Positions 1 through 64,000 of a stretch of DNA of 64,000 nt are shown here, one piece after another. The position numbers were made by a program, and so were the translations under genes. The DNA comes from Virgibacillus sp. AGTR. GTDB lineage: Bacteria > Bacillota > Bacilli > Bacillales > Amphibacillaceae. The notes under the pieces were generated by a model. The model worked only from the letters and a program-made list of their open reading frames with translations. It made no database searches and was not told the origin of the DNA. The stretch covers positions 1 through 64,000 of the forward strand of contig NZ_JAJERH010000002.1 in NCBI RefSeq assembly GCF_016919725.2. The letters run 5' to 3'. Each line of letters starts with the position of its first letter. The stretch's first letter is position 1.

Positions 1-278
1 AATTTTATACTTTCTTAACTTAGAAGCAAAGGCTATCGAGGGGTTCTCGATAGCACCGTATTCTTATACTTTCGAACTAGATGGATAATGAAGGTTTAAC
101 TGTGAAGGTTAATCATTTTTTGATAAAGAGAGAAAAATACTCTGATAATCCAGCAGAAAAAGGAGATTCGGATGAAGCAGCACTTTTTTTGACTTACTTA
201 ATTATAAACATAACCATTCCTTTTAATCCTCGTTCATAGTAAGAAAACTGCTTCATAAAAATGGACCGGTTTTCCCTT
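1..278. other. Intergenic region downstream of gltS
   Basis: No gene is visible. A perfect 9-bp stem-loop (GCTATCGAG, 5-nt loop, CTCGATAGC) lies at 32-54, but no T-run follows it on either strand, so it is a weak terminator candidate. The motif TGAAGCAG near 174-181 is the reverse complement of CTGCTTCA near 247-254, too far apart to be a confident hairpin. Confidence 0.4.
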
Positions 279-1478
279 TTAACTAAACAAATTTATAGAA
301 GTGATAATAATTGGCATTGCGAAGACGTCGATTAGGAAAGCTCCAACTAAAGGAACAACTAAAAATGCTTTTTTAGAGGGACCGTATCGGTTGACTATTG
401 CATCCATATTAGCAATGGCATTTGGAGTAGCGCCTAGCCCATGCCCTGTGAAACCACCAACCATCACTGCCGCATCATAATTCTTTCCTAGCAATCTAAA
501 TAATATAAAGATACCAAATAAAGCTATAAATAGTACCTGTACGATAACAATGACTAATAATGGCAATGCTAAATTAGCAACTTCCCATAATTTAATACTC
601 ATAAGAGCCATTGATAAAAAGATACCCAATGTAATATCACCTATAATTCCAATACTTTTCATCTCAATTAATGTTTTATCATATCGATCAAGCACATTTC
701 GAACGATTACAGCAACAAACATGGCACTTACATATCCGGGCAGTACAAAACCGGTTACATTTGAGAATAGCTCTCCTAAATAGGAGCCTAATACCATACA
801 TAAAGTAATAATAAAAGCTTGTGTCATAAATGTTTTAGAATTAATAGAGCTTGCTTCTGTTTTAGCTTCAACCGTAACAGCACTTTCCTCTGTTGCCCGC
901 TCCGTAGACTTCAGATTGTATTTCTTGATTAAATATTTTACAATTGGCCCACCAATCAGTCCGCCAGCTACTAATCCTACAGTAGCAGCAGCTAATCCAA
1001 TGGATAATGCAGAGTCAACTCCAAGCTCTTCAATGGTTGTACCAAATGCAGTTGCGGCACCATGACCACCTTCCATTGATGTAGCTCCAACCATTACACC
1101 GATAAGTGGATCTAAGTTTAAAAGCGTTGCAAAAGATATTCCAATAACACTTTGTGCTAGTGCAAGAAATCCACATGATAACCAATAAATGATCAAAAGC
1201 TTTCCACCTAATTTGATTAAACCAAAGCTTGCACCCAAACCTACAGTAGTGAAAAAAGTTAACATAAATAAGCTTTGTAAAGATGTATCCAAATTAATAT
1301 TTACAAGATGAAGTCCTTTTAGTAGTGTTACAAGTATAGCGAAAAGTAGCCCCCCAACAACAGGAGCAGGTATACAAAATCTCTCTAAGAATCTAATTCT
1401 TTTATTAAGGTATCCCCCAAGAAGAAATACAGCTATTGCAATAAACAATGTCGTAACTTGATTCATTTCTAATGTCAT
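279..1478 (-). CDS. gltS: Sodium/glutamate symporter GltS
   Basis: A 399-residue polytopic membrane protein, the normal length for GltS (ESS) carriers, which move glutamate with sodium across the cytoplasmic membrane. The hydrophobic segments, the glycine-rich central stretch TSMEGGHGAATAFG and the matching C-terminal motif GGFTGHGLGATPNAIANM are the two inverted re-entrant loop signatures of the family. A GGAGGGA-like ribosome binding site lies about 8 nt before the ATG. It follows hutG on the same strand after about 80 bp. Histidine breakdown yields glutamate, so the carrier may balance the product pool or import a related substrate; this is inference. Family assignment is strong, direction of transport in vivo is not shown. 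Confidence 0.9.
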   Translation of the reverse strand: MTLEMNQVTTLFIAIAVFLLGGYLNKRIRFLERFCIPAPVVGGLLFAILVTLLKGLHLVNINLDTSLQSLFMLTFFTTVGLGASFGLIKLGGKLLIIYWLSCGFLALAQSVIGISFATLLNLDPLIGVMVGATSMEGGHGAATAFGTTIEELGVDSALSIGLAAATVGLVAGGLIGGPIVKYLIKKYNLKSTERATEESAVTVEAKTEASSINSKTFMTQAFIITLCMVLGSYLGELFSNVTGFVLPGYVSAMFVAVIVRNVLDRYDKTLIEMKSIGIIGDITLGIFLSMALMSIKLWEVANLALPLLVIVIVQVLFIALFGIFILFRLLGKNYDAAVMVGGFTGHGLGATPNAIANMDAIVNRYGPSKKAFLVVPLVGAFLIDVFAMPIIITSINLFS

Positions 1479-1557
1479 GTTGTCCCTCCTTCATATGTTA
1501 AACAACTGGGAAATTCGATATATTCATCGTTGAAATATTAAAATGTAACATTCTCTC

Positions 1558-2508
1558 TCATTGAACTGTATTATTAAAATTATGCAAAACCTCCGCCACT
1601 AGATAAGCAGCTAGCTTTGTAGTTCGTCCATTTTCATCTAAAAGAGGATTTACCTCTGATATATCAAAGCTACATACATTCTCTTTAGCAACAATATGAC
1701 GTAATAACGTTCTTACGACAACAGGGTCCAGTCCAAAAGGGGACGGTGCGCTAACTCCTGGGGCTGCAGAAGAAGCAATCGAGTCTGTACATAGCGTAAC
1801 GATAATGACATCGTACTGGTTACAAAATTGATCAATAACTCCATATTGTTTTTGTATGTTGTGTAGAGCTAGTGATTCTTCTAACACATAAATACATCCA
1901 AGCTGCTCTGCAACCTGAAACAGAGATTTTGTATTACCGAATGGTTGAATTCCTAAACATAAATAGCCTGCTTGCTTATCCTGTTCTAAAATCTGCCTAA
2001 ACATAGTCCCAGATGAAGGTCTACTATCCTGACGCAAATCAAAATGTGCATCTATATTTATAATACCTATCGATGTGTTTTCTCCCACATACTTCCTAAT
2101 TCCGAGATAATGACCGTACAGCGTTTCATGTCCTCCACCAAGAATAATTGGCGTGGATCTTTTATTAAATATTTGATCAACGCGATCCGCTAATTCTGCC
2201 TGCGCAGCTTCTAAGCTTTCTCCTTCGCATACTACATTTCCAACATCGATAATTGAAGCTGTATCTTCAAAGAGATAGGGTAGTTTACCAAGACTTTTTC
2301 TTATTTCATCAGGAGCCTTTGCAGCACCAATTCTCCCTTTATTCCTTCGAACACCCTCGTCAGATTCAAAACCAACAAGACAAAAAGCGCTTTCAAAATC
2401 ATCATCCGTAGAGTTACATATCACACGTTGATGAATGCGAAAGCTATCTTTGTCTATTTTACTATCCACTCTACCTTGCCACGTTTGTCTATTTGGCAAT
2501 TTATACAT
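1558..2508 (-). CDS. hutG: Formimidoylglutamase HutG
   Basis: A 316-residue ureohydrolase (arginase/agmatinase fold) that hydrolyses N-formimidoyl-L-glutamate to glutamate and formamide, the last step of the hut pathway. Manganese-site motifs are visible: GGGHE (His127), NIDAHFDLR (Asp153, His155, Asp157), and the family block APGVSAPSPFGLDP around residues 249-262, with SFDISEVNP near 280. The length fits HutG. It is cut off from hutPH by the IS200/IS605 element and a strong terminator at 2842-2890, so it probably needs its own promoter in the AT-rich 2520-2640 stretch; no clear -35/-10 pair was chosen. A related ureohydrolase activity cannot be excluded, but the hut context makes HutG the best call. 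Confidence 0.9.
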   Translation of the reverse strand: MYKLPNRQTWQGRVDSKIDKDSFRIHQRVICNSTDDDFESAFCLVGFESDEGVRRNKGRIGAAKAPDEIRKSLGKLPYLFEDTASIIDVGNVVCEGESLEAAQAELADRVDQIFNKRSTPIILGGGHETLYGHYLGIRKYVGENTSIGIINIDAHFDLRQDSRPSSGTMFRQILEQDKQAGYLCLGIQPFGNTKSLFQVAEQLGCIYVLEESLALHNIQKQYGVIDQFCNQYDVIIVTLCTDSIASSAAPGVSAPSPFGLDPVVVRTLLRHIVAKENVCSFDISEVNPLLDENGRTTKLAAYLVAEVLHNFNNTVQ

Positions 2509-2645
2509 ATCAACACCTCACTACCTACATATTTTGCTTATTCAGAAAATATATTATTTATTATAAATAACTATACATATAATTACTAATATGCAAATTT
2601 TATATTTCTATAGTTTAAAACTATAAATAGAATATAAGAGCAAAA

Positions 2646-2829
2646 GCGCCCGATTATAAACGCAGCGACTGGACCGAGTCAACGGAAAAAAGGAATCACG
2701 GTGTGCTTGCGAACTGATGATGACTTATCATAGAGAGATTCATGAAGTCGCCTCGTTTCTGGACGCTGGAGCTGGACGCCGCTCAACACGCCCAAATTTA
2801 TCCACATAGGCAAATTTTATATTTTCCTA
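2646..2829 (+). repeat. Dispersed repeat family B, copy 1
   Basis: About 180 bp that align almost end to end with 20522-20702. Shared blocks include GAGTCAACGGAA, TGCGA.CTGATGATGA, TCGTTTCTGG.CGCTGGAGCTGGACGC, TATCCACAT and CAAATTTTAT. GC-richer than its AT-rich surroundings and without a plausible reading frame. It sits between hutG and the end of the IS200/IS605 element. Confidence 0.8.
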
Positions 2830-2841
2830 GACTAGACTAAT

Positions 2842-2890
2842 AAAAAACTACCGACCAAACGTTGGCTATGGCACAACATTTGATCGACAG
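2842..2890 (-). terminator. Rho-independent terminator before hutG
   Basis: On the minus strand a 17-bp stem (2874-2890 with 2848-2864, closed by several G-U pairs) around a 9-nt loop is followed by TTTTTTATT. It lies just past the right end of the IS element and would stop transcription from hutPH/nmo/tnpB before hutG. Confidence 0.8.
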
Positions 2891-2929
2891 TTCATTCACT
2901 TTTAGGAATTTCATCTGCTGATTCTCTTA

Positions 2930-3150
2930 GTGAACTACTCCCACCACTTACCACCCTTACGGGTTGCTTGAAGTGGGGGCTTCTTGGATAATCGCCACTT
3001 TTGGTAGCTGACGAAATGGACCAAGCTAACCCTCTTGTTCCAAGAGTTTATATTTTCATTAGGCACTTGCTAATAAGCGAATGCCTTCTTTTTTGATATT
3101 GAGAGCTGAATTATAATCTCTATCGAGATTTAGCCCACACGAACAAGCGT
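2930..3150 (-). ncRNA. Omega-RNA (reRNA) and right end of IS200/IS605 element
   Basis: The minus strand after the tnpB stop carries the typical 3' scaffold of TnpB guide RNAs: GAAGCCCCCACTTCAAGC, then a stem-loop with CCCGTAAGGG, then GGTAAGTGGTGGGAG and a terminal GTTCAC at about 2935-2930. In this family the RNA overlaps the 3' end of tnpB and the guide is read directly from flanking DNA, here about 2929 down to 2910. The 5' border inside tnpB is an estimate. Confidence 0.7.
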
Positions 3151-4171
3151 ATGTTCTAATTTCTATAGGCATTGGTTGGGTATTTCCGCAACTCGAACAA
3201 GTTTTGGTAGATCGGAACCATTTATCAATTTTGATAAGTTGTTTCCCTTGTTCTTTTAGTTTGTACTGTAAGAAAGAGGTGAACATTCCCCATCCATTAT
3301 CAGCTACGCTTTTACCGAATTTAAGTGCTTGTGACATTCCTTTCATGTCTAAATCTTCAATCACAACAGCATCGAAGTTAGACACTAATTCCTTTGATTT
3401 ATGGTGAAGAAAGTTCTTGCGTTGATTGGCAACTTTCTCTTGAATGTTAGCTACTCGAATACGTTGTTTATTCCAATTTGCAAAGCCTTTCTTTTTACGA
3501 GAAAGTTTACGTTGTTCTTTTGCTAATTTATTAAGTATTTGTCGATAAAACTTAGGATAATTGGCTTTCTCACCCTCACTATCAACAAACAACCCATCCA
3601 TTGAAAAGTCTAAGCCAACAACTTTTTCAATTTCCTTCCTTTTTATCTCCTTCTCGTACTCTGTAAGAATCGAAATATAGTATTTTCCTGATGAAGTCAT
3701 AGACAAGGTACAAGATTTGATGGTGTACTCCGAAGGAATTGCTCGATGTTGCTTGATTTTGACCATTTTTAATTTAGGTAATTTGATATGACCATCCAAC
3801 AACTGAATATTTCCATTGACGACATTCGTTGTGTAGCTTTGTTTATGGCGTTTGCTTTTGAATTTTGGGAACCTGGCATGCCCTTTGAAGAAGGCTTTAT
3901 ATGCCTTATCTAAATTTAGTTGAGCGTTTGCCAACGCTAATGAATCGACTTCTTTTAGCCATTCGTATTCTTTTTTGTAATTGGCAGGGGTAGGATGTTT
4001 TACCTTTTTCCATGCTTCTTTATCATCTTTTAGGGTTTCATACGTTTCTTTTCGTTCTGCTAACATTTTGTTATAGACAAAGCGAACGCAACCGAAGGTT
4101 TTACGTATAACCAAAGCCTGTTCATCTGTTGGATACAATCTAAACTTGTACGCTTTATTTTGTTTAGCCAT
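3059..4171 (-). CDS. tnpB: IS200/IS605 family RNA-guided nuclease TnpB
   Basis: A 370-residue TnpB (OrfB) with all catalytic parts. The N-terminal wedge region starts KAYKFRLYPT; RuvC motifs are GLDFSMDG (Asp188), VIEDLDM (Glu272) and NLDRDYNSALNI (Asp350/Asp352); a zinc ribbon has CSSC (325-328) and CSC (343-345). TnpB is an RNA-guided DNA endonuclease that cuts the emptied donor site and so keeps the element in the genome. A GTGAGGTGATTTG-type binding site precedes the ATG. Upstream is a dead tnpA, downstream the omega-RNA end. The enzyme therefore looks active while the element cannot move itself. A TnpA made elsewhere could still mobilise it if the left end is intact. Confidence 0.92.
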   Translation of the reverse strand: MAKQNKAYKFRLYPTDEQALVIRKTFGCVRFVYNKMLAERKETYETLKDDKEAWKKVKHPTPANYKKEYEWLKEVDSLALANAQLNLDKAYKAFFKGHARFPKFKSKRHKQSYTTNVVNGNIQLLDGHIKLPKLKMVKIKQHRAIPSEYTIKSCTLSMTSSGKYYISILTEYEKEIKRKEIEKVVGLDFSMDGLFVDSEGEKANYPKFYRQILNKLAKEQRKLSRKKKGFANWNKQRIRVANIQEKVANQRKNFLHHKSKELVSNFDAVVIEDLDMKGMSQALKFGKSVADNGWGMFTSFLQYKLKEQGKQLIKIDKWFRSTKTCSSCGNTQPMPIEIRTYACSCGLNLDRDYNSALNIKKEGIRLLASA

Positions 4172-4182
4172 ATCAAATCACC

Positions 4183-4413
4183 TCACTTTATCCTTTGATT
4201 TTCAATCTATTTTTTTACTACTTCAATAGGCGAACCGCCAGTCGTCAACAAGCAAAAACTTCTTGACCAAAACATTTCTTTCCATAACTTTTTACGGACA
4301 TGAGGAAAATCCCTCTTGCTAAGTCTTGGACTGGCACTTTTATAGGCATTGATGAATTTCGATAATTCACTGTTGGGTTGTGCTTTGAGCAAAAAAGGAA
4401 AAAAGCCTTTGGG
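4183..4413 (-). pseudogene. tnpA (Y1 transposase) remnant, catalytic Tyr codon replaced by stop
   Basis: The open frame reads KAQPNSELSKFINAYKSASP, then PHVRKKLWKEMFWSRSFCLL and TTGGSPIEVVKK, the C-terminal half of an IS200/IS605-type Y1 transposase. A TAG follows at 4209-4207, then IENQRIK and a TGA at 4185-4183. In intact relatives this place reads about KKYIENQ, so the TAG stands where the nucleophilic tyrosine should be (family pattern from memory). The N-terminal half with the metal-binding histidines is also missing; the frame runs into unrelated sequence near 4395. Two independent lesions make it non-functional. It lies directly upstream of tnpB, in the usual order. Confidence 0.8.
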
Positions 4414-4530
4414 CTGTCGCCCAACCGAAATTCATCCTCTTACCGTTGGGCTACGCCCTTCACACGCTTGAAGATGGAGACTTCTTTCGGAAGTACGTTA
4501 AATTCCTATTTCTATTCGTTGTATAAAATC
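4393..4530 (-). other. Hairpin-rich IS200/IS605-like end joined to tnpA remnant
   Basis: On the minus strand GAAGTCTCCATCTTCAAGCG, then GGGCGTAGCCC, GGTAAGAGGATGAATTTCGG and TTGGGCGACAGCCCAA form several small hairpins. The layout resembles the 3' omega-RNA part of another IS200/IS605 element, suggesting a nested or chimeric remnant. Resemblance is from memory. Confidence 0.35.
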
Positions 4531-4584
4531 CATCTGTGTCAGTGGATACTTTATATATGGAGCCCTTTTAAAACCATTTTCACA

Positions 4585-5571
4585 TTATGTTTGTGTCATA
4601 GTATTATCCTGACTGACAATATTTCGCGTTGCTTTTGTATACGACTCCTCTAGCTCACTAACAATTCTCTCAATTGATTGAACCTTGTCAATCGCGCCAA
4701 TTCCTTGACCAGAACCCCATACATCCTTCCATGCCTTTACTTCTGGATTATCCAATTTTTCAAAGTTAATTTCTTGTTTCTTTTCTAATTGATTTGGATC
4801 AAGCCCAGCTTTTACAATACTAGGAATTAAATAATTCGCGTTAACACCACTAAATGCATCTGTATAAATAATATCTTCAATCGATGATTCAACAATCATT
4901 TGCTTATATGCATCAGGTGCTCCACTTTCTTCAGAAGGTATAAATCGTGTTCCCATATAAACAAAATCAGCACCTAGAATTTCTGATGCAAGGATATCTT
5001 CTCCTTCCGACATACCACCTGCAAGTACGATAGGTCCGTCAAAAAATGAACGGACTTCATGAATAAACGGAATTGGATTTAATACTCCAGCATGGCCGCC
5101 AGCTCCACTGGCAACAAGTACCAAACCATCAGCACCTTTTTCAATCGCCTTTTTGGCAAACTTTACATTAATGACATCGGAAAAAACTACGCCACCATAC
5201 TGATGGGCAATCTCGACAACTGGACTAGGATCCCCCAAAGACGTAATAACAATGGGTGGCTGGTATTTTTCAATTAATTTCAAATCTTCCGTATACCGCT
5301 TATTGGAACGATGAGTAATAAAGTTTATACCCCAAGGTGCGATTTTCCTCGTCGGTTCTTTTTCTTTGAGTACATCAATTTCCGTATTAATTTGATGCAT
5401 CCAGTCTTCTAAAATATCACTAGTTCTTGCATTTAATGCTGGAAAAGTCCCAGCAATTCCAGCACGACAAGCTGCCACGACCATTTTAGGACTAGACACT
5501 AAAAACATCGGTGCCATAATGACTGGTAGACGCATTGATAATTTCATTTGTTGAATTGCTTGTTTAGACAT
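4585..5571 (-). CDS. Nitronate monooxygenase family FMN oxidoreductase
   Basis: A 328-residue TIM-barrel flavoprotein of the 2-nitropropane dioxygenase/nitronate monooxygenase family. Visible are the N-terminal MRLPVIMAPMFLVSSP, the ASGAGGHAG block with the catalytic-type His160, the FMN-phosphate segment IVLAGGMSEGEDI and GADFVYMGTRFIPSEES. Members oxidise nitronates such as propionate-3-nitronate. It follows hutH after about 230 bp, which carries a short fragment of repeat family A (5622-5660). No known hut step needs this enzyme, so it is probably a passenger or a detoxifying gene co-transcribed with hutPH. The IS element lies just past its stop and the length is normal, so it does not look truncated. 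Confidence 0.88.
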   Translation of the reverse strand: MSKQAIQQMKLSMRLPVIMAPMFLVSSPKMVVAACRAGIAGTFPALNARTSDILEDWMHQINTEIDVLKEKEPTRKIAPWGINFITHRSNKRYTEDLKLIEKYQPPIVITSLGDPSPVVEIAHQYGGVVFSDVINVKFAKKAIEKGADGLVLVASGAGGHAGVLNPIPFIHEVRSFFDGPIVLAGGMSEGEDILASEILGADFVYMGTRFIPSEESGAPDAYKQMIVESSIEDIIYTDAFSGVNANYLIPSIVKAGLDPNQLEKKQEINFEKLDNPEVKAWKDVWGSGQGIGAIDKVQSIERIVSELEESYTKATRNIVSQDNTMTQT

Positions 5572-5621
5572 TTCTGCAAACTCCTCTTCATTATAATTCT
5601 CTCTTTTCTGTCCACTACATC

Positions 5622-5660
5622 AATAATGTGAAACTCCAATCAGTTGGGGTTTTGTTTTAT
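5622..5660 (+). repeat. Repeat family A, 5' fragment
   Basis: GTGAAACTCCAATCAGTTGGGGTTTTG matches the first arm of the family A outer hairpin; the rest is absent or decayed. Confidence 0.5.
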
Positions 5661-5802
5661 AGAAGTTTCTCTTGCAGAATCCCTCTACATCGACCTCTAA
5701 TTGCTAAGTATATTTCCCCCAAAATGCAATCGTTTTCAATTATTCCTATTTAATTACATAAGATATAATTATTGATAATTCTAATAATTCATCCTTTGTA
5801 TG

Positions 5803-7323
5803 TCAAGTTATATCTAGCTGGAGATCCGTTGCATAATCCCCCTTTTTAACGTTTAAAAGCGAAGCAACTTCTTCTATATCTGTTGAGAAAATCCGATCTT
5901 CACTTATCGTTGGCACGACCTTCCGATATGCTTCCCATTTTTCTTTTAGTTTACCGGCCATTTTGTCTATCCCTGTGCTTTCCACTGCTTGAAGAGCACA
6001 TATGCATTCAATTGCTAACACACGTCTTGTATTATTTATGATCAGCCTAGCATGTCGAGAACCTATTGTCCCCATACTGACATGATCCTCTTGATTAGCC
6101 GATGACGGAATCGAGTCGACACTGGCTGGATGAGCTAACGTTTTATTCTCAGATACGAGCGACGCTGCAGCATATTGCATAATCATGGCCCCAGATTGTA
6201 GCCCAGGCTGAGCACTTAAAAATGCCGGTAAGTCATTCAACTGTGGATTAACCAAACGCTCTACACGTCGTTCAGAAATATTGGCAAGTTCAGCAACCGC
6301 AATTTTCAGAAAATCCATAGCTATCGCAATCGGTTGACCATGAAAATTGCCCCCTGAGATAACCAGCTTTCCCCCATCAAAAATAAGTGGATTATCTGTT
6401 GCAGCATTTGCTTCTATTTCTAATTTTTCCTTTACATAATCCAGTGCTTGCCATGTTGCCCCATGAACCTGAGGAATGCAACGCAAGGAATAAGCGTCTT
6501 GGACCCGTTTTTCTCCTTGATGAGTAATTAATTGACTGCCTTCTAACCAAGCTGTCATTCGCTTAGCCACCGCTACTTGCTGCGGATACCCTCGTACTTC
6601 ATGAACAGCTGGATGAAAAGCATCGATAATCCCTTGCAATCCCTCCATCGTTAACGCAGCTATCCACTCACTGTCATAGGCTAGCTTTTCGGCTTCTATA
6701 TAATTCATGACACCAACTGCTACCATCGCTTGGGTTCCATTAATTAGTGCTAGCCCCTCCTTTGCTTGTAATACAATTGGTTGAAGCTGTTTTTTAGAAA
6801 GAACCGAGGCAGCATCAACCGCTTCTCCCTTTTCATTAAAGACTTTCCCTTCACCGATCATCACTAAGGCTAAATGTGCTAATGGAGCTAAATCTCCTGA
6901 TGCCCCCAGAGAACCTTGCTCAGGAATAACAGGATGTATTCGCTCATTAACTAGATCTGCTAATAGCTCAACGAGCACAGGACGTACGCCAGAGAATCCT
7001 TTTAATAGTGCGTTTAAGCGAAGGACCATCATTGCACGCGATACCTTTTCTTCAAATGGATTACCAACTCCACAGGCATGTGAACGAATTAAATGTAATT
7101 GTAAATCCTCTACGTCTTTTGCCTCAATCATAACATCGCTAAACTTCCCAAAACCAGTCGTAATCCCATAAACAATTTCTTTATTGGCAACAATGTTATC
7201 CACAGCTAATCTGCTTTCTCGAACCTTCTCCATACTAGTTTTTGAAATGGTAATTTGCTCCTGTTCAATACAGATGCGTTTCAATTGATCTATGGTTAAA
7301 GAATCTCCTGATAGCTCAATCAT
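5803..7323 (-). CDS. hutH: Histidine ammonia-lyase HutH
   Basis: A 506-residue histidine ammonia-lyase, which converts L-histidine to trans-urocanate and ammonia in the cytoplasm as a tetramer. The tripeptide Ala141-Ser142-Gly143, in the block [19 protein letters not shown], cyclises to the MIO electrophile. TTGFGKF near 55-61, ATDNPL and [11 protein letters not shown] are also diagnostic. Length matches the family. GGGGGAAGC precedes the ATG. Between hutP and hutH lies a strong terminator hairpin, the place where HutP-histidine antitermination acts in B. subtilis, so expression is likely histidine-induced by read-through. Confidence 0.97.
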
Positions 7324-7351
7324 TACGCTTCCCCCTTTTCATTAATACAAT

Positions 7352-7395
7352 AAAAAAGAGGCGATAATGGCATACAAATAAGCCACCATCACCTC
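7352..7395 (-). terminator. HutP-type attenuator between hutP and hutH
   Basis: On the minus strand GAGGTGATGGTGGC pairs with GCCATTATCGCCTC (14 bp, three G-U wobbles, about 10-nt loop) and is followed by TTTTTTATT. The run AAGTGAGTAGACATGAG just before it is rich in NAG triplets, the kind HutP binds in B. subtilis. Terminator is seen; HutP binding is inferred from position. Confidence 0.75.
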
Positions 7396-7431
7396 CTCAT
7401 GTCTACTCACTTTAGGTAATGATTTATATAA

Positions 7432-7869
7432 TTAAATATGATTAACACCTAGTCCGACAGCTTCATGCTCCAAGCCTTTTATTGGAGCTCCAATGGTACC
7501 GTAAAAGGCAACGGCAATCCATTCACCTTCTTCAGGATTTACATATGGGTTCCCACGAACAACAGCGAATCGTAACCCAACGGTACGCATCATTTCACCA
7601 ATTGCCCACTGCCCTCTAGTAACTCCTTCTAATCCTTCTAAAATTGCATGATAAAGTGCATGTGTTTCTCGATAAACGCCTTCTTGAATTAGCTTGCTTC
7701 GTTTCACTGCCGTTTCTACTGCGGAAATCACTTTTTGCATATCCATTGATCCAACTTTTCCTTCACAAATTTGGACATCTGGAACTATCGATTGATAGGA
7801 CGCTCGTTCTTGCTCATCTAGCATTGCAAGTAACGTAGCAATTTTTCCAATACGAAGTTTTTGTGTCAT
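7432..7869 (-). CDS. hutP: Hut operon antiterminator HutP
   Basis: HutP is an RNA-binding hexamer that, with L-histidine and Mg2+, opens the terminator ahead of hutH. The frame is open from 7902, but the ATG at 7869 ([17 protein letters not shown]) fits known HutP starts and gives about 145 residues, the usual size, with AGGAGAA just upstream. Conserved blocks [32 protein letters not shown] and [29 protein letters not shown] are all present, including the histidines of the ligand and metal site. It sits directly before the hairpin at 7352-7395 and hutH. Unlike B. subtilis, hutU and hutI are not downstream of it. Confidence 0.95.
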
Positions 7870-7909
7870 TGTTTCTTCTCCTAAAGGTCTCTGCTTATAC
7901 AAAATGGTT

Positions 7910-8022
7910 TCTCAAAAGTCAGTTGCCTCCATACAACTGGAATACTCCGCTTTCGGGTAGCGGTTCAGCCTTCTTCTGAGTTGAAGACCTACTATGTAGT
8001 CCGCATAGCTCCTCTTTTTTGA
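7910..8022 (-). other. Structured 5' segment upstream of hutP
   Basis: The minus strand carries consecutive small hairpins: GGACTACATAGTAGGTC, CCGCTACCCGAAAGCGG, and CAGTTGTATGGAGGCAACTG. No reading frame is plausible. It could be an untranslated leader of hutP or a further dispersed structured element; only one copy is in this window. Confidence 0.45.
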
Positions 8023-8183
8023 AAGCCAAGTATATATCAAACGCTCTTTAAATAATCTAATCTTAACTAATGACTAGTAACTACTTTTAGTATACGTCTT
8101 CGTAAAATTATCCGTCAATAACATTTACAAAAAATTCCGTCTATTATTATTCAAAAATCAAATATTACATAGCTATAATCATA

Positions 8184-8374
8184 GGGTGAAACATCAATTA
8201 GTGTGGATTTTTATCCCCATTGAAGGTTTGTACCACAAGATTATGACCTAAAGGTCTTTAAACCACTCGGACATTTACTGGCAGTGGATATCTCTATTAT
8301 CCATTATTGGTTTCACTTTATTGCTTTTAGTGGAAATATCACTGCCAGTTATATACGCAATAAATCGTATTAAC
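8184..8374 (+). repeat. Repeat family A, full-length diverged copy
   Basis: About 190 bp between hutI and hutP. It keeps GTACCACAAG..TATGACCTAAAGG, GGACATTTACTGGCAGT and ACTGCCAGTTATA, but the outer arms have drifted (ATCAATTAGTG; CCCCATTGAAGG). The rest of the 8023-8402 interval is AT-rich and shows nothing else. Confidence 0.85.
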
Positions 8375-8402
8375 CTAATTCCACCCCATCTTTTGTTATT
8401 TC

Positions 8403-9704
8403 TTATACGGAGGATACATGCCTGTTACATGTGGACAAGTTCTCTTGTTCTACAACTACCTTTCCCTTCTTGATAACTGTATCCACATGATTCATTCCAT
8501 ATTGATAGGATAGCATTAGATAATTTGGTACATTAAAAATCGTAATATCTGCCTGTTTACCAATTTCTAGACTCCCGATTTTATCAGCACAACCAATCGC
8601 ATGTGCAGCATTGATGGTTGTTGCTGTAATAACCTCTTCAGGTGTCATCCCCATTTTTAAACAGCCAAGATTCATAATAAACTGTAAGGATAACGTTGGG
8701 GATGAACCTGGGTTTGCATCCGTAGAAAGAGCAACGGCTAAGCCTTGATCTATCATTTTTCTTGCTTGAGCAAATTCTGCCATTAGGAAAAATGCAGTAC
8801 CTGGTAAAAGAACACCAATAACATCTTGTTCAGCCATTTGACGAATTCCTACATCCGATGCCTTCAATAAATGATCAGCTGAAATCGCACCAACAGCTGC
8901 AGCTAATTCTGCCCCCCCATAGGATTCAATTTCATCCGCATGAATTTTTGGAATTAGTCCATATTCCTTACCCGCCTCCAGAATTCTTCTTGATTGTTCT
9001 GGCGTAAATACGCCTCGCTCACAAAACACATCATTAAATGTTGCCAAATTCCGTTTAGCAACCTCTGGAATCATCTCTGAAATAACTCGATCTACAAAAA
9101 TATCTGGATTTTCTTTTTCGGCTACTGGTACAGCATGTGCTCCCATAAATGTTGAAACAACATCCATGACATGATCCTTATTTAATTGCTTGGCAACTTC
9201 CAATTGCTTGATTTCATGTTCTGTCGTTAAACCATATCCACTCTTTGCTTCTACTGTGGTGACGCCATTTGTTAGAAATGTATCTAGACGCAGCTTCGAT
9301 TCATGATAAAGTTGGTCATAATTTGCTTGCTGCGTAGCTCGAGTTGTTGCGTGAATACCGCCTCCTGCATGCATGATGTCCATATACGACTTTCCTTTTA
9401 GTCGCATTGCATACTCATTCTCCCTTGTTCCGGCATGAACAAGATGTGTATGAGGATCGATCAGACCTGGGGAAACTACTTTATTAGACGCATCGATTTG
9501 TTTAGCTTGAGCAATTTCATCGGCATACTTCGCTTGAATTTTTTCCGTCGTACCAATGGCAATAATCTCACCGTCCTTCGCAAGTAATCCACCATCTTCT
9601 ATACTATTAAGCTCTCTCATTGCATCAGTTTTAGCTGGCTTATCGGTATTTCCACTTATGGTAAGTAATTGAGCTGCATGTTTAATAAATAGGATATCTG
9701 ACAT
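8403..9704 (-). CDS. hutI: Imidazolonepropionase HutI
   Basis: A 433-residue amidohydrolase that opens 4-imidazolone-5-propionate to N-formimidoyl-glutamate. Metal and substrate motifs: DPHTHLVHAGTRENEY (HxH), KSGYGLTTEHE, STFMGAHAVP, KIHADEIESYGGAELA and LSTDANPGSSPT. The stop codon of hutU directly abuts its ATG (TAAATG), so translation is likely coupled. Length is normal (B. subtilis about 420). It forms a two-gene unit with hutU, controlled separately from hutPH. Confidence 0.96.
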   Translation of the reverse strand: MSDILFIKHAAQLLTISGNTDKPAKTDAMRELNSIEDGGLLAKDGEIIAIGTTEKIQAKYADEIAQAKQIDASNKVVSPGLIDPHTHLVHAGTRENEYAMRLKGKSYMDIMHAGGGIHATTRATQQANYDQLYHESKLRLDTFLTNGVTTVEAKSGYGLTTEHEIKQLEVAKQLNKDHVMDVVSTFMGAHAVPVAEKENPDIFVDRVISEMIPEVAKRNLATFNDVFCERGVFTPEQSRRILEAGKEYGLIPKIHADEIESYGGAELAAAVGAISADHLLKASDVGIRQMAEQDVIGVLLPGTAFFLMAEFAQARKMIDQGLAVALSTDANPGSSPTLSLQFIMNLGCLKMGMTPEEVITATTINAAHAIGCADKIGSLEIGKQADITIFNVPNYLMLSYQYGMNHVDTVIKKGKVVVEQENLSTCNRHVSSV

Positions 9705-11381
9705 TTATAACGCCCCTTTACGTTGTAGCATTGGAATATGAACACCTTTTTCCTTCGCAGTATCCTCGGCTTTTTCATAGCCTGCATCCACATGACGAAC
9801 AATCCCCATCCCAGGATCTGTTGTAAGGACGCGATCCAAACGCTCCTCCGCCTCTTTTGTTCCATCGGCAACAATAACCATTCCAGCATGAAGCGAGTAT
9901 CCCATACCAACGCCGCCACCGTGGTGGACACTGACCCAGCTAGCTCCCCCAACACTATTAATCAACGCGTTTAATATTGGCCAGTCCGCTACCGCATCGC
10001 TTCCATCCTTCATCACTTCCGTTTCTCGATTTGGTGAGGCTACGGAACCTGAATCAAGATGATCACGTCCGATAACAATCGGTGCTTTTAATTCACCTCG
10101 TTCAACCATACGATTAATAATTTTTCCAAAGCGGGCTCTTTCTCCATACCCTAGCCAGCAAATCCGAGAAGGGAGTCCTTGGAAACTAATTTTCTCTTGC
10201 GCCATGCGAATCCACTTACACAGCGACTCGTTCTCACTAAATTCGCGCAGGATGACCTCATCTGTCTTATAAATATCTTCTGGATCGCCGGATAATGCCA
10301 CCCAGCGAAACGGTCCTTTACCTTCACAAAATTGTGGGCGAATATAAGCAGGAACAAATCCAGGAAAATCAAATGCATTCGCTACTCCTTCATCCTTGGC
10401 TACTTGGCGGATATTATTTCCATAATCAAAGGTAACCGCCCCTTTTTGCTGCATTTGCAGCATTGCCTTAACATGAACTGCAATACTTTGTTTAGATAAT
10501 TGAACATAATTCCCTGGATTATTCTCCCTTAATTTAGCTGCTTCTGCTAACGTCATATGAACAGGGATATAGCCATTCAGCGGATCATGAGAGGAGGTTT
10601 GATCTGTTAGTACGTCTGGAATGAATCCTTTTGTAAGCATTTCCGGTAGAAGCTCAGCTGCATTGCCTAACAAGCCTATAGATAGCGCTTCCCCTTTACT
10701 ACGCGCTTCTTCAGCAAGCTTTATTGCTTCATCTAAGCTATCCGTAGAGGTATCTAAATAATTTGTATCTAATCGACGCTGGATACGATGAGGATCTATT
10801 TCTATAGCAATACAGATCCCCTCATTTAGTATCACCGCTAAAGGTTGCGCTCCTCCCATGCCGCCTAACCCCGCCGTCACAGTAATCGTTCCTTGTAAAC
10901 TACCGTCAAAATGCTGCCTAGCACATTCTGCAAATGTCTCATATGTTCCTTGCACAATTCCTTGGCTGCCAATATAGATCCAGCTGCCCGCAGTCATTTG
11001 CCCATACATCATTAAACCTTTCTGATCCAATTCATGAAAGTGCTCCCAATTCGCCCATGCTGGAACTAAATTCGAGTTAGCAATCAGCACTTTCGGAGCA
11101 TCTGTATGCGTACGGAACACAGCAACGGGTTTTCCTGATTGAATGAGTAAGGTCTCATTTTCCTCTATCTGTTTTAATTCCTTCACAATCGCCTCGTAGC
11201 ATTCCCAATTTCGTGCTGCTTTACCTATCCCACCATAAACCACTAGCTCGTCTGGATTTTCTGCCACCTCTGGGCTCAGATTATTATTCAACATTCGAAG
11301 AGCAGCTTCTTGTATCCATCCTTTCGTATGTAATGCTGAACCACGATATTGTTCTACTTGCATGTTCTTTTCCATTCTCAT
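9705..11381 (-). CDS. hutU: Urocanate hydratase HutU
   Basis: An enzyme of about 558 residues that hydrates urocanate to imidazolonepropionate, using tightly bound NAD+ as electrophile. Visible motifs: [18 protein letters not shown]-like substrate block, [14 protein letters not shown] (dinucleotide loop), [36 protein letters not shown], and [19 protein letters not shown]. The frame is open to 11390, but that ATG is 1 nt from the AGGGAGGAG site; the ATG at 11381 has 8-10 nt spacing and is preferred. A cre-like operator lies 35-48 bp upstream, and a LysR gene is divergent, so catabolite repression and LysR control are likely. Confidence 0.96.
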
Positions 11382-11415
11382 TTTCTTCATCTCCTCCCTA
11401 TGTTAGCAACCTCAA

Positions 11416-11429
11416 ATAAACCGTTTACA
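11416..11429 (-). promoter_or_regulatory. CcpA operator (cre) upstream of hutU
   Basis: TGTAAACGGTTTAT on the minus strand matches the cre consensus core (TGNAANCGNWWNCA) except near the 3' end. Close placement to hutU suggests carbon catabolite repression, as known for hut in B. subtilis. Confidence 0.6.
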
Positions 11430-11629
11430 TTTTCTGTAGTTAAAAAATTCACATTCCTTTTCCATCTGATTATCGATCCTTCTGTTTATTTGGTACTATA
11501 GATAATAGAAGACATAACATTTTTTTAATTTAATACCATACATTAAAATTATAATTATAATAATATATAATTACAAATATAAATATTCTATATTTTTATA
11601 AAATTCAACTATAAATTAAGGAGATTAGG

Positions 11630-12514
11630 ATGGAATTTCGCCATTTAGTCTATTTTGTTACGATTGTTGAACAATCAACCTATACTCGAGCAGCAACCGT
11701 CTTACATGTATCTCAGCCATCACTTAGTGCTGCTATTAAAAAGCTAGAGAATGAAGTAGGATTGACATTAATTAAACGTAATACGAGGAGCCTCGAGGTC
11801 ACAAGTGAGGGTAAAATACTTTATCAAGAGGCTAAAAAATTGTTAAATCACTATCAGCATGTATCTAAAGAAATGATCCGCTTGAAAGAGCAGGGACCGC
11901 TGGAACTCACAATCGGTTTAATAGAGTCCTCCAATTTTTGGGTACCAAAAATTTTGAAACAATTTCAGAAAGAATATCAGGATGCTCATATAAAATTATT
12001 AGAAATTCTAAGTTTAACGGATGTAGAGAAAGCTTTAACAAACTTCGATATTCATCTAGCTATAACAAATCAGAATTTGAATAATGATGCGATTGAGACA
12101 TTACCTATCTATGAGGAAAAATTAGTTGCTGTTCTTCCTCAAGGGCACAACTTACAAGATCATACAGAGCTAACTATTTATGACTTGAAAGACGAAACAT
12201 TTATCATTTGCAAAGAAGGCTTTCAAACAAGAGAGGATATTCTTTATGCATTTGCTAAATCAGGGATTCAGCCAATGATTCAATTTGAAATCGAGCGATT
12301 TGAAACAGCATGTCGTCTTGTTATCGAAGGTTTAGGAATCACAGTTGTTCCTGAAAACTATGTTAAAAATACAGTTCATTCAGATTATCATATAAAACAT
12401 ATTAACGATTCACATTTATCCAGAAGCGTATATCTAGCCTATGAGAAAAATCGTTATTTACCTCCAATTGTACTGAAGTTTATAGGATTGGTGGAAGAAT
12501 TCTTTAAACAGTGA
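11630..12514 (+). CDS. LysR family transcriptional regulator next to hutUI
   Basis: A 294-residue LysR regulator: N-terminal winged helix (MEFRHLVYFVTIVEQSTYTR, then AAATVLHVSQPSLSAAIKKL within residues 1-60) and a periplasmic-binding-like effector domain from about residue 90 to the end. AAGGAGATTAGG precedes the ATG. It is divergent from hutU with a 240-bp AT-rich spacer holding dyads such as ATTATAATTATAATAATATATAAT, a fit to the T-N11-A style of LysR operators. It most likely regulates hutUI, perhaps in response to urocanate or histidine; the effector is not visible from sequence. The family is certain, the target is inferred from position. Confidence 0.88.
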   Translation: MEFRHLVYFVTIVEQSTYTRAATVLHVSQPSLSAAIKKLENEVGLTLIKRNTRSLEVTSEGKILYQEAKKLLNHYQHVSKEMIRLKEQGPLELTIGLIESSNFWVPKILKQFQKEYQDAHIKLLEILSLTDVEKALTNFDIHLAITNQNLNNDAIETLPIYEEKLVAVLPQGHNLQDHTELTIYDLKDETFIICKEGFQTREDILYAFAKSGIQPMIQFEIERFETACRLVIEGLGITVVPENYVKNTVHSDYHIKHINDSHLSRSVYLAYEKNRYLPPIVLKFIGLVEEFFKQ

Positions 12515-12649
12515 TGCCCTTAGTTCACCTAGAAGTATTTCGTCCTATAGAACACGTACCACCTCAAGCATAGACTGGATGTCAACTTGTCATATTTTGA
12601 TTGATTCGAGTAATTACTCTAGGTGAGATGCTTAGCTAAATTATGTTTT

Positions 12650-12728
12650 TCCCCACATATAACTAGCAGTAAGACCCCCGCTTCAAGCAATAAAGGAACA
12701 ACACTATTGGTAACTAGGGGGACAAACA
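12650..12728 (-). repeat. Repeat family A, 3' half, inverted
   Basis: Read on the minus strand: TACCAATAGTG, TTCCTTTATTGCTTGAAGCGGGGGTCTTACTGCTAGTTATATGTGGGG, the inner stem and 3' end of family A. The 5' half is missing. Confidence 0.7.
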
Positions 12729-12729
12729 A

Positions 12730-12751
12730 AACCTTCAATTGATTGAAGGTT
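12730..12751 (+). terminator. Short palindromic hairpin after lysR
   Basis: AACCTTCAAT TG ATTGAAGGTT, a 10-bp perfect stem with minimal loop, then TCACTTTATTTG. A possible but weak terminator on the plus strand, ahead of the lysine riboswitch promoter. Confidence 0.4.
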
Positions 12752-12827
12752 CACTTTATTTGTATGTCATTAAAGGAACAATTGAATAAACGATAGGCAT
12801 CATTTCCTTGCTAAAATTCAAATAGCC

Positions 12828-12856
12828 TTGCGTGAAATAAGGAAATCTGTTATATT
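12828..12856 (+). promoter_or_regulatory. Sigma-A promoter of the lysine riboswitch/dapA transcript
   Basis: TTGCGT, 17-bp spacer, TATATT, ending about 40 bp before the aptamer. Good vegetative promoter match. Confidence 0.7.
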
Positions 12857-12896
12857 ACAGACAATTAAATATTTCTTATTTCAATTATTTGAAGTG

Positions 12897-13069
12897 AGGA
12901 TAGAGGTGCATCGGTCATCATTACACAGTTTGAGGATAATGAGATCCATTGACGATTGTGGAAAGGGATCGTTGCCGAAGTAACAGATAACTCATTATTT
13001 ACTGTTGCTGGTTCTGCTATTGAATAAATACAGGACTGTCGTATAGGTAACTATATGGAGGGCTATCTG
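12897..13069 (+). ncRNA. Lysine riboswitch (L box)
   Basis: The conserved L-box blocks occur in order: GGATAGAGGTGC (P1 5' side), GGAAAGGGATCGTTGCCGAAG, TTTACTGTTGCTGG, TGAATAAATACAGGACTGTC, and TGGAGGGCTATCT (P1 3' side). The P1 strands pair (GGATAG with CTATCT). It precedes a terminator and dapA, so lysine should shut off diaminopimelate/lysine synthesis. Confidence 0.95.
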
Positions 13070-13096
13070 ACGCAGAAAATGAAATACTACATTTCT

Positions 13097-13126
13097 GCAG
13101 TAGCAAACCCTTGCTGCTGTTTTTTT
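13097..13126 (+). terminator. Expression-platform terminator of the lysine riboswitch
   Basis: CAGTAGCAA and TTGCTGCTG pair around ACCC and are followed by seven T. The preceding GCAGAAAATG...CATTTCTGC hairpin (13072-13098) overlaps its 5' strand and is a candidate antiterminator. Confidence 0.85.
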
Positions 13127-13187
13127 GCGTTAATTAGAAATGGTCTATCCATCTATTGTTTTAACTTATCACAAGGGGTGTAAAGAA

Positions 13188-14078
13188 ATGGAATTTGGCC
13201 AAGTATTAACCGCAATGGTGACACCATTTGATCAACATGGAAAAATTGATTTTCATGCCACAAGATCTCTCGTAAATTATTTAATTAAAAATGGAACGGA
13301 TGGGCTGATTGTTGCTGGAACTACAGGTGAATCAGCTACATTAACAGATGAGGAAAAGATTCAGCTTATGCGCTTCGTTGTTGAAGTAGTAAATGATCGA
13401 ATTCCGGTATTAGCTGGAACTGGGGCAAATAACACAAAAGCTACTATTAATTTAACAATACAAGCGGAAAAAGTTGGAGTTAATGGTATCATGCTTGTTA
13501 CTCCATACTACAATAAACCTTCGCAAACAGGAATTTATCAGCATTTCCAAGCGATTGCAGCAGCTACTAATCTCCCTATTATGCTTTATAATGTACCGGG
13601 AAGAACTGGTGTCAATTTAACTGTAGATACTACGGTACAGCTTTCTAAAATAGATAATATTGTTGCCATCAAAGAAGCGAGCGGTAACCTTGATGCGATG
13701 TCAGAAATAATTAGACGCACATCCAAGGACTTCTCCCTATACAGCGGAGATGACGGACTAACATTACCAGCATTAGCTATTGGAGGAAAAGGTGTGGTCT
13801 CAGTCGCCTCCCATATCATTGGTAATGAAATGCAAGAGATGATAAATCAATTTAGCTTTGGAAATGTCAAAGCTAGTGCAGCGCTACATCAACATTTACT
13901 TCCAATCATGAAAGCTTTGTTTGCTGCACCTAGTCCTTCGCCCGTCAAATCAGCATTATCTATGAAAGGTGTTCCAGTTGGGGATGTTCGGCTTCCAATG
14001 GTACCTCTAACACAAGAGGAAACAAACAATCTAAAACAAACATTACAGCACTTACAGTCCATCGTTTCAGCAAGTTAA
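13188..14078 (+). CDS. dapA: 4-hydroxy-tetrahydrodipicolinate synthase DapA
   Basis: A 296-residue TIM-barrel lyase condensing pyruvate with aspartate semialdehyde, the entry to diaminopimelate and lysine. Catalytic residues visible from the chosen start: Thr45 (GTTGES), Tyr108, Tyr134 (YNVPGRTG) and the Schiff-base Lys162 (AIKEASGN). The frame is open from 13140, but the ATG at 13188 has AAGGGGTG about 8 nt ahead and gives the standard N-terminus with LTAMVTPFD. Members of this superfamily can act on other keto acids, but the lysine riboswitch upstream shows that this one is the biosynthetic DapA. Confidence 0.95.
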   Translation: MEFGQVLTAMVTPFDQHGKIDFHATRSLVNYLIKNGTDGLIVAGTTGESATLTDEEKIQLMRFVVEVVNDRIPVLAGTGANNTKATINLTIQAEKVGVNGIMLVTPYYNKPSQTGIYQHFQAIAAATNLPIMLYNVPGRTGVNLTVDTTVQLSKIDNIVAIKEASGNLDAMSEIIRRTSKDFSLYSGDDGLTLPALAIGGKGVVSVASHIIGNEMQEMINQFSFGNVKASAALHQHLLPIMKALFAAPSPSPVKSALSMKGVPVGDVRLPMVPLTQEETNNLKQTLQHLQSIVSAS

Positions 14079-14122
14079 ACGATTATGAAGAGCGAGAGAC
14101 TATAGAAATTGAGATAAGTAAT

Positions 14123-14169
14123 GTCGAACTACTATTCGAATATGAAGTATATCAGGATAGTAGTTCGAC
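14123..14169. terminator. Long hairpin between convergent dapA and sbcC
   Basis: GTCGAACTACTAT (14123-14135) and ATAGTAGTTCGAC (14157-14169) form a perfect 13-bp stem with a 21-nt loop. No strong T-run follows; it may act as a bidirectional stop. The remainder of 14170-14361 shows nothing. Confidence 0.5.
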
Positions 14170-14361
14170 AGTTCTTTGGAATAGTAATTATTCTACCGAG
14201 AGAAATCGATGCATGAACGTCTATCCTAGCCGAAAAAATTGTGAAAACAGCACATGTCAAATGTAACTACGCCAGTGAAAAGCGATACAAAAATTCACTA
14301 GGATTCAGCTTTTGATAGCCCTCCTCTATTCAGTTCCTTTAAAATTCTTTAAAGGCTACCG

Positions 14362-17300
14362 TTACTTTACAACAAATTTTGCTCGACTAGATCCTTCTTT
14401 TGTCTTCTTTACCTCGAGTACTGCTGGGAACATAGCTTTTAATTCCTGCACATGTGAGATCACGCCAATCATTCTACCCGATTGCTGTAAACCTACCAAT
14501 GTATCAACTGCTTTGTTTAGTGCTTCTTCATCCAGCGTACCAAACCCTTCATCAATAAACATTGTTTCAATCGAAATATTGCCTTGAAAACTTTGAATAA
14601 CATCTGACATACCTAGTGCCAAACAAAGAGCTGCATTAAACTTCTCGCCTCCGGATAAGGATTTCACATCTCTTGTCTGTCCCGTGTATGCATCGAAAAC
14701 GTCGAGGCCTAGACCACTCTGTCTTCCATGCGATTCCTGCCTGTCACTACGACTCAGGAAAAATTGACCATTTGATAATCGATCTAATCGTAAATTTGCC
14801 GCATCGATAATCTGCTCCAAATACTCAATTTGTAAATACCGTTCAAAGGATATTTTCTTGTTATTTTGCCCTCTTAATACATCATGGAGATCGGTTATAG
14901 TGGCTAATTTCTTTTCCAAGTTATTAGCTTGTTCAGTGACCTCGACAATGTTTTGCTGTAGTGTAATGATTTCCTCATAGTATTTATTTGATTGATCCCA
15001 TGTCTTTAATGCTTGTTCGTATTCTACTTTTAATTCTTTCAGTTTGGCTTCAATAGTCGTTAATTCAACCTGCTGCTTATCTTTCAATTCTCTGTTCAGA
15101 TCACGGACCTGCTTTTGCAGCGTAAGCCGATGCTGATTATATTCTTCTATGCTATGCTTTAACTGCTTACGCTCATCCTCTTCCAGCTTAGCTTGTTGAA
15201 ACACCTCCTCCGTTTGGAAGGACGCTTGGCTTAATGCATCAACAAACTGTTTGTTTGCATTCTCCCGCCTTATCTTCGTTTCCTGCAGCTGGTTGCTTGC
15301 ATGACTAACATCGGATTCACTTTTAGTCAATTCTTCTTTCTCCTGCAACAGCTTTTGTTGTATTTGCTCCCAGCGCTCCTCCAATTCCTTTCGTTGCTCT
15401 TCTTTTACTTCTATTTTTTTCTCTAATTCAGACAGAGTTCTCACATCTTGAGGAATCTTTTGTATTCTTTCCTGATAAACAGCATGAGCAGTACGATAAG
15501 ATGCAACTTGCTCTTGATAATATTGCTCCGTTCTTTTCACTTTAGCTTCTACATCTTTGGTTTCTTTTAATGCCTGTTCGTACATAGCTTTATATTCAGC
15601 AAGCTGTTTTCTATCATGATGTAATTGCTTCACTTCTTCACTTAGTTGCTGCCCTTGAAGTACTAATGCTTCTTTAGCACTTGTTACATCTCTCTTATTT
15701 ATGGAATAGTTATTTAATTCATTTTCCCTTTCCTTTAATTGTACGCTTACTGAATTCCATTCAGCAAAGCTGTTACGATATTGCGTATCTAGTATCTGAA
15801 ATTGCTGCTTCGCTTTTTCTAAATGCTCCCTCGATACGTTACGATCCTTATTTATGGCTTTTTGTGGATGATCGATACTTCCGCAGACCGGGCAAGCTTG
15901 TCCATCATGTAGATGCGCTGCTAGAATACTAGCTTGATTATTAAGCCAATCCCTTTCAATTTGTTGGTAATCAGCTTGCGCTTGAGATGCTTCTTGATGT
16001 TTTTGTTTGGATTCTTTTTCTAATTTATCGTGTTTTTTTGCTAACTCTATATAATCTATTAGGACTTTTACTTGATCTCGCATCTCTTGTAATCGTTGCT
16101 GTTTATCTGGTAACTGCTCGACTGTGAGATCGAGCTTTTCTATTTGTTCGTGAATAGCTTCTGCTCGCTGATTCTTTACATCGAGTAGTTTTTGAAGTTT
16201 CTCCAATTCGGAGGCGCCATCCTGCACTTGCTGATTCAGCTTATTCAACTGTTGGTTAGACGCATCCATTTCTTTAACTATTGGTAAATAATCCTTTAGT
16301 TGTTCCAGAATAATACGTAGTTGTTCTCTTTCTTCCTTCTTATCTTCCTCTTTTTTATACAAGGCTTGCACTTGCTTTACTCGCTCGTTAGCTGTTTTAA
16401 GCTTATTTTCTGCGTAGTGAAGATTCTTTTGTTGCATTTCCTCTTCTTTATGCCAATCATTTCGCTGTTTTTCATAAGGAATGAGGTTGTTAGCTCGCTC
16501 TGCATCGTCTAATTGTTTTTCTCGCTTTTGATATGTTGTAAGCTGATTATCTAATTCGTTTAGTCTGGCTTTTTTTTGTTGCATTTCATTGAAACGATCA
16601 TTTATAGCTTTTGCTTGGTGATATTCCGCCTGTTTGTTATTATGAGCCTCATATGCTTGTTCATATCTAGCCTTATCACACGCGATTCTCTCCATATAAA
16701 AGTGACTTTCTTCTTGTAAACCAGTTATAACCTGATTGATATTGTAATGCTCACTTTCTAAAAGCTGAAATAGAAATGAATTTTCTCGTTTAGGTAACCT
16801 CACTTCAATATGCTTAATCAATTGATCACGAGCTTGGATAGCTTTATTGTATGCCTGTTCTGCATTAGCCCTCTTCTCTCTCATCCGTTCACTAATTTTT
16901 TTATACGGTTCCGTCTTAAATAGTCGACGTAATATTTCTTCTTTATTATCCGTTTTCGAGGTGAGCAGCTTACGGAATTCTCCTTGCGGAAGCATAACAA
17001 TCTGCTTAAATTGATCCTGTGTTAAACCAATTAAAGCTTCTATTTTTTTGTTTATTTCAGATACAATCTGCCTATCTACACAAGGAATTTCATTGCCATC
17101 TATTAGCTCATAGAATTCGTATCGGTCACCTGTCTTCGTTTTATTCCCTTGCTTCACATGGCCTAGTTGGCGCAGAATTCGAAAAATACGACCGCCTAAT
17201 TCAAACAGTAACTCCACTGCTGTATGGACATTGTCATCGGCAAAATCACTTCGCAGCATATTTTCTTCTCGATCTTCTCCGCTTGCTGAGCCATATAAAG

Positions 17301-17451
17301 CAAAGCAAATACCATCAAATATAGTCGTCTTACCGGCACCAGTATTTCCAGAAATAACAAATAAACGATACGCTTCTATTTCCGTAAAATCTATTGTTTC
17401 CGTATCTTTATATGGGCCAAGCGCTGTCATTGTTAACTTTAAAGGTCTCAA
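14362..17451 (-). CDS. sbcC: Exonuclease subunit SbcC
   Basis: A 1029-residue Rad50-type ATPase, partner of SbcD in a complex that opens DNA hairpins and trims double-strand ends. Walker A GNTGAGKTT is near residue 35; long heptad-rich coiled coils flank the zinc hook CPVCGSIDHP near the middle; the ABC signature LSGGEKFNAALCLALG and Walker B MFIDEGFGTLDEEAL lie in the C-terminal 130 residues. Starts with the canonical MRPLKLTMTALGPYKDTETIDF-like N-terminus. It follows sbcD by 20 bp on the same strand. SbcCD destroys long palindromes, relevant in a region rich in hairpin repeats. Confidence 0.96.
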   Translation of the reverse strand: MRPLKLTMTALGPYKDTETIDFTEIEAYRLFVISGNTGAGKTTIFDGICFALYGSASGEDREENMLRSDFADDNVHTAVELLFELGGRIFRILRQLGHVKQGNKTKTGDRYEFYELIDGNEIPCVDRQIVSEINKKIEALIGLTQDQFKQIVMLPQGEFRKLLTSKTDNKEEILRRLFKTEPYKKISERMREKRANAEQAYNKAIQARDQLIKHIEVRLPKRENSFLFQLLESEHYNINQVITGLQEESHFYMERIACDKARYEQAYEAHNNKQAEYHQAKAINDRFNEMQQKKARLNELDNQLTTYQKREKQLDDAERANNLIPYEKQRNDWHKEEEMQQKNLHYAENKLKTANERVKQVQALYKKEEDKKEEREQLRIILEQLKDYLPIVKEMDASNQQLNKLNQQVQDGASELEKLQKLLDVKNQRAEAIHEQIEKLDLTVEQLPDKQQRLQEMRDQVKVLIDYIELAKKHDKLEKESKQKHQEASQAQADYQQIERDWLNNQASILAAHLHDGQACPVCGSIDHPQKAINKDRNVSREHLEKAKQQFQILDTQYRNSFAEWNSVSVQLKERENELNNYSINKRDVTSAKEALVLQGQQLSEEVKQLHHDRKQLAEYKAMYEQALKETKDVEAKVKRTEQYYQEQVASYRTAHAVYQERIQKIPQDVRTLSELEKKIEVKEEQRKELEERWEQIQQKLLQEKEELTKSESDVSHASNQLQETKIRRENANKQFVDALSQASFQTEEVFQQAKLEEDERKQLKHSIEEYNQHRLTLQKQVRDLNRELKDKQQVELTTIEAKLKELKVEYEQALKTWDQSNKYYEEIITLQQNIVEVTEQANNLEKKLATITDLHDVLRGQNNKKISFERYLQIEYLEQIIDAANLRLDRLSNGQFFLSRSDRQESHGRQSGLGLDVFDAYTGQTRDVKSLSGGEKFNAALCLALGMSDVIQSFQGNISIETMFIDEGFGTLDEEALNKAVDTLVGLQQSGRMIGVISHVQELKAMFPAVLEVKKTKEGSSRAKFVVK

Positions 17452-17471
17452 TTATTCCACTCCCTTCTGCA

Positions 17472-18665
17472 TTAAATGGTAAGATAAGGCTTCAACTTTT
17501 CTGTTTGTGTTACATCTGATTCCTCATGCAGCCATTCATTCAGTACTTCTTTAAAAAGCTGTTCCGTTTCTTGTGTTGCTTCTGTTCCCTTCACTTCTTT
17601 GTAAAAAGCATGAAATAATTCAAGTTCTGACAGCTTGGTGCGTTCTGCCCGATTATTCTCCTCATCATCAGCAAGAGAAAATTGATTATGCTTCCGTTCA
17701 ACATGCAACGCATTTGGGTAAACAGATCGCACCTTTTCCATCGGTGAAAGTACTGGTAACTCGTCTGTTAAGCGAATAAATACATAATCATCATTGATAG
17801 GGTGTGTCAGCAACTCATTTATAGAAGCTTCAACTGTGCGCACATCTCTTCTCGGATGCAGTATACGTTTCTCAACATTAACAGCACCTTCTCCATCTAT
17901 TTCCACAACATAGAATCCTTTCTTATGATGCTCCTCTGAAATAGAGTACTTCAATGGAGATCCAGCATAACGTATCGTCTCGTTCCATACATAATGCGCT
18001 TGATGAAGGTGTCCTAACGCTGTGTAATGAAATTTTGCAAAGTGCTCAGCAGCTACATATTCCGATCCACCAATAGATAATGGACGTTCTGAATCACTCG
18101 TATTTTCTTCTTCTGCTCCATAAGGAGTAACGAAAGCATGTCCTACAAATACATGTCTAGCATGTGAATCCATTCTCCCCTCAATCTGCTCGATAATTTT
18201 CTTTGCTGCATCATTATGTGTACGAACCGTATCATCCTGAAAAGTAGTTCTTACCACACTTGGATCACAATAAGGAACTAAATGAAAATGAACTTCTCCA
18301 TCATGATCATGTAAAACAATTGGTTGTAAATCATTCGTGAGCGTCCCTACAATATGGCAGCCATTATCTCGCATAATTTTACTACCAAAATTTAATCGGC
18401 TCGGACTATCATGATTCCCAGCAATTGCCAAAACCGGAATACGAAGTTGAAGTACGATTCTCTCTAAAATTTCATCTAAGAGATGTACCGCTTCTGTTGG
18501 CGGCACTGCTCTATCATATAAATCTCCTGCAATAATAACAGCATCAGGTTTTTCATTTTCAATAGCCACGATGAATTGATGAAGTATGTACGCTTGATCT
18601 TCTGTCATATAGACACCCTGTACTAATTTGCCAAGATGCCAATCAGCAGTGTGAATAAATTTCAT
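17472..18665 (-). CDS. sbcD: Exonuclease subunit SbcD
   Basis: A Mre11-type phosphoesterase of about 397 residues. Metal-site motifs: HTADWHLGK at the start, IAGDLYDRAVPPTEAV, AGNHDSPSRL, and YTALGHLHQAHYV. The frame is open to 18725, but the ATG at 18665 (MKFIHTADWHLG) has AAGGAGG about 8 nt upstream and matches family starts. It is the first gene of the sbcDC pair. Confidence 0.96.
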   Translation of the reverse strand: MKFIHTADWHLGKLVQGVYMTEDQAYILHQFIVAIENEKPDAVIIAGDLYDRAVPPTEAVHLLDEILERIVLQLRIPVLAIAGNHDSPSRLNFGSKIMRDNGCHIVGTLTNDLQPIVLHDHDGEVHFHLVPYCDPSVVRTTFQDDTVRTHNDAAKKIIEQIEGRMDSHARHVFVGHAFVTPYGAEEENTSDSERPLSIGGSEYVAAEHFAKFHYTALGHLHQAHYVWNETIRYAGSPLKYSISEEHHKKGFYVVEIDGEGAVNVEKRILHPRRDVRTVEASINELLTHPINDDYVFIRLTDELPVLSPMEKVRSVYPNALHVERKHNQFSLADDEENNRAERTKLSELELFHAFYKEVKGTEATQETEQLFKEVLNEWLHEESDVTQTEKLKPYLTI

Positions 18666-18737
18666 TCCATATTCCTCCTTATAATAAGATTCATCTATTA
18701 TTCTTCGATTACTGTAAAATTCCATATTTCATAGTAT

Positions 18738-18922
18738 AAAGTGCAACTTCCATCCGTAGGGGATTTTGTTTATCCCCACGTATGGTTAGCACCACAAGGG
18801 TATGACCTAGAGGCCTTTAAACCAACGGACATTTACTGGCAGTCGATTTCCCCCTTATCCATATTGCTTTCTCTCTATTGCTTGAAGCAGGGAACTAACT
18901 GCAAGTTATATGTGGGATAAAT
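18738..18922 (+). repeat. Repeat family A, full-length copy
   Basis: Starts AAAGTGCAACTTCCATCCG and ends GTTATATGTGGGATAAA. Outer arms ATCCGTAGGGG / CCCCACGTAT are slightly imperfect. Lies upstream of sbcD and bdhA; the rest of 18923-19190 is AT-rich with no gene. Confidence 0.88.
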
Positions 18923-19248
18923 CGTTAAAAGTTAGAAACCATATCTTCATTCTACCTGCATGCTAGACTAGATGATTCTATGTTTCTCAATCATAATTTT
19001 AACATAATGATTCACATCTACGAACTAACTACTAAAGGTATACTTCTAACAAAATCACCCAAATGAATTCCGATTGACCCATAACTTATAGACTACAAAC
19101 AATATATTTTCTAATTTGTATATTACTTGTAAAATTATCTTGACTAATATGTGAAGTTTCGACAGAAATAGACAAATTATAAAATAAGAATGGTATACTA
19201 AAGTAGTAATTTAATTATTTCCATCTGAGTAATAAGGAGGATAATTCC

Positions 19249-20298
19249 ATGAAAGCTGCAGTATGGTACGGTAAAAAAGATGTACGAGTAGAAGAACGAG
19301 AATTGAAACCTTTAAAAGAAACTGAAGTAAAGGTGAGAGTAGCTTGGGCAGGCATTTGCGGAAGTGATCTTCATGAATATGAGGAAGGACCTGTATTTGT
19401 TCCTGTAGAAAAAGAAGATCCTTTAACAGGTGATACAACTCCATTAACATTTGGGCATGAGTTTGCAGGAGTTGTAGAAGAAGTAGGTGCAAAGGTTACC
19501 ACATATAAGCCGGGCGACCGAGTAGCAGTAAATCCTACCCTTACATTCGGAAATAAATCAGAGGATCTTGACCCATATGATGGCTTTGCCTTTATCGGTT
19601 TAAATACAGATGGTGGATTTACATCATTTACAAATGTTCCAGAAAAAAATGTATATCACCTACCTGAGCCATTAACATTACAAGACGGAGCTTTAGTTGA
19701 ACCGACAGCAGTTGCTGTTCAAGCAATAAAAGAAGGCGGACTAGTATTTGGCGACACTGTTGCAGTATTCGGTGCTGGACCGATTGGATTATTAACAATC
19801 ATTGCAGCAAAAGCAGCAGGTGCAAGCAAAATTATTGCATTAGACCTATCGGAAACAAGGCTGCAAAAAGCAAAAGAAGTCGGAGCAACACATATTATTA
19901 ATTCTGGGGAAACTGATCCAGTAAAAGCTATTACAGATATCGTACCTGAAGGTGTAGATGTTTCCTTTGAAGTTGCTGGCGTAGCTCCTACATTTGAGCA
20001 ATCTATTCAAGCAACGAAACCAAGAGGAACCATGGTAATCGTATCAATCTTTGCTAGACCGATTGAATGGAACCCATTCCAATTAACAGGTAAAGGTGTG
20101 AAAATCACTTCATCTATAGCTTATACACCTACTTCTTTTCAGCAAACGATTGATTTAATGGCATCTGGTCAAATACAGCCACAATCTGTTATCACGGATG
20201 AAATACAGCTGGATGACATAATTGAAAAAGGCTTTGAAGCATTATCTAAGGACAAGTCTCAAGCAAAAATATTAGTAGAATTAAGTGGGGAAAAATAA
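19249..20298 (+). CDS. bdhA: (R,R)-2,3-butanediol dehydrogenase BdhA
   Basis: A 349-residue zinc-dependent medium-chain dehydrogenase that interconverts acetoin and 2,3-butanediol with NAD(H). Catalytic zinc motif GICGSDLHEYEEGP (Cys near 37), FGHEFAGVVEEVG, and the Rossmann loop VFGAGPIGLL are present. The insertion VPVEKEDPLTGDTTPLTFGHE is typical of the BdhA/BDH1 group. AAGGAGGA precedes the ATG. No acetoin gene neighbours. A TATACT -10 element lies about 50 bp upstream (19194-19199). Other polyol dehydrogenase specificity is possible. Confidence 0.88.
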   Translation: MKAAVWYGKKDVRVEERELKPLKETEVKVRVAWAGICGSDLHEYEEGPVFVPVEKEDPLTGDTTPLTFGHEFAGVVEEVGAKVTTYKPGDRVAVNPTLTFGNKSEDLDPYDGFAFIGLNTDGGFTSFTNVPEKNVYHLPEPLTLQDGALVEPTAVAVQAIKEGGLVFGDTVAVFGAGPIGLLTIIAAKAAGASKIIALDLSETRLQKAKEVGATHIINSGETDPVKAITDIVPEGVDVSFEVAGVAPTFEQSIQATKPRGTMVIVSIFARPIEWNPFQLTGKGVKITSSIAYTPTSFQQTIDLMASGQIQPQSVITDEIQLDDIIEKGFEALSKDKSQAKILVELSGEK

Positions 20299-20359
20299 GA
20301 AATAACGTTTAATTGTAATTAACCAGATATAGAGCATGGGATGTGCACACTATATAGAT

Positions 20360-20520
20360 AAAGTGAAACAACGATCCGTGGAGGGATGTTTATCCTCCAC
20401 GGATTGTTAGTACCACAAGGGTATAACCTAAAGGCCTTGGAACCAATCTGACTTATAACTGGTAGTTGATCCCCTTCTTATCCATATTGAGGGCATACTG
20501 CACGTGATATGCGGGATACA
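20360..20520 (+). repeat. Repeat family A, full-length with inner deletion
   Basis: Outer arms ATCCGTGGAGG / CCTCCACGGAT are perfectly complementary but differ from other copies. The inner hairpin is shortened (TATTGAGGGCATACTGCACG). It abuts family B copy 2. Confidence 0.85.
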
Positions 20521-20521
20521 A

Positions 20522-20702
20522 GCTCCCGATTAGAAACATAGCGAGTGGAGCGAGTCAACGGAAATAAGGAAATCACAGTGAGCTTGCGAGCCGATGATGA
20601 ATTATCGTGAGACGATTCGTGAAGTCACATCGTTTCTGGGCGCTGGAGCTGGACGCGGCTTAACACGCATATTTATCCACATGGACAAATTTTATCATTT
20701 CC
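20522..20702 (+). repeat. Dispersed repeat family B, copy 2
   Basis: Aligns with 2646-2829 along its whole length, with about 20 percent differences by eye. Directly follows a family A copy. Confidence 0.8.
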
Positions 20703-20805
20703 TTCATTTCCGATGACTACCAAAAAATAGATTTCAAAGCAGGTATTTATACTTTAAAATCCATTTTATCTAGCCTATATAGTTAAATTATGTTAATAAC
20801 TTCAT

Positions 20806-20859
20806 CTATACCATCGCAACAGCAATTAAACCTAATATAAATTCTACCGTTCGTTTCAT
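20806..20859 (-). pseudogene. 17-codon start of a DUF4064-like membrane protein, then stop
   Basis: AAGGAGTTAGCT lies about 5-7 nt before ATG at 20859, and the frame reads MKRTVEFILGLIAVAMV then TAG. This matches the N-terminus common to small DUF4064-type membrane proteins of bacilli (from memory), the rest of which is absent. Either a decayed gene or a tiny membrane peptide. Confidence 0.5.
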
Positions 20860-20935
20860 AGCTAACTCCTTATTTATATTTATCATTTATATACGAACAC
20901 ATTCATTTAATGGTTCCATCAATTATGAATGAAGA

Positions 20936-21820
20936 TCAGCGGTACCAAGCTTGGATACACGTTGTAAAGTTTTTATGATCTCTAATAACATCTAGCGAAT
21001 AGGTCAGCATGGTCTGATAGTTGCCCATTTTCCTTCCCCACACAAGCGAGGATACAATATGCATGGCACTATATAATGCATATAGTTCCCAAAACTTTAT
21101 AGAAACATCATTTTCGTTATAACCATCAACAATTCCCCTTGTAAACGCATTGCTTACTCGATTAGAAAAAAAGCCGAGTTTTTGGAGATCATGAATAGGA
21201 TCACCCCAGTCTATTCTCTGAAAATCAATTATTCCTGCAAATCTGCCTTCGTTGATCAATAGATTAGCAGGATGAAAGTCATCATGCTGAAATGTATTTG
21301 GCCTATTGTATAATAATTGCTCATTTTCCTTAATATACGACCGAAGCATCCTTTTCATGTTTACATCAACATCGATAGCCTCCAATTCTGACAGATATTT
21401 ATTACTTTTTCGTCTTTTAATTTCGTACCATGATGGTATATTTTCTGGGGCTGGAAAGGCGTGCAGCTTCTTTAATTCCATACCAGCTTGAATTCCCGCT
21501 TCGTACTGTTCATCTTCTGTTAAACATTGTAAGACAGCTTCTCCATCCTTACCGGTAATATAAGTAAGTATCATATATGAATAATCCGTATCCGTTATAG
21601 AGCCAAATTCAACTGCTTCAGGGACATACTTGGAATAAGTTTGTAAGCGCATGATTGTCTTAAATTCCTTTTCCCTACTCGCTTCCTGTTCACTTGAAAA
21701 AACTCGGATAAGATAGCGATTATCAACTACAAATTTTTTATCAGCTGAAAAACCCTTCTTAATTTTCTTTATTCTTGAATCGTGATTAACAAAAGGTATC
21801 TTATCTATTAGTTGATCCAT
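20936..21820 (-). CDS. Aminoglycoside phosphotransferase (APH) family protein
   Basis: A kinase-like protein of about 294 residues. The catalytic loop FQHDDFHPANLLIN and the metal motif GIIDFQRIDWGDPIHDL are the Brenner and DFG-equivalent motifs of the APH/choline-kinase fold. ATG at 21820 is chosen because AAGGTGGTG lies 5-6 nt upstream; an earlier GTG at 21832 falls inside that site. It stands alone between repeats. Chromosomal members of this family in bacilli mostly have unknown small-molecule substrates, so drug resistance should not be assumed. Confidence 0.8.
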   Translation of the reverse strand: MDQLIDKIPFVNHDSRIKKIKKGFSADKKFVVDNRYLIRVFSSEQEASREKEFKTIMRLQTYSKYVPEAVEFGSITDTDYSYMILTYITGKDGEAVLQCLTEDEQYEAGIQAGMELKKLHAFPAPENIPSWYEIKRRKSNKYLSELEAIDVDVNMKRMLRSYIKENEQLLYNRPNTFQHDDFHPANLLINEGRFAGIIDFQRIDWGDPIHDLQKLGFFSNRVSNAFTRGIVDGYNENDVSIKFWELYALYSAMHIVSSLVWGRKMGNYQTMLTYSLDVIRDHKNFTTCIQAWYR

Positions 21821-21931
21821 ACCATTCACCACCTTAATCTAAAATTTACGCATTAATATTCGACATAATTATGCAAATATCCTGTAAATTATAGACTAAA
21901 TGTATACATATGAAAAGAGAAACTTTTAGAT

Positions 21932-22000
21932 AAAGTAAAGCTTCAATCAGTGGGGGTTTTTTGTTTATCAATTATTGTTTATCCCCCACTGATTACTAGT
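21932..22000 (+). repeat. Repeat family A, outer hairpin only
   Basis: AAAGTAAAGCTTCAATCAGTGGGGG...CCCCCACTGATTACTAG: the outer hairpin with covarying arms (ATCAGTGGGGG / CCCCCACTGAT) and a duplicated loop (TTGTTTATCA ATTATTGTTTATC). The inner half is missing. Confidence 0.75.
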
Positions 22001-22081
22001 TGAACAAATAAGTGGGTTTTACCCTTACTCCGCAAAAAAATAATGCCTACTAAGCATTTATTATATCGACACTTCTTTTAA

Positions 22082-22326
22082 TCACCTCTCATACTTCACA
22101 AACTGCCCCTTAATCTGTTGTTGGTTTCGGTCAACAAAAGGTAGCATCGATCGATAGGTACCCAGTTCATAGACTTCACTTATTTCAGTAATGCGCGCAA
22201 TCCTAGATAAGCCTTAGCTTCTATTTTGCAGGGTGATAATCTCGCCTAAATCGTTAAGTAAAATAATGTCGGAGAAATAGTCTCTCGGGTCTGCCCCCCA
22301 CAATGTGCGATACAGTGTGAAGTCTC
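22082..22326 (-). pseudogene. Decayed ORF downstream of the HpaB-type gene, unknown family
   Basis: The minus strand keeps one frame for about 80 codons: LYRTLWGADPRDYFSDIILL, then NDLGEIITLQNRS, an in-frame TAA, then GLSRIARITEISEVYELG, TYRSMLPFVDRN and QQQIKGQFVKYER before a TGA at 22084-22082. No start codon or ribosome site is seen. Codon use looks protein-like. I do not recognise the family. It begins about 20 bp after the stop of the hydroxylase gene and may have been its operon partner. Confidence 0.45.
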
Positions 22327-22347
22327 AGCAACTAATATTTAGTTATG

Positions 22348-23820
22348 CTATCTACTACTTTTGCTTTCATTTTCCGATGTGAATGTTTGATCTATAAATG
22401 CTTTAATAAACTCCTGATATTTTTTCTTATTATAACCATGGTATAATTCACTTGCTAATACATTAGGAACACCAAAGAAAAATCGCTCATATTGTGTTTG
22501 TCTGGAACCAAATGGGCTCATTGTCAAATCCCATGCTAATCGAAATAACTTCACCCTTTCCACTGCATCTTTTGTTGCACTCTGCAAATATTGATCCAAA
22601 TCCATCCGTATAGACGAATTAAAATCTTCCTCTGTAGGTATAGTCATTAATCCGCTAGCAGCAAGTAATTGAATGATTTCCACTGCCCGTGGGTAAATTT
22701 TGGGAAATGCGCTACTTGCTGCCTGTAACGAAGCTAATTCCGGTCGCATCAGTCCAAACTCATCCAGTGTCGCATTCACCTCTGATTTAATTAACAATGC
22801 TTTTATTGTCTCTAAACCGACAATGATTTCTGCCATCTTCTCTTGTACATTCTCGTACGTACCAGTATGGATTGACTCGATAATCTCCTCAGCAATACCC
22901 AAAACGAATTCTAGCTTTACAACCTGCCTATTAATCACTTGATGCAGACTAAAAGGCAAAAACGCACTTTCTCGTTGAAAACGATTACCTACCTCGATGT
23001 TTTTATAAAAAAAGACCCGCTCCCATGGTATGAAAACATTATCAAATACAATCATCGTATCCATTTCTTCAAATCGAGAACTTAATGGATAATTAAAAGA
23101 GGAATCTCCCTTACAGAATGATTCGCGACAAATGAATTTTAGCCCATTAGCATCACTAGGAACAGATAAAAAGTATGCATTATTTTCTTCAAATATTCTT
23201 CCAGCTGAAAAAACAAGCAGCTCATCTGTCATTCCGCCCTGTGTTGCCAAAAGCCGGGCACCTTTTATAATTAAACCTGCTTCTGTTTCATCTACAATTT
23301 TGGCAGCAATTGGTTCTTCGCTATCTTCTATATAATACTTTGACCGATTGAATTGTGGGTTAATAAAGGTATGTGTAAACGACATATCTTCTTCCCTAGC
23401 CCTTTCATAAAATTGAACAAGCCGCTTCGGAAAGCAATTTGCTTTTCCTTCCAATAACCTTGCAGAAGAAGCGAAGGCCATTAATACGGTGTTCATATAA
23501 TCTGGACTCCTACCCATCATTCCACCATGTATTTTTGCCCATATTTGTATCATACGACTACGTTTCTTTAATTCCTGTATCGTCCTAGGCTGTATATAAG
23601 AAGTTCCAATACGATCACCTGTATGAGGTGAATGATAGGTCATTTCTTCAATATAATCATCCCTCAGCTGCAAATCATAGAGCATGGCTTGACTTTGAAT
23701 CGCGCCTTTAAAAGCTGGATGCTGAGAAATCCTCCCATTTATTTTCCCCCCGTTATACCAAATTTCTGTGTTCAACTGATCAATCCGCTTTATATAATCG
23801 TCACCTGAAATGGCAGGCAT
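22348..23820 (-). CDS. 4-hydroxyphenylacetate 3-monooxygenase (HpaB) family oxygenase
   Basis: A 490-residue FADH2-using aromatic hydroxylase of the HpaB type, acyl-CoA dehydrogenase fold. Markers: TGDRIGTSYIQPRT (68-80), IHGGMMGRSPDYMN (97-110), THTFINPQ, and FDNVFIPWERVFFY for the flavin site. Such enzymes hydroxylate phenols to catechols and need a separate flavin reductase (HpaC), which is not recognisable next to it. GGGGTGTAAC precedes the ATG. A decayed ORF follows. Substrate may differ from 4-hydroxyphenylacetate. Confidence 0.85.
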   Translation of the reverse strand: MPAISGDDYIKRIDQLNTEIWYNGGKINGRISQHPAFKGAIQSQAMLYDLQLRDDYIEEMTYHSPHTGDRIGTSYIQPRTIQELKKRSRMIQIWAKIHGGMMGRSPDYMNTVLMAFASSARLLEGKANCFPKRLVQFYERAREEDMSFTHTFINPQFNRSKYYIEDSEEPIAAKIVDETEAGLIIKGARLLATQGGMTDELLVFSAGRIFEENNAYFLSVPSDANGLKFICRESFCKGDSSFNYPLSSRFEEMDTMIVFDNVFIPWERVFFYKNIEVGNRFQRESAFLPFSLHQVINRQVVKLEFVLGIAEEIIESIHTGTYENVQEKMAEIIVGLETIKALLIKSEVNATLDEFGLMRPELASLQAASSAFPKIYPRAVEIIQLLAASGLMTIPTEEDFNSSIRMDLDQYLQSATKDAVERVKLFRLAWDLTMSPFGSRQTQYERFFFGVPNVLASELYHGYNKKKYQEFIKAFIDQTFTSENESKSSR

Positions 23821-23884
23821 TTGTTACACCCCTTACAATTTCCAAATTAAATGCATCGTATCATTTAAAAAGATTTTCTTTCTT

Positions 23885-24088
23885 AAAGTGAAACTTCCAT
23901 CCGGCTTTTACTGAAACAAATACGTACAAAGGCTTAAATCGCCACGTCCTGTGGCAACGCCTTTGTGACCTACTTCCATGTAGGCCCGAACAAATCGGAC
24001 ATTTACTGGCAGTTGAACCCCTTCTTATCTATATTGCTTTCACTTTATTCCTTGAGGTGGGGGGCTTACTGCCAGTTATATGCGGGAT
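23885..24088 (+). repeat. Repeat family A, variant copy of a head-to-tail dimer
   Basis: Starts AAAGTGAAACTTCCATCC but then carries GGCTTTTACTGAAACAAATA... up to ATGTAGGCCCGAAC in place of the outer 3' arm and linker; resumes at AATCGGACATTTACTGGCAGT. The same insert occurs at 45731-45937. It joins the next copy through a shared GGGATAAAGTGAAAC. Confidence 0.9.
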
Positions 24089-24246
24089 AAAGTGAAACTT
24101 CCATCCGTGGGGAGTGTGTTTATCCCCCACGGATGGTTAGTGGAACCAATCGGACATTTACTGGCAGTTGAACCCCTTCTTATCTATATTGCTTTCACTT
24201 TATTCCTTGAGGTGGGGGGCTTACTGCCAGTTATATGCGGGATAAA
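24089..24246 (+). repeat. Repeat family A, second copy of dimer
   Basis: Perfect outer arms CCATCCGTGGGG / CCCCACGGATGG with the ACCACAAGGGTATGACC linker deleted. Its inner half is almost identical to that of the preceding copy, as after recent duplication or conversion. Confidence 0.9.
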
Positions 24247-24425
24247 AACATCTATATACCAATATATTAGGCAGCCCAAATTATGTTAAAAAATCAAAGC
24301 ATGCAAATTAAAACTATTTCATCTATAATGAAAGGACACCATTTAAAATTGTTTTTCTTGATCAAGTCATTTATCTTAGACATACTTAATATATATACAT
24401 AAGTTTCTTTTAGAGGAGGATAAGC

Positions 24426-25820
24426 ATGCGAAATCAAACTATATTTTTAAAGAATTTGAATCAGCATACGTTAAAACTTGATGTTAATCGAATGGCCATT
24501 TATAAACAAAGTAAGGTTATAGAAGCCACTGACCTCCAGCAGCAACGATATTATTTATTTTTCCATAACGATAAGTATTTAACGTATGACAGCTCAAGGA
24601 CCACCCGAAAAACATCTCACCTAAGGAAAGCTTTCCAATACGGACTCGTACTTTCTTCTCCACATCCATTTATCGAATTACAAATCTCACCTTATTCCCA
24701 ATTTAAGAAACGAAAATATAGTTCCCTTTTTCAAAAACTATTAAATGAATACACACTTCAGGAAACTGCATTAATCACTACCTACTTCGAATCCTTTATA
24801 AAAAAAGAAAAGCTAGCAAATTTTATTGAAAAATGCTTTTATAAAGAGCGACGAGATGGAAAATTACTATCTTGTTACCGTATTTTTAGGATCCTTAGAG
24901 GCTTTGCTCCTAATCACCGATTAGTTGATACGTTTTCCAGTGATTTAACATTTGCAAAGTACGAGGAACTATACAAACATAAAGATGAGAAAATGCTTAT
25001 GAAAGACCCCATTTATGTAGAAGAAATTTGTTATGACCATAAACACGAAGATTTTCAAAAGCTTGCACACATATATAAGCAGCAGGAACGATGGATGGAT
25101 TTAGCCGCTATCCATATAAGCCAAGCTGTCTATACACAACGTAATGCCGATTATCAGGAATTAAAAGCCACGTTAGACCAACACTACCCTGCTATCTCTT
25201 TAATAGAGGTTTTGGAAGATTTATATACACGCGGACTTACCTTAGATACATTCCTCAAAGACTTATTGAATGTATATTTATCAACAAAAAACGTACAAAA
25301 ATTAATGGTTTTGCAAAGCGAGCACAGCCTCTCCTTGGAACCTACCCAATCCAAATTGTTAGTAAATACAATCGAACAAATTACCGTCAATCCCGTCTCA
25401 CTGAATTCTAAAGAACTCCAGCAGCTCATTCTCACATTACATACGATAGATAGGAAGCAGGCAGATAGGATGTTACATCAAGCTATCTGCCGATTACTCT
25501 CTGAACTACCCCTTCCCGATATTTTAAAATGGCTAGAGCCATTTATGACGAAACCATTTGCAAAGCGGATTATTAATCTGGTTCATGAAATAAATGAACT
25601 TGCTGAAGACCCTAATCAACAGCGACGTCTGGGTGAACTCTATCATTATTTTAAACAGCAAGAATTAGCTATTGAATGCATGAGTTGGGATATGGAACTA
25701 TATCCTGATGACCCTAAACCAGTAGAATGGTTATCCATTCTCTATTCTGAGTTAGGTATGGAAGCAGAACATAAAGCATATCAACAGCTTTATATTGATA
25801 TGGTAAAAAGATCTTCTTAA
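24426..25820 (+). CDS. Hypothetical protein, helical repeat type
   Basis: A 464-residue soluble protein of unknown function. AGAGGAGGATAAGC precedes the ATG, so translation looks efficient. No signal peptide or membrane segment. The first 130 residues are rich in aromatic and basic residues (RYYLFFHNDKYLTY); from about 215 onward it looks all-helical, with TPR-like stretches such as EDFQKLAHIYKQQERWMDLA and the C-terminal QELAIECMSWDMELYPDDPK. Such repeats usually mediate protein contacts. The neighbours (dimeric repeat upstream, P450 downstream, 75 bp gap) give no firm hint. SWIM zinc-finger-like CxHx motifs were not found. Confidence 0.75.
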   Translation: MRNQTIFLKNLNQHTLKLDVNRMAIYKQSKVIEATDLQQQRYYLFFHNDKYLTYDSSRTTRKTSHLRKAFQYGLVLSSPHPFIELQISPYSQFKKRKYSSLFQKLLNEYTLQETALITTYFESFIKKEKLANFIEKCFYKERRDGKLLSCYRIFRILRGFAPNHRLVDTFSSDLTFAKYEELYKHKDEKMLMKDPIYVEEICYDHKHEDFQKLAHIYKQQERWMDLAAIHISQAVYTQRNADYQELKATLDQHYPAISLIEVLEDLYTRGLTLDTFLKDLLNVYLSTKNVQKLMVLQSEHSLSLEPTQSKLLVNTIEQITVNPVSLNSKELQQLILTLHTIDRKQADRMLHQAICRLLSELPLPDILKWLEPFMTKPFAKRIINLVHEINELAEDPNQQRRLGELYHYFKQQELAIECMSWDMELYPDDPKPVEWLSILYSELGMEAEHKAYQQLYIDMVKRSS

Positions 25821-25897
25821 TTCCAATATGTAGAAATTATGTTTGATCAAATAAAAGAAACTCGATAACCTATTTTTCTGCAAAAGGAGCGGTTCAA

Positions 25898-27094
25898 ATG
25901 AAATCTGTGAGCGATACGTTATTTACAAAGCCATTCATTGCTAATCCTTATCCAACTTATAATCAATTAAGAAAGGAAGAGCCAATTACCCAAATACGAC
26001 TTCCAGATGGTCAGTATGCATGGTTTATTACGAGATATGAAGATGCGTTAGCAGCATTAAAGGACCAACGATTTATTAAAGATTTTAGAAAACTGATACA
26101 TGAAGATGAATTAAATTATTATACCGTTTTAGATGAAAATATGTTGTTTGCAGATATGCCTGATCACAGACGCTTACGTGGTCTTGTTTCTAAGGCATTT
26201 ACTCCACAAATGATTGTAGGAATGAGAGGTCGTATTCAAGAAATAACAGACCATCTCCTTGACGAAATGGCTAATCACCAGTCTGTTGACGTAATCGATT
26301 CACTTGCTTTCCCACTACCAATCATCGTTATTTGTGAAATGTTAGGAATCCCAACAGAAGATCGTGATAAATTTCGCATTTGGTCAAATGTCTTAATTGA
26401 AGGAACAAATGGTGCCATGGTACAAGAGGATATGGAACAGCACATGGATAATTTCATCCACTATTTAAAGGAACGGTTTGCTATCGTACGTGTAAATCCT
26501 GGTGAAGATTTAATTAGTAAGTTGGTCATTACGGAGGCAGAAGGGAACCAACTTACTGAAAAAGAGTTATACGGTGTTGTATCATTATTAATAATTGCAG
26601 GACACGAGACAACCGTTAATTTTATTGGGAATAGCATTATGAATTTATTAGAACACCCTGAGCAGCTAGAATTATTAAAAAAGCAGCCAACATTAATCAC
26701 CAATGCATTGGAAGAAACACTGCGATTTAATGGTCCGGTTGAATACAGTACATCGCGTTGGGCTGGAGAAGATATCCTATTTAAAGGACAATCTATGAAA
26801 AAAGGGGATCTAGTCATCATTTCCCTTAATTCTGCCAATCACGATCCAGAGCAATTCAAAGATCCAGAAATTCTAGATATTACGCGAGAAAAAAGTAAGC
26901 ATTTAGCATTTGGTAAGGGAATTCACGCATGCTTAGGTGCTCCGCTTGCTCGTTTAGAAGGTGAAATTGCGATTTCTAGCTTCTTTAAACGTTATCCGCA
27001 CGCTGCCTTGAATATTACCAAACAAGATTTAGTATGGAGAACAGGCATGATTGTACGCGGTGTGAAAAGACTACCCATCCTTCTTAATCATTAA
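25898..27094 (+). CDS. Cytochrome P450
   Basis: A 398-residue soluble bacterial P450. Oxygen-binding helix AGHETT (234-239), ExxR at 273-276 (EETLR), PERF-like region around 316-325 and heme loop FGKGIHACLGAPLARLE with ligand Cys345. Size and motifs fit the CYP107/109-like group of bacilli, which hydroxylate fatty acids, steroids or secondary metabolites using ferredoxin or flavodoxin. AAAGGAGCGGTT precedes the ATG. A terminator follows, so it is monocistronic or ends an operon. Substrate not predictable. Confidence 0.93.
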   Translation: MKSVSDTLFTKPFIANPYPTYNQLRKEEPITQIRLPDGQYAWFITRYEDALAALKDQRFIKDFRKLIHEDELNYYTVLDENMLFADMPDHRRLRGLVSKAFTPQMIVGMRGRIQEITDHLLDEMANHQSVDVIDSLAFPLPIIVICEMLGIPTEDRDKFRIWSNVLIEGTNGAMVQEDMEQHMDNFIHYLKERFAIVRVNPGEDLISKLVITEAEGNQLTEKELYGVVSLLIIAGHETTVNFIGNSIMNLLEHPEQLELLKKQPTLITNALEETLRFNGPVEYSTSRWAGEDILFKGQSMKKGDLVIISLNSANHDPEQFKDPEILDITREKSKHLAFGKGIHACLGAPLARLEGEIAISSFFKRYPHAALNITKQDLVWRTGMIVRGVKRLPILLNH

Positions 27095-27146
27095 AGTAAT
27101 TAGCGTTTCGTAGTGAAAAAGGATAAAACGTATGGGAGGCAATCGA

Positions 27147-27196
27147 GTGAGAGGGAAAGCGAAGTACAGCATTTTCCCTCTCACCAACGTTTTTTT
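27147..27196 (+). terminator. Terminator of the P450 gene
   Basis: GTGAGAGGGAAA pairs with TTTTCCCTCTCAC around GCGAAGTACAGCA and is followed by CAACG and seven T. Confidence 0.85.
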
Positions 27197-27358
27197 ATAA
27201 TCATGCTTTTATTAATCTTTTTCCTGTTAATTCCCTCTTTGTAGGGAGCATTTAAATTGGATCCATTTCTCACCGATAATGATGTAATAAGTTATCTTTG
27301 AATCTATTCCTTATAAAACTTATACTTACCGTAGATCGCTATAGAAAGGATGATTCAT

Positions 27359-28081
27359 ATGGGACAAGTTATCAAAGGTAAAGTTGCCTACATTACAGGT
27401 GCTAGTAGTGGTATTGGACGAACTACTGCTCTCGTATTAGCAAAAGAGGGAGTCCATGTTGGCCTAATCGCCCGCACAAAAAGCAAGCTAGAAGAAGTTG
27501 CAAAGGAAGCAGCAGCCCATGGTGTTAAAGCAAGCTTTGCTACTGCTGATATAGCTAATCTAGAAGAAGTTGAGCAAGCGATTGATTACTTACAAAAAGA
27601 AATTGGCTCAGCAGATATACTTATAAATAATGCTGGTATTGGAGCATACGGTGCTTTTCTAGAGATGGACCCAGTAACATGGAAGCATACTTTCGAGGTT
27701 AATGTTTTTGGAACATACCACGTTACACGTGCTGTCTTGCCACAAATGGTTGAAAAGAATCAAGGAGACATTATTACTATTTCTTCTAGTAATGGACTAA
27801 AAGGCACAGCAGGTTCTACCTCCTATAGTGGATCTAAATTTGCTATTCAAGGTATGACAGAAGCACTAATGCAGGAAGTTCGTAAAAACAATATTCGCGT
27901 GTTCACGATGAATCCAAGTCTTGTTGCTACAGAACTTGCCTTCGGAGACCAATTAGCAGAAAAAAATGAGGATAAGTATATGCAGCCTGAAGATCTAGCG
28001 GAATATATGGTCGCTCAACTAAAACTACATCCTCGTATTTTCATTAAACAATCTTTACAATGGGCAACAAACCCATTTTAA
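27359..28081 (+). CDS. SDR family oxidoreductase (3-ketoacyl-(ACP) reductase-like)
   Basis: A short-chain dehydrogenase of about 240 residues. Cofactor loop TGASSGIG (14-21), LINNAGIGAYG, catalytic Ser (TISSSNG) and YxxxK (Tyr156, Lys160; SYSGSKFA). The frame is open from 27350, but AGAAAGGA sits 7 nt before the ATG at 27359. Closest in style to YqjQ/FabG-like bacillus SDRs of uncertain substrate. Monocistronic with a terminator downstream. Confidence 0.88.
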   Translation: MGQVIKGKVAYITGASSGIGRTTALVLAKEGVHVGLIARTKSKLEEVAKEAAAHGVKASFATADIANLEEVEQAIDYLQKEIGSADILINNAGIGAYGAFLEMDPVTWKHTFEVNVFGTYHVTRAVLPQMVEKNQGDIITISSSNGLKGTAGSTSYSGSKFAIQGMTEALMQEVRKNNIRVFTMNPSLVATELAFGDQLAEKNEDKYMQPEDLAEYMVAQLKLHPRIFIKQSLQWATNPF

Positions 28082-28114
28082 GATAAGTTGTATAGGTCCA
28101 CTTTTAAAATTAAC

Positions 28115-28148
28115 AAAGCAGAAGTCCCATCCCTTGGTCTTCTGCTTT
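28115..28148 (+). terminator. Terminator of the SDR gene
   Basis: AAAGCAGAAG and CTTCTGCTTT form a 10-bp stem around TCCCATCCCTTGGT; a weak T-containing tail (CACTTACTTT) follows. Confidence 0.65.
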
Positions 28149-28149
28149 C

Positions 28150-28450
28150 ACTTACTTTATAAGTGTATTAGATTAGTAACCTCACCCTTCAACTATCTAC
28201 ATAGCAATATTAAACCATGTATCATTATTTCATGACAGAAGATCTGTGGATAGCAGATGGAACAGTAGTAGCCCCATTCCATAACGCTTCACGATCCTCT
28301 TCCTAATACTAGCTATAATCGGATAATACTATGACCAACGTTTGCTTGATCACCTGTCTTATAATATTTCCTTTTATTCCCTCCACTGGCTTCCGCCGTC
28401 ATATTCTACTTTATAGAGAAAAAACTTCATCCAGTGTACCACCTTAAAAA
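28150..28450. other. Intergenic, nothing recognised
   Basis: No open frame with a ribosome site, no repeat copy and no clear hairpin was found between the SDR terminator and thiF. Confidence 0.4.
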
Positions 28451-29470
28451 CTACGCGCCAATATAGCGCTGATATAATTGCTTGGCAGTATTCACATCGC
28501 TAACGCCATGTATTAAGGTTCTGCCATCTTGAAACACGACAAAACGAACATCGTCAATTTCAAAAATGAGGACTTCACCATTATCTCTAATTTTATCCGT
28601 AAGGTTACCGATCTCTTTCACTAAATTAGAAACTGATAAGCTCCCTTTTTCTCCTGGTCTTACTTGTACCGTATCTCTTCCACAAAGCATAGCCGTTTTC
28701 AACCCTTTTTCCTTGGTTAAATAAGGATAAATTGCTGATTGAGAACAAGATGAACAAATGGGATCTACTAACCTACTTACATTAATCGCACTATATGACC
28801 GTCCCCATATATCGACTTGTACTAACTCCGGAGATGTACCATTATCTGTTAAGTATTTTAAGCACTCCGTTGTCTGATAGGCAGCTGTCACCTGTACCGC
28901 AGGAGAAATAATTCCAACCGTATCACAGGTTTTCCCTTCCTGAGGAAGGTGATCAATTAAACATTGTAAACAAGGAGTTTTTCCAGGAATAATGGTAAGT
29001 GCGATGGCAGTACTCTGTAAGCAGCCACCATATGCCCAAGGTTTACGATGTTTTGCTAACACATCATTCATTACAAAACGCGTTTGAAAATTATCTGTTC
29101 CATCAATAACAAAATCGGCATCTTGTACTATTTTCTCTCCATTCTCCTCAGAAAACTCTTCTACAATTCCCGTAATCTCCACTACCGGATTAATCGCTTT
29201 TAATCTTCGTTGAGCTGCTTTTGCCTTCGTTCGATTCTGTCTCGCATCATCTTCTGTATAAAGCTGCTGACGCTGAAGATTACTAAGTTCGATATAATCG
29301 CGATCAACCAGCGTCAGCTTACCTATTCCTGCTCGAACAAGCATTTCCGCATTTGCACTTCCTAATGCTCCAGCGCCAATTACGACAACATGTTTGGTCA
29401 CTAATTGGCGCTGGCCAGTCTGTCCAATTGGGGCAAAGCGTTCCTGGCGAGCATACCGTCCTGTTATCAT
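28451..29470 (-). CDS. thiF: Thiamine biosynthesis adenylyltransferase ThiF
   Basis: A 339-residue E1-like enzyme (ThiF/MoeB/HesA). It adenylates the C-terminal glycine of ThiS so sulfur can be loaded for thiazole synthesis. ATP loop [21 protein letters not shown] (residues 31-51), [13 protein letters not shown], zinc pairs CLQC (near 174) and CSSC (near 240). The C-terminal about 90 residues form a ThiF-typical extension rather than a rhodanese domain. Its ATG overlaps the thiG stop (ATGA), so the two are coupled. Last gene of the tenI-thiOSGF operon. Confidence 0.92.
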
Positions 29471-30231
29471 TCAATCATCGCCGTCTCTGGACTACTCTTC
29501 ATTCCGTACATTCGTTTGGGAATACGGCCTGCTTTATATCCTAATCGTCCAGATTGTACAGCCAACCTCATCGCTTCCGCCATTTGAATTGGACCTTTTG
29601 CGCCAGATACAGCTGTATTTAATAAAACCCCATCTGCTCCAAGCTCCATGGCATAAGCGGCATCACTCGGAGAACCAATCCCTGCATCGACAATTACGGG
29701 GATGTCGGATTGTTCGATAATAAATTGCAAATTCATTGTATTAATAATGCCTTGACCCGATCCAATTGGTGAAGCCCCTGGCATAATTGCATGTACACCT
29801 GCTTCTTCCAATCGTTTTGCTAATACAACATCATCAGAGGTATAGGTTAATACAGTGAAGCCCTCCTCTAGCAGTTGTACTGAAGCTTTCATCGTTTCAA
29901 AAGGATCAGGCAGCAAGGTTTTCTCACAACCGATAACTTCCACTTTAATCATGTCACATAAACCTGTAGCCTTAGCTAAACGGGCAATTCTTACCGCCTC
30001 ATTTGCTGTCTTAGCGCCAGCAGTATTTGGTAGTAAATCATATTGCTGCAAATCTAATTCTTCTAACAGATTCGGCTCGTTTTCATCAAATATGTTCATT
30101 CTCCTGACGGCAAAGGTTAATATTTCTGTTTTGGATGCTATCACCGCCTTCTTTTGACTTTGAAATGTCGGGTACTTTCCAGTACCTAGCATCAGTCGGG
30201 AATGAAATGATTTTCCGCCAATTGTTAACAT
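29467..30231 (-). CDS. thiG: Thiazole synthase ThiG
   Basis: A 254-residue TIM-barrel enzyme forming the thiazole phosphate from deoxyxylulose-5-phosphate, dehydroglycine and ThiS-thiocarboxylate. Schiff-base Lys96 lies in [10 protein letters not shown]; phosphate-binding glycine loops [20 protein letters not shown] and the C-terminal [10 protein letters not shown]-like helix are present. Length typical. Starts 3 bp after the thiS stop. Confidence 0.96.
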
Positions 30232-30234
30232 GAC

Positions 30235-30435
30235 TTATCCTCCTCCTACAAAATGAACAATTTCAATAGTATCCCCATTAGTTAATATTGTTTCGTCATA
30301 CACTGTTTTATTAATAATTTGTTGATTCTGTTCGACTACCGCGAGTTTCGCTTGAATGTTAAAGCTTTTTAGTAACTCGCCAATAGTTGAATCCTTAGCT
30401 ACCTCCACCTGACGTCCGTTCACGTGTATCTGCAT
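30235..30435 (-). CDS. thiS: Sulfur carrier protein ThiS
   Basis: A 66-residue ubiquitin-fold carrier; its C-terminal Gly-Gly is thiocarboxylated and gives sulfur to thiazole. MQIHVNGRQVEV at the start and IEIVHFVGGG at the end are diagnostic. The frame is open to 30498, but AAGGGGGG lies about 8 nt before the ATG at 30435 and the size is then right. The start overlaps the end of thiO by 41 nt. Confidence 0.93.
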   Translation of the reverse strand: MQIHVNGRQVEVAKDSTIGELLKSFNIQAKLAVVEQNQQIINKTVYDETILTNGDTIEIVHFVGGG

Positions 30436-31546
30436 ATGTGATCCCCCCTTTCCTGAAACGATTTGGTGTAAAAAGACGCTGGATCGATGATGGTACATAA
30501 CGCTTTAAGACCATATCACTAACTAGTTTCCCAGTAGCAGGAGCAAGAAGAATACCATTTCGATAATGTCCGGTTGCAAAATACAAATGGGGAATCTCAG
30601 GATGTTCTCCAATAATTGGCTTACCATCTTTGGTGCCCGGACGAACACCAGTCCAACAGCTATGCAGTTCTTCCTGCTTAAACGATGGGAACAACTTCAA
30701 TAAGTGATTCATTAATTCAAAAATGCCACCTGTTGACGTATAACTATTGCTATCATCATGATAGCTAGTTGCACCAATAATATAGCGTCCGTCTCGTTTT
30801 GGTACCAAATACAGATTGTGAAAGAATAACGTCTGCTGAATAGATTGAATGCTTGGCTTTATGGCAAAGCATTCTCCTTTTGTTGGGACCATTGGATTCA
30901 TTAATCCTGTCGCTTCAAACCACCTCCCACTTTTTACACCTGCCGCTACAACAACATGATCAGCTGAGATAACATCGTTATCGATTTGAATATGAAAAAC
31001 ATCATGGTCATGGACTATTTCTCCAACTTGACAATTCTCGATCAACTGACCTCCCATTGATAAAGATGCCTGTTTAAAAGCTTCACACACTTTCAATGGT
31101 TCTACATGTCCATCTCGCCGCATATATAATCCCCCTACTGCCTGGGATAAAGCTGATGTTCGTTGCCTAATCCCTTCCGCATCCAACCATTCTAAGCCTT
31201 CAAATGCATTTTGTTTTGCTCGCAGTCTTTGCTTCTGTTCTTCATTCGTAGCTATCTCGAGCATACCGTTGGTGGAAAGCTGAATATCAATCCCTGATAA
31301 CGAAAATAGTTCTTTGCTTAGAGATGCATACATATTTCTACTTGCTTGGCAAAATTGATAATACGTACCTTCCTGATCATTTTCTGTGTGTACACCAAGC
31401 ATGCCCGCAGCAGCTTGTGTAGCTTTTCTTCCACTTCTACCTTGTTCAATTACCGTCGTTACAACCCTACTTTTACTTAAATAGTAAGCAATGGATTGCC
31501 CAATAACGCCTCCACCTATAACCACTACATCAACGTGTCTCTTCAT
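30395..31546 (-). CDS. thiO: Glycine oxidase ThiO
   Basis: A 383-residue FAD-dependent amine oxidase that oxidises glycine to dehydroglycine for thiazole synthesis. FAD loop VVVIGGGVIGQSIAYYLSKS (7-26), HVVVAAGVKSGRWF, and the C-terminal FATGHYRNGILLAPATGKL block are present. AAAGGAGGTGAATCGAA precedes the ATG. It overlaps tenI by 17 nt and thiS by 41 nt; the long 3' overlap is notable but the C-terminus (KGGITYADTRERTSGGGS) is probably just an extension. Confidence 0.93.
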   Translation of the reverse strand: MKRHVDVVVIGGGVIGQSIAYYLSKSRVVTTVIEQGRSGRKATQAAAGMLGVHTENDQEGTYYQFCQASRNMYASLSKELFSLSGIDIQLSTNGMLEIATNEEQKQRLRAKQNAFEGLEWLDAEGIRQRTSALSQAVGGLYMRRDGHVEPLKVCEAFKQASLSMGGQLIENCQVGEIVHDHDVFHIQIDNDVISADHVVVAAGVKSGRWFEATGLMNPMVPTKGECFAIKPSIQSIQQTLFFHNLYLVPKRDGRYIIGATSYHDDSNSYTSTGGIFELMNHLLKLFPSFKQEELHSCWTGVRPGTKDGKPIIGEHPEIPHLYFATGHYRNGILLAPATGKLVSDMVLKRYVPSSIQRLFTPNRFRKGGITYADTRERTSGGGS

Positions 31547-32144
31547 TTCGATTCACCTCCTTTCGAAACGATTGCACTGCCTGCAGTGGATTATTTTGAC
31601 TAAAAACACCTGACATTACAGCAATCCCACTTGCCTTCGCTTGATAAATATCCGTTACCTTTGCGCTTGTGATTCCACCGATTGCATAAACGGGAATGCT
31701 CACCTCTTTTGCAACTGCTGCTAATTTCTCTACTCCTTTTGGTTTCACCCCTTTCTTGCTCGCTGTCGAAAAGACATGACCATACAAAATATACGTAGCA
31801 CCTAGCTGCTCCGCTCTCTTAGCTACTTCGTTGGAGTGCGTCGATACCCCTACTTGTAAACCGGGGGATTGTTTTCGGTGATCGTGTACCTCTTGTATTC
31901 GCTTTTCTGAAAGGTGAAGTGTCTTCACATTCGTTTCACCAGGTAGTGTTGTATGGCCATGAATAATTAGTTTTTCTTCCGGAACTCCTTGTGCAAGCAC
32001 ACGTTGAATGAACAAAGAATAGTCCTGCTCGGTCATTTGTTTTTCTCGTAGAATGACAGCATCAAGATAGGGAATAATACTCGCTATTGTCTGGATAAGG
32101 TATTTCTCCTCCTGTTCACCGGTAGTCACCGCAATTAGTTTCAT
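31530..32144 (-). CDS. tenI: Thiazole tautomerase TenI
   Basis: A TIM-barrel protein of about 204 residues, paralogue of ThiE, that aromatises the thiazole tautomer made by ThiG. Motifs: GVSTHSNEVAKRAEQLGATY, GHVFSTASKKGVKPKG, AIGGITSAKV. The ATG at 32144 (MKLIAVTTGEQ) has AAAGGAGAGG ahead; the open frame to 32177 would run into the riboswitch terminator. Position as the first gene of a thiOSGF operon supports TenI over ThiE. Confidence 0.9.
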   Translation of the reverse strand: MKLIAVTTGEQEEKYLIQTIASIIPYLDAVILREKQMTEQDYSLFIQRVLAQGVPEEKLIIHGHTTLPGETNVKTLHLSEKRIQEVHDHRKQSPGLQVGVSTHSNEVAKRAEQLGATYILYGHVFSTASKKGVKPKGVEKLAAVAKEVSIPVYAIGGITSAKVTDIYQAKASGIAVMSGVFSQNNPLQAVQSFRKEVNRNEETR

Positions 32145-32164
32145 CACTTCCTCTCCTTTTCTAC

Positions 32165-32202
32165 AAAAAAATGCCACTTTTCCAGCAAAGGAAAAGTGGC
32201 AT
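32165..32202 (-). terminator. Expression-platform terminator of the TPP riboswitch
   Basis: ATGCCACTTTTCC and GGAAAAGTGGCAT pair around a 6-nt loop (TTTGCT) and seven T follow on the minus strand, ending just before the tenI ribosome site. Confidence 0.9.
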
Positions 32203-32249
32203 GAATCTATAACGATATCCTAAAAAAGGTATATGTCGCTGATACACAC

Positions 32250-32356
32250 TACTCCTGTCACTTTCCTCCGCTGGTTCTTACTCCAGTTCAGGTTCAAAGG
32301 GTCTCCATGTCCCACATGGATCTCAGCCATTACGTAAAGGCACCCCTAGTGAAGCG
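32250..32356 (-). ncRNA. TPP riboswitch (THI box)
   Basis: The minus strand has ACTAGGGGTGCC, GGCTGAGATC, GAGACCCTTTGAACCTGA and CTGGAGTAAGAACCAGCGGAGGAA in the canonical order of the thiamine pyrophosphate aptamer. It controls tenI-thiOSGF by transcription termination. Confidence 0.96.
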
Positions 32357-32500
32357 TAATTTAATTATTCAATATGCATTTGTCTATAAAATACATGATT
32401 TTGGATTATTCGTCTACCAAAAATGAACAATTTTCTATTTTTTTGCCATTCTCTACTAACAAAAGAGCTGACCTAATGAGCCAGCCCCTTAACATCTCTT

Positions 32501-34051
32501 TTATTTGGTATAGCGTTTAACTTCATCAATCTTTTGTTCTTTTGCAAGTTCACGAGTTGCGCGTGGCGCGGTCCAAAATGTGGTTAACATGAGTAACGAT
32601 ACAGGAACAGCCGTCACCACAATAAAGGATTGTAGCGATCCAACACTATCCTCACCAATAGTGATGAGTACAGTTGCGACAAGTCCCATAAGAATTGCCC
32701 AGAACACACGCAGGAATTTCGATGGGTCTCCATTACCTGTAATCGCCATCGAGATGGTTAATGACATCGAATCGGTTGTCGTTAATACAAACACAATAGT
32801 TGCTACTAAAAAGAAGAAACCGATAATCGTACCAAGTGGCAATTGTTCTGCGATAGCAATCATAGCTGCTGGAGGTCCAGCACTATTTAAAGCTTCAGAT
32901 ACGGCACCAGGGTTATTCATTTCAGCAAAAATCCCTGTGCCACCAACAACTGTAAACCAGAACGTCGTTACCGCAGGTGCAATTACCGCAACAGCAGTTA
33001 CAAGCTCTCGAATTGTACGACCACGAGAAATACGACTAACAAACATCGCCATCATTGGACCATAGCCAATGAACCAAGCAAAGAAAAAAACGGTCCATAA
33101 GCCAAGCCAAGCTCCATCTCCACGGAAGGTGTTTAAGGTTAGGAAGTCTTGGACATATAATCCAACTGATTGCAAATAGGAATCAAAAATAAATAATGCT
33201 GGACCTAGAATAATCACAGCAACCATTAAACAAACTGCGAGAATAATATTATAGCTGCTTAAAATTTGGATTCCTTTATGAATTCCTGTCGCAGCAGAAA
33301 TCCCAGCTGCTAGAACAATAACGATAACAATAAGACATTGTACAAATAAATTATTTGGTACACCGAACAATGCACTTAATCCATAACCTGCTTGTAATCC
33401 AAGGAATCCAATTGGACCAATCGTACCAGCTGCCACTGACACAATCGAAAAGGCATCAACAAACGTACCAAGTGCACTTTTTTTCATAATCTTATCGCCA
33501 AAGATCGGATAAAGCATCGATCTTGGCTTTAATGGTGCATTTCGATGATAATGGGAATACATGAATACAATCGTACCTAATGTTCCTAAAATTGCCCATG
33601 AGACAAAACCCCAATCGACAAAACTTGCTGCAAGTGCAGGTACTACTGCTTCTGTAGTCCCAGCCTCAATTCCTGAGAAATGTGGTGGGATGGTTAAAAA
33701 ATGGCTCAACGGTTCTGCCGCTGCCCAAAAAACACCACCTGCCGCTAGCAGCGTACACATAATAATCGAAATCCACTTGAACGTTCCAATCTCAGGCTTT
33801 TCTAATTTTCCTAAACGAATTTTCCCAAACTTTGAATACCCAAGTATTAATGCAATGACTAGAGTTCCTACCATTAGAACTTGATATATCGAGCCGAAAT
33901 AGGTTACCGACCAATTAAACATCGTATTAACTACATAGGTGACCATTTCCTGGTTTATTAATGCAAGAATTACAAAGGCAAGTAGCGCCCCTCCACTTAG
34001 AAAAAGAACTGGCTTATCTATGGTTTGATCTTGCTTCTTTCTATTCTTCAA
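32501..34051 (-). CDS. BCCT family transporter (glycine betaine/choline type, OpuD-like)
   Basis: A 12-helix secondary transporter of about 516 residues that imports betaine, choline or carnitine for osmoprotection. Signature stretches: AAGGVFWAAAEPLSHFL near the N-terminal third, FWFTVVGGTGIFAEMN, and the FFLVATIVFVLTTTDSMSLT segment. The frame is open to a GTG at 34120, but that would run through a leader hairpin. A TTG at 34051 has GAGAGGAG 7 nt upstream and gives OpuD-like length. The transporter is upstream of, and transcribed toward, the thi operon. Betaine specificity is inferred from family. Confidence 0.88.
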   Translation of the reverse strand: MKNRKKQDQTIDKPVLFLSGGALLAFVILALINQEMVTYVVNTMFNWSVTYFGSIYQVLMVGTLVIALILGYSKFGKIRLGKLEKPEIGTFKWISIIMCTLLAAGGVFWAAAEPLSHFLTIPPHFSGIEAGTTEAVVPALAASFVDWGFVSWAILGTLGTIVFMYSHYHRNAPLKPRSMLYPIFGDKIMKKSALGTFVDAFSIVSVAAGTIGPIGFLGLQAGYGLSALFGVPNNLFVQCLIVIVIVLAAGISAATGIHKGIQILSSYNIILAVCLMVAVIILGPALFIFDSYLQSVGLYVQDFLTLNTFRGDGAWLGLWTVFFFAWFIGYGPMMAMFVSRISRGRTIRELVTAVAVIAPAVTTFWFTVVGGTGIFAEMNNPGAVSEALNSAGPPAAMIAIAEQLPLGTIIGFFFLVATIVFVLTTTDSMSLTISMAITGNGDPSKFLRVFWAILMGLVATVLITIGEDSVGSLQSFIVVTAVPVSLLMLTTFWTAPRATRELAKEQKIDEVKRYTK

Positions 34052-34074
34052 CAATCTGCTCCTCTCAATTCCAT

Positions 34075-34147
34075 ACAAAAAAATCTCACATAACCATATA
34101 CTGACCTTTTTGCTTTTCACTTATTTAGTCAGTTGTATGTGAGATTT
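34075..34147 (-). promoter_or_regulatory. Terminator-like leader hairpin of the BCCT gene
   Basis: On the minus strand AAATCTCACATA (34147-34136) pairs with TATGTGAGATTT, an inner CTGAC/GTCAG stem extends it, and seven T follow before the ribosome site at about 34058-34065. It looks like a transcription attenuator of unknown signal, or the terminator of an upstream transcript. Confidence 0.65.
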
Positions 34148-34270
34148 AATAAGCATTTTTAAATTAACACACAGCGTTAAAGGATACATTTTTTCCGAAA
34201 ACCTGTCAAGTTTAATAAATTACCAAAGGAAGAATGCAGTCTTACTAACTTTTGATTATAATTTTTCCAT

Positions 34271-34442
34271 AAAGTGAAACTTTAATCAATGAGGGTTTTG
34301 TTTTCTCTCACTGATTGTTCGTACCACAAGTGTGTGACCTAAATGCCTTTGAACCAATATTGGCAGTCTCCCATTTACCAACATTGATTTCACTTTATTG
34401 GGTTGAAGTGAGAGGCTTACTACCAGTTATATATAATAAATC
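34271..34442 (+). repeat. Repeat family A, diverged copy abutting IS3 remnant
   Basis: Outer arms ATCAATGAGGG / CTCTCACTGAT and inner CTCCCATTT / AAGTGAGAGG changed together relative to other copies. Ends TTATATATAATAAATC, within 3 bp of the truncated transposase frame. Confidence 0.85.
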
Positions 34443-34444
34443 TG

Positions 34445-34747
34445 CAAGATCGCCCGCTTATTCATAGCGATCGGGGGTATCAGTATACATCTAAAATGTT
34501 TAAGCAAAAGATAGATGCCGCAAACATGAAGCAAAGTATGTCACGAGTCGGACGATGTATTGATAATGGGCCGATGGAATCTTTTTGGGGAACACTGAAA
34601 AGCGAGAAGTATTATTTAAATAAATATGAGTCCTTTGAAGAATTATCTGCATCCATAGAGGACTATATACATTTCTATAATTATGATAGATATCAAAAAC
34701 GACTAAACGGCCTTAGCCCTATCGAATTTAGAGCTAAAACCGCTTAA
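34445..34747 (+). pseudogene. IS3-family transposase OrfB, C-terminal remnant
   Basis: The frame reads QDRPLIHSDRGYQYTSKMFK, then later NGPMESFWGTLKSEKYY, and a DYIHFYNYDRYQKRLNGLSPIEF-like tail. These are the second Asp (HSDRG), the catalytic Glu region and the usual C-terminus of the IS3/IS150 integrase core. Everything before HSDRG, including the first catalytic Asp and orfA, is missing; the break coincides with the end of a family A repeat. Not functional. Confidence 0.9.
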
Positions 34748-34764
34748 GTCAGTTTTTATTATTT

Positions 34765-34792
34765 CCACTGTCTACTTGACAGGGGGCACTTC
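34765..34792 (-). repeat. Probable right inverted repeat end of the IS3 remnant
   Basis: CACTGTCTACTTGACAGGGGGCACT follows the remnant stop by about 18 bp. The reverse complement, AGTGCCCCCTGTCAAGTAGACAGTG, resembles IS3-type ends (from memory). The left end is not present. Confidence 0.5.
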
Positions 34793-34856
34793 ATTCAACT
34801 AATTATCGTCCGTTTTTAATTGTTTCTTTATTCTTTTGTATCAGTCTCTTTTAAGT

Positions 34857-36122
34857 CTATTTCTGAAAGTCCACCTTTGCTGTTTCTAATAAATGAACAT
34901 GTGATTCGCTTGGTTTTGTTTCAGCAATTATCATTCCATTACGAACTGAATAGAGTACGGAAGCTTGTTTACGAATAGCTTCGTATTCATCTTCAGCATC
35001 CAAGACGATTATGTTTGCTGGTTTTCCAGCTTCAATTCCATAATGTTCTTCGATATTCATTGTTTTTGCACTGTTTGTTGTAATGAGATCGATAGCATTA
35101 ATAATTTGTTCATAACCCATTAATTGAGAAGCATGAATGCCCATATGGAGCACCTGCAACATATTTCCTGTACCAAGTGGATACCACGGATCAAAGATAT
35201 CATCATGTCCGAAGCAGACATTCATTTCTGCTTCTAGTAATTCTTTCACACGCGTTAAACCACGTCGCTTCGGATAGGAATCAAATCGTCCCTGTAAATG
35301 GATATTAACGAGTGGATTGGAAATGAAATTGATATTTGAAAGTCTTAATAAACGAAACAGCTTATACGCATATGCATCATTATAGGAGCCCATAGCCGTT
35401 GTATGACTGGCCGTTACCCTGGAACCTAATCCGCGTTCATATGCCTCTGTAGCCACTACTTCTACAAAACGTGATTGCTCGTCATCAATCTCATCACAGT
35501 GAATATCAACAAGACGATCATACCTTTCTGCTAGGTCGAAAGCGATCTTCATCGAATCCACACCATACTCACGGGTAAATTCAAAGTGGGGGATTCCACC
35601 AACCACGTCCGCACCTAACTTTAATGCTTCTTCTACTAATTCTTTACCATTTGGATAGGACAGGATTCCCTCTTGAGGAAAAGCTACCAACTGTAAATCT
35701 ACATAAGGTGCCATTTCTTCTTTAACTTCTAATAATGCTTGTAAAGCTATTAATTTCGGATCAGTAACATCAACATGTGTACGTACATGTTGAATTCCTT
35801 GAGCAATTTGCCATGTCAATGCTTTCTTAGCACGGGTTTTTACATCCTTTTTCGTTAAGGAAGCTTTCCGTTCTGACCAACGTTGTATCCCCTCGAATAA
35901 TGTTCCACTTTGATTCCATGCTGGTTCTCCTGCAGTAAGCGTCGTATCGAGATGAATATGAGGCTCAATAAATGGAGGTAACACAAGTGAACCTTTTACA
36001 TCAATCGCATCTGTCCCATTCCTTTTTGTATTAGCAGGCGTAACAGACGTAATTATTTTATCCTTAATAGTAATATCCCATTTTCCAGCTTTTCCTCGTA
36101 AGGAAGCATTTTTAATAATCAT
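34857..36122 (-). CDS. codA: Cytosine deaminase CodA (amidohydrolase)
   Basis: A 421-residue amidohydrolase converting cytosine to uracil and ammonia. Metal and substrate motifs: [14 protein letters not shown] (HxH), [24 protein letters not shown], and [17 protein letters not shown], all as in CodA. One base separates it from codB. The PyrR-type leader upstream of codB supports a pyrimidine salvage role rather than isoguanine or other substrates. Confidence 0.92.
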
Positions 36123-36123
36123 T

Positions 36124-37383
36124 TTAATTACTCACCTTCTCTACATTAGATGTCATCACCTGTTTTTCCTTTAGTTGGACTAGTCTCATCCCCACTACAT
36201 GAACGACTGCTGAACCAATTAGCGCATTAAGTGGAGCAATACCTGGTATAAATATAGCTGCGGCAATCCCTGCTCCCCACGCAACTATCGCAACCCAGTT
36301 AATCGCTTGAAACGTCATGCTTCTAAAGGCCTGGTAATTTCCCCGGTGAAGGATAAAGAAATCTGCAAGAATGATTGCTCCTATTGGTGGTAGCGCAGAA
36401 CCTAATAACGTTAAAAATCCAACAAAGTTGTTATATAGCCACATCGCAGCTAATGTTCCAATGATTCCGTTAAAGATGACAAGTTTTTGCTTTGGTAGCT
36501 TCGTAATATTTGATAATCCAAGTCCAGAAGCATACAGCGCATTGTCGTTGGTCGTCCAAATATTTAAACCCAATACGACAATTGCAGGTAAAATGAGCTG
36601 TTGCATAAACATCACTTCCGAAATATCTGCATACCCTGTTGCAATGGAACCAATCGCTCCAAAAACAAACATCAGTGTATTTCCGATAAAAAAGGCAATG
36701 ACTGTTGTCACAACTGCTGATCGTTTTTTACGAGCAAATCGATCTGGAGTTAGTGTACCTGCACTAATAAATGAACCAATACAAATGGTTAAAGCAGCTG
36801 CTAGACTAATTGCTTCTTCTGGCTGATAATTCAATAATCCTTGCATACCACCTATACTGTCAGCTGCTTTAAAAACAGATGTACTTCCTAATATCGTAAT
36901 TAATGGTACTGCAATAAAACTAATGATAGCGAGAGCCTTCATGCCAAAAAAAGCAGTAAATGTCATAGCCATACCTGCTATGGCAATCAGCAGATAGATA
37001 TCTATACCGGTTACTTTTTGGACCGGCACTGCAAACATCGCGGTGCCAACTCCAAACCAGCCAATTTGCGTAAAAGCAAGCAGAAATGAGGGAAGAAACG
37101 ATCCTTTTTCTCCAAATGCATATCGAGCAAGTAAGTGTGTAGATAATCCAGTCTTTGCAGCTATATACGCCAATGCCCCCGTGTACCCACCAAGAATTAA
37201 ATTACCCACAAGCACAATGCCAATAAATTGTACAAATGTTAGTCCTTGTCCCAATTCTCCCCCAGACATCATACTTGCTGAAAAGAAGGTCAATCCAAGC
37301 ATGACCACAAGCGTTTTAAAAAATCCATTGCGTTTGTGCAACGGCACTGCTTCTAATGAAAACTCTACGTCCATTTTTTTCAT
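36124..37383 (-). CDS. codB: Cytosine permease CodB (NCS1 family)
   Basis: A 419-residue nucleobase:cation symporter with about 12 membrane helices. NCS1 features include the amphipathic N-terminus ([19 protein letters not shown]), the substrate-site stretch [17 protein letters not shown] and a DRFARKK loop. Pairs with codA. AGGAGGAAAGATAG precedes the ATG. Confidence 0.92.
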
Positions 37384-37432
37384 CTATCTTTCCTCCTGGT
37401 TGTGGTACCAACCCAAGAAGAGAATATGGTGT

Positions 37433-37470
37433 AAAAAAATAAGCTTCCAGTCGCTTGCGACAAGAAGCCT
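37433..37470 (-). terminator. Attenuator terminator in the codBA leader
   Basis: AGGCTTCTTGTCGC and GCGACTGGAAGCTT pair (14 positions, one mismatch, two wobbles) with a 2-nt loop and are followed by ATTTTTTT on the minus strand, about 50 bp before codB. Confidence 0.8.
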
Positions 37471-37560
37471 ATGTTCAAAGGGACTATCCACATCCAAAAA
37501 CATTGCTAGCTTTACTATGGATAATTGTTAAATCAATACATATCCCTACACATATCCGCT

Positions 37561-37588
37561 GTCCTTGTCAGCCTCTCTGGACTGAATT
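37561..37588 (-). promoter_or_regulatory. PyrR binding loop in the codBA leader
   Basis: CAGTCCAGAGAGGCTGACAAGGACAG on the minus strand matches the PyrR anti-antiterminator loop (consensus about ARUCCNGNGAGGYU then AAGG) seen in B. subtilis pyr leaders. Together with the terminator at 37433-37470 it predicts repression by UMP-bound PyrR. Confidence 0.8.
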
Positions 37589-37651
37589 AAAGGTACCATA
37601 TTTAATTAACTCTATTATTACAGAATTTTAGATGGATCGTCAAGGTGAAAT

Positions 37652-40600
37652 TTACTTCCACTTTTTAATTAGCTTATCAGCTTGTTTTTGAAAGCTATCA
37701 AAAGCTTTATCAGATATTACATCTTTTTCTAATTGTTGATCAAGTAGACTTTTCCACCCCTTCATGTGTTTCACTACTTTTTTTGCTTTTTGTTTATTTT
37801 CATAACGACTCACTGCTATCAAATGTAATTCTAATTCATGGAAAGCATCTGCCGTGTACACTTTATCACGATTATCACGAAGCGACTTCAACAATGATTG
37901 TGTACTCGTATCTTGATGCCGTTTTGAAACAAAAACATTTAGTTCTGCTGCGGAAGCAAATCCTCCAACACCTTCAATTGCTTCTAATTTAATATGCGAC
38001 GCTTCTATTGAATCAAAACGAATACTTTTTTCCGCTTTATCGTTACTCCACTCTCCATTTGCTATTTCTCTAAAATTTTCACCATCGGTACTAGTATACA
38101 GCTTGTATTTAGTAATAATTCCATTAGTCCCAGACTGTCTAGGTAAATAGGTAACTTCATTAATTTCGTGCTTGCCCCCAAGGTCTAGGGTGATAGATTG
38201 TGGCAACTTATCATCTCCAGACCAATCCGTATGCCACATCGTGTTTTGGTTTCCATCAATAGCATTTTCGGCTGGGTCAGAACCTGATTGTTCGCTCGTT
38301 GCAGTTGCAGTCATCTCCGATTGTTTAAGTTTATATGGATCCATAATAGACACGTTCGAATAAGCATTAGTGGTATAATCATCTCCACTCTGTTTAAATG
38401 TCGAATGGGCTACTATATCATATTCACCTTCGCCTGTATGCTCTGGAGGTATTAATGTGAATGTGGCAGTGACCTCTTTATCCTTATCCAGCTTATTAAA
38501 CAAAGCGTTTGTCGATCCATCTACTTCCCACCCATTAGGTACTTCTAATGAAAGTAGCACATCTTTCATTTTTTTGGTCGAACCATTCAGAAAGCTTGCT
38601 GTCACAGTAATGGGATCTCCAGCTTTTTTCTCATCCGGTACTTCCAAGCGAAATAATGCTGCAGGATCACCTTCGTCATCTCCTACACTACTGGATCCAT
38701 GTATTGTCATTGTGAAGGATTCACTCGTTGACATTGGTTTGGTCTTTATGTGTACAATACCGTTACGATCTTCCGCATCATAGTACCAACCTTCACTTGC
38801 CTTTGCAAAATCTTCCTTCGAATCATATTCCATTAATTTCTTGCCTTTTCCGATCCCTACATTTGCAGGTTTTTCACCTGTATGAACAGTAAAGGTATAC
38901 GGCCTGCTTTCTGGTTTTCCATCATATTCGCCATCGCTGGAACCAACTGTAATCTCAATATTACCTTTACCATTCTTCGGTGCGTTGGTTGTAATTAATT
39001 GTTTAGCCGAGGCTCCATCTTGATACTCCCGACTAATACCATCATCCTCATATAAGGAGAAACTACTTTCGCCATGGGGATAAATATCGAGTATCACTCG
39101 ATGATCATTGGCTAATTCTTTAAAGGAATTATTTTCCGGCCACATCGGAATAATCGCACCAGCTTTAACAAACAGCGGAAGTTTATCTAATGGTGCATCA
39201 TAATCGTTCACGATACGTGGTCCGTTATAAACTTTACCACTCCAATAGTCTAGCCATTTCCCTTTTGGTAAATAAATCCCATCTCGTGTTTCTGTATCTT
39301 CATATACCGGAGCAACAAGCATGGATTCGCCAAACAAGTATTGATATTGTGTCGTTTTATTCCAAGTTACAGGGTCGTCAGGATATTCTAACACCATGGA
39401 GCGAGCTAAAGGTACGCCGCTTTGATGTGCCTCTGCCGCATAGGTATATATATAAGGCAAAAGCTGTTGTCTTAGCTTTAAGTATTTTCGGTTTATGGAG
39501 GTATACGGTTCTCCATACCTCCATGGCTGTTTATCTGTATCCGCCCAGCCTGACATGCTCATTAATACTGGATTAAATACTTTCCACTGTAAGTCTCTTA
39601 CGTATGTCTCTGCACTTCCACCAAAAATCCCATCAATATCTCCTGTTGTGAATGCCTGCCCAGATAATCCGGAACCAGCAATTGTTGGAATATGAAAGCG
39701 AATGTTTTCCCATGATCCTGTTTGATCACCAGTCCACTGAACAGCATAACGTTGAGCCCCGGACCAACCTTCAACCATCCAGGTAAAGCCCCGTGCGTTA
39801 CTATTTTCTTCGATGCCTTGATAGGCTTCTTTTGCAGCGTTTAATGCAAATCGATAACCTGGTCCAACCCAAGCAACATCTAATTTTCTAACACGGACTC
39901 CTGCTTCACTAACTTCATATTCCTGATCTGGCAAGCCGTCTTCTGTCCATAGCCCAAGTTCAATATTCCGGTCTCTTAATTCTTGACCTACTTCCACCAG
40001 ACCTTCATAGCCACAGCCATACCCATCATTAACAAGCATCCAGCCTACAGGCATGTCGTATTGTAGATACCCATTTGCCACCTCTAGAGAGTCTATAGTC
40101 GTTTGCCCTTCGTCATTATAGCAATCTGCATCGCCAAGCTCCAGACCATATAATGGCGGCATAAAAGGTCGACCAGTAAGCTCAGTATAACCGTCCAGAA
40201 TCTCTTTTAAATCAGGTCCATAAAAATAATAGGAGTCAAATCTTTTTTCTTTGTGTATTGTCTTTACTGGGTCGTTAAAGGAATAAGATCCAGGAGAAAA
40301 GGTGTTTCGAAAAACGCCATAACCACTTGTACTCATATAAAATGGAACAGCATTCGGATGTCCACCATCTTCCCAATTATAAGAGGTGGATATTTCTATC
40401 GTTTCATCTCTATGAGTAAATCGACCATTTTGCATACCACCACCAAAGAACTGTTCTTCTTCAGCACGTTTTAATGTTTGTCTCGTTTCTTCATCATCCC
40501 ATGATAACCCTTTCATTTCCTTCCATACAACGGTTTTATTGTCTGATTCATATAGCTCAAACCGCAATGGCTGTTTATAAACACGCAATGTCACATCTTT

Positions 40601-40945
40601 GGTATCAATACGATAGTAATCTCCTTCATTAGACCAATTCGTTGTTAACTCTGGAAATTCATGTTTTACGATGATATCTTCTCCAGCCGGATCCGTAAAT
40701 TCTCCATCTTGAGCCAACCAAATCCGGAACATATCATCCTTGTAAAAAACAACACGAACCTTTGCATCACCAGCGGATAACGTATAGGTGTTCTCTTCCA
40801 CAGAGAAGTCTGTAAGATTCCCAATTACAGTTTCATCTTTTTGCTCCTCCTGCGCAAAACTAGCTGATGCCAACATTGTAAGCGCAACTATGATAACAGC
40901 GTTAGAGACGAGGAATTTTAAAAGTTTCTCCACTTTATTAATCAC
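37652..40945 (-). CDS. Secreted GH31 glycosidase, alpha-N-acetylgalactosaminidase-like, with NEW3-like and F5/8C (CBM32) domains
   Basis: A 1097-residue secreted enzyme. Signal peptide about 1-31 (hydrophobic run, ASASFA-Q); N-terminal beta domain about 40-250; GH31 barrel about 260-520; DUF5110-type beta domains to about 690; NPCBM/NEW3-like domain 762-868; F5/8C carbohydrate-binding domain about 872-1006; helical C-terminus. The usual WxDMNE of alpha-glucosidases is absent. Instead VRKLDVAWVGPGYRF gives likely nucleophile Asp356, and QWTGDQTGSWE gives acid/base Asp407, with RFHIPTIAGSGLSGQ following. This pattern recalls the GH31_18 alpha-N-acetylgalactosaminidases, from memory. Start GTG at 40945 has a weak TAGGAA site. 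Substrate could be glycoprotein or other GalNAc-bearing glycans. Confidence 0.8.
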   Translation of the reverse strand: MINKVEKLLKFLVSNAVIIVALTMLASASFAQEEQKDETVIGNLTDFSVEENTYTLSAGDAKVRVVFYKDDMFRIWLAQDGEFTDPAGEDIIVKHEFPELTTNWSNEGDYYRIDTKDVTLRVYKQPLRFELYESDNKTVVWKEMKGLSWDDEETRQTLKRAEEEQFFGGGMQNGRFTHRDETIEISTSYNWEDGGHPNAVPFYMSTSGYGVFRNTFSPGSYSFNDPVKTIHKEKRFDSYYFYGPDLKEILDGYTELTGRPFMPPLYGLELGDADCYNDEGQTTIDSLEVANGYLQYDMPVGWMLVNDGYGCGYEGLVEVGQELRDRNIELGLWTEDGLPDQEYEVSEAGVRVRKLDVAWVGPGYRFALNAAKEAYQGIEENSNARGFTWMVEGWSGAQRYAVQWTGDQTGSWENIRFHIPTIAGSGLSGQAFTTGDIDGIFGGSAETYVRDLQWKVFNPVLMSMSGWADTDKQPWRYGEPYTSINRKYLKLRQQLLPYIYTYAAEAHQSGVPLARSMVLEYPDDPVTWNKTTQYQYLFGESMLVAPVYEDTETRDGIYLPKGKWLDYWSGKVYNGPRIVNDYDAPLDKLPLFVKAGAIIPMWPENNSFKELANDHRVILDIYPHGESSFSLYEDDGISREYQDGASAKQLITTNAPKNGKGNIEITVGSSDGEYDGKPESRPYTFTVHTGEKPANVGIGKGKKLMEYDSKEDFAKASEGWYYDAEDRNGIVHIKTKPMSTSESFTMTIHGSSSVGDDEGDPAALFRLEVPDEKKAGDPITVTASFLNGSTKKMKDVLLSLEVPNGWEVDGSTNALFNKLDKDKEVTATFTLIPPEHTGEGEYDIVAHSTFKQSGDDYTTNAYSNVSIMDPYKLKQSEMTATATSEQSGSDPAENAIDGNQNTMWHTDWSGDDKLPQSITLDLGGKHEINEVTYLPRQSGTNGIITKYKLYTSTDGENFREIANGEWSNDKAEKSIRFDSIEASHIKLEAIEGVGGFASAAELNVFVSKRHQDTSTQSLLKSLRDNRDKVYTADAFHELELHLIAVSRYENKQKAKKVVKHMKGWKSLLDQQLEKDVISDKAFDSFQKQADKLIKKWK

Positions 40946-41285
40946 TTCCTATCGTTTAAAATTATTCTCTCTTCCTAGCTATAAAACTAGCTTTTAAAAA
41001 ATGCCCCCTCCTTCGTAGTCGATTACGTTATTGAAGTAATACTAGCCAAAGTAATCCTTCCATTCTTCTGGCTTCCCATTAGATTTAAAAATCATGTGGT
41101 TATAACCAGTTGTTTAGAGTATAGATTCTTTCCTTAATATTTAAAAGGGTATTTTTATTCAAAATAAACACACTACTATTAGACTATCTCTATTAATTTA
41201 GTACTTACGTTTTAACCATACATAGAAAAGAGAAGTGGATGACTGATTTAATCATACAAAACGTTTACTTTTTAATTGTTTAGGA
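40946..41285. other. Upstream region of the GH31 gene
   Basis: No gene seen. A minus-strand AGTAAACGTTTTGTA at 41254-41268 resembles a cre site and could give CcpA control. A small palindrome GCTATAAAACTAGC lies near 40978-40992. GAAGGAGGGGGC (minus, about 41005-41016) looks like a ribosome site without a start codon. Confidence 0.35.
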
Positions 41286-41289
41286 AAGT

Positions 41290-41321
41290 AAAAAGACTAT
41301 TGCACAAATATGCAATAGTCT
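41290..41321 (-). terminator. Terminator of the ykf-like operon
   Basis: AGACTATTGCA and TGCAATAGTCT form a perfect 11-bp stem with a 6-nt loop, followed on the minus strand by TTTTTAC. About 145 bp past the NlpC/P60 gene stop. Confidence 0.8.
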
Positions 41322-41465
41322 CTCTAATTCGTTATCACAACTAGCTTTCCTCTGTCCTATTTCCATTAGCTAATTGCTCATGAGTATACTTCCAATACTT
41401 TAAAGCTTATCTTTTGTAACTTTAGAGATAAGCGTTCAGGTTATTTACCCATCCTTTCTAACACT

Positions 41466-42512
41466 TTAGTCTGTTTTCGACAAATACCTACGAATACCTG
41501 AAAGCTTCTCATAATACCCTTTTGTTGTCACTGGAATGATTTCCACATCTTTTTTTGAATTTGGTGAATGAATCATCTTACCGTCACCAGCATACATCGC
41601 AACATGATGGACACTTCCCTTGCCCTGATCATGGGCAAAAAACAAGAGGTCTCCAGGCTGAATATCTTCATATGCCACCGGCTCACCATGTGTTGCTTGA
41701 ATACTGGAATCACGTGGAATCGTTATCCCGTGAGATTGATACAGGGTAAATGTAAATCCAGAGCAGTCAAATCCGAATCCACTCATACCTGCCCACAGAT
41801 AATGCAGGCCCAAGAATTGCTTCCCTGCCTCTACTAACGCTTGTCCCGTTGGCGTCGGAATAGCTTTTTGAGATTCATAGGTTTTGGCATCTGCTTTCTT
41901 CACCCATGCATGACTTCCAGATGGTAGCATCACACGATATGCATGCTTGGATTCACCTAGATAAGGTAAGCGTGTATTATAGCTAATCTCCATTCCTTGA
42001 TGGCGGAAAGCTGGTGTATGATATAAATAACTAGTTGGTGCGTCTACCATAACAAATGGATCATCAGTTTTATTAGCGAACTTCGTTGTATAGGTGAGCT
42101 GTGAAGCTGGCATCCAACCGCTGTAACCTAATTCCTCTTTTGGTGTAGGTTGTCCATCAACAGCAACCTTCACCCACTCTCCTTCTGTTTCAAGAATGGT
42201 GACTTTATTCCCATACAGAGCCTGCGTCTCCAGCATCCCATCACCAGACAACTGCAATTCTTGTTCATACGTCATATCTTCTTTCCATTTCCAAATAGCT
42301 ACTGGATTGCTCGCAGATGGTTGATCCACTTCCCGTAAGATATTAGGCTCAGTCCAAAGCGTAGCGACTGCAACATCTATATAAGCAATCATATCTTCTT
42401 CGGCTTCAAATACATGCTCCTCAGAATTGCCTGCCGCCTGTGATATGATTGGTTTTACTAAGATACATCCAATTAACGCCATTCCTAGTATTTTCATCCA
42501 TTTTACAAACAT
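41466..42512 (-). CDS. Gamma-D-glutamyl-L-amino acid endopeptidase, NlpC/P60 (YkfC-like)
   Basis: A 348-residue protein with an N-terminal signal sequence (about 1-27), two SH3b domains (about 45-140 and 150-210) and a C-terminal NlpC/P60 peptidase. Catalytic Cys250 (GFDCSG), His303 (SVHHVAMY) and His315 (MIHSP) are present. YkfC-type enzymes cut the gamma-D-Glu to L-diamino acid bond of murein peptides bearing free L-Ala. Adjacent to a dipeptide epimerase, the same pairing as ykfB-ykfC of B. subtilis, so it likely frees L-Ala-D-Glu outside the cell or at its surface. AGAAGGAGGCAAA precedes the ATG. Confidence 0.9.
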   Translation of the reverse strand: MFVKWMKILGMALIGCILVKPIISQAAGNSEEHVFEAEEDMIAYIDVAVATLWTEPNILREVDQPSASNPVAIWKWKEDMTYEQELQLSGDGMLETQALYGNKVTILETEGEWVKVAVDGQPTPKEELGYSGWMPASQLTYTTKFANKTDDPFVMVDAPTSYLYHTPAFRHQGMEISYNTRLPYLGESKHAYRVMLPSGSHAWVKKADAKTYESQKAIPTPTGQALVEAGKQFLGLHYLWAGMSGFGFDCSGFTFTLYQSHGITIPRDSSIQATHGEPVAYEDIQPGDLLFFAHDQGKGSVHHVAMYAGDGKMIHSPNSKKDVEIIPVTTKGYYEKLSGIRRYLSKTD

Positions 42513-42541
42513 GAATTTGCCTCCTTCTATGATTTTCCATG

Positions 42542-43615
42542 TTAATCTTTCGGTTGATTCACTGTGCCAATGCCAGCAGCAGATGATAGATGTAATTTCT
42601 CACCTTGATAATCAATTACCGTAGGCTGTTCTACTAACCATAGTGGAGCATCCAGGTCATAGTAGAGTACATTTGGATGAGCTGCGGCAAAGTGTGCTGC
42701 TGCTCCAACAGAATAACTAGATTCCATCATGCTGCCAATCATACATGGAATTCGATGCACCATAGCTAAATTAGCGATGCTTAGCGCATTCCGAATCCCA
42801 CCGCATTTCATTAACTTAATATTTAACAAATCCACATAATGACCACTGACAATCGTAAATGCATCTAACGGAGAAAAGATACTCTCATCTGCCATAATTG
42901 CCGTCTGCACATGGTCTGTAACAAACTTTAGCCCTTCTAGATCCTTGGCTTTTACTGGCTGTTCAATAAACTCTATTCCCGAATCCATTCGTTCCATCTC
43001 TTTAATTAACTGGACAGCTTGTTTCGGTTGCCAGCCTTGATTCGCATCTAGCCTGAGCAACACATCCGTAGGGATAGCTTCTCTTATCGCAGAAACCCTT
43101 GCGATATCTAGTTCTGGCTTGGAGCCTACTTTAATTTTCAAACGAGAATAACCAGCTTCGACCCATTTTTTGGCATCAGCTGCCATCTTCGCTGGATCAT
43201 CGACACCAACCGTCATTGATGTGTGAAGTGATTGATTATCACCTAATAATTGATATAGTGGGATATTCAACCATTTGCTATATGCATCATAAAATGCCAT
43301 ATCAGCCGCTGCCTTGGCACTCGTATTTCCTATACAACTATTCTGGACCGCTGCCAGCAGCGTTTGGAAATGAGAAAGGTCTTGATGCAAGATAGCCTGT
43401 TTAATTGGTCCTTCTAAAGCTGCTTGAATGCTTTGTGCAGAATCACCGGTGATCACCCAAGTCGGTGCTGCTTCTCCTTTACCTACCATGCCATTTTCTA
43501 AATGAATAATTATCGTTATACTTTCAATTTCAGTTGCCGTCCGCAATGCCGTTTTAAACGGGGTGTGCAACGGGATTTTTCGGTATGATACCTGTATATC
43601 CTCAATAAGCAACAC
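42542..43615 (-). CDS. L-Ala-D/L-Glu epimerase (enolase superfamily, YkfB-like)
   Basis: A 357-residue enolase-superfamily enzyme. Catalytic pair KxK at Lys160 and Lys162 (RLKIKVGS), metal ligands Asp190 (RLDANQGW), Glu in EFIEQPV and Asp in MADESI, then the second-base LNIKLMKCGG. It epimerises L-Ala-D-Glu from peptidoglycan to L-Ala-L-Glu so ordinary peptidases can use it. AAAGGAGGAAATT precedes the ATG. Lies between a DUF819 carrier and a YkfC-like endopeptidase, together a murein tripeptide recycling set. MLE-type activities are possible but less likely here. Confidence 0.9.
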   Translation of the reverse strand: MLLIEDIQVSYRKIPLHTPFKTALRTATEIESITIIIHLENGMVGKGEAAPTWVITGDSAQSIQAALEGPIKQAILHQDLSHFQTLLAAVQNSCIGNTSAKAAADMAFYDAYSKWLNIPLYQLLGDNQSLHTSMTVGVDDPAKMAADAKKWVEAGYSRLKIKVGSKPELDIARVSAIREAIPTDVLLRLDANQGWQPKQAVQLIKEMERMDSGIEFIEQPVKAKDLEGLKFVTDHVQTAIMADESIFSPLDAFTIVSGHYVDLLNIKLMKCGGIRNALSIANLAMVHRIPCMIGSMMESSYSVGAAAHFAAAHPNVLYYDLDAPLWLVEQPTVIDYQGEKLHLSSAAGIGTVNQPKD

Positions 43616-43712
43616 AATTTCCTCCTTTTTCTACTTTTAAACATTGATCTATCTTTCTATTGTTCTGTGAATCTACTGATATCTTATGCCATTTTCTTAA
43701 AAAATAGCAGCT

Positions 43713-44873
43713 TTACAATATTTCAAGTATTTTCCCTATAAACATGCCAAAATACGTACCGAGGAAGGAACCAATTAATGCCATAACTACACCTACTGGG
43801 ATTAAACTACGACTATAGGAAGCAGCAAGCATCGGTGCTGAGGCCATTCCTCCTATATTTGCTAAGCTGGCAATCCCTAGTGTAAATAAATCGTATTTGA
43901 ACAGCTTTCCTAGTAACAGCATAATCACTAAATGAATGAACATAATTAAAAAACCAGAAATCAGATAAATAGGAGCTTGGGCAATCTGTGAGAAATCGGA
44001 TTGCGAAGCGATTAATGCCACGATAATATACAACATTACATTGGAAACATCTAATGCGCCTGGAATTTTAGATATACGTGTTTGCCCAAGTATTAATCCA
44101 ATAACAGAAGCAATTAGAATTGTCCATGTAGTCGAACTGAACACATCTCCTAAAGCTGGTAAATGATTTCCAGCTAACGTTGCTAACGCAGAGACAAGTA
44201 GACCAATCCCAAGCAAGTACATCATATGCTTAAATTCCGTACCTTGCATATCATTCATTTTGCCTGCATCCTCTGCTAAGCCATTATCCATAATCGTTGT
44301 ATCTGCTTTCGTCCAACGATTAAACGCACCTGCGAACGGAACCAACCAGAACATAAACATGACCCATACTGCATAATTGATCGTATCCATCATTAACACA
44401 TAACCAAAAATATTTTCTGGAACCTGTAGAATGTCTTGAAGAGCCACCATATTAGCGCTCCCACCAGTCCAACTACCTGCAAGTGCTCCAAAAGCACGCC
44501 ATGTATCCGCTACATAAAAGTGATTAAATATCAAGTACACAATGGCAAAACCAAGAATGATACTAATTACCGCAACAAAATATCCACCGAGCATGCGTGG
44601 GCCAAGTTTAATGATACTGCGAATATCACATTTCAATAGCATCATCATTAACATTGCAGGAAGCAGAGCATTCTTCACAGTAGAATATGCAGGTGCTGTA
44701 GCTTCATTATCAAATAAACCAATTGTCTGCAAAAAGGCCGCCCCAATATAAATTAGTACAATACCTGGGATGAATTTTAAAAAGCGGTTCGAGCTAAATT
44801 TATTCTCTATTCCAACCATCAGTGCAGCTAACGCTACCAAGACAGCAATATAAAAGAAACCATCTGTAATCAT
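43713..44873 (-). CDS. DUF819 family membrane protein (YjcL-like)
   Basis: A 386-residue polytopic membrane protein of the DUF819 family, transport function suspected. Motifs AGSWTGGSANMVAL (about 128-141) and ASLANIGGMASAPMLAASYSR (about 335-355) form an inverted pair like those of other secondary carriers. AGGGGGAAAAC precedes the ATG. First gene of the operon with the dipeptide epimerase and endopeptidase; I infer that it carries a murein peptide or dipeptide. Confidence 0.85.
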   Translation of the reverse strand: MITDGFFYIAVLVALAALMVGIENKFSSNRFLKFIPGIVLIYIGAAFLQTIGLFDNEATAPAYSTVKNALLPAMLMMMLLKCDIRSIIKLGPRMLGGYFVAVISIILGFAIVYLIFNHFYVADTWRAFGALAGSWTGGSANMVALQDILQVPENIFGYVLMMDTINYAVWVMFMFWLVPFAGAFNRWTKADTTIMDNGLAEDAGKMNDMQGTEFKHMMYLLGIGLLVSALATLAGNHLPALGDVFSSTTWTILIASVIGLILGQTRISKIPGALDVSNVMLYIIVALIASQSDFSQIAQAPIYLISGFLIMFIHLVIMLLLGKLFKYDLFTLGIASLANIGGMASAPMLAASYSRSLIPVGVVMALIGSFLGTYFGMFIGKILEIL

Positions 44874-45042
44874 GTTGTTTTCCCCCTAATTATCAAATAA
44901 TATCTTTCTTACGTTTTATACATGGAAACATCGGATTGTTGCCTCTCCCCCTTTGCCACAAAAGGTGCTCACGTATTCCATAGCAATTACTTTCCCTGTA
45001 TAATTCTCCATCCAAGATGCAATTACCTTAATTTTCAGACCA

Positions 45043-45083
45043 AATAAAAAATCCCGCCTAACAAATAATGTCAGGCTGGATTT
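45043..45083 (-). terminator. Terminator of the DUF3870 gene
   Basis: AAATCCAGCCTGAC and GTTAGGCGGGATTT pair around ATTATTT, with TTTTATTTGG after it on the minus strand, 4 bp past the stop codon. Confidence 0.8.
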
Positions 45084-45086
45084 CGA

Positions 45087-45416
45087 CTAGGCTTCTGTAG
45101 TCAAAGCAGCTTTCGCTTGGCTATATTTATATCTTGCATCATGATAGGCGACAACTAGCGCCTTTTGCGATGAACCTTGATATCGCTTGCGAATCGCTTC
45201 CTCAATACCCTTATCATCCACCATTCGACCAATAAATAATGATCTTACAAACGCATTGGTTAATTGTATCGTTGAGGAGCATTCGCTATCAATAATCTCA
45301 TCAGTAGTCGCATCAATCACTAATGCTAGAAAAAATTGACTGTACTTTTTCGTAATTGGGTTGTTCTGCGGTGCCTTTGCATCGCCAATTACATAGATGG
45401 TATTGTCATTATACAA
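45087..45416 (-). CDS. DUF3870 domain protein
   Basis: A small cytoplasmic protein of about 109 residues. NTIYVIGDAKAPQNNPITKKY, SQFFLALVIDATTDEIIDSEC, FVRSLFIGRMVD and a C-terminal AYHDARYKYSQAKA are typical of DUF3870. Function unknown; homologues often sit near sugar or amino-acid catabolic genes. The frame stays open to 45617, but the part before residue 68 is unlike the family and runs into a repeat; a TTG at 45416 with AAAGGGGA 8 nt upstream is the likely start. Just upstream is an 8-bp inverted repeat GATATAAG...CTTATATC (about 45450-45490). Confidence 0.72.
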   Translation of the reverse strand: MYNDNTIYVIGDAKAPQNNPITKKYSQFFLALVIDATTDEIIDSECSSTIQLTNAFVRSLFIGRMVDDKGIEEAIRKRYQGSSQKALVVAYHDARYKYSQAKAALTTEA

Positions 45417-45577
45417 TGAAAGAATCCCCTTTAGGATGCTGCAGATGATATAAGGGGCCAACAAGGGAAACTTGCAGTAACTTATATCATGCATACGCTT
45501 TCTTTTAAATATAGTAACATTATAATATTTTTGAAAATTTACGTCAAATACGATCATTCTTACCATAACTCTTACAT

Positions 45578-45732
45578 AAAGTGAAACTTCCATCCGTGGG
45601 AGCTTTGTTATCCCCACGGATGGTTAGGTGAACCAATCGGACATTTACTGGCAGTTGATTCCCCTTTTACCAATTTTGGTTTCTCCTTATTGCTTGAATT
45701 GGGAATCTTACTGCCAGTTATATGCGGGATAA
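45578..45732 (+). repeat. Repeat family A, first copy of second dimer
   Basis: Perfect outer arms CCATCCGTGGG / CCCACGGATGG, linker deleted as at 24089-24246. Joins the next copy through GCGGGATAAAGTGAAAC. Confidence 0.9.
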
Positions 45733-45937
45733 AGTGAAACTTCCATCCGGCTTTTACTGAAACAAATACGTACAAAGGCTTAAATCGCCACGTCCTGTGG
45801 CAACGCCTTTGTGACCTACTTCCATGTAGGCCCGAACCAATCGGACATTTACTGGCAGTTGATTCCCCTTTTACCAATTTTGGTTTCTCCTTATTGCTTG
45901 AATTGGGAATCTTACTGCCAGTTATATGCGGGATAAA
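45731..45937 (+). repeat. Repeat family A, variant copy of second dimer
   Basis: Carries the same insert (GGCTTTTACTGAAACAAATA..., CGCCACGTCCTGTGGCAACG, TTCCATGTAGGCCCGAAC) as 23885-24088, but here the variant copy is second rather than first. Its inner half is identical to that of the preceding copy. Confidence 0.9.
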
Positions 45938-45944
45938 AAGACAT

Positions 45945-46589
45945 TTAACCACGCCTAGTCATTAAACGATCAAATATATCAATTACTTCATTTCTTGTTG
46001 AATTGCCCATTTTAGCGTATATTCTACTAATATGTACTTTCGTTGCCCCTTCTGATATTCCAAGGAATAATGCGATCTCTTTATTACTAAAACCCTTTCT
46101 TAATAAATATGCTATATCTATTTGTTTTCTAGTCATAGAAAAACCAGACTTTTCAATACGATAAGCAAATGCCTCTTGGTTTGCTCTTTTTCTTTCTTCA
46201 ATAGCATGCAGTAATGGCGAAATCAGCTTATTCGGTAAATAATAATTAGTTCTATTTAAACTTTCAATTACCTTTGCAATATTATCAGTAACTGAATCAT
46301 ACTTTACAAATATACTATTTACTCCAGCATCAATGAACTTTAAATTAGTTACTCCTAAACAGGCATCTATAAAACCAATTACTCTAATCTCTCTATCTGA
46401 TAAATCTTTAATTAATGATAATAAATTGTCAGTTTCGTATCTATCTAAATCAATCAATGCCACCGTATTGTTTAATTTCCTTCCAGACCTGCTTACGTCG
46501 TCGATAACCTTTATACCCTTTGTTGTGCGAAGAGTTCGTGCAATGTTTTTCATAAAGTCACTATTTGGGATGCAAACGATTTTTATCAT
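45945..46589 (-). CDS. LuxR-type regulator with degenerate receiver domain
   Basis: A 214-residue protein with a receiver-like N-terminus and a LuxR/NarL helix-turn-helix at about 150-210 (MTRKQIDIAYLLRKGFSNKE, then IALFLGISEGATKVHISRIY). The acidic pair of true receivers is missing (IPNSDFM in place of VDDQ-type), though an IDLDR segment (Asp47/Asp49) and a Lys96 near the expected places remain. It may work without phosphorylation. No histidine kinase is adjacent. The neighbour at 46704-47363 is a paralogue with an intact receiver, so this could be an older duplicate that became a pseudo-receiver. Confidence 0.8.
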   Translation of the reverse strand: MIKIVCIPNSDFMKNIARTLRTTKGIKVIDDVSRSGRKLNNTVALIDLDRYETDNLLSLIKDLSDREIRVIGFIDACLGVTNLKFIDAGVNSIFVKYDSVTDNIAKVIESLNRTNYYLPNKLISPLLHAIEERKRANQEAFAYRIEKSGFSMTRKQIDIAYLLRKGFSNKEIALFLGISEGATKVHISRIYAKMGNSTRNEVIDIFDRLMTRRG

Positions 46590-46703
46590 AGTATGACCTT
46601 CATTCCTGCTTTTAAAGCATTGAGTTTTCGAATTACATACATCATACTAAATACATGGTCATATTTTTAGTTACTTTTCTATTAAATAGTCATATTTTTT
46701 CGT

Positions 46704-47363
46704 CTATTTTTGTAATAAACGTTGAAAATAGCTAACAAGTTCTTTGCGGTTATGAATTTGAAACGTAGTGTAAATTCCACTGATATAATTTTTCACTGTC
46801 CCTTCACTGAGAAAAAGCCTTTGGGCAATACGTTTATTAGACATATTCTCTGTTAATAGACAAGCTATATCTAGTTCTCTATTCGATAAATGGATGTTTC
46901 GATTTAAAAACGCTTTATTAAGTAGTTCTCTGTTATCATACTTTGTCTCTATAATCTTTCTTGCCAATATCTGTGAGATTTTTCCTGAAAAGACAACTTC
47001 ATTATGATAAACATCTCTTATAGCTCTAAGTAAATGCTTTGAATCATGGTTTTTTAATAAATAACCTTTACAGCCTGCATTAATAGATGAAATGATTAGA
47101 TCCTCATCTATAATTGTAGTTAAAACAATTACCTTGATTCCTGAATATTTCTCTATCATTTTTACAATTGCCCTAGCGGTCTGCTTGTAGGGAGTTTGCA
47201 CATCCATAAGTATAATATCAGGAGTATTCTCTACCATTTTCTCTATTGCTTGATTAACACTGACAGCAGTAGCGATAACCTCTATATCTATTTCATTACT
47301 AATTAATGCTCGAAGCCCATCAATAAATAACCTTTGGTCATCTACAATCATCACCTTTATCAT
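46704..47363 (-). CDS. NarL/LuxR family response regulator (orphan)
   Basis: A 219-residue response regulator. The receiver keeps Asp8-Asp9, phospho-acceptor Asp54 (ILMDVQTP), Thr82 and Lys104; the LuxR helix-turn-helix is at about 154-205 (LSNRELDIACLLTENMSNKR, then IAQRLFLSEGTVKNYISGIY). No sensor kinase lies in the window next to it, so the signal is unknown. It is followed on the same strand by the degenerate paralogue, and a LysM-NlpC/P60 hydrolase gene lies divergently upstream. Control of that hydrolase is a guess from position. Confidence 0.88.
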   Translation of the reverse strand: MIKVMIVDDQRLFIDGLRALISNEIDIEVIATAVSVNQAIEKMVENTPDIILMDVQTPYKQTARAIVKMIEKYSGIKVIVLTTIIDEDLIISSINAGCKGYLLKNHDSKHLLRAIRDVYHNEVVFSGKISQILARKIIETKYDNRELLNKAFLNRNIHLSNRELDIACLLTENMSNKRIAQRLFLSEGTVKNYISGIYTTFQIHNRKELVSYFQRLLQK

Positions 47364-47410
47364 TCATATGACCCCTCTATCTCTAATTTCTCCCCTTACA
47401 TCAAGTGAAT

Positions 47411-47595
47411 AAAGTGAAACTTCCATCCGTGGGGGGTTTTTGTTTATCCCACGGATGGTTAGTACCACAAGGGTATGACCTAAAGGCCTCTGAACCAATC
47501 TGACATTTACCGGCAGTTGATTCCCCACTTAGCAATACTGGTTTCTCTTTATTCCTTGAAGTGGGGAGCTTACTGCCAGTTATATGCGGGATAAA
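47411..47595 (+). repeat. Repeat family A, canonical full-length copy
   Basis: Holds every block: AAAGTGAAACTTCCATCCGT, CCCACGGATGGTTAGTACCA, CAAGGGTATGACCTAAAGGC, CTGACATTTACCGGCAGTTG, inner arms TCCCCACTT / AAGTGGGGA, and ACTGCCAGTTATATGCGGGA. A further GTGAAAT after its end hints at a lost neighbouring copy. Confidence 0.92.
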
Positions 47596-47597
47596 GT

Positions 47598-47998
47598 GAA
47601 ATAAAACGGTACTGATTAGTCAGTAACCAATTTATCTTTACTAACCAATTAAACATAGCTAGTATGTTTTTAAATATTAAATAGTTCTTTTGTATCATTT
47701 CTAAAGTACTATTAATTATACCAAACACTACTATATAATCATAGTTATATTTCAATTCAATGGTTAAATAGTTTAAATTTGGTAATCTGAAAACACCTTA
47801 ATTTACAGTTAAAAAGAACTAATAAATCGCATAATTTTTATCAACATGAAGCAAATTTCAACAAAACCCTGATTTTCCAGGATTTTTCATAGATAAAAAG
47901 ACACGAAAATTTTATTCTAAAAAACATCCATTTTCCCTAAACTTCATCCAATTTCTTCCGATAATAGAGATAATAGTTCTATATATTAGCACGTTTAT
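47598..47998. other. AT-rich intergenic region before the LysM gene
   Basis: No gene or repeat seen. Only a short dyad ACTGATTAGTCAGT near 47612-47625 and AT-rich stretches; a promoter for the LysM gene is expected in the last 100 bp but I cannot place a convincing -35/-10 pair. Confidence 0.35.
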
Positions 47999-48015
47999 GT
48001 GAGGGAGGACCTATA

Positions 48016-49080
48016 ATGAGCAATAAAAAAATAATCATGTCCGTTACTGCAAGTGCAGCAATAGCCTCGGCAATATTTGCAGCGGAAGAGGTAGAAGCAG
48101 CGTCTCATAAAGTTAAAAGCGGCGAGTCCTTATGGACAATAGCCCAAAAGTATAATACAAATGTTGCCAAATTAAAATCGATAAACAAACTATCAGGAGA
48201 TACGATCTACCCCAATCAAATCATAGAAACAGAGAATAACAACACGTCCGGTTCTAGCTCCAGTTCTTCAAAACCAACTAATAATAATTCGAATAGCTCT
48301 AAAACGTATACGGTTAAAAGCGGAGACACGCTGAGCGGAATTGCCATTAAGTATAATATCTCGTTGAGCAACCTTATGAAGTGGAACAACCTTAATTCAA
48401 CATTAATTTATCCAGGTAATGTACTTGCTGTTTCAAAAAATAGTTCAAACGGATCGAGTTCTACTGGATCTAATTCAGGTTCTAGTTCTTCTAATAACAG
48501 TTCGAATCAAACAGGTTCAACAAAGGTATATATCGTAAAATCAGGTGATACTTTATCACGGATAGCTCTTCAATATAAGGTTAGTGTAGCTAATTTAAAA
48601 AAGTGGAATAACTTAAACTCTGACTTAATTTTTATCGGTCAAAAATTGAGTATAGGTAGTAGCTCAAACACTAATTCAAACGGAAATACCAATGAAAAAC
48701 CATCTAACAATGTTCAATATAATGTAGAAAAGGTTATTCAAACGGCAAAGAGTATGCAGGGAGTAAAGTATGTTTGGGGAGGATCGACACCATCAGGATT
48801 TGATTGTAGTGGTTTTATTCATTACGTGTACAAAAAAGGCGGCATGAGTATAAATCGACTTTCCAGTGATGGTTATTTTAATCGCTCCCATTATGTTACA
48901 AAGCCTCAAGTAGGGGATCTTGTCTTTTTTGCAGGAACCTATCGTCCTGGCATATCTCACCTAGGCATTTATTTGGGGAATAACACCTTCATTCATGCTG
49001 GTTCAAGTGGAGTGCAAATAAGCAGTTTAAATAACTCCTACTGGAAAAAACATTTTGATAGTTTTAAACGCTTTTATTAA
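48016..49080 (+). CDS. LysM-NlpC/P60 peptidoglycan D,L-endopeptidase (LytE/CwlS-like)
   Basis: A 354-residue secreted cell-wall hydrolase: signal peptide about 1-29, three LysM modules (about 30-72, 96-139, 170-213) separated by Ser/Asn-rich linkers, and a C-terminal NlpC/P60 domain about 235-354. Catalytic Cys264 (GFDCSG), His315 (GISHLGIY) and His327 (FIHAGS). Such enzymes cut the D-Glu to meso-DAP bond during growth or separation. GAGGGAGGACC precedes the ATG. Linker-rich three-LysM layout fits LytE/CwlS/LytF relatives. Confidence 0.93.
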   Translation: MSNKKIIMSVTASAAIASAIFAAEEVEAASHKVKSGESLWTIAQKYNTNVAKLKSINKLSGDTIYPNQIIETENNNTSGSSSSSSKPTNNNSNSSKTYTVKSGDTLSGIAIKYNISLSNLMKWNNLNSTLIYPGNVLAVSKNSSNGSSSTGSNSGSSSSNNSSNQTGSTKVYIVKSGDTLSRIALQYKVSVANLKKWNNLNSDLIFIGQKLSIGSSSNTNSNGNTNEKPSNNVQYNVEKVIQTAKSMQGVKYVWGGSTPSGFDCSGFIHYVYKKGGMSINRLSSDGYFNRSHYVTKPQVGDLVFFAGTYRPGISHLGIYLGNNTFIHAGSSGVQISSLNNSYWKKHFDSFKRFY

Positions 49081-49117
49081 TAGTGTAGCTAGTCATTTTT
49101 CGTTAATACAGCTAACA

Positions 49118-49156
49118 AAATCCTTACATCGCAAGCCAGCGACATAAGGATTTTTT
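49118..49156 (+). terminator. Terminator of the LysM gene
   Basis: AAATCCTTA and TAAGGATTT form the outer stem, TCGC/GCGA an inner one, followed by TTTG. Lies 40 bp past the stop codon. Confidence 0.82.
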
Positions 49157-49423
49157 GTTGTTACGATTTTATCAAAGTAATAGTTTATTTACACCATTAC
49201 GATGCCTCAACCCTTGATTACCATTTTTCACGATAATTCTCTGCTCAATCCAGTAATAGACTCACCATGCCCAGCCAATACTTTCTTCATGTAAGTTTCT
49301 ATTTTCTTATTTCTCATTCGCATTTATCAATAATTATTCAGCAAAATTTCGTAAAATATAGATAACTATACCAGTTAAATGATATACTGAAAACAATGAA
49401 ATTACTGAAAAAGGATGTCTGCT
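49157..49423. other. Intergenic region before the glucosaminate operon
   Basis: No repeat copy or hairpin of note. A TATACT at 49383-49388 is a possible -10 element for the operon, without an obvious -35. No clear cre site was found. Confidence 0.35.
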
Positions 49424-50524
49424 ATGTGTAACACCTATGTATTACATAATGTGTCACGTTTAAATCATCAAAAATACGACTTTTTTATTGAAGATGGAAC
49501 AATAAAAGCTATTTCTGAGCCCAAAACTTTAAATGGAGAGCATGTAATTGATTGCACTGGTCTATACGTCTCAAGTGGCTGGATTGACTTGCATGTACAC
49601 GCCTTTCCTGAATTTGATCCTTATGGGGATGATGTCGATGAAATCGGCATCAAGCAAGGAGTAACAACTGTTGTAGATGCAGGTAGTTGCGGAGCGGACC
49701 GCATTGCAGACCTCCACGAGCTATCCAAGCAGTGTAAAACAAATCTACTTGCTTTTTTGAACATCTCTAGCATTGGTCTAAAACGAATAGACGAATTATC
49801 TAATCTAAGCTGGATTAATAGTGATAAAGTGGTTAAGGCAGTGGAACAATTTCCTGACTTTATCGTCGGTCTAAAGGCAAGAATGAGTAAAAGCGTTGTA
49901 GGTGAACAAGGAATTAAGCCTCTACAATTGGCTCGTCGTTTATCTCTCATCACGAAACGCTCGTTAATGGTTCATATCGGTTCAAGTCCTCCTTATATAG
50001 AACAAATTTTCGATTTATTAGAAAAGGAAGACATCGTCACACATTTTTTGCACGGAAAGGCAAATCGTCTATTTGATAATAACGAGCACATCCATTCATT
50101 TGTTACGAAAGCAGTTAATAAAGGCATTCATTTAGATGTTGGACACGGTTCAGCAAGTTTTTCATTTCAAGTAGCCGAAGCAGCAAAAAGACAAGGATTA
50201 AAATTCGACACAATTAGTACGGATATTTATCGAAACAATCGACTTAATGGACCAGTATATAGTATGTCTAAAACACTATCTAAATTCCTCTATCTTGGTT
50301 ATTCAATAGAGGAGGTAATTGCTGGCGTAACGATCAATGCTGCTAATTGGTTAAAGATGCCAAAACTCGGAAGAATTCAAGAAGGAGAACCAGCTAATTT
50401 AACTTTATTTTCAATAGAGAATAGCCCTGTAAAGCTAATTGACTCGGAAGGCGAGGAACAAATAGCTACCAAACATATTAAGGCTAAAGGAGTGTTTAAG
50501 AATGGAACGTACCTTACATGCTAA
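49424..50524 (+). CDS. Amidohydrolase/deacetylase metallohydrolase (EF0837/Atu3266-like)
   Basis: An amidohydrolase of about 366 residues with a binuclear metal site: GWIDLHVHAFPEFDPYGDD (His60, His62 counted from the ATG at 49415), bridging Lys154 (VGLKARMSKS), LMVHIGS (His187), FLHGKAN (His213) and STDIYRNN (Asp270). The group is known to deacetylate N-acetylated acids. AAAAAGG lies 9 nt before the ATG at 49424, which is preferred over 49415. First gene of an operon with a PLP ammonia-lyase, an aldolase and a kinase; it overlaps the next gene by 23 nt. I infer the substrate is N-acetyl-glucosaminate (2-acetamido-2-deoxygluconate). Dihydroorotase-like roles are unlikely given the context. 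Confidence 0.85.
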   Translation: MCNTYVLHNVSRLNHQKYDFFIEDGTIKAISEPKTLNGEHVIDCTGLYVSSGWIDLHVHAFPEFDPYGDDVDEIGIKQGVTTVVDAGSCGADRIADLHELSKQCKTNLLAFLNISSIGLKRIDELSNLSWINSDKVVKAVEQFPDFIVGLKARMSKSVVGEQGIKPLQLARRLSLITKRSLMVHIGSSPPYIEQIFDLLEKEDIVTHFLHGKANRLFDNNEHIHSFVTKAVNKGIHLDVGHGSASFSFQVAEAAKRQGLKFDTISTDIYRNNRLNGPVYSMSKTLSKFLYLGYSIEEVIAGVTINAANWLKMPKLGRIQEGEPANLTLFSIENSPVKLIDSEGEEQIATKHIKAKGVFKNGTYLTC

Positions 50525-51605
50525 CTATGGTTTAAAGCGTGTCATTAATGCAAGTGGTCGAATGAGTATTCTTGGAGTATCCGCTCCGACAGATTCCGTT
50601 ATGGAAGCTATGAAGCAAGGAGGACAAAATTACGTTGAAATGGCAGATTTAGTGAATAAATCTGGTGACTACGTTGCCAATCACTTAGCCTCTGAAGCTG
50701 CTGTAATAGTTAATTCGGCATCTAGCGGAATTGTATTGTCTGTTGCTGGACTAATAACTGAGGGGAACCGTCGTAAAAGCGATCGCCTACATCAGGAACC
50801 AATTGAGAAGAATGAGGTTATCTTGTTAAAAGGTCATAATGTACACTATGGAGCCCCTATCGAAACAATGGTTTACTTAGGTGGTGGTACAGTTGTTGAA
50901 GCTGGATATGCTAATGAAGGTAAGGCAGAGCATATCCGTGAAGCCATTTCATCAAAAACAGCAGCTATTCTATATGTTCAATCACATCATGCCGTACAAA
51001 AAAACATACTTTCCGTTGAGGAGGCTTATCAAGTCGCTCAAGAGAAGCAAATCCCTTTCATTGTAGATGCTGCGGCTGAAGGAGCGTTGCAAAAGTATAT
51101 AAACTACGCTGATGTTGTTATTTACAGTGGATCAAAAGCAATCGAAGGGCCAACCTCCGGTATTGTCGCCGGTAGAAGAAAATACATCGAATGGATAAAG
51201 GTACAATTGCATGGAATTGGCCGAAGTATGAAAGTAGGTAAAGAGTCTATTTTTGGTTTACTTAAAGCGCTTGATGAATATGCGAATAAGCCTGATAATA
51301 GTCTACTGCAAAAAGAAGTCTTAACAGAATTAGAAGACTTAAATCATATTTCCGGTATAACTGTAACGGTTGTTCAAGATGAAGCAGGTCGAGCTATATA
51401 TCGAGCACGAATTCAGATTGATGCCAATATTGCTTCGATCTCTGCAAAAAAATTAACCCAACAGCTTCGTAATGGCAATATAGCTATCTATACAAGAGAT
51501 TATGGGGCGAACCAAGGTTTTTTTGATATCGACCCACGTTCATTAAAGAATGATGATATCCATATTATTAAAGAAAGTATTAAAACATACGTAGGAGGGA
51601 TGTAA
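50502..51605 (+). CDS. SelA-like PLP enzyme, D-glucosaminate(-6-phosphate) ammonia-lyase type (DgaE-like)
   Basis: A 367-residue fold-type I PLP protein of the SelA/DgaE group. The cofactor lysine is Lys212 in VVIYSGSKAIEGPTSGIVAG; Asp189 (FIVDAAAEG) should hold the pyridine nitrogen. N-terminal RVINASGRMSILGVSAP is typical of DgaE. DgaE of Salmonella turns D-glucosaminate-6-phosphate into 2-keto-3-deoxygluconate-6-phosphate and ammonia. No PTS gene is present here and a KDG-type kinase is, so I infer it acts on the unphosphorylated acid. Overlaps the deacetylase gene; the aldolase gene follows after 1 bp. Confidence 0.87.
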   Translation: MERTLHANYGLKRVINASGRMSILGVSAPTDSVMEAMKQGGQNYVEMADLVNKSGDYVANHLASEAAVIVNSASSGIVLSVAGLITEGNRRKSDRLHQEPIEKNEVILLKGHNVHYGAPIETMVYLGGGTVVEAGYANEGKAEHIREAISSKTAAILYVQSHHAVQKNILSVEEAYQVAQEKQIPFIVDAAAEGALQKYINYADVVIYSGSKAIEGPTSGIVAGRRKYIEWIKVQLHGIGRSMKVGKESIFGLLKALDEYANKPDNSLLQKEVLTELEDLNHISGITVTVVQDEAGRAIYRARIQIDANIASISAKKLTQQLRNGNIAIYTRDYGANQGFFDIDPRSLKNDDIHIIKESIKTYVGGM

Positions 51606-51606
51606 C

Positions 51607-52362
51607 ATGCTAGCCATCGAAAAACGGTTTTATAAGCAGCGTGTCGCATTGAATGTTTTAGCCAATAGCCCCGAAAATGCCAAAGCAGTTTTCCAAGCTG
51701 CTGAAGGACATGTTTTAATTGGAGTACTATCAAAAGATTATCAAACAATCGATAATGCTATTGCAGCTATGCAAGCTTATGGAGAAGCGATAGACGGAGC
51801 CATATCTATTGGACTAGGAGCGGGAGATAATAAACAAGCTTCTGTTGTTGCTGAAATTGTAAAGCATTATGCTTGTGACCACATTAATCAAGTATTCCCT
51901 GCTGTTGGAGCAACAAGAGCTAATTTAGGTGAACGTAATAGCTGGATTAATAGTTTAGTATCTCCTACGGAGGATCCAAACCTCGTTAAGATTTCCACTG
52001 GAGCAATTAGTGCTACTATAGAGGAGCAAGCTATTGTACCTATCAAATCTGCAATTGCTCTAATTCGCGATATGGGAGGAAATGCTATTAAATTCTTTCC
52101 TATGAAAGGACTTACAACGATTGAGGCATACAAGGCTGTTGCCAAGGCATGTGGGGAGGAAGATTTTGGATTAGAGCCTACTGGTGGAATAAATAAAGAA
52201 AACTTTAACACCATTTTGGAAATCGCATTAGCGGCAAATGTTCCTAAAATTATTCCTCATGTATACTCTTCCATTATTAGTAAACAGACTGGTGAAACAA
52301 ATATTGAAGATATTTATGCGTTAACTGACATCATGAAGAAATTAGTTGATACATATGATTAA
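51607..52362 (+). CDS. KDPG aldolase family protein (DgaF-like)
   Basis: A 251-residue protein of the DgaF/KDGP aldolase family that splits 2-keto-3-deoxy-6-phosphogluconate into pyruvate and glyceraldehyde-3-phosphate. Visible: GALSIGLGAGDNKQA-like loop, HINQVFPAVGATRANLG, GNAIKFFPMKGLTTIEAYKA with the likely Schiff-base lysine, and EPTGGINKENF. GTAGGAGGGATGTAAC precedes the ATG. Its stop overlaps the kinase start, so the four genes are translationally coupled. Confidence 0.87.
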   Translation: MLAIEKRFYKQRVALNVLANSPENAKAVFQAAEGHVLIGVLSKDYQTIDNAIAAMQAYGEAIDGAISIGLGAGDNKQASVVAEIVKHYACDHINQVFPAVGATRANLGERNSWINSLVSPTEDPNLVKISTGAISATIEEQAIVPIKSAIALIRDMGGNAIKFFPMKGLTTIEAYKAVAKACGEEDFGLEPTGGINKENFNTILEIALAANVPKIIPHVYSSIISKQTGETNIEDIYALTDIMKKLVDTYD

Positions 52363-53371
52363 GCATATTGCCGCATTTGGTGAAGTCATGATGCGATTGC
52401 AGGTTCCTGATTACAAATTACTCTCACAAGCAGATTCATTAAACTATAGCTTTTCTGGTACAGGTGTCAATATTACCGGAGCTCTTACATGTTTTGGACA
52501 TAGAGGTTCAATCGTAACCACGTTACCTGTTACTCCCCTAGGAGATGCAGCCCAATCCTTTTTGCAAAAATTAGGTATAGATTCCTCCTTTATTATACGA
52601 CATGGTCAATCGCTTGGTATGTACTTTTTAGAAAATGGCTTTGGTGTTAGGCCAAGCAGAGTAACCTATTCTAATCGTATGGAGAGTAGCTTTAATACAG
52701 CGACTCACGATTTCTATCGTTTTGAGAAACTTGCTGAACAAATTGATATCGTTCATTTTTGTGGGATTACATTAGCGATGAATGATCTTGTTAGACAGCA
52801 ATTAAAAACCTTTGCACATGCAGTAAAAAAAGCAGGCGGAACCATCATTTTTGATTGTAATTTCCGTCCTTCACTATGGGGAAAGAATGGCCATCATCAG
52901 GCTCGCAGCCATTATGAAGAAATATTTGAACTTGCTGATATCGTGATAATGAACGAAAAGGATGCCCTGCATACATTAGGCATGTATACAGAAAAGAAAA
53001 GTGAACGTAATCAACTTATGGACCTCATTCCAAAAGTTGCTAATTTGTATAATATTCCTATTATCGCTGGAACACATCGCAATATTCTTGATAATCAAAC
53101 GCATCGTTTAATGGGTTTTTTATATAAGGAAGAAAGGTTTACGTTCTCTAATAAACGGACATTTTCCGTTTTAGATCGAATTGGAACTGGTGATGCCTTT
53201 GCTAGTGGGATTATTCACGGCTTAATCGAAGATTTTAGTAATCAGGACATTGTAGATTTTGCAGTAGCATCAGCGATTCTTGCTCATACAACTGTTGGCG
53301 ATACACCAAGAGCAACAGAAAAAGAAGTACTCCAAGCAATGAAAACGTGTAGTACAGACGTAAGACGATGA
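52355..53371 (+). CDS. PfkB-family sugar kinase, 2-keto-3-deoxygluconate kinase type
   Basis: A ribokinase-fold kinase of about 338 residues. Motifs: AAFGEVMMRLQVPD at the start, GTGVNITGALTCFGHRG (ribose-type di-Gly loop), TIIFDCNFRPSLW and the catalytic DRIGTGDAFASGIIHGL. The WG-rich FNFRPSLW block is typical of KdgK. ATG at 52355 overlaps the aldolase stop (ATGATTAA); an in-frame TTG at 52346 is rejected. Expected reaction: KDG + ATP to KDPG, feeding the aldolase just upstream. Confidence 0.88.
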   Translation: MIKHIAAFGEVMMRLQVPDYKLLSQADSLNYSFSGTGVNITGALTCFGHRGSIVTTLPVTPLGDAAQSFLQKLGIDSSFIIRHGQSLGMYFLENGFGVRPSRVTYSNRMESSFNTATHDFYRFEKLAEQIDIVHFCGITLAMNDLVRQQLKTFAHAVKKAGGTIIFDCNFRPSLWGKNGHHQARSHYEEIFELADIVIMNEKDALHTLGMYTEKKSERNQLMDLIPKVANLYNIPIIAGTHRNILDNQTHRLMGFLYKEERFTFSNKRTFSVLDRIGTGDAFASGIIHGLIEDFSNQDIVDFAVASAILAHTTVGDTPRATEKEVLQAMKTCSTDVRR

Positions 53372-53454
53372 TAATAGTAAGAATAAAGACTAGTAACAAA
53401 TGAGAAATGAATACGTATTAAAAATACTAGTTCTATTGAAACGATATTCGTATT

Positions 53455-54150
53455 TTATTGACTTTCGGTTGCCGCCTGTGCTTTTAAAAATATTTGATAA
53501 AAAGCAAAGAAATATACGTACGCAATAGCAGGCCCTGAGAAGAGTACTAAAAATAATGGATGAATTTGATAGATGATATACAATAAAATACTAACAGCTC
53601 CTGCAGCTGCTATTGTATAGGGTAAATGGAAAATCGCCATAAATAATGCTTTACGAATTGAATAAATGATGCTCACTTCAAAATGAACGGTATCAGCAAA
53701 AAAATAACTAGTAAAAGCAACAATAAAAATAGTAATGGCTATGAAAAAATAAAATAAGCCAGATCCAATTTCAACCGCTGCTAAATGATAGTTAAGTAAC
53801 CACACAACCCAAGTAATTGTAAAGAACACACCACCTAAAAGACTACGAATATAATTTTCCTTATAAAAATTCCAGTATGCTCTTATGAATCCTTTCTTTT
53901 CTCGTTTCATCACCCATTCCCTTACTACGGCAAACATTGCAGTAGTTGCTGGAAAAAAAACAAAAGGGAACAGAGCCAATATTGTAATAGCTAGCAAATA
54001 TACCTCCTCTTGTGTCTTCGCAAAAACCATACTTAAGATAGCGTAGGCAATTGGAAAATTAAAGAGAACCCATATGATATTCGTTGTCATGAACTTCATC
54101 AGCCAGTCAAATATATTATAAAGCGATTCTAGCCTTCCAGTTAGCATCAT
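53455..54150 (-). CDS. YesL/DUF624 family membrane protein
   Basis: A 231-residue membrane protein with about five to six helices and the N-terminal FDWLMKFMTTNIIWVLFNFP pattern of the YesL/DUF624 family. Members accompany LplABC/YesMNOPQ-type oligosaccharide importers; function unknown, possibly accessory to uptake. Same strand as, and last gene of, the ABC importer operon, separated from the binding protein by about 220 bp that carry a hairpin and a minimal family A repeat. Confidence 0.85.
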   Translation of the reverse strand: MMLTGRLESLYNIFDWLMKFMTTNIIWVLFNFPIAYAILSMVFAKTQEEVYLLAITILALFPFVFFPATTAMFAVVREWVMKREKKGFIRAYWNFYKENYIRSLLGGVFFTITWVVWLLNYHLAAVEIGSGLFYFFIAITIFIVAFTSYFFADTVHFEVSIIYSIRKALFMAIFHLPYTIAAAGAVSILLYIIYQIHPLFLVLFSGPAIAYVYFFAFYQIFLKAQAATESQ

Positions 54151-54175
54151 GTTTCTTCACACTCCGTTTATTCTT

Positions 54176-54208
54176 ATAGGAGCTGGCACCAAAGGAGTCA
54201 GCTCCTAT
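54176..54208 (-). terminator. Hairpin between ABC binding protein and YesL-like genes
   Basis: ATAGGAGCTG and CAGCTCCTAT form a 10-bp stem with a 13-nt loop. The downstream minus-strand tail (AAGAATAAAC) lacks T-runs, so it may reduce rather than stop transcription. Confidence 0.5.
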
Positions 54209-54297
54209 CTCAACTAAATATTACCTATCTGCAATCAACGAAGCATTTAACCCGTGGACTAGAAGTTCTATAATAACTTCCGATAGCAATCAAGTAA

Positions 54298-54343
54298 TTT
54301 ATCCCGCATATAACTGCCAGTAAATATCCGATTGGTTCCCCTT
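54298..54343 (-). repeat. Repeat family A, minimal copy lacking the inner hairpin
   Basis: Read on the minus strand: GGAACCAATCGGATATTTACTGGCAGTTATATGCGGGATAAA in short blocks. Sequence passes from the left ACTGGCAGT directly to TTATATGCGGGATAAA, i.e. the stem-loop between the two inverted ACTGSCAGT motifs is gone exactly. Confidence 0.8.
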
Positions 54344-54368
54344 TGCATAATGACAGCTACATAATATG

Positions 54369-56006
54369 TTATTTGCCTAGTGTTTCTAAGTTTTTTTGCC
54401 ATTCCTTAGTCTTGTATGCTAGTAAATCAGCATAACCTACGCTTTGTGCACTCTTCTCTGCCTCTTCCAATATCTTGATAACTTCTTCATCACTTTTCGC
54501 ATTTAGTGCTTCCGCTCTTGCCACTTCAGCAATTTCCCCAACACTTTGTTGAATCTGGCCCTCGGTGGTTTCCGGTAATGGATCAATTCCTAAATAAGCA
54601 GTTGCATCATATTGTGTTTTCCACGTAATTTCATTTTGCCAATGCGTCGTCCAATTACGATCTTCCTGAGGTAATGTCTCTGTAAACTTAGCTTTTGCGG
54701 TGTCTAGAAAATTTGAATTTCCATTCCATTGGAAGTTTAATGTATCTTCTTCTATTTTCCCAGCACCTTCTGGGTCACTTACATACTTTTCTGTAAATTG
54801 AGGGTATCCTTCTTCATCAAAACCATCCCAGTACTTTCCTTCTGGTCCAAAAATAAGCACTGATTGCCCTTCTGGTCCTGTTAACCAATCCAAAAACGCA
54901 AATACTGCTTCTGGATCTTCAGCACTTTTCGTAATGACACTTACATTCCATCCCATCATGTCATAAGCCCCCGGATAGATATTATCTTTGTTCAACCCCG
55001 CTTTTGCGATCGGCCAAACCATAAAATAGCCATCATCCGAGTCTTCTTCCTGTAAATTGTAATGACCAGGCCGCGCTAAATCCGTAGGACTAGCAGATGC
55101 ATATACAGCAACTCTACCACTCGATACTTTCTCTGTAACCATGTCGCGATCCTGTGTTAATGCATCTTGTGTAATAAGTCCTTCCCGATAAAGCTTACTG
55201 GCGTATTGTAGTGATTCGACATATTCCTCATTCGTAAAAATAGATGTTAGCTTATCTCCCTCAGGAACAGCATTTATTCTAATATTAGCTGGAGACTGAT
55301 TTTCTGCAAATGCTGAATATAAAACATTAATTCCCTGTCCTTCTACATCCGTTTCGAATGGTGTTATATTTGGATAATTTTCTTTTACTTGCTTTAAATA
55401 ATTATATAAATCTTCTGTCGTTTCAAGAGGTGGCGAGCCTAGTTCTTCATAAATCCCTTTATTAACTACATAACCCGCATTACCAAATGGTTTTGCATTA
55501 TACCAATTTGGATATTGATATAATTTTCCATCTTCAGAACGAAGCATGTTGATACCAGATTCTCCGAACCACTCTTGCAAATTTGTATATTTATCTAAGT
55601 AAGGATCGAGTGGAACCAGAGCTCCTCCTTTACGTAATCGTTCTACATCTGTTCCTTTATCCAACCATATAAAATCTGGAAGGTCATTACTTGCTATCAT
55701 CGTACTAAGTCGCTGTGCCGCATTTCCCCCACCATCAATCGCAGTTATATCCACCTTTTTATTTTCTTTAATCCATTTTGTCGCTACATCTTCTCCCCAG
55801 GGTGGCATCGTATACCAATCATAATTACCAAACATCGTAATTTCCAATGGTTCTTCACCTAACTTAAATAATTCATCGTTTCCGCGTTTTTCTTTCCCTC
55901 CTGTATCGGCTTCGACATTAGATTCTTTGTCTTTACAGCCCGATATAATGATAGGTACAAAGCATAATACCATTATCATAATCCAAATTTTTCTTGATGA
56001 TATCAC
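54369..56006 (-). CDS. ABC sugar transporter substrate-binding lipoprotein (LplA/YtcQ-like)
   Basis: A 545-residue lipoprotein. Lipobox IISGC places the acylated Cys at residue 24. The mature part is a large type extracellular-solute-binding protein of the LplA/YtcQ size, with YPNWYNAKPFGNAGYVVN, KAGLNKDNIYPGAYDMMGWN and TLPQEDRNWTTHWQNEI segments. It should capture an oligosaccharide outside the membrane for the two permeases encoded just upstream. No ATPase gene is in the operon; bacilli usually share MsmX-type ATPases. AAGGAGGATG precedes the start. Ligand unknown; chitin-derived or other complex sugars are possible from context. Confidence 0.9.
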   Translation of the reverse strand: MISSRKIWIMIMVLCFVPIIISGCKDKESNVEADTGGKEKRGNDELFKLGEEPLEITMFGNYDWYTMPPWGEDVATKWIKENKKVDITAIDGGGNAAQRLSTMIASNDLPDFIWLDKGTDVERLRKGGALVPLDPYLDKYTNLQEWFGESGINMLRSEDGKLYQYPNWYNAKPFGNAGYVVNKGIYEELGSPPLETTEDLYNYLKQVKENYPNITPFETDVEGQGINVLYSAFAENQSPANIRINAVPEGDKLTSIFTNEEYVESLQYASKLYREGLITQDALTQDRDMVTEKVSSGRVAVYASASPTDLARPGHYNLQEEDSDDGYFMVWPIAKAGLNKDNIYPGAYDMMGWNVSVITKSAEDPEAVFAFLDWLTGPEGQSVLIFGPEGKYWDGFDEEGYPQFTEKYVSDPEGAGKIEEDTLNFQWNGNSNFLDTAKAKFTETLPQEDRNWTTHWQNEITWKTQYDATAYLGIDPLPETTEGQIQQSVGEIAEVARAEALNAKSDEEVIKILEEAEKSAQSVGYADLLAYKTKEWQKNLETLGK

Positions 56007-56069
56007 TTTTTCATCCTCCTTATTTACAAAAATTTATCTTCAAAGCAAATGCTTTAAATAAGATGTTCC

Positions 56070-56969
56070 CTATTCCTTTAATGACCCTATCAAAACACCT
56101 TTAACGAAATACTTTTGCACAAATGGATAAACCATGATAATCGGCAAAGTAGCTACCATCATTACTGCCATTGACAAGGATTTACCTGTTACCGTGTTAG
56201 CTGCCTTACCCATATGTGCAGCTGCACCTGCATCTATTTGACTCATTTGCGAACTAACAGTATTTGAATTTAATACTTTTTGTAATAACGTTTGAATTGG
56301 AATTAAATTCTCTGACGTAATATAGATACTCGGAAAAAACCAATCATTCCAATGAAAAACTGCCGTAAATAAGGACAAAGTAGCAATTACAGGCCCAGAT
56401 AAAGGCAGTACGATGCGGAAGAATATTCCCCAATATCCAGCTCCATCTATTTTCGCAGATTCCTCTAAACCCTTCGGTAACTGTTGAAAAAAGGTCCTAA
56501 AGATAATCATATTCCAAACTAATATTAATGATGGAATAATCATTACCCAAAACGAATCCATAAGACCAATGCCTCTCACTAGTAAAAATGTTGGTATTAA
56601 ACCACCGCTAAAAAACATCGTTACAATACAAAAAACCATAAAATATTTTCTTCCTACTAGTTCCTTTTTGGAAAGCCCATAAGCTAGCATAGCTGTTGCA
56701 AGCACAGATAATATCGTACCAACAACAGTTCTAGCCACAGAGATCATAAACGCATTCACCAACCGTTTATCCTGAAAGACAATTTCATAATTATCTAAAG
56801 TAAAATCACGAGGCCAAAAAGTTACTCCTCCTAGCATAGTGTCCTGACCATTATTGAAAGAAATAACTAATGAATTCCAAAATGGATAAAACGTCACAAA
56901 AGCTAGTAATGTTAAAAAAATATATATCATTATTACCATAAAACGATCACCAAACGTTAATTTCAACAT
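56070..56969 (-). CDS. Carbohydrate ABC transporter permease (LplC/YtcP-like)
   Basis: A MalG-type permease of about 299 residues with six helices. The EAA loop reads EESAKIDGAGYWGIFFRIVL; the C-terminus KYFVKGVLIGSLKE is typical. The frame is open to 57029, but ATG at 56969 (MLKLTFGDRF) has GTGGGAG 8 nt upstream. The upstream frame overlaps the first permease gene. Second gene of the importer operon. Confidence 0.9.
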   Translation of the reverse strand: MLKLTFGDRFMVIMIYIFLTLLAFVTFYPFWNSLVISFNNGQDTMLGGVTFWPRDFTLDNYEIVFQDKRLVNAFMISVARTVVGTILSVLATAMLAYGLSKKELVGRKYFMVFCIVTMFFSGGLIPTFLLVRGIGLMDSFWVMIIPSLILVWNMIIFRTFFQQLPKGLEESAKIDGAGYWGIFFRIVLPLSGPVIATLSLFTAVFHWNDWFFPSIYITSENLIPIQTLLQKVLNSNTVSSQMSQIDAGAAAHMGKAANTVTGKSLSMAVMMVATLPIIMVYPFVQKYFVKGVLIGSLKE

Positions 56970-56997
56970 GCTGTATGCTCCCACTTTCCACTTGCGC

Positions 56998-57948
56998 TTA
57001 CCATAGACTGTTACCACTCTTACGTGCAAGTTGATTTGCTAATGTTAATAATCCAACACTAATTACAGCTTTAAATAATCCTATTGCAGCAGCATAGGAA
57101 TAGAGACCATCACTAATTCCAACCCGATATACATATGTATCAATAACATCAGATACTTCTCGTAAGACGGGATTCGAACCTAGTAGCAATAAATCTTCAA
57201 ATCCAGCATTTAATAGGTTACCTATTTCTAAAATAAAGAAGATTACAATTACTGGCATAATGGATGGTATCGTTATTAAGAAAATCTGCTTCCATTTGCT
57301 AGCTCCATCTAAGGAAGCAGCCTCATATAATTGCTGATCAACTCCAGCAACTGCAGCTAAATAGACAATGGAAGCGAAGCCAATGGACTTCCATAAATTA
57401 GTGCTTATAATGATTGTCCAAAAATACTCTGGGATAGATAGAAAGTTGATTGGTTTATCAATGAGGTTTATTTTTTCTAGTGCCATGTTTAAACTTCCAT
57501 TATCTGTTGCTAATATAGAAGTAGCGAACCCAGCAACAATAACCCATGATAAGAAGTGTGGAAGGTAGGTGATGGTTTGTACTGCCCGCTTAAACATCAT
57601 ATGTCTTACTTCATTTAACATTAATGCTAGAATAATTGGTGCAGGGAAACAGATAAGTATTTTAAGAACACTGAGAACGATAGTATTTCTCATGATTTCC
57701 AGAAAACGCGGATCCTCAAAAAAGCGTTCAAAATGCTTAAATCCTACCCATTCACTGCCAGCCATTCCTTCAAAGATATTATAATCTTGAAAAGCCATTA
57801 ACACTCCATACATCAGAATATAATTAAAAATAAAGATAAACAATAGCCCCGGAATAACCATCATTTGCAGATCAAATTGCCTAAAGTATCGAGTTACAAG
57901 GCGCTGGTTTCCTTTAAATTGCCTCCTATGCATACTCTCAGCTCGCAC
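56998..57948 (-). CDS. Carbohydrate ABC transporter permease (LplB/YteP-like)
   Basis: A MalF-type permease of about 316 residues, six helices, EAA loop YEAASLDGASKWKQIFLITI. The ATG at 57957 sits immediately against GGGGGG; the GTG at 57948 has better spacing and is preferred, though the start is uncertain. First gene of the operon permease-permease-lipoprotein-YesL, transcribed away from the LPMO gene. A cre site lies about 25-35 bp upstream. Confidence 0.9.
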   Translation of the reverse strand: MRAESMHRRQFKGNQRLVTRYFRQFDLQMMVIPGLLFIFIFNYILMYGVLMAFQDYNIFEGMAGSEWVGFKHFERFFEDPRFLEIMRNTIVLSVLKILICFPAPIILALMLNEVRHMMFKRAVQTITYLPHFLSWVIVAGFATSILATDNGSLNMALEKINLIDKPINFLSIPEYFWTIIISTNLWKSIGFASIVYLAAVAGVDQQLYEAASLDGASKWKQIFLITIPSIMPVIVIFFILEIGNLLNAGFEDLLLLGSNPVLREVSDVIDTYVYRVGISDGLYSYAAAIGLFKAVISVGLLTLANQLARKSGNSLW

Positions 57949-57970
57949 GTAGAACATCCCCCCTAAGTCA

Positions 57971-57984
57971 AGAAAGCGCTATCA
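57971..57984 (-). promoter_or_regulatory. CcpA operator (cre) of the ABC importer operon
   Basis: TGATAGCGCTTTCT on the minus strand matches the palindromic cre form TGAAAGCGCTTTCA at 12 of 14 positions. Confidence 0.65.
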
Positions 57985-58171
57985 TTTGATAAGATGACTA
58001 TACCAGTATTTTTTAATATTTTCAATATTTTTTTTATTATTTCTTTTAAAAATATAACAACTATAATACAAATCCATTTACTAAAAGTTGGTATATAATC
58101 ACTATTTTATATAATTTTTTTACATAAGCAGGGTATAATTTACTAATTATCGGTTAATTCTTAATTTTCTG

Positions 58172-58199
58172 TTGATATTTATTTGTAGTGATGTATAAT
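58172..58199 (+). promoter_or_regulatory. Sigma-A promoter of the LPMO gene
   Basis: TTGATA, 16-bp spacer with GTAGTGATG, TATAAT. Predicts a leader of about 140 nt before the LPMO start. The rest of 57985-58347 is very AT-rich and shows no gene. Confidence 0.7.
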
Positions 58200-58347
58200 C
58201 TATATTAGCGAAAAGTTATAACAATTGTATAAAGGAAGGGGGAGTAGTACTGCTTTATTAAGTTACAGTTGTCTATACCTTTCAAAGCAATATTCATTCC
58301 AAATTCCCAATATACTTTTCGCATAAACCAGTTTTAGGAGGAGTATA

Positions 58348-59193
58348 ATGAATTCGCTCACATTTATTCCGAAATCGATTAAGCTTACATTTGGGGCATT
58401 CGTTATGTTAATTTGCTCCATTGCATTTGCCAGCTCTGTCTCTGCTCATGGATATGTAAACAATCCAGAAAGCAGAAATTTATTATGCGCAGACGGAGCC
58501 AATTACGATTGTGGAGCAATTATCTATGAACCACAAAGCCTTGAAGCACCTGGGAATTTTCCAGAAGGAGGACCACCTGACGGAAAAATTGCTAGTGCAA
58601 ACATTTTTTATGAGCTAGATGCGCAAACAGAGGATCGATGGGCAAAGGTTCCTATGACGAGCGGTCCATTTACTTTTGAGTGGACGTTAACAGCAGCACA
58701 TGCAACAGATAAGTGGGATTACTATATTACGAAAGAAGGTTGGGACCCAAATGACCCTTTAGAGCGTTCTGACTTTGAGCTATTCTGTTCTATTAATGAT
58801 AATGGAGAACGCCCGCCATTTACCGTTAATCATGATTGTGTAATTCCAGATCGCACTGGATATCATGTTATTTTAGCCTATTGGGAAGTGGCCGACACAG
58901 CAAATGCTTTTTATAATGTAATTGATGCAAATTTTGACGGGGATTATGTTGAACCAGGTGACCCAAATAATCCTGATCCGGGTGATATTCCAGCTTGGGA
59001 TCCTAATACTGCTTATTTAGGTGGTGATCAAGTTACCTATAACGGTGCTATTTACGAGGCGAAGTGGTGGACACGTGGTGAAACACCTGGTGAAGCTGGA
59101 GTTTGGAAGCTAGTTAGTCAAGGTACTGCATCAACTAACAACAACAGCAATTTTCTCCCTTATTTCTATTCATTAGGAACAATTTTAAAATAG
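58348..59193 (+). CDS. Secreted AA10 lytic polysaccharide monooxygenase with CBM5/12 chitin-binding module
   Basis: A 281-residue secreted copper enzyme that cleaves crystalline chitin oxidatively, usually at C1. Signal peptide 1-33 ends SVSA and the mature protein begins with His34 (HGYVNNP), the first half of the copper histidine brace; the second is His118 (TAAHATDKW). Phe188 (ANAFYNVIDANF) fits the axial residue. AA10 domain about 34-195, Pro/Asp linker 200-213, CBM5/12 module about 214-256 (AWDPNTAYLGGDQVTYNGAI, AKWWT). AGGAGGAGTATA precedes the ATG. C1-oxidised chitin is expected because substrate-binding module and histidine-brace context are chitin-type. Confidence 0.93.
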   Translation: MNSLTFIPKSIKLTFGAFVMLICSIAFASSVSAHGYVNNPESRNLLCADGANYDCGAIIYEPQSLEAPGNFPEGGPPDGKIASANIFYELDAQTEDRWAKVPMTSGPFTFEWTLTAAHATDKWDYYITKEGWDPNDPLERSDFELFCSINDNGERPPFTVNHDCVIPDRTGYHVILAYWEVADTANAFYNVIDANFDGDYVEPGDPNNPDPGDIPAWDPNTAYLGGDQVTYNGAIYEAKWWTRGETPGEAGVWKLVSQGTASTNNNSNFLPYFYSLGTILK

Positions 59194-59213
59194 GATAAGA
59201 ACTGAAAATAGGC

Positions 59214-59242
59214 TCTTCTTCATGGAAGGAGGGTCTTTTCAA
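59214..59242 (+). terminator. Terminator of the LPMO gene
   Basis: GGCTCTTCTTC pairs with GAAGGAGGGTC through several G-U pairs around a 3-nt loop (ATG), followed by TTTTC. Confidence 0.65.
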
Positions 59243-59247
59243 GACAG

Positions 59248-59331
59248 ATGAATGTTGCTTTTAGTTATCTGGAGACAATTTCCTTCCTTAGTACGAGTGA
59301 GGGAAGTCCCAGATAAACTGACATTCATCAT
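59248..59331. other. Long imperfect inverted repeat after the LPMO gene
   Basis: GATGAATGT...ACATTCATC as outer arms, AGTTATCTGG...CCCAGATAAACT as middle arms, and TTCCTTCC...GAGGGAA as inner arms make an about 80-nt stem-loop. No T-run follows. Unlike family A or B. Confidence 0.55.
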
Positions 59332-59439
59332 TTTCCTAAGTATGTGAAGAAATAAAGAAAATAAACGATGTTACAATGATTGAAATAATATCACAGGAGC
59401 AACTAGCACAGCAATCTATTAAAAAAAGGATCGTTGCTT

Positions 59440-60093
59440 ATGAATAACAAGAAACAAGATCCAACACGAGAAACAGTTAGCGAACGTATGGAAAACTTTC
59501 TGTATCATTATAAATACCACACCATATTTTCTGTATTCTTACTCCTTCTTATAAGTTCATTAGGCTACACTATTATAGAAAAGCAGATTGCCAAATCGAA
59601 TGCAGCAGATCAACTACCAGCAGATATAGACATCATGTTCTTTGGAAGCTATCAAGAAGAGAACCTTTCTCCCCTAAAGCACGAAATTCAACATATATTC
59701 CCTAATTGGGAAAGCATACATATTAACCTAGTGCAAACACCAAAGGAAGTAAATTCAGCAGAAGACATGGCAAACTTCCAAAAAGGTCAGATTGCAATCG
59801 AAGCAAATAAACCAGATATTTACATATTTGACCTCAATTACTTTCATCGTTTTGTAGAAGATGGACCGTTTCTTTCTCTAGATCAATTAGAGCTTTCAGC
59901 ATCTGCCCAACTATTATTTTATCAAAAGGAGAATGATACGAAAGAACACCCATATGGCATAGATGTAACCAACCATTCATTGTTCACCAATTTAGCCATT
60001 CAAAAAAACACCAAAATTGCAGTAATACGTAAGGATGCTCAGAACAGTAAAAATGCCAAAGCTTTCATTAAGCAATTAGATAAGATAAAGTGA
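59440..60093 (+). CDS. Membrane-anchored hypothetical protein, stop codon supplied by a repeat
   Basis: A protein of about 217 residues: a short cytoplasmic N-terminus (ERMENFLYHYKYHTIFSV), one membrane helix about 28-47, then an external domain of about 170 residues (DIDIMFFGSYQEENLSPLKH; KPDIYIFDLNYFHRFV). Similar short HYKYHTI-type anchors occur in bacillus proteins of unknown role. ATG at 59440 with AAAAGGATC upstream; an in-frame TTG at 59434 is rejected. The TGA stop lies in the first bases of a family A copy (AAAGTGAAG), so the C-terminus has probably been changed or shortened. Function unknown. Confidence 0.72.
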   Translation: MNNKKQDPTRETVSERMENFLYHYKYHTIFSVFLLLLISSLGYTIIEKQIAKSNAADQLPADIDIMFFGSYQEENLSPLKHEIQHIFPNWESIHINLVQTPKEVNSAEDMANFQKGQIAIEANKPDIYIFDLNYFHRFVEDGPFLSLDQLELSASAQLLFYQKENDTKEHPYGIDVTNHSLFTNLAIQKNTKIAVIRKDAQNSKNAKAFIKQLDKIK

Positions 60094-60265
60094 AGTTTCC
60101 ATCCGTGGTGGGTTTTGTTACTCCCACGGATGGTTAGTACCACAAGGGTATGACCTAAAGGCCCTGAAACCAATCGGACATTTACTGGCAGTGGATACCA
60201 CCTCTTATCCATATTGCTTTCACTTTATTCCTTGAGGTACGGGATTACTGCCAGTTATGCGGTAT
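60087..60265 (+). repeat. Repeat family A, full-length copy
   Basis: Outer arms CCATCCGTGG / CCACGGATGG hold; the 3' end has lost TATA (CAGTTATGCGGTATAGA). Its first bases contain the TGA of the preceding gene. Confidence 0.88.
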
Positions 60266-60483
60266 AGAGTAGGAATAATTTGTGAATCCAAGGCCGCATT
60301 CGTCTAAGTGCATCATGGTAGCAATGTTAGCTGAGCCAAGAGATCACCGTCAATTAGAAAGTATAGGTTTTAATATTATTTGTCTCGCTATCTCTCAATC
60401 TCTTCATTTATGCTAAATCATGCTCTAAAGCTATGCAAATTACATGATTCCATTTAACTTTGTCTAACAAAGCACTTACGAAG
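60266..60483. other. Intergenic, nothing recognised
   Basis: No open frame with a ribosome site; stop codons occur in all frames. May be the remains of the 3' part of the preceding gene, but no protein similarity is recognisable. Confidence 0.35.
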
Positions 60484-60537
60484 AGCTACTATCCAGAGGG
60501 TAACCCGTATCCTCGGATAGTAGCTCGAAGTTTTTAT
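60484..60537 (+). terminator. Strong hairpin between convergent genes
   Basis: GAGCTACTATCCAGAGG and CCTCGGATAGTAGCTC pair over 16 positions around GTAACCCGTAT. TTTTTAT follows on the plus strand; it could also stop the minus-strand lactonase transcript. Confidence 0.75.
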
Positions 60538-60567
60538 ATCCTCTTCTCTTTTCTTTAAGTTCGCATC

Positions 60568-61602
60568 TTAAATAGTAGGTAAAGCTTTCAAACAAACTGG
60601 TGATTTAATCGGATACTCAATTCCTGTATACGTTGGAATTCCATCTCTCCCGATCTTCATAAGTACGATTGTATTAGAATGCTCATTTGCTACCAAGAGC
60701 AAATTTTCATTCGGTATCAATGTAAAATTACGAGGCCATTCACCTATTGAGGATACACAGATAGCATCTGTTAATAATCCGTTACTATCTATTTTACAAA
60801 TACCAATACTGTGATGACCGCGATTAGAAACATATAAATAGGACATATCATGAGAAATGTGAATATCTGCAGCATAATTAACACCTTCAAAGCTTTTCGG
60901 AATCGTCCGAACTTCTTGGATAAGCTCTAGCTTAGTAATGGAAGCATCATATTGATAGACCGCAACTTTTGAATTAAATTCATTGACAACATATATTTTC
61001 CGATGACTGTCCGCAATCGCTATATGTCTCGGCCCTGATTTAGCATTGGCTTTTAAATCATATAGTAGTATCAGTTTACCTTGCTGTTCATTAAATTCAT
61101 AGAGATAGAGCCTATCTAGACCTAAATCCGTTACAACATATTTCTTCGACTTCGGAATAGACATAATGGTATGCGGATGGGAACCTTGCTTATAGACTAC
61201 TTTATCCGTTAAAAGACCCAGCGAGCCATCTTTTAATACCTGATGTACAGTAGTAGTTCCTTCACCATAATTCACGGTTAATAAATGCGTTTCGTCTGTA
61301 CTCAATGTTACATAACACGGACCATTTCCAGCTGTTTTCTGTCTGCTTTGTTCGGTTAGCTTATGATCAGCTTCATTTATACGATACGAAACCACTTCAC
61401 CATCCTCTACTTCACTGCAAGCATATACTACATCTTGCGTGCTATTTACAGTAAGGTAGGAAGGATTCCTTATCCCTTTAACAGCTGACAAATATCTTAA
61501 ATTTAGATTACTTGTTTGCAGGGATAGTACGTGTAAGGAATGATCATGTTCAGTGCCATAAGTACCTACATATACGTGATAAGCTCGAGAACTAGTTTCC
61601 AT
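60568..61602 (-). CDS. Beta-propeller lactonase (6-phosphogluconolactonase/YkgB family)
   Basis: A 344-residue cytosolic seven-bladed propeller of the lactonase family (Pgl/YbhE/YkgB). Repeats such as ISHDMSYLYVSNRGHHSIGI and PNENLLLVANEHSNTIVLMK and the GPRHIAIADSHRKIYVVNEFNSKVAVYQY-type blade with the family His/Glu/Asn residues are seen. It is 20 bp downstream of the GH20 gene on the same strand; AGAAGGAGGGATACAT precedes the ATG. Family members open 6-phosphogluconolactone; in this setting a sugar aldonolactone from LPMO chemistry is an attractive substrate (inference). Confidence 0.87.
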   Translation of the reverse strand: METSSRAYHVYVGTYGTEHDHSLHVLSLQTSNLNLRYLSAVKGIRNPSYLTVNSTQDVVYACSEVEDGEVVSYRINEADHKLTEQSRQKTAGNGPCYVTLSTDETHLLTVNYGEGTTTVHQVLKDGSLGLLTDKVVYKQGSHPHTIMSIPKSKKYVVTDLGLDRLYLYEFNEQQGKLILLYDLKANAKSGPRHIAIADSHRKIYVVNEFNSKVAVYQYDASITKLELIQEVRTIPKSFEGVNYAADIHISHDMSYLYVSNRGHHSIGICKIDSNGLLTDAICVSSIGEWPRNFTLIPNENLLLVANEHSNTIVLMKIGRDGIPTYTGIEYPIKSPVCLKALPTI

Positions 61603-61622
61603 ATGTATCCCTCCTTCTATCC

Positions 61623-63521
61623 TTAAATTGGCAGTACGTGAAAGAATACATTAGGTGATGCCATCCGATAATAATAACTTGACCATCCTAAGCCTGTAGA
61701 GTTTTCAATGTCATGATAATACAATCTTTTTTGTTCCAATTCGTCAATAAAATCGATTTCTCCACTTACATACTCATTAATTCGATAAATAGCAGTTTCC
61801 AGCCTTGACTTTAAGCCACCGTAGCGAATATCAATTACTTCCCAGCCAAACGGCTTATGCATATGTAGCCATTGTTTACGATGGGCCAAACGTAACACCT
61901 CTGCTTTATCTATTATTTCAGGAAGTACCTGATCTGCAATATGCTTTAATTCTTTGTTATCCCCTCTATCATAGGCTGCTTTTAATTGTACACCGATCGT
62001 TGCTTTCACACTCAACAATTCAGCCAACTTTTCTGGGACATCAAAAATATAATCCAACGCATTATTTCCATCTCTTGATACACGTATCTTGTTTGCTAAT
62101 GCTTTGTAGTGGGAATATAAATCAAGTCCTTCCACATGTTTATCAAATAAACCCAATAATACATCTTGCCATAGTAAAAATTTTGATGGATTCGTTTGTT
62201 CCTTATTATTTGGATCTACACCAGGTATGGCATCAAGCTCATTTAATAGTAGGTAAGTCTCTGCATCAATACCGGTGCAAAACTTCACCCGATCATGAAG
62301 CTTGCTTCTATCCAACGTTCGTGCATACGCATGCTCAGCATATAATTGTAACCCTAACATTGCTGAAAAATAATTATTTTCATAACCGTCATCTCCCCAT
62401 AGCGTTACAAATACGTCTTGAATACCCTCTTGTTTACAAGCCTGTAATGCCGCATCACTTGCCCCAAGAGACAAGCCATAATTTGTGGCAAATGTATTCC
62501 AAACCCATATTCCACCTGCAAAGGCAGGCTTCCTTCCGAATGCTTTGTGCTTTTTCATCATTGCCAGATATTCTTCCTTCTTCGTATGTGCATAATCCCA
62601 ATACATGAGGGTAACATTCTTCGGTGTTGCTTCAATTATTTCATCAGGAATTTCAGTCATTAAATCATAATGGGCATCCCCCGTTTTAGAGGCAAGCTTC
62701 ATGAACATATCACTCCACATCATTGGCATCAGTCCATTTTCGTCCACAATTTCAAGCACTCTATTCAGGTGACCAGTCATTAATTCCAATCTATCTTTAT
62801 GTCCGAATTTATTTAGATACACGCCTCTCCCAAGTTCTTCTGCTTCATCCATACCAATATGAATTCGCTTACTTCGGAAAGGCTTCGTTACTGACTCTAT
62901 CATGTCTCTAACAAATGTATAGGTAGCTTCACTTTCAACTAACAGTACACCGCGCGTATCCTTTAATCCACTTGCATCACTCCATTTTAAAAATTCCTCT
63001 AAATGAGCAAGTGTTTGAATACATGGTATAAGCTCAATACCAAATTGATGGGCATAATCATCCAGCTGGTTTAATTGATCTAGAGAATACCTTCCCCTCA
63101 TATAACCGAAATATGGTTGGCTTTCAATTTCATATACATCCTCCATGTATAGCATTGCAGAATTAAAGCCCATTAGTGCTAGCTTACGAAGCATATCCTC
63201 AAATCGTTCTGGTTTCATTACTGCGTTTCGTGATAGGTCAAACATTGGACCAATAGTTTCAAACTGTGCATCCTCTTCAATATGGAATGTTTTTGACCGA
63301 GCATAGTTCTCTAACAACAAGCCTAATCCTCTGAAGAAAGCCGCTTTCTTATCATAGACAATTTCCCCTTGACCATTCTTTAATGAAACTGACAACCCTT
63401 TATCAGCTTGTTTAATTAAAATAGGGATACCATCTTCTGCTAATTCAAAATTCAAATCTGATTGTAATTCTTTTATTGCAGATAACAGATTATTTGTAGC
63501 GCCTTTCAGCATTAGCTTCAT
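61623..63521 (-). CDS. GH20 beta-N-acetylhexosaminidase, cytosolic
   Basis: A GH20 enzyme of about 632 residues without a signal peptide, so intracellular. The catalytic Asp-Glu pair is in RIHIGMDEAEELG (Asp225/Glu226 from the ATG at 63521); an N-terminal GH20b-like domain covers about 1-85 and the barrel about 90-390 (FDLSRNAVMKPERFEDMLRK, WVWNTFATNYG, VTLWGDDG). It removes terminal beta-linked GlcNAc/GalNAc from imported chitooligosaccharides. The frame is open to 63536, but GGAGG lies 9 nt before the ATG at 63521. Lies between an ABC permease gene and the lactonase gene, all on the minus strand. Confidence 0.9.
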   Translation of the reverse strand: MKLMLKGATNNLLSAIKELQSDLNFELAEDGIPILIKQADKGLSVSLKNGQGEIVYDKKAAFFRGLGLLLENYARSKTFHIEEDAQFETIGPMFDLSRNAVMKPERFEDMLRKLALMGFNSAMLYMEDVYEIESQPYFGYMRGRYSLDQLNQLDDYAHQFGIELIPCIQTLAHLEEFLKWSDASGLKDTRGVLLVESEATYTFVRDMIESVTKPFRSKRIHIGMDEAEELGRGVYLNKFGHKDRLELMTGHLNRVLEIVDENGLMPMMWSDMFMKLASKTGDAHYDLMTEIPDEIIEATPKNVTLMYWDYAHTKKEEYLAMMKKHKAFGRKPAFAGGIWVWNTFATNYGLSLGASDAALQACKQEGIQDVFVTLWGDDGYENNYFSAMLGLQLYAEHAYARTLDRSKLHDRVKFCTGIDAETYLLLNELDAIPGVDPNNKEQTNPSKFLLWQDVLLGLFDKHVEGLDLYSHYKALANKIRVSRDGNNALDYIFDVPEKLAELLSVKATIGVQLKAAYDRGDNKELKHIADQVLPEIIDKAEVLRLAHRKQWLHMHKPFGWEVIDIRYGGLKSRLETAIYRINEYVSGEIDFIDELEQKRLYYHDIENSTGLGWSSYYYRMASPNVFFHVLPI

Positions 63522-63619
63522 AACTAATTCCTCCAATTTCCATTATAGAATATGCTAACATCTAAATTTATAACTTAGTTAGAGATTATATGTGCCAAAG
63601 TGTCCGTGTAATCCTACGT

Positions 63620-64000
63620 TTATCCTTTTACTGCACCTGAGGTTGCACCTTTTTCAATTGTTTTTTGTGCAAATAAGTAAAAGATAATGACTGGGACTAC
63701 TGTCATAGCTATAGCAGCTGTCATTAATCCATAATCTGTCCCATACTGAGAGCTAACATGTGATAGCAATACAACAATTGGCCGAACATGTTCTTGTTCA
63801 ACTAATACAAGAGATGTGAACAAATCATTGTATGACCATAAAAAGACGAAGGTCCCTACTGTACCAAATATCGGGAGCGAAACAGGTAAGAACACTTTCG
63901 TAAACATCTTCCAGCGACTGCAACCATCCATTAATGAAGCTTCTTCTAATTCTTTAGGTATGGTAGCCATATAGCCACTAATGACCAAGATAGCAAACGG
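63620..64000 (-). CDS. Carbohydrate ABC transporter permease (MalG-type), 5' part outside window
   Basis: The last about 126 codons of a sugar ABC permease; the frame stays open to the window edge. The EAA loop reads ELEEASLMDGCSRWKMFTKVFLPVSLP, and the C-terminus QKTIEKGATSGAVKG is family-typical. Upstream genes for the partner permease and binding protein should lie beyond 64000. Probably co-transcribed with the GH20 hexosaminidase, so a chitobiose or chitooligosaccharide importer is likely. Note: it is a second sugar ABC system, distinct from that at 54.4-57.9 kb. Confidence 0.9.
   Translation of the reverse strand, partial: PFAILVISGYMATIPKELEEASLMDGCSRWKMFTKVFLPVSLPIFGTVGTFVFLWSYNDLFTSLVLVEQEHVRPIVVLLSHVSSQYGTDYGLMTAAIAMTVVPVIIFYLFAQKTIEKGATSGAVKG

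Follow-up and report, generated by a model that had tools for sequence, protein, structure and literature searches.

The gene at 37652–40945 lies on the minus strand of the window, the 64-kb stretch of DNA analysed here, and encodes a multidomain GH31 protein with a predicted operator in front of it (Table 1). Its reading frame is uninterrupted, and 1097 open codons rule out a chance ORF or a broken gene. The second GTG (residue 5, at 40933) is more likely to be the true start, because AGGAAGTG lies upstream of it at normal spacing and because the ortholog in G020, a genome of another genus, has an ATG at the matching position. The N-terminal sequence predicts that the protein is secreted.

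Table 1. Features of the GH31 locus and a candidate partner gene in the window
Feature	Position	Strand	Basis
GH31 alpha-N-acetylgalactosaminidase-like gene	37652..40945	-	open ORF, 1097 codons counted from first GTG
FIMAH, residues 1031-1093	37667..37855	-	Pfam
F5/8 type C (CBM32-like), residues 880-1002	37940..38308	-	Pfam and PDB matches
NPCBM_assoc (NEW3), residues 774-846	38408..38626	-	Pfam
DUF5110, residues 618-689	38879..39094	-	Pfam
GH31 C-terminal domain PF21365, residues 510-599	39149..39418	-	Pfam
GH31 TIM-barrel match PF01055, residues 366-501	39443..39850	-	Pfam
Asp407 codon, predicted acid/base, WTGDQTG	39725..39727	-	alignment
Asp356 codon, predicted nucleophile, aligns with E. 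faecalis D455	39878..39880	-	alignment and fold
Gal_mutarotas_2 (GH31 N-terminal domain), residues 63-220	40286..40759	-	Pfam
N-terminal signal peptide region, predicted by inspection, ~residues 1-31	40853..40945	-	model helix 2-26 and hydrophobic sequence
AgaR2-type operator AACTGGTTATAACCACAT, predicted	41094..41111	-	17/18 bases identical to published gel-shifted AgaR2 site
TATACT, likely -10 box directly upstream of operator	41118..41123	-	read from sequence
GH20C-type hexosaminidase, same window, candidate partner	61623..63536	-	family assignment

The domain set PF13802, PF01055, PF21365 and PF17137 identifies the protein as GH31, each match exceeding its Pfam gathering score and the family assignment being far above chance (E 1e-29 for PF01055; E 4.6e-137 for the top PDB match). 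The PF01055 match spans model positions 190-327 of 328 only; the TIM barrel proper starts near residue 265. Pfam recovered both accessory domains named in the original prediction, the NEW3-like and the F5/8 type C domain (the PDB relatives of the latter are glycoside hydrolase modules), together with a C-terminal FIMAH domain that it had missed. FIMAH appears to be a module of secreted proteins in general, because it also occurs in this genome on a GH101 protein, NamZ, a GH3 protein, a beta-lactamase-fold protein and two Exo_endo_phos proteins, and on account of this variety we rejected it as a substrate-specific part. The two papers that a literature search on FIMAH gave dealt, judging by title and abstract, with E. 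coli fimbriae or virulence genes.

Catalytic residues and relation to other GH31 enzymes

The protein was initially read as having a non-canonical active site, lacking the WxDMNE nucleophile motif and carrying instead two aspartates, D356 in RKLDVAWVGP and D407 in QWTGDQTGSW. The numbering and the spacing of 51 residues are correct, and WxDMNE occurs nowhere in the protein. The active site is indeed unusual against GH31 as a whole, but not within the protein's own group, where the aspartates are fixed and their motifs (KxDVAWVG for the nucleophile, WTGDQ for the acid/base) mostly so. In a sample obtained by scanning with two group peptide patterns and keeping the best 80 of 116 relatives, each of these two positions holds Asp in all 90 aligned rows of the group; among the 17 rows listed, the motifs vary to DVAWTG (L068), WSGDQ (L062, L112) and WTGDH (L025). 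The two residues align with the aspartate pair of the Enterococcus faecalis enzyme and sit just past barrel strands in the structure model, Asp356 falling on the nucleophile that is replaced in 7f7q (D455A) and 7f7r (D455N), while Asp407 is presumably the acid/base, as known from GH31.

The top PDB matches are the four entries of the E. faecalis GH31 alpha-N-acetylgalactosaminidase (458-462 bits), to which the catalytic module is 40% identical by MAFFT, 36-37% in structural alignments and 30-31% in longer Foldseek alignments. Two structure searches with the predicted model also placed the E. faecalis enzyme in their top four rows (Z ~43 over 726-755 residues), and other GH31 structures reached Z 36.6-41.5 among the matches listed. 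In a quick tree of 61 rows built without bootstrap, the 49 rows of the group, with the E. faecalis enzyme as their sole characterised member, split from 12 other GH31 with an SH-aLRT of 100; the tree program issued a warning about long branches joining at FjDex31A. The guess of an alpha-GalNAcase is thus borne out by the tree, which gave no placement in another subfamily. Within the group, the protein's branch and that of the E. faecalis enzyme are sisters that part deep in the tree, separated by a long, fully supported edge.

The two branches are distinguished by residues near the active site. Position 272, on the first barrel strand, is Asp in 57/57 rows of the protein's branch and His in 33/33 of the E. 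faecalis branch; it is His also in 18/18 other GH31, a less certain count, since in the multiple alignment used their WxDMNE nucleophile fails to line up with D356. Position 465, just past the last barrel strand, is Ser in 52 of the same 57 rows (2 Asn, 1 Asp, 2 gaps) and Asp in all 33 of the other branch, rows outside the 61-row tree having been assigned to a branch by identity to the protein only. Details of the pocket therefore appear to differ between the branches. The hosts named in the protein's branch belong mainly to soil or water genera.

A predicted operator shared with an aga-type operon

The original prediction saw no GalNAc catabolic genes nearby, which holds inside the window but not beyond it: an aga-type operon starts 48 kb from the GH31 gene on the same contig, 25 kb past the window end, and is the one place in the genome with AgaS and EIID matches. 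Its IIC passes the NCBIfam N-acetylgalactosamine PTS model (393.7 against a cut-off of 300) and fails the galactosamine model (214.3 against 300), and its IIB passes both, the galactosamine model with the lower score. The deacetylase passes the NagA model, which is named for GlcNAc-6-phosphate, and is called AgaA by context; the class II aldolase passes GatY; and AgaS, IID, IIA and the tagatose-6-phosphate kinase match Aga or LacC models best, with scores below the cut-offs. At the head of the operon stands a 238-residue regulator whose GntR and UTRA domains both exceed their cut-offs. No NCBIfam equivalog reaches its cut-off for this protein, which may be an AgaR2, an AgaR1 or another HutC-type regulator and is 78% identical to its G020 counterpart. 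The LacD of G020, in whose stead the operon has the class II aldolase, was not found in this genome by a search run without a positive control.

An exact 15-bp palindromic core at 41097-41111, in front of the GH31 gene, recurs before the GntR gene of the operon, 56 kb away from it. Allowing at most one mismatch, palindrome matches in the whole 4.7 Mb genome are confined to these two promoters. What carries the argument is nevertheless the exact matches and where they lie, because the one-mismatch counts are close to or below those of a reversed control: 42 operator matches against 31 over 15 genomes, which is not far above, and 2 against 7 in this genome. The aga operon and both sites in G020 show the same order, TATACT and then the operator. 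Within the window, only 41094 and 25025 match at least 14 of the 18 operator bases, and a coupling to the adjoining amidohydrolase and cytosine/purine-type permease genes was rejected for want of an operator-like site near them.

Related genomes show how such GH31 genes and the operon are distributed. The G020 ortholog, 84% identical over the catalytic module, lies directly before a GntR-AgaS-PTS-AgaA-kinase-aldolase series. AgaS is present in 41 of the 159 genomes of the family and such a GH31 in 9, all 9 of which carry AgaS on the same contig, 2-55 kb away; the chance of this co-occurrence is 2.5e-6 if genomes are taken as independent, which, being related, they are not. Conversely, the other 7 genomes of the genus (one of them just 75% complete) all have AgaS and lack such a GH31, so the operon can do without it. 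Farther afield, GH101, SIS, ROK, kinase, aldolase and GH31 genes are consecutive in Nocardioides, and a GH123 gene adjoins the GH31 gene in Scopulibacillus; operon genes were not found at the GH31 loci of the nearest named relatives (B. pakistanensis, Rossellomorea and Scopulibacillus), nor AgaS within flanks of up to 8 kb at any of 80 named loci (the best 80 of 116 relatives). Genes at L022 and L023 were named by sight and by BLAST to the operon described here (GH112 and the LacD-type aldolase by family scans), and the ABC genes of L107 by sight. The genome itself also encodes GH101 and GH112, two families tied to GalNAc-containing core 1 glycans; no GH123 was found in it.

Discussion

Sequence, tree, catalytic residues, fold, the neighbourhoods of some relatives, AgaS co-occurrence and the shared regulator site converge on the alpha-GalNAcase originally proposed, and we are confident that the gene product is a secreted retaining exo-alpha-N-acetylgalactosaminidase of GH31 type, probably tied to the aga operon through the predicted AgaR2-type site. 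Such an enzyme would strip terminal alpha-GalNAc outside the cell, its likeliest target being the core GalNAc of O-glycoproteins after the rest of the chain has been removed, alongside the genome's GH101. The mannose-type PTS would bring GalNAc in as GalNAc-6-phosphate, and the deacetylase (AgaA), AgaS, tagatose-6-phosphate kinase and tagatose-bisphosphate aldolase would pass the product to glycolysis, while the GntR protein of the operon would repress both transcription units until the pathway signal arrives.

An ordinary GH31 alpha-glucosidase or alpha-xylosidase shares the fold, as the Z-scores of other GH31 structures attest, but it is a highly improbable identity, and we rejected it on the PDB bit scores and the tree: scores drop by 200 bits to the next solved enzyme, the 12 other GH31 rows form a separate clade, WxDMNE is absent, and the operon and regulator site point to GalNAc. 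It is less far-fetched, yet still unlikely, that this same-branch GH31 acts on another alpha-linked galacto-sugar, either galactosamine in polymers of fungi or bacteria or plain alpha-galactose, with GalNAc release as a side activity. The clade-specific Asp272 and Ser465, the shorter loops, the mostly soil and water hosts (habitats being general knowledge) and the IIB that also passes the galactosamine cut-off are consistent with this view, as is the mention of GalN/GalNAc use in the AgaR2 literature (PMC4694137); against it stand the IIC that passes only the N-acetylgalactosamine model, the NagA-type deacetylase, which an N-acetylated sugar requires, the GH101 and GH112 of the genome and the GH101 of the Nocardioides cluster, and the mostly conserved surroundings of both aspartates.

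Within the alpha-N-acetylgalactosaminidase reading, the natural substrate is a separate matter. The branch is mostly environmental, its pocket appears rebuilt and it has no placed assayed member, and we entertain, tentatively, that its members may act in nature on alpha-GalNAc or GalN within polymers of microbes, fungi or invertebrates and not on animal mucin, with an aglycone demand unlike that of the gut enzymes. Either way, the gene very probably represents a well-supported further case of a known type of enzyme, in a branch that has received little study, and with several independent lines behind its function, including a regulator site shared over 56 kb, it is a ready candidate for assay. 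The branch, with its soil actinomycetes, Bacillaceae and environmental Bacteroidota beside the gut enzymes, would be useful for studying how these enzymes choose the neighbour of the sugar, and may offer new tools for core GalNAc removal. The locus also teaches that the pathway explaining a gene can lie hidden outside a 64-kb window.

The closest known system is the E. faecalis alpha-GalNAcase (6m76, 6m77, 7f7q, 7f7r), which, with its kin, bears the label GH31_18 in PMC11790493 and PMC13096917. Both aspartates, their motifs and the fold are common to the two proteins, but they sit in different deep branches, and ours has 10, 12, 2 and 6 fewer residues between barrel landmarks and ~43 fewer in one loop (a difference that reads 36 versus 42 in a joined copy, which is without 37 loop residues); it carries NEW3 and FIMAH, whereas the E. 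faecalis protein is named an LPXTG-motif protein in the PDB. FjDex31A (6jr6-6jr8), a GH31 dextranase that ranks next by sequence among solved GH31 enzymes (260 bits), differs in substrate and groups with the other-GH31 rows. Also comparable are the GH31 alpha-GalNAcases of Akkermansia (Amuc_1008), B. theta (BT3169) and B. caccae, which are reported to remove core GalNAc from mucin-type glycoprotein; on the cautionary side, a studied member from Hoskinsella reportedly cleaved pNP-alpha-GalNAc and no natural substrate among those tried. Neither Kribbella nor Gracilibacillus is named for such a GH31 among the literature matches listed. As for regulation, the AgaR2 regulon of Lactobacillales, whose palindrome was gel-shifted by EMSA (PMC4694137), shares with the present system a GalNAc operon, a GntR-family regulator and a near-identical palindrome (17/18); unlike there, a second copy of the predicted site here precedes a GH31 gene, 56 kb away from the copy at the operon.

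Relationship of the GH31 protein to the E. faecalis enzyme

The ORF of the GH31 gene spans 1097 open codons on the minus strand, the true start probably being a GTG four codons in, and the product carries the full set of GH31 Pfam domains followed by NEW3, F5/8 type C and FIMAH domains. Its top four matches among solved proteins are the entries for the E. faecalis GH31 alpha-N-acetylgalactosaminidase (6m76/6m77, 7f7r and 7f7q; 458-462 bits), the next enzyme being FjDex31A (260 bits), and MAFFT identity to the E. faecalis enzyme is 40%. In line with the original prediction, the protein sequence has D356 and D407 51 residues apart and lacks the WxDMNE motif. D356 aligns with a position that is substituted in two of these entries, by Asn in 7f7r (titled D455N, with Tn antigen) and by Ala in 7f7q (titled D455A, with pNP-alpha-GalNAc). 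In an alignment of 90 rows of one GH31 group (the window protein and the E. faecalis enzyme among them; hereafter the group) and 18 other GH31 proteins, Asp occupies both positions in all 90 group rows.

Placement in a GH31 tree, proposed earlier as a check, separated 49 group rows from 12 other GH31 proteins (61 rows, SH-aLRT 100) and revealed two deep branches inside the group. The window's side contains Bacillaceae, actinomycetes, metagenomic Bacteroidota and Acidobacteriota, and one Microbulbifer, whereas the other branch, reached by an edge of length 1.19 (support 100), comprises the E. faecalis enzyme and proteins from streptococci, Collinsella and similar taxa, along with those of six genomes from the window's own family. 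Position 272 is Asp on the window's side (57/57) vs His in the other branch (33/33), and position 465 is Ser (52/57) vs Asp (33/33); His also occupies 272 in the 18 other GH31 rows, where the alignment is less certain. By counting elements in a predicted model (mean pLDDT 83, from a 27-row alignment), 272 would lie near the end of the first barrel strand and 465 just past the last.

With this model, the four E. faecalis entries again ranked top in Foldseek (30-31% identity) and VIA-align (Z 42.8-43.0 over 726-755 residues, 1.9-2.6 A, 36-37% identity). As an alpha-xylosidase follows directly behind them in VIA-align (Z 41.5, 23% identity), GH31 subfamilies are separable by sequence, not by fold alone.

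FIMAH domains also end a 1399-aa GH101 endo-alpha-GalNAcase and a run of proteins (Exo_endo_phos, NamZ, beta-lactamase-fold and GH3) elsewhere in the genome, the latter perhaps a peptidoglycan-recycling cluster. In G020, a genome of another genus of the family, a FIMAH-like reading persists past the stop codon of the GH31 ortholog, in another frame; the common ancestor therefore probably had the domain, which then decayed in G020.

Features of the GH31 gene, the GalNAc operon and related loci
Feature	Location	Coordinates	Remarks
GH31 ORF	window	37652-40945 (-)	
Probable GH31 start	window	40933	GTG
GH31 leader site	window	41097-41111	
GH20C-type hexosaminidase	window	61623-63536	PF18088; 21 kb from GH31
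aga operon	same contig	89429-97341	48 kb from GH31; tagatose-6-phosphate-type kinase, class II aldolase, deacetylase, PTS IIA, IID, IIC, IIB, AgaS, GntR-UTRA
Imperfect operator copy	between GntR and AgaS	L108:14554-14571	15/18
GH101	own genome, contig C35	L120:7835-12034	C-terminal FIMAH
FIMAH protein run	own genome, contig C207	L122:100-8653	
FIMAH-like reading	G020	L022:17520-17700	

Linkage to GalNAc-use genes

The original prediction saw no GalNAc catabolic genes nearby. This holds within the window, where the genes around GH31 are unrelated (BCCT carrier, amidohydrolase, cytosine/purine-type permease, NlpC/P60), but not for the contig, which carries an aga-type operon with the genome's sole AgaS and EIID matches. 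The operon's IIB and IIC pass the NCBIfam N-acetylgalactosamine transporter models (218.4, cut-off 180; 393.7, cut-off 300); against the galactosamine models, IIB also passes (198.9 vs 180) and IIC fails (214.3 vs 300). The genome further encodes GH112, besides the FIMAH-bearing GH101. ABC-transporter-like genes, identified by sight (L107), follow the hexosaminidase gene.

The G020 ortholog (80% identity overall, 84% across the catalytic module) lies directly upstream of GntR, AgaS, PTS, AgaA, kinase and LacD-type aldolase genes, with a galacto-N-biose-type phosphorylase farther upstream. Across 159 family genomes, group-type GH31 occurs in 9 (E up to 1e-80) and AgaS in 41 (E up to 1e-60); all nine have AgaS (chance 2.5e-6 if genomes are independent), on the same contig and 2 to 55 kb away by coordinates. 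The other branch supplies GH31 in six of the nine (G151, G179, G087, G180, G149, G108; L112-L117), as longer, likewise AgaS-linked ORFs of 1383-2078 aa. The seven other genomes of the genus all have AgaS and none has such a GH31.

Among named genomes, 80 loci were retained out of 116 relatives. As evidence against the linkage, BLAST with the operon proteins (flanks up to 8 kb) found AgaS at none of them, AgaA at one (E. caccae), EIID at four, and kinase plus aldolase at four, all Nocardioides; the nearest named relatives (B. pakistanensis, Rossellomorea and Scopulibacillus) have no operon genes within these flanks. Within the window's branch, consecutive GH101, DeoR, SIS, ROK, PfkB, class II aldolase and GH31 genes occur in Nocardioides, and Scopulibacillus has GH123 immediately upstream of GH31. 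In all 14 Kribbella loci only GH2 is near.

A shared candidate operator

The GH31 leader carries AACTGGTTATAACCA directly behind TATACT, and AACTGGTAATAACCA occupies the corresponding position ahead of the operon's GntR gene; in G020 the site precedes both genes. Allowing up to one mismatch, the genome has two matches, both exact and at these places (reversed control, 7). In 15 genomes (the nine with GH31 and six of seven genus mates), total matches at this threshold numbered 42 vs 31 for the reversed control, and single-mismatch matches therefore carry little meaning. Exact sites gave 16 rows, which represent 15 places spread over 12 genomes. Of these places, 12 precede an AgaS gene by 0.26-0.93 kb, two fall within the GH31 promoters of this genome and G020, and one is about 1 kb upstream of G180 GH31. 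Genome-wide, G007, G108 and G151 lack an exact site, and none lies near GH31 in six of the nine GH31-bearing genomes. Given the imperfect copy between GntR and AgaS, AgaS may be transcribed from a separate, regulated promoter. In the GH101 region examined, no AgaR2-type site reaches 14 of 18 bases.

Comparison with known systems

In a gel-shift experiment, S. suis AgaR2 bound TTGTGGTTATAACCAGTT ahead of E. faecalis EF1809 (PMC4694137); its reverse complement is identical to the window's site at 17 of 18 bases. The aga operon of S. pneumoniae is repressed by a GntR-type AgaR (PMC5018945), whose operator differs from the window's site. The window gene very probably encodes a predicted secreted GH31 alpha-N-acetylgalactosaminidase within a putative AgaR2-type GalNAc regulon.

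Among reported GH31 alpha-N-acetylgalactosaminidases, Amuc_1008 is described as cleaving mucin core GalNAc and inactive on Tn antigen (PMC11790493), and BT3169 as acting on desialylated mucin but on neither Tn nor blood group A (PMC11992087). We lean towards core GalNAc of O-glycoproteins as the main substrate. The window protein would be a further GH31 alpha-N-acetylgalactosaminidase of known type, from a branch with distinct predicted pocket residues.
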